10,945 bases of DNA from Campylobacteraceae bacterium (lineage in GTDB: Bacteria; Campylobacterota; Campylobacteria; Campylobacterales; Sulfurospirillaceae): positions 1 to 10,945 of the forward strand of contig JALUMJ010000075.1 in NCBI GenBank assembly GCA_027040375.1. Direction: 5' to 3'. Under the pieces are notes generated by a model. That model was not told where the DNA came from. It worked only from the letters and a program-made list of their open reading frames with translations, and searched no databases. The translations under genes were made by a program, and so were the position numbers. How positions within the stretch are numbered: position 1 is the stretch's first letter; each line of letters begins with the position of its first letter. Shown here piece by piece: positions 1 to 10,945 of this stretch.

Positions 1-237
1 TTCATTTGTATTTTTTATCATCTCTGTAGTGCCTGCTTCATTTTTTATCTTAAAATAATCATGCGTGCTAGAAATCGCTACAAATGATAACTTTGGCTTT
101 AAAGCATCATGTAAAGAAATCAAATGTTTTTCAACATAATCAAAATCTTTAGTATTTTCCATCACTCTTTGCACCTGCTCCAAAGCATTTGGAGTTACAC
201 TATAACCTAATTGTCTCAAAATAGCATCTCTTCTCAT
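1..237 (-). CDS. Unrecognised protein, N-terminal 79 residues (runs off left edge)
   Basis: The frame is open from an ATG at 237 to the window edge, so only the N-terminus is seen. It begins MRRDAILRQLGYSVTPNALE and continues with a charged, mostly helical stretch containing a KHLISLHDALKP segment at about residues 42-53, then a more beta-like FVAISS stretch. No signal peptide or membrane segment is visible, so it is probably cytoplasmic. I chose ATG 237 because an AAGGA sequence lies about 6 bases upstream. An in-frame ATG at 243 has that AGG directly against it and is less likely. It starts 11 bp after the prfB stop on the same strand, so it is probably co-transcribed with prfB. I do not recognise the family and assign no function. 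That it is a real gene follows from the open frame, the ribosome site and the tight spacing. Confidence 0.7.
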   Translation of the reverse strand, partial: MRRDAILRQLGYSVTPNALEQVQRVMENTKDFDYVEKHLISLHDALKPKLSFVAISSTHDYFKIKNEAGTTEMIKNTNE

Positions 238-248
238 GTTCATCCTTT

Positions 249-1349
249 TTATTTTATTGTATTTATACTTATCAGCACATCCTCTATGACTTTTGTTATG
301 TCACCATCTAATATATTGCTTACATGTGAATATGCAACTTCACTTCTGTTGTCTTTTACTTGTTGGTATGGGGCTAGGACATAACTTCTGATTTGATGTC
401 CCCAACCAATCTCGCTTTTTTCTACCCCATCTTTTATGGCTTGTTGTTTTGCTTGTTCTACTTCATATAATCTTGATTTTAGCATTTTTAGTGCATTTGC
501 TTTATTTTTATGCTGGCTTCTGTCGTTTTGACATTGCACTACAACGCCTGTTTCTATATGGGTAATTCTTATGGCAGAGTCCGTTTTATTGACATGCTGA
601 CCTCCAGCACCACTTGAACGATATGTATCTACCCTGATATCTTTTTCTTCTATAACTATGTCTATGTCATCATCTACTTCAGGGCTTACCATGACGGAGC
701 TAAATGAAGTATGCCTTTTGGCATTTGAGTCAAATGGCGAAATTCTCACAAGTCTATGCACTCCGTTTTCTACTTTTAGATAACCATAAGCATTTTCACC
801 TTTTACCATAAAACTCACATCTTTTATGCCAGCTTCATCTCCCTCTTGATAGTCTAAAACTTCTATCTTGTAGCCGCATCTCTCCGCCCATCTAAGGTAC
901 ATTCGATACAACATATTTGCCCAATCTTGTGACTCAGTTCCGCCAGCTCCGGGGTGAATACTCACTATCGCATTGTTTGAGTCATTTTCGCCACTAAGCA
1001 TCATGGCAATTTCTAGTTTTATAATCAAATCTTCTAACTTTTTTGACTCGTTAAATAGGTCATTTATACTCTCTTCATCTCCCTCTTCACGAGCCATTTC
1101 GTATAAATCTGCACTATCATCTACTGTTTTCTTTGCTTCAAGATACTTTTGTAAAGTTGAATTAATCTTGGTTTTTTCTTTCTGAATAACCCCTGCTTTC
1201 TTTGCATCTTCCCAAAAAGAGGCATCTTGCTCTACTGCTTGTATCTCTTCGAGTCTTTGTTCGATTTTTTGCGGATTTATAATTTGAGCTATATTGTCGA
1301 TTTTAGTTGTTAATTTTTTTAAAAGTTCTGTGTATTCATAATTATCCAA
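249..1349 (-). CDS. prfB: Peptide chain release factor 2 (RF2)
   Basis: RF2 recognises UGA and UAA stop codons in the ribosomal A site and triggers release of the finished peptide. The 366-residue product has the full architecture: a helical N-terminal domain (about 1-110), the stop-recognition domain with the RF2-specific SPF tripeptide at 204-206, and the catalytic GGQ at 249-251 within [11 protein letters not shown]. The C-terminal region holds the usual [11 protein letters not shown] stretch. The start is TTG at 1349: no ATG occurs in frame until about residue 84, the N-terminus [10 protein letters not shown] matches Campylobacterota RF2 as I recall it, and AAAAGGA lies 7 bases upstream. 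The gene is one uninterrupted frame, so it lacks the programmed +1 frameshift by which many bacteria autoregulate RF2. It diverges from panC and is followed closely by an unknown gene. Confidence 0.98.
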
Positions 1350-1366
1350 ATTTATTTCCTTTTAGG

Positions 1367-1372
1367 TATAAT
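1367..1372 (+). promoter_or_regulatory. Candidate -10 element for the panC-rimO-tilS operon
   Basis: A perfect TATAAT preceded by GG lies in the short divergent spacer between prfB and panC, about 50 bases before the panC ATG. The hexamer 17 bases upstream (ATCCAA) does not resemble a -35 box. Campylobacterota sigma-70 promoters, as described for Campylobacter and Helicobacter, rely mainly on the -10 element and T-rich upstream DNA, so this is acceptable. On the opposite strand TAAAAT (1405-1400) could serve prfB, with a leader of roughly 45 bases, but it is weaker. Confidence 0.5.
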
Positions 1373-1421
1373 ATCAACCTTAATTAAACGATTAGTAATA
1401 TTTTACAATAAAGTGACTAAA

Positions 1422-2243
1422 ATGAAAATATTTAAAACTATAAATGAGTTAAAAAACTACAGAAAAGACTGTAAAGGAAGCGTGGGGTTTGTTCCGACTA
1501 TGGGAGCATTACACAATGGACACCTATCTTTGATAAAAAATTCTGTTGAGCAAAATGATAAAACCATAGTATCTATATTTGTAAATCCTACTCAATTTTT
1601 ACCTGGTGAAGATTTGGATATTTACCCAAAAAGAGAGTTAGCAGACATAAAAATCTGCGAATTAGCTGGTGTGGATGCTGTTTTTATCCCAAATACAAAA
1701 GAGATATATGGCGAAATTGAACCTCAAATTTTAGCTCCAAATAAAAAGGGTTATATATTAGAAGGATTGAAAAGACCGGGGCATTTTGATGGAGTTTTGA
1801 GAGTTGTGTTAAAACTATTTGGCATAGTAAATCCGACAAATGCTTATTTTGGCAAAAAAGATGCTCAACAGCTATACCTAATCAAAAATATGGTAAATTC
1901 CTTTTTTCTCGATATTAGTATCGTAGGGTGTGAAATAGTGCGTGAAGAGGATGGGCTTGCTCTTTCTAGTAGAAACTTATATTTAAGCTTGGAAGATAGA
2001 ACAGAGGCATTGAAAATTTCAAAATCCTTAAAAGTTGCATCACAGGCCATGATAAAAGGTGTTTTTGATTGCAAAAAGATTAAAAAGATTATGAGTGAAA
2101 CCATGGAAAATATGGATATAGAATACATAGAGATTGTAGATAGAGATTTTAACAAGATAGATAAAATAATTTTAAAAAACAGCATCATTCTTGTAGTGGC
2201 CATTGTTGGCGGCACAAGACTGATAGATAATTTATGGATATAA
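1422..2243 (+). CDS. panC: Pantothenate synthetase (pantoate-beta-alanine ligase)
   Basis: PanC joins pantoate to beta-alanine, using ATP and a pantoyl-adenylate intermediate, to make pantothenate, the precursor of coenzyme A. The 273-residue cytoplasmic product is close to the usual length of about 280. It shows the nucleotidyltransferase HIGH-type motif in [10 protein letters not shown] (25-34), the FVNPTQF loop (53-59), the FGKKDAQQL substrate-binding segment (143-151) and the KMSKS-like region DGLALSSRN (177-185). I chose ATG 1422. A GTG at 1413 would add three residues, but neither start has a strong Shine-Dalgarno site; only an AAAGTG sits upstream of the ATG. It is the first gene of the panC-rimO-tilS operon. 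No panB or panD gene is in the window. Confidence 0.96.
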
Positions 2244-2245
2244 AA

Positions 2246-3559
2246 ATGAACAAAAAACTACACTTAGTAAGCTTAGGATGCAACAAAAATTTAGTAGATT
2301 CTGAAGTGATGCTTGGACGACTTAGAGATTATGAATTAACAGATGATGCTAGCAGTGCTGATGTTTTGATAGTAAATACTTGTGGATTTATAGGAGCAGC
2401 AAAAGAAGAGAGTCTGGACACCATATTTTCGCTGCATGGACAAAGAAAGAAAGATTCACTTTTGGTTGTGAGCGGTTGCCTAACGCAAAGGTATAGAGAA
2501 GAATTAGAAAAAGAGCTTAAAGAAGTTGACCTTTTTACTGGTGTTGGAGATTATAACAAGATAGATGAAATCATAAATAAAAAACAAAATATATTTTCAA
2601 ATTCAACTTATCTTATAGATGATGAACAAAGGGTAATAACTGGCTCAAATCATCATACTTATGTAAAGTTAAGCGAGGGCTGCAATCAAACTTGTAGTTT
2701 TTGTGCCATACCCGGTTTTAAGGGAAAGTTACTCTCAAGGAGCTTAGAATCTGTAAAAAAAGAGCTAGTGCGACTAAGAGCGCAAGGATATTATGATTTT
2801 AGTTTTATCTCACAAGACAGCAGTTCGTATTTAAGAGATTTAGATGAAAAAGAGGGGCTGATAAAACTCATAGATATGGTTGAAAATATAGAAGGCGTAA
2901 AAAGTGCTAGGATTTTATATCTTTACCCGACTACAACATCAAACGAGCTTCTCCAAAAGATAATTGATTCAAAAGTTTTTCATAATTATTTTGATATGCC
3001 AATCCAACATATTAATAGTGATATGCTAAAAAGGATGAAAAGAGGAGCTAGCAAAGAGCGAATACTCGAACTTTTAAATATTATGAGGGCATCTGAAGAT
3101 AGTTTTTTAAGGACTGGTTTTATAGTTGGGCATCCAGGCGAAAGTGATGATGAGTTTGAGGAATTATGCTCTTTTGTGGAGGATTTTGATTTTGATAGAG
3201 TTAGCATCTTTTCATATTCAGATGAAGAAGATACACCAGCTTACACTATGGAAGATAAGATATCGCAGGAAACCATAAACAAAAGAATTGAAATCTTAAA
3301 TGAGATAATTGAGAAAAAAACACAAAAAAGTCTTGAAAAAGAGATAGGCAAAGAGCTGATCTTAGTGACTGAGGGGCAAAGTAGCGAACATGAACTTTTC
3401 ATAGGAGCCAAAAAATTATCTTGGGATAGAGAGATTGATGGCGAAATTCTTATAAATGATTCCCAAATCGGTGAACTTGAAATCAGTAAATGCTACAAAG
3501 CAAAGATAACTGAATTAGCAGGAGATAAGCTACTTGCAACAGTTACCGCAACTGCATAA
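2246..3559 (+). CDS. rimO: Ribosomal protein S12 methylthiotransferase RimO
   Basis: RimO is a radical-SAM enzyme with two iron-sulfur clusters that adds a methylthio group to a conserved aspartate of ribosomal protein S12. Domains in order: the N-terminal methylthiotransferase domain with cluster cysteines C12 (GCNKN), C46 (NTCGF) and C78 (SGCLTQR); the radical-SAM domain with the CxxxCxxC motif at C146, C150 and C153; and a C-terminal TRAM domain from about residue 370. The [10 protein letters not shown] start and the [12 protein letters not shown] segment separate RimO from its paralogue MiaB, which is also in this window. At 437 residues it is full length. I prefer ATG 2246, with GGA 7 bases upstream, over the in-frame ATG 2234, which overlaps panC and lacks a ribosome site. 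The start lies 2 bp after the panC stop, so the two are co-transcribed. Confidence 0.96.
3520..3524 (+). promoter_or_regulatory. Ribosome binding site deciding the TTG start of tilS
   Basis: AGGAG sits within the rimO coding region nine bases before TTG 3534. No ATG is available before the PP-loop motif of tilS, so this strong site is what fixes the non-ATG start and the 26 bp overlap with rimO. Confidence 0.7.
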
Positions 3560-4547
3560 ATCTACTGTAGATTTTTTAAAAAAAAATAAGAATCTTTTGG
3601 CATTTTCTGCTGGGGTTGATTCTAGTGCCTTATTTTTTATACTTAAATCCCTTGGTATTGAGTTTGACTTGGCGATAGTTGATTATAATACAAGAGTCCA
3701 AAGCAAAGATGAAGTTAGATACGCTAAAGAGTTATCTAATTCATACAAAAAGAAACTTTTTTTACATACATGTAAGCTCGAAAGCGCAAATTTTGAGCAT
3801 AATGCAAGGCAGGAGAGATATGGGTTTTTTACTAAAGTCATAAAAGAAAACGGCTACACAAACTTACTTACGGCTCATCATCTAAATGATAAATTAGAAT
3901 GGTTCTTGATGCAACTTGGCAAAGGAAGTGGTTTGGTTGAGATGATTGGCATGAGTGAAATAGAAAAAAGAGAGGACTTTAACATAGTAAGACCACTCCT
4001 ACATGTAAGCAAAAAATCACTTAAAAATTTTCTCTTAGCAAATGATATAAGGTATTTTATAGATGAAAGCAATAGCGATTTTAAATATACTAGAAATCAG
4101 ATAAGAGAAAAATATTCAAACTCTTTTATAAAAGATTTTGAAAGTGGATTGGTAAAAAGTTTTGAGTATTTAGATGCTGATATAAATCTTATTTTGCCAA
4201 AAAAAGAGTTGAGAATCAAAAATCTCTTTGTCATCAAAAGAGATAAAGAAGATTTGAAAAATATAAGACAAATTGATAAAATTGTCAAAAAATTAGGAGC
4301 TCTCCTCAGTGCATCTGCAAGAACCGAAATAACAAGAACAAAAGATTGTGTGATAAGTGGTAAAATTGCGATAGTTTTTGAGAAGGATTTTATATTTATC
4401 TCACCTTTTATAAAAGCAAATATGCCAAAATATTTTAAAGAATCTTGCAGGCTAAATCAGATACCTACTAAAGTAAGACCATATTTACATAGTGAAAGAT
4501 TTGATATTATTTCTTTAAGGCACGAAGTCCAAAAACTTTTATCTTAA
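3534..4547 (+). CDS. tilS: tRNA(Ile)-lysidine synthetase
   Basis: TilS converts C34 of tRNA-Ile(CAU) to lysidine using ATP and lysine, so that the tRNA reads AUA rather than AUG. The 337-residue product has the PP-loop ATPase motif at 25-30, the HNARQERY segment at 89-96, [12 protein letters not shown] at 113-124, and the FIDESN...YTRNQIR region at 176-191, all typical of TilS. The PP-loop reads SAGVDS, with alanine for the usual first glycine of SGGxDS. The C-terminal part is divergent and short. The start is TTG 3534, set by AGGAG at 3520-3524 nine bases upstream; it lies inside rimO, a 26 bp overlap that suggests translational coupling. The 3' end overlaps by 41 bp the convergent gene on the other strand. 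Confidence 0.93.
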
Positions 4548-5049
4548 ATGTAGAATTTATTGTTTTTCCGTTCGATTTTAAATCAATCGGAAAATCAGCT
4601 TGGATTATATTTTGATAGTGATTTAAGCCATCTAAAAATTTGTAAAAATTAACAGGTGTTTTTAGAGTTGATGTAACATTTAATTCATAAATTCTAAACT
4701 CTTTTTTATATATGCTTTTTTTTACTTCTTTTAGTGAAACTTTGTTAAAAAATTTATTTGCAAATGTCACAAACTCATCTTTTCTAAACTCGTGTTTAAA
4801 AGAATCAAAAACTTTTTTATTTTTAATATTTAAATTTTTTAACTCTTTCATCCTACCATCCAAAACATTTTGCACTCTTACCTTATGAACGACTGCGCTA
4901 TTGTATTGACCCCTGTAAACTCTATATTTCTTTACATTTGGCAATATTAGAACTAGAATCAAAACAAGAGTGGTAACTATAAAAATCGATAAAAATATCA
5001 GTAGCTTTATGATGTTTATCTTTTCCAAACTTCTATCTGCATTATTCAC
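4507..5049 (-). CDS. PilO-like inner-membrane protein (type IV pilus/competence alignment complex)
   Basis: This 180-residue protein has a short charged cytoplasmic N-terminus (1-11), one strong membrane segment (about 12-37), a predicted coiled-coil (about 40-75), and a C-terminal domain whose order of strands and helices (KEFRIYELNVTST at about 116-128, then a helix KTPVNFYKFLDGLNHY, then two more strands) fits the ferredoxin-like fold of PilO. PilO pairs with PilN in the periplasm and links the cytoplasmic PilM ring to the outer-membrane secretin. Sequence similarity is not decisive; the call rests on topology, size and position after PilM- and PilN-like genes. GspM of type II secretion is the main alternative. 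The start is GTG 5049, with no nearby ATG and GGA about 8-9 bases upstream. It overlaps the PilN-like gene by 8 bp and tilS (convergent) by 41 bp. Confidence 0.6.
   Translation of the reverse strand: MNNADRSLEKINIIKLLIFLSIFIVTTLVLILVLILPNVKKYRVYRGQYNSAVVHKVRVQNVLDGRMKELKNLNIKNKKVFDSFKHEFRKDEFVTFANKFFNKVSLKEVKKSIYKKEFRIYELNVTSTLKTPVNFYKFLDGLNHYQNIIQADFPIDLKSNGKTINSTFKIKVFGLRALKK
4564..4594. repeat. Imperfect inverted repeat just after the tilS stop
   Basis: TTTTCCG (4564-4570) pairs perfectly with CGGAAAA (4588-4594), and inside it GATTT pairs with AAATC around a single T. A 3 by 3 internal mismatch separates the two stems. It starts 16 bases after the tilS stop codon and lies within the coding region of the converging PilO-like gene. 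No T-run follows the stem on either strand, so it is not a classical intrinsic terminator. It could be a weak terminator or an RNA 3'-end stabiliser for tilS, or chance. Confidence 0.35.
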
Positions 5050-5566
5050 TGAAGCTATCCATTGTTGTTATTTTATTTGTGCTAACAAAATTATACCAAC
5101 CCTTTGGAGTCAGGTAAAACATAGTATTACTTGTTGAAAAGATTGATTTTAAAGGAGCAGATAAAAGAAAATTAAAAGAATCTTTAGTGGGAGTTTTTCC
5201 ATATATAATCAAAGAATCTTTTTTGATAATAACTCTGCTAAGAGTAATCTGATCAGGAACCAAGTCAAAAAGATTTTTCATACTATCTTTCAAAAGAGTA
5301 TTGCTAGAAAATATCTCCTCTCCAAGTGATTTTTGTCTTAAAAGGTACTCCATAAAATCATCTTTTTCGTTAATTTTTTTATCAAGCATAACTCTTTCAT
5401 TATTTATTCTAATAGTATCTTTTTTATATATTGCTATTTTAACGAGCAAGAAAATACCAAAGGCAATCAACAAGAAAGATATGAAAGCTATAAAAGCTAT
5501 CCATATCTTAGAAAATGCAGAAAATAGATGTTTTTCTCTTGGTTTTATAAAGCTATAACTAGTCAT
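5042..5566 (-). CDS. PilN-like inner-membrane protein
   Basis: The 174-residue protein has a 20-residue cytoplasmic tail, a membrane segment at about 22-46, a coiled-coil at 48-75, and a periplasmic domain. The stretch LFDLVPDQITLSRVIIKKDSLIIYG (about 99-123) is the pattern typical of PilN/GspL periplasmic domains: a helix, then VP, then two strands describing what is calculated on the inner face. The tail contains SFIKPRE (5-11), which resembles the INLLPWRE motif with which PilN binds PilM. This supports, but does not prove, pairing with the upstream PilM-like protein. The ATG at 5566 overlaps the PilM-like gene by 8 bp, and its own end overlaps the PilO-like gene by 8 bp, implying coupled translation and probably fixed stoichiometry. 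It could instead be a transformation-specific (Cts-type) protein of Campylobacterota. Confidence 0.65.
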   Translation of the reverse strand: MTSYSFIKPREKHLFSAFSKIWIAFIAFISFLLIAFGIFLLVKIAIYKKDTIRINNERVMLDKKINEKDDFMEYLLRQKSLGEEIFSSNTLLKDSMKNLFDLVPDQITLSRVIIKKDSLIIYGKTPTKDSFNFLLSAPLKSIFSTSNTMFYLTPKGWYNFVSTNKITTMDSFSE

Positions 5567-6596
5567 AGATTTCCTTTATGGACATATCACAAACCATCTC
5601 ACTAACATCTATCTTATGCATTTCTAAATCCAAATACAAGTCTTCTTCTAGACTTTGGATTATCTCTTTACTCATATCATAGCCATCAAAAATAACCATA
5701 TTTTCTACAAAATCACTCTTGTAAGCTGGGTTATTATAATATTCTTTTAACGCTCTATTTAAAAATTTAAATATATGCAAATCTCGCCCATACAAAGCTA
5801 TATCTTCCATGTCCACATCATCATCTTCGTCTTCGTAATCAACCGTGCCTTGGGTGCCATCTGTATTTAAAAATTCCTCACTTTGAAGATCATCATCTAG
5901 CGTGTCGAGTTCACTCAAATCCATCATCTCATCGTCAGCCTGTGGTTTTTCATCTAAGGTTGCTAGATTTTCAACACCCTGTGCTTCCTCTTCTTCTTCC
6001 CAGTTTTCAACACTTTCAGCACTATCAAGGCCATCTTCTATGATTATTTTATAAAACACACCAAATTCTAATGTGCCCTCTTTAAATACTGCCAAGGTAA
6101 CGGAGTCTTTTTGATTAAGTAAATAAAGAGTAGATTTAATTTTTAACTTATGCTCAGTAAGAAGAGTATGCAAAAGAGCAAAAGGAGAATATATAAAATC
6201 TAATCCTACCTTTGAGTACTTTTTGTGCATCCAATTGATATCTATAAATGAGGCGTAAGCCGACCAAGTGTCAAATTTTACACTTTTTATGTTTTTAAAA
6301 TCAACATTAAATTTTGTAAAATCTTCTGCTTGCACACCTTTTATAGCGCCTTGTCCCATAGAGTCTAGCAAAAAGGCAATATAAACAAAATTGTATTTAT
6401 CTTGCAGTGATGTGAGGTAATCTTCTAAATCTTTGCTTAAAAATTCTGCATTTGGTTTTAGGGGAAAAATCTTTTTAAACTTATCCTTTTGTTTTGAGTT
6501 TTTCATAGCCTTGCAAAATACTTTGTACGAGTTATCCTCTGCTACAATACTTATAAAAAGATTTGTAAAATATTTTTGCATCATACTAGAAGACAA
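5559..6596 (-). CDS. PilM-like cytoplasmic protein with large acidic insert
   Basis: The 345-residue protein has no signal peptide or membrane segment. Its outline fits the actin-like PilM/FtsA fold: an N-terminal FISIVAEDNSYKVFCKA strand pair (14-30), a second strand-rich segment STLYLLNQKDSVTLAVFKEGTLEFGVFYK (about 155-183), and a C-terminal helix plus ENMVIFDGYDMSKEI, resembling the PilM region that precedes its final helix. The usual phosphate-binding glycines are not obvious, so nucleotide binding is uncertain. Between about 187 and 268 lies a low-complexity stretch with some 35 Asp/Glu and only one Lys, which I do not know from standard PilM. The start is TTG 6596, preceded by AGGA eight bases upstream; ATG 6584 would remove four residues. 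PilN- and PilO-like genes follow with 8 bp overlaps. GspL of type II secretion is less likely because there is no fused membrane segment. Confidence 0.55.
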   Translation of the reverse strand: MSSSMMQKYFTNLFISIVAEDNSYKVFCKAMKNSKQKDKFKKIFPLKPNAEFLSKDLEDYLTSLQDKYNFVYIAFLLDSMGQGAIKGVQAEDFTKFNVDFKNIKSVKFDTWSAYASFIDINWMHKKYSKVGLDFIYSPFALLHTLLTEHKLKIKSTLYLLNQKDSVTLAVFKEGTLEFGVFYKIIIEDGLDSAESVENWEEEEEAQGVENLATLDEKPQADDEMMDLSELDTLDDDLQSEEFLNTDGTQGTVDYEDEDDDVDMEDIALYGRDLHIFKFLNRALKEYYNNPAYKSDFVENMVIFDGYDMSKEIIQSLEEDLYLDLEMHKIDVSEMVCDMSIKEIYD

Positions 6597-6660
6597 CCTT
6601 TCTTTCCTGTTTTTATATTTTATGAAATATTAGCTTAAAACTAAGCAAAAATGATGCCAT

Positions 6661-7113
6661 TTAAAATAATTGTTGATATAGTTGCTTAAATTTATCATAC
6701 ATTTGCTTGGCATTTTTCACTAAGTCCTTATCCGTGAGCTTTGTTGGTACCAATTTTTCATAGTTACCCATCATCACTTCACATATCAACTTGACACGAA
6801 CTTTATCTCCATCTTTATACAGTTTTTTTGAACTTATTTTATCTATTTTATCAAAATATTCATTGCCAGTTTTTATATAATCCACATACTCTTTTGCGAT
6901 TTTACTTTGCGTTAAAACCGTAAAAGCCATTTTATTGTAAGAGTCCTCATCATATGCTTTTTTTGCTAATTCATAAGCCTTGGAATAGTTTCCTATAAAA
7001 TAATAAAATCTTGATTCAAATGAATTTTGATACGAAGAATTTCCCATAAAATAAATGGCACTAAGAGATAAAAATAAAAAAGTCACAACTACTAATACAA
7101 TTTTAGATAGCAT
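6661..7113 (-). CDS. Small membrane-anchored protein with a TPR-like helical pair
   Basis: The 150-residue product starts with an uncleaved signal anchor or signal peptide (about 4-23) and then has a soluble, lysine-rich helical domain, probably periplasmic. Residues 36-69 (YYFIGNYSKAYELAKKAYDED...) have the spacing of one tetratricopeptide-like helical hairpin, and GNYEKL at about 116-121 repeats the G-N-Y theme. I do not recognise a named family. It overlaps the acyltransferase gene by 11 bp and is followed, after a 64 bp gap, by the PilM-like gene, so it is in the same transcription unit. TPR proteins often accompany pilus machines (PilF/PilW type pilotins), which makes a role with the PilMNO-like trio possible, but this is inference. 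Its ATG at 7113 is the only sensible start. Confidence 0.75.
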   Translation of the reverse strand: MLSKIVLVVVTFLFLSLSAIYFMGNSSYQNSFESRFYYFIGNYSKAYELAKKAYDEDSYNKMAFTVLTQSKIAKEYVDYIKTGNEYFDKIDKISSKKLYKDGDKVRVKLICEVMMGNYEKLVPTKLTDKDLVKNAKQMYDKFKQLYQQLF

Positions 7114-7744
7114 TTTCCATCAACCTCTCTTTTATCAATTTTTTTGACTCTTCAATCGTTAAATCATCTAAATAAAATGGAACTCCCACAAAAATATCAA
7201 GTGTGCTAAATGGCTTTGGAATCACAAATTTATCCCAACTTTTCATCTGCCAATACGAAGTAGGTTTACAGTTTAAAGTCACGATTGGCACATTTTTCTT
7301 CTTTGAAATCAAGACAACACCATCCGCCACACTATGCCTTGGGCCCTTTGGTCCATCAGGCGTAATTCCTAAATCTCTTTTTTTAGCAATAGATTTAAAA
7401 GAAGATTTCAAAGCTTTAATTGCTCCATTTGTTGAACTCCCTCGAATGGAGCCTCCTTTGTATAAACCAACAACTTTTGCTATCAATTCACCATCAAAAT
7501 GCGCGCTTATGATAGTGTCTATTTCTGTGCTTTGCCTAAAATCAATATAACCTTTTAATAGCGACAAAAGCTCACCATGCCAAAAAGCAAAGATTGCAGG
7601 TTTTGGTATATCTTTCGCTTTTGTTACGCTGTGAAAATTTTTCTTACATGTAAAATATAAAACATTTAAAAAAATAAAAACTAATCTTGGTGCAACTTTT
7701 AATAATATTTTTCGCTTAAAATCTTTACTAAATAACTTCGCCAT
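7103..7744 (-). CDS. lpxJ: DUF374 lysophospholipid-acyltransferase-type protein, probable lipid A secondary acyltransferase LpxJ
   Basis: The 213-residue protein is a compact DUF374 acyltransferase with a hydrophobic N-terminal stretch (about 17-32) for membrane association. Visible motifs: FWHGE at 54-58 with the likely catalytic histidine 56, SAHFDGE at 80-86, RGSS at 101-104, TPDGPKGPR at 128-136, and [11 protein letters not shown] at 170-180. All are hallmarks of the family. In Helicobacter pylori the DUF374 gene beside miaB (jhp0255/HP0270) was named LpxJ and shown to add a secondary acyl chain to lipid A in place of LpxM; I recall this and rely on the same gene order here. The ATG at 7744 overlaps the miaB end by 17 bp, and the next gene overlaps its end by 11 bp. 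The family assignment is firm, the precise acyl substrate is not. Confidence 0.85.
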
Positions 7745-9029
7745 ACATTGACAAACGCTTAGGGTTTGTAATCCTCACTGTTTTAATCATCCCAAGCCAT
7801 TCATCTTTGCCTTCAACTTGTACTAGTGCATTATTGTCGCTTTTGCCTGCTAGTAGTCCATTGTTTCTTTTTTCTTCAAAATATACTTTGTATTCTTTAT
7901 CTTTTTTTGTCAAAGAGATTTCATCTAAAATCTTCTCTTGCAAATCTTGAAGTCTTTGCAATCTTTGCGATGCAACTTGCGGATCAACTTGGTTTGTAAA
8001 TTCAGCAGCCTTCGTTAAAGGTCTTGGAGAGTATTTGAAAGAAAAAATCTGCTCAAATTTTACTTTTTTCATCACATCCAGCGTATCTTCAAAATCTTCA
8101 TCACTCTCACCTGGAAATCCCACGATGATATCTGTACTGATTGAAGCATCTGGCACCATACTTCTTAGTTTTAAAGCTCTATTTAAAAACCACTCTTTTG
8201 AGTAACCTCTCTTCATCTTTTCAAGCAGACGAGTAGAGCCACTTTGTAATGGCATATGCATAGATTTACAAACTTTTGGATTTTTTGCAAATACTTCCAA
8301 AAATTTATCGTCCATATGCAAAGGGTGTGGAGATGTGAACCTGATTCTTCGAACCTCATCAATCTCACTCACCATATCCAATAAATCACTAAAATCCATC
8401 TTTTGGTGTGCCTTATCGCTAAATCTTCTGCCATAATTATTAACATTTTGGCCAAGTAAAAATATCTCTTTAGCGCCATTTTTTGCAGCTTTTCTAGCTT
8501 CATTTATTATCAATTCTGCTGGTATAGAAATCTCATCACCTCTAGTGTGAGGCACTATGCAATATGTACATTTTTTATCACAACCGATAGATATATTTAC
8601 AAAAGCTTTGTATTGATTATTTCTAAATTCACTAAAAGCGTAATTGCTCTCATCATAATCTATATCAACGCTTATAAATTTATCACTCTTTATCGCTTTT
8701 GTAATCTTAGAAACATTTCTAGCACCAAGTACAAAGTTTACTTCTGGAGCTCTTTTAAATATATCTTTCCCAAGATGGCTGGCACTACACCCACAAACAC
8801 CTATCTTTGCACCATCTTTTTTATGCTTATTAAAAACGCCAATCTCCGAAAAGAGTTTACTCACAGGCTTTTCTCTTACGCTACATGTATTGATCAAAAT
8901 CAAATCAGCTTCACTTGAGTCATCAGTTAAGCGATAATCTTCTTTATCTTCAAGTTCTGCTATTATATGCTCGCTATCACGAACATTCATAGCGCATCCA
9001 AGAGTTTCAATATATAATTTTTTTGACAA
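7728..9029 (-). CDS. miaB: tRNA-2-methylthio-N6-dimethylallyladenosine synthase MiaB
   Basis: MiaB is the radical-SAM methylthiotransferase that converts i6A37 to ms2i6A37 in tRNAs reading UNN codons, which stabilises codon-anticodon pairing. The 433-residue product has N-terminal cluster cysteines C12 (LGCAMN), C49 (NTCSVRE) and C81 (GCSAS), the radical-SAM motif [15 protein letters not shown] with C150, C154 and C157, the GQNVNNYG segment near 198-205 that is diagnostic for MiaB, and a C-terminal TRAM domain from about 372. CAMN replaces the CQMN common elsewhere. The start is TTG 9029, with AAGG (9040-9037) seven bases upstream that overlaps the stop of the preceding gene. The RimO paralogue lies in the converging operon, so the two methylthiotransferases of this genome sit about 4 kb apart. 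Confidence 0.97.
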
Positions 9030-9040
9030 TTTTATACCTT
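9030..9040 (-). promoter_or_regulatory. Ribosome binding site deciding the TTG start of miaB
   Basis: On the minus strand AAGG (9040-9037) lies seven bases before TTG 9029 and is formed partly by the TAA stop codon of the HP0268-like gene. Stop and ribosome site overlap, which favours re-initiation from one gene to the next. The TTG places the conserved ETLGC motif at the expected distance from the N-terminus. Confidence 0.65.
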
Positions 9041-9281
9041 AGAGGATGTGTATTTCATACATGTAATCATCATCACCTAGTGCATACTTAACTTCTCTAA
9101 GATACACGCTTTGGTCTTTTTCTTCAAAATACTCAACTAAAGCTACCAAATCTTTATGAGAATTTTCCTTATCAAAATAAAATATCTTTTGTCCCTCTTT
9201 TTGAACAGCTTCTACTATCTTTTCTAATTTTATACTTTTTGGTTTGCTTTCAAGATTAACTCTTGCTAATTTTAATTCCAT
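9039..9281 (-). CDS. HP0268-family small nuclease
   Basis: This 80-residue cytoplasmic protein matches the Helicobacter pylori HP0268 family in length, in the charged beginning MELKLARVNLESKPKSIKLE, in the central IFYFDKENSHKDL (33-45), in the EYFEEKDQSVYLREV segment (50-64) and in the terminal YEIHIL. HP0268 was reported to have an Smr-like fold and to act as a DNA-nicking enzyme and purine-preferring ribonuclease; the biological role is unclear. The family is essentially confined to Campylobacterota and, as I recall, lies next to miaB there, as here. That neighbourhood suggests, without proving, a link to RNA processing or modification. It is the first gene of the seven-gene minus-strand operon. 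ATG 9281 is preceded by AAGG six bases upstream. Confidence 0.9.
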   Translation of the reverse strand: MELKLARVNLESKPKSIKLEKIVEAVQKEGQKIFYFDKENSHKDLVALVEYFEEKDQSVYLREVKYALGDDDYMYEIHIL

Positions 9282-9305
9282 TATTTACCTTCTTTATTTA
9301 ACAAA

Positions 9306-9311
9306 ATTATG
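9306..9311 (-). promoter_or_regulatory. Candidate -10 element for the HP0268-like/miaB/PilMNO-like operon
   Basis: On the minus strand CATAAT, five of six matches to TATAAT, lies 24 bases before the ATG at 9281 and would give a leader of under 20 bases. No convincing -35 box is placed 17 bases upstream. The rest of the spacer offers weaker AT-rich alternatives (for example TAAAAT around 9345-9340), so this is only the nearest candidate. Confidence 0.3.
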
Positions 9312-9386
9312 CCCGTCAATGGACATAGAATTCATAGTATTTTATCTTTATTTGTATAAATTGCTCATTAAAACAAAAAATACACC

Positions 9387-9415
9387 TTGAATAAATGAAA
9401 CTTTTTAGATATAAT
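9387..9415 (+). promoter_or_regulatory. Sigma-70-type promoter of nusA
   Basis: TTGAAT (9387-9392), a spacer of exactly 17 bases, and a perfect TATAAT (9410-9415) make the best promoter in the window. Transcription would start near 9422 and give an untranslated leader of about 95 bases before the nusA TTG. The 235 bp spacer 9282-9516 also has to hold the promoter for the divergent operon; I see no gene in it. Confidence 0.75.
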
Positions 9416-9483
9416 TATCTTCTTCAGACTCGCAATAATTTAAAACTATATTTTGATTTGATTAATGTTGCGATAAAAATATT

Positions 9484-9499
9484 GGCATACTCGTATGTC
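9484..9499 (+). repeat. Small hairpin in the nusA leader
   Basis: GGCATAC (9484-9490) can pair with GTATGTC (9493-9499) through six Watson-Crick pairs and one G-U pair. With only two bases between the arms, the innermost C-G pair must open in RNA, leaving a four-base loop. The hairpin ends six bases before the AAGAGG ribosome site (9505-9510). It could modulate nusA translation, but it is short and may be chance. Confidence 0.3.
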
Positions 9500-9516
9500 T
9501 AAAAAAGAGGTATAAA

Positions 9517-10620
9517 TTGAGTAAAATATTAGATATTATCGAATCTATTGCAAACGAAAAAGGACTAAGCATAGATGAAGTAAAAGATGCTGTTAAGATT
9601 TCTCTAGTAAACACTGCAAAAAGAGTTTATGGGCAAGAATACGAATATGGTGCAGAAATAAACATAGAAACAAAAAATTTAAAGCTTTATCAAAAAGTCA
9701 TAGTATTGAAAGATGATGCCCAAGAGTTAAGCAAAGAAAATGAAAATTATATATCTTTAAAAGCTGCAAAAGAAGTTGATCCTGATATCGAAGTTGGTGA
9801 TGAATTGACTTATGAACTTCCTTTAGATAATCTAGGTAGAACTGCAGCGGCTACACTTCATCGTGAGCTAGAATTTCATGTGCAAAGACTTTTAGAAGCT
9901 AAAATCTTTGATAGATATAAAAGTATGGTTGGGCGTCGTGTTTTTGGCTCTGTTGTTAGAGTAGATCATGAAGAAAATACCTTTGTAGAAGTAAATGAAG
10001 TAAGAGCAATTATGTCAAGAAAAAGCCGAATAAAAGGTGAAAAATTTAAAGTAGGCGATGTTGTAAAAGCTGTTATCAGAAAAGTATTTATAGACAAAGT
10101 TCAAGGAATTGTGGTTGAACTTTCAAGAACTAGTCCAAAATTTTTAGAAGCACTTTTGCATATGGAAGTTCCTGAGATAAAAGATGAGATGATTGAGATA
10201 AATGCATCAGCAAGGATACCTGGAGAGAGAGCTAAGGTTGCACTTACTTCGCTTCACCCAAACATAGATGCAGTTGGAGCAACAGTTGGAACTAGGGGTG
10301 TGAGAATAAATGCTGTAAGCCAAGAGTTACACGGTGAAAACATTGATTGTATCGAGTACTCAACAATTCCAGAGATATTTATATCAAGAGCGCTTAGTCC
10401 AGCCATCATATCAAATGTAAAAATAGTCGGTGAAAACAAAGCTGCTGTAACACTACAAGCTGATCAAAAATCAAAAGCGATAGGAAAAAGTGGCATAAAT
10501 ATACGCTTAACATCCATGCTTACTGGATACGAAATAGAGTTGGTGGAATTAGAAGGCTCTTCAAGCTCGGAAGGCGAATCTAAAGATCCAAATGCACTTA
10601 AAAACTTATTTGGAAGTTAA
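9517..10620 (+). CDS. nusA: Transcription termination/antitermination factor NusA
   Basis: NusA binds RNA polymerase and nascent RNA, promotes pausing and hairpin termination, and takes part in antitermination on rRNA operons. The 367-residue product has the N-terminal polymerase-binding domain (about 1-130), an S1 domain (about 136-203, VGRRVFGSVVRVD onward), KH1 (about 235-282, with GATVGTRGVRINAV) and KH2 (about 300-346, with AIGKSGINIRL). It lacks the two C-terminal acidic repeats of the 495-residue Escherichia coli protein, which is normal outside gammaproteobacteria; a short Ser/Glu-rich tail (347-367) replaces them. The start is TTG 9517, with AAGAGG six bases upstream. It is alone on its strand, without rimP or infB, a layout found in Campylobacterota. 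It has its own promoter and is followed by a palindromic terminator. Confidence 0.97.
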   Translation: MSKILDIIESIANEKGLSIDEVKDAVKISLVNTAKRVYGQEYEYGAEINIETKNLKLYQKVIVLKDDAQELSKENENYISLKAAKEVDPDIEVGDELTYELPLDNLGRTAAATLHRELEFHVQRLLEAKIFDRYKSMVGRRVFGSVVRVDHEENTFVEVNEVRAIMSRKSRIKGEKFKVGDVVKAVIRKVFIDKVQGIVVELSRTSPKFLEALLHMEVPEIKDEMIEINASARIPGERAKVALTSLHPNIDAVGATVGTRGVRINAVSQELHGENIDCIEYSTIPEIFISRALSPAIISNVKIVGENKAAVTLQADQKSKAIGKSGINIRLTSMLTGYEIELVELEGSSSSEGESKDPNALKNLFGS

Positions 10621-10622
10621 AT

Positions 10623-10650
10623 AATAAACCTTACATGTAAGGTTTATTTT
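10623..10650. terminator. Bidirectional intrinsic terminator between nusA and the permease gene
   Basis: Bases 10623-10648 form a perfect 26 bp palindrome centred on ACATGT, with the strong part AAACCTTA/TAAGGTTT. It begins three bases after the nusA stop. On the plus strand the stem runs into TTTATTTT (10643-10650). On the minus strand the same symmetry gives a stem ending in TTTATTAT. The convergent permease gene ends inside it: its TAA stop is 10646-10644. The tail is shorter on the minus side, so termination there may be weaker. Confidence 0.75.
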
Positions 10651-10945
10651 GCAAATGGGTTTAATTTTAAGAGCACTAAATCGGCTATGATATTGCCAAG
10701 AAGTGTCAAGAAAGCAGAAATTATCAAGATACCCATGATAACTGGATAATCTCTGCTTAATGCACTTTGGTAAAACAATAGACCCATGCCATTTATAGAG
10801 AAAATTGATTCCAAAATCACACTTCCGCCTATAAGACCAGGAAGAGAAAGCCCTAATATCGTCACAATTGGGGGTGAGAGATTTGGCAACAAATATCTCC
10901 AAAATAGATCTTTTTTACTAACTCCTCTAGTTTTTGCATAAAATA
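10644..10945 (-). CDS. ABC transporter permease of the DppB/OppB/NikB family, C-terminal 99 residues (runs off right edge)
   Basis: The frame is open from the right edge to a TAA at 10644-10646, so the N-terminal part is outside the window. The visible part begins with FYAKTRGVSKKDLFWRYLLP, which is the EAA loop of dipeptide/oligopeptide/nickel permeases (typically YVRTARAKG....RH.LRN), through which the permease contacts its ATPase. It continues with LPGLIGGSVILESIFSINGMG and SRDYPVIMGILIISAFLTLL, typical of the last two membrane helices, and ends DLVLLKLNPF, equivalent to the DLLYALLDPR ending of the family. This is the first-permease (DppB) type. Peptides, nickel or other small ligands are all possible substrates; nothing visible decides. 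Partner genes should lie on either side beyond the edge, but none lies downstream within the window. Confidence 0.9.
   Translation of the reverse strand, partial: FYAKTRGVSKKDLFWRYLLPNLSPPIVTILGLSLPGLIGGSVILESIFSINGMGLLFYQSALSRDYPVIMGILIISAFLTLLGNIIADLVLLKLNPFAK

Follow-up and report, generated by a model that had tools for sequence, protein, structure and literature searches.

Three overlapping genes on the minus strand of the window, by which the whole analysed stretch of 10,945 nucleotides is meant, correspond, with a probability of about 0.94, to fcpM, fcpN and fcpO, the genes of the pilus-machine-derived flagellar cage of the Campylobacterota. In Campylobacter jejuni, FcpMNO constitute the published flagellar cage (PMC11870540; the papers cited here are represented by excerpts, to which the statements attributed to them are limited). 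The original prediction had recognised a PilM-, PilN- and PilO-like cassette and had suggested that it may supply the inner-membrane platform missing from the Cts/Com DNA-uptake machine or else belong to a separate envelope device. Its observation is confirmed by the open reading frames, the conserved gene order and the predicted PilM and PilO folds, while its interpretation is partly supported, the separate device being the option that matches the published cage.

Gene organization of the locus

The cassette belongs to a co-oriented run of genes opened by a member of the HP0268 family (Table 1), which was found in 199 of 200 genomes of the phylum. The fcpM/fcpN and fcpN/fcpO overlaps both measure 8 bp, as originally described, and fcpO shares 41 bp with tilS, which runs convergently to it. 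Besides miaB, the DUF374 gene and HP0268, Pfam and NCBIfam identify nusA and tilS as neighbours, and rimO was recognised by eye in the list of reading frames. As predicted, no other pilus-like gene was detected, either by eye among the remaining reading frames of the window or among the nine proteins scanned with Pfam, and this includes PilP, PilQ, PilB and PilC. The cassette genes give sub-threshold matches to unrelated families in Pfam and NCBIfam, and no significant PilMNO match in Pfam, NCBIfam or PDB sequence profiles, in agreement with the expectation that annotation would leave such divergent genes hypothetical.

Table 1. Cassette and conserved neighbours in the window
Feature	Position	Strand	Basis and remarks
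fcpM-like gene, 345 aa	5559-6596	-	ORF
fcpN-like gene, 174 aa	5042-5566	-	ORF
fcpO-like gene, 180 aa	4507-5049	-	ORF
150-aa protein gene	6661..7113	-	Conserved ORF
DUF374 (acyltransferase-type) gene	7103..7744	-	Pfam E 9e-21; conserved neighbour, outside the cage
miaB	7728..9029	-	NCBIfam TIGR01574 E 3e-174; conserved landmark upstream of fcpMNO
HP0268-family gene	9039..9281	-	PF18618 E 2.6e-36; opens the co-oriented run

An M-N-O operon downstream of miaB, the arrangement expected of cage genes, is found here, and fcpMNO are likewise located after miaB in C. jejuni (PMC11870540). With the window proteins as sole queries (phmmer, E<=1), all three genes were retrieved in 25 of 40 miaB/HP0268 loci, and in 29 of 40 with family profiles, many of these loci having also served to build the profiles; Sulfurospirillum and Campylobacter concisus are among the named carriers of the conserved cassette. 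The 150-aa protein carries a hydrophobic segment at its N terminus and may contain TPR-like helices, as judged by eye and from Pfam matches below threshold. Its gene is present in 72 of the 200 genomes, all 72 of which also hold FliG and a strong FcpN match, and it is absent from the three loci of genus g14 (L021, L022, L044) and from the g15/g19 loci L023 and L024. The protein is a candidate accessory.

Predicted structure of the three proteins

The structural comparison with PilM and PilO proposed in the original prediction turned out in its favour. The AlphaFold2 model of FcpM (pLDDT 79.8, with residues 188-260 below 50) matches PilM structures 5eoy/5eou in Foldseek at E 4e-9 and TM 0.44-0.46, and that of FcpO (pLDDT 90.0) matches PilO 3jc8_Oa at E 5.6e-5 and 5uvr at E 1e-3; phage-neck and other proteins are also listed for FcpO at E 1e-3 and above, and the best PilM and PilO fold matches have low TM-scores, about 0.4-0.5 over the query. 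FcpM is thereby predicted to be a cytoplasmic actin-fold protein of the PilM/FtsA-like kind, and FcpO to adopt a PilO-like fold in which a single long helix, read by eye as transmembrane segment plus coiled coil, precedes a PilO-type alpha/beta domain.

The term 'actin-like' applies to the predicted fold of FcpM. D-x-G is the actin-family nucleotide motif, and a crude pattern test found it within the first 50 residues of only 2 of 110 FcpM-profile matches and within residues 131-200 of 16 of 110. Since the motif, expected of a PilM, is so rarely kept, ATPase activity of FcpM is doubtful, and the protein would rather act as a scaffold. The single PF11104 (PilM_2) match in the source genome is a 463-aa protein that reads, by eye, as FtsA. 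FcpM has also gained an acidic linker, which is disordered and spans roughly residues 188-260. This linker was considered as a strict flagellar mark and rejected as such, being weak or missing in FliG-positive members of families f7 and f9 too: the long or fused FcpM of L017, L018, L029, L030 and L037 reach a top D/E fraction of 0.22-0.32 per 60 residues.

FcpN consists of a short tail, one transmembrane helix and a coiled coil, both assigned by eye, and a C-terminal domain. Of the 'P-R-E' motif attributed to its tail, the P-R part stands and the E part does not: in an alignment of 26 relatives, S5 is invariant and P9 and K12 are nearly so, whereas E11 is not conserved, giving P-R-x-K. The Pfam PilN model found no match in 14 genomes, which is read as insensitivity of the model and counted neither way.

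Co-occurrence with the flagellum

Among 200 genomes of the phylum, a strong FcpN match and the flagellar marker FliG occur together in 176, FcpN alone in 1, FliG alone in 9 and neither in 14 (Fisher p=1e-14; all genome counts ignore phylogeny). Strong matches leave out G026, G063, G152 and G175 (E 2.5e-5 to 7.5e-4) as well as the fused form of G122 (2.2e-4), with which FcpN-positive genomes amount to 182. The source genome is positive for both FliG and FlhA. The nine FliG-positive genomes without strong FcpN comprise eight of family f7, plus G148, and the three f7 loci that were read (G030, G122, G127) all hold a long FcpM-like reading frame. The co-occurrence with flagellar genes that is expected of a cage is therefore observed, with exceptions.

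Against the cage reading stand, besides these nine, 14 genomes without FliG that carry FcpM alone and one that carries all three genes. The former make up one genus (FliG in 0 of 14), whose members seem to have lost their flagella and in which, unexpectedly, an intact FcpM of 243-260 aa persists in 14 of 14 genomes without FcpN, FcpO or the acidic linker, an observation that is new as far as the searches show; the latter, G191, belongs to another family and keeps the three genes without FliG, FlhA or the acidic linker. The four weak FcpN matches listed above, which fall in the FliG-less genus, map away from the miaB/HP0268-type fcp locus, to open reading frames at a distance from the lone FcpM, and were taken as chance coiled-coil matches.

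It is somewhat probable, on these grounds, that FcpM also acts independently of the flagellum, be it in envelope, polarity or division scaffolding or otherwise, the cage being one use of the protein; this proposal adds to the cage reading and is compatible with it. The lone FcpM aligns colinearly in hhalign (probability 99.3, E 4e-20), and the two close pairs point to purifying selection, with dN/dS values of about 0.08 and 0.20 (0.20 at dS 1.4). Moreover, C. jejuni fcpMNO lie outside RpoN and FliA control by qPCR (PMC11870540), a result that also counts against the cage reading. However, the median pN/pS of 0.58 over 91 pairs (0.43 over 66 for TilS) indicates a fast-evolving protein, most pairs being saturated, 2 of the 14 lone copies were found solely with the lone-FcpM profile, and eight other FliG-less genomes gave no FcpM or FcpN profile match. 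In addition, cell shape in C. jejuni was unaffected by cj0455c, the gene in the fcpN position, upon expression of the other allele (PMC5530802). Judging from the lone FcpM and G191, the pilus-derived cage may represent one application of an envelope scaffold that is older or exists in parallel, and in most lineages the linker may go together with use in the motor.

Relation to pilus and competence machinery

That the cassette supplies the Cts/Com machine with its missing inner-membrane platform is, in contrast, very improbable, although the predicted PilM and PilO folds would suit such a role. The comparison with a competence marker suggested in the original prediction gave no association of FcpN with T2SSF (CtsF/PilC): across the 200 genomes, both occur in 158, strong FcpN alone in 19, T2SSF alone in 22 and neither in 1 (p=0.48, phylogeny ignored). 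The 20 T2SSF-less genomes form a single genus and 19 of them have FcpN, while the 15 FliG-less genomes all have T2SSF, 14 of them being without strong FcpN (10 with no match and 4 with a weak one).

Furthermore, pilus/competence clusters carry platform-type genes of their own. Outside the source genome, 13 clusters were read. Nine come from eight genomes that possess both FliG and strong FcpN, one of these genomes belonging to the same genus as the window, and the other four come from genomes that lack FliG. A large platform-type protein is encoded in all 13 and a PilO-like protein in 12: the nine clusters of flagellated genomes have a large protein of a PilM-N-like family in 9/9 and the PilO-like protein in 8/9, the exception being L169, the second cluster of G061, and the four others have both. 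The label 'platform' rests on layout and on sub-threshold Pfam PilO/T2SSM matches (E 0.004/0.018 and 0.012/0.024). Profile comparison by hhalign detected no relation of FcpM to the 506-525 aa cluster protein (probability 0.4%) or of FcpO to its PilO-like neighbour (1.3%), and gave 13% for FcpN against cluster proteins, values that speak neither for nor against deep homology; the FcpO profile gave one match to a PilO-like cluster neighbour (L162, E 4e-4). In favour of the competence role, the source genome does possess T2SSE and T2SSF, paired on a different contig; no platform gene of its own is seen there, because the contig end cuts off the upstream part of the cluster. Given the distribution and the platform-type proteins of the clusters, a competence or pilus platform is rejected, and the C. 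jejuni deletions, which affect motility (PMC11870540, PMC11955535), argue the same way. That the cassette serves a type IV pilus whose genes lie at another site of the genome, as the PilM/PilO fold likeness and the presence of T2SSF could suggest, is highly unlikely too, as type IV pilus clusters carry their own pilMNOPQ with a distribution unlike that of fcpMNO (PMC11870540) and 19 T2SSF-less genomes have FcpN.

The cassette as a probable flagellar cage

According to the cage reading, FcpN and FcpO would each span the inner membrane once and pair through their coiled coils and periplasmic domains in the manner of PilN and PilO, and FcpM would be a cytoplasmic actin-fold adaptor, presumably binding the N-terminal P-R-x-K tail of FcpN. 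Together with PflD, they would form peripheral units surrounding the stator complexes. From type IV pilus PilM/PilN/PilO, with which it shares gene order and the predicted FcpM and FcpO folds, the cassette differs by the lack of linked PilP/PilQ/PilB/PilC, the rarity of D-x-G, the acidic linker and the P-R-x-K tail; GspL/GspM and the Cts/type IV pilus clusters of Campylobacterota are similar in general architecture and lie at separate loci. Genus g18, which we take to be Helicobacter, has strongly diverged copies (for L027, FcpM profile 2e-32 and FcpO 4e-10).

The location of the cage was shown in C. jejuni and H. pylori (PMC11870540, PMC11237671). In C. jejuni, deletion of fcpMNO abolishes the 34-unit cage and reduces stator number and motility (PMC11870540), and deletion of Cj0455c yields non-motile cells that the full-length gene restores partly (PMC11955535). 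In H. pylori, remote homologues of PilM/N/O surround the stators (PMC11237671, PMC12472139), and loss of PilO or PilN, in contrast to C. jejuni, enlarges swim halos (PMC12472139), so that motility does not depend on the cage in every case. The present cassette shares with the C. jejuni cage its gene order, its position after miaB, its PilM/PilN/PilO-type proteins and its flagellar co-occurrence (PMC11870540), and differs in belonging to another species and in the 150-aa gene inserted between the DUF374 gene and fcpM. Orthology to the C. jejuni and H. pylori cages is proposed from synteny, fold and literature, and the cassette of the source organism would likewise act as a cage.

Taken together, these data name three genes that had been hypothetical in Sulfurospirillum-, Sulfurimonas- and Campylobacter-type genomes as likely flagellar cage genes, which need no longer be counted among the missing components of competence. 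The FcpM of FliG-less genomes qualifies the 'strict co-occurrence' of fcpMNO with flagella stated in the excerpts of PMC11870540, and the lone FcpM offers a handle on whether the cage arose from a protein with another job.

A cassette of PilM/PilN/PilO-type genes

The original prediction of three overlapping PilM/PilN/PilO-type genes was upheld, since the three minus-strand ORFs are present with an 8 bp overlap at each of their two junctions, and predicted folds gave matches to PilM and PilO. The 3' end of fcpO shares 41 bp with the convergent tilS, while a conserved 150-aa gene, a DUF374 gene, miaB, and an HP0268-family gene lie co-oriented upstream of the cassette. The contig (C75) stems from a 1.67-Mb draft genome, 91% complete. 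The closest named locus belongs to a 'Campylobacteraceae bacterium' MAG, whose middle protein is 96% identical (own-genome records possibly excluded).

Coordinates of the features discussed
Feature	Location	Strand	Basis
fcpM-like ORF, 345 aa	window 5559-6596	-	ORF call
fcpN-like ORF, 174 aa	window 5042-5566	-	ORF call
fcpO-like ORF, 180 aa	window 4507-5049	-	ORF call
conserved 150-aa gene	window 6661-7113	-	ORF, profile search
lone FcpM	L025 2982-3740		
lone FcpM	L026 7131-7892		
lone FcpM	L134 6997-7764		
lone FcpM	L135 6018-6779		
lone FcpM	L137 3699-4457		
lone FcpM	L138 5659-6438		
lone FcpM	eight further loci, L154-L161		
three cassette genes, G191	L041 3888-5669		
tyrosine-recombinase-like ORF, 282 aa	L041 3053-3901		by eye
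single FcpM-similar ORF, family f7	L017 2982-4562		
single FcpM-similar ORF, family f7	L018 6293-7858		
single FcpM-similar ORF, family f7	L037 6320-7906		
short FcpM ORF, G020	L024 3026-3571		

Sequence-profile searches of Pfam, NCBIfam, and PDB identified none of the three proteins. The AlphaFold2 model of FcpM (23 alignment rows; pLDDT 79.8, pTM 0.75; residues 188-260 disordered) had as its top Foldseek match (E 3e-9) a functionally uncharacterised protein with an actin fold, followed by PilM structures (E 4e-9, TM 0.44-0.46), one with PilN residues 1-12 bound, and, further down, FtsA. For FcpO (pLDDT 90.0, pTM 0.60), PilO provided the sole two matches at E<=0.001 (5.6e-5 and 1e-3), with phage-neck and other proteins ranking close behind. 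In the N-terminal region of FcpN, S5, P9, and K12 are kept across a 26-row alignment; the 'P-R-E' motif initially proposed for this protein does not hold, its E varying among these rows. A set of 110 FcpM-profile matches, including two lone forms, the G191 protein, and fused forms, was scanned for D-x-G, which we take to be the actin-family nucleotide motif: it lies within the N-terminal 50 residues in two of them and within residues 131-200 in 16. Given this rarity, the sequences suggest that FcpM would be a scaffold rather than a working ATPase.

Relation to the flagellar cage

The window cassette is most likely a member of the flagellar cage FcpMNO. In a preprint (PMC11870540), C. jejuni CJJ81176_0481-0479, an operon located after miaB, are named FcpM/FcpN/FcpO; their deletion abolishes the 34-unit peripheral cage and reduces stator occupancy, their expression is outside RpoN and FliA control by qPCR, and their distribution follows the flagellar gene set, not T4P. 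Other articles describe an H. pylori cage built of PilM/N/O homologues (PMC11237671), cite FcpM/N/O as scaffold proteins (2026 review, PMC13023049), and leave the cage density unassigned in a 2025 C. jejuni motor structure (PMC12222027), while the available part of a competence paper does not mention PilM or PilN (PMC10046745). H. pylori cells lacking PilO or PilN are reported to form larger swim halos (PMC12472139). This effect differs from that described for the C. jejuni cage mutant. Judging from its position, Cj0455c is presumably fcpN. It is reported that Cj0455c is required for motility (PMC11955535) and that, in a separate study, it failed to restore cell shape (PMC5530802).

In a sample of 200 Campylobacterota genomes, the flagellar marker FliG_C was found in 185, the pilus/competence marker T2SSF in 180, and FcpN in 182 at E<=0.001, 177 of these matches being strong and five weak (2.5e-5 to 7.5e-4). 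Strong FcpN and FliG occur together in 176 genomes, FcpN alone in one (G191), FliG alone in nine, and neither in 14 (Fisher p 1e-14, phylogeny ignored), whereas strong FcpN and T2SSF occur together in 158, FcpN alone in 19, T2SSF alone in 22, and neither in one (p 0.48, phylogeny ignored). Co-occurrence across the phylum, the check initially proposed, is thus seen with FliG and not with T2SSF, which argues against the cassette being the missing inner-membrane platform of the Cts/Com DNA-uptake machine. The 20 T2SSF-less genomes all belong to genus g18, taken here for Helicobacter, with FliG in 20/20 and FcpN in 19/20; in the exception, G148, FliG is present and no match was obtained for HP0268, FcpN, FlhA, or T2SSF. 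Conversely, T2SSF is present in all 15 FliG-less genomes.

T2SSF clusters were also read in four FliG-less genomes (L162-L165, L167 extending L165) and, as nine clusters (L169-L177), in eight genomes with FliG and strong FcpN, including G061 of the window's genus. A large protein lies upstream of the secretin in 13/13 clusters (506-525 aa in L162, L163, and L167; 497-513 aa in all clusters from the FliG-positive genomes but L172, where, as in L164, the ORF is shorter). It has no significant Pfam match and is called PilM-N-like on account of the cluster layout and of the fused pilMN reported in PMC11870540. Its neighbour of ~220 aa, present in 12/13 clusters, shows sub-threshold PilO and T2SSM matches (Pfam) in L163 and L165. 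Since, in addition, the Fcp profiles gave no match at E<=0.01 in the nine clusters from flagellated genomes, these T2SSF machines seem to be equipped with a platform separate from FcpMNO. L169, the second T2SSF cluster of G061, encodes a large platform-type protein and has no match for the PilO-like neighbour. In the window's own genome, the cluster ends at a contig edge, leaving E, F, and part of one further gene visible.

Conservation of the locus

The HP0268 family, matched in 199/200 genomes, served as landmark for retrieving 40 loci (L005-L044). Two matches each were seen in G008, G030, G106, G187 (g11), and G136 (g18), and one in the other positive genomes. A complete cassette was recovered in 25/40 loci with the window proteins as sole queries (phmmer E<=1) and in 29/40 with family profiles, many of these rows having built the profiles. 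The 11 loci without a full profile set comprise four from FliG-less family f4, two from FliG-less genus g20, three from f7 and one from f9 in which the forms are long, fused, or diverged, and finally L010 (in its genome, G001, FcpN is located on another contig). At the miaB locus of f7, one FcpM-similar ORF of 521-528 aa was observed, with weak FcpN similarity as well in two of three cases; it is probably the fused form given for Arcobacter in a legend of PMC11870540. In L024, an FcpM ORF of just 181 aa, possibly interrupted, precedes an intact FcpN. The tyrosine-recombinase-like ORF of L041 separates the DUF374 gene from fcpM, and L019 is among the loci with a gap of similar size between the 150-aa gene and fcpM.

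The 150-aa gene profile matched 72/200 genomes, all with FliG (p 0.001) and strong FcpN (p 3e-5, phylogeny ignored in both). Its product may be an additional cage-associated or motor part in some lineages, and is a candidate as such.

FcpM in genomes without FliG

In genus g20 (family f3), FliG was found in 0/14 genomes and FlhA in none of the six searched. An intact FcpM homologue of 243-260 aa is nevertheless present in 14/14, adjoining tilS or the DUF374 gene, the position of FcpMNO in other genomes; FcpN and FcpO profiles (E<=0.05) found nothing at these 14 loci, some being cut off by the end of the contig. Twelve lone forms were matched by the FcpM profile and the other two by a lone-FcpM profile, and hhalign aligned them with FcpM at a probability of 99.3% (E 4e-20) over the length minus the linker. 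The peak D/E fraction per 60 residues has a median of 0.45 in the 110 FcpM-profile matches versus 0.26 in the 14 lone forms. The two close pairs, with a low dN/dS, gave dN 0.008 and dS 0.096, and dN 0.010 and dS 0.051, the next pair dN 0.28 and dS 1.38; median pN/pS, mostly saturated, was 0.58 (91 pairs) versus 0.43 for TilS (66 pairs). In a different family, G191, with no FliG or FlhA match, carries all three cassette genes at the miaB locus, its FcpM (261 aa) lacking the linker. FcpM and FcpN were not found in eight other FliG-less genomes (G003, G058, G086, G096, G131, G139, G177, G196), a result that may not reflect true absence, since in G026 and G183 the lone FcpM escaped the same FcpM search.

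No mention of lone FcpM was found in a literature search on FcpM/FcpN/FcpO or in passages of PMC11870540. The new point of this analysis is that FcpM is retained in genomes that seem to lack a flagellum, which is testable.
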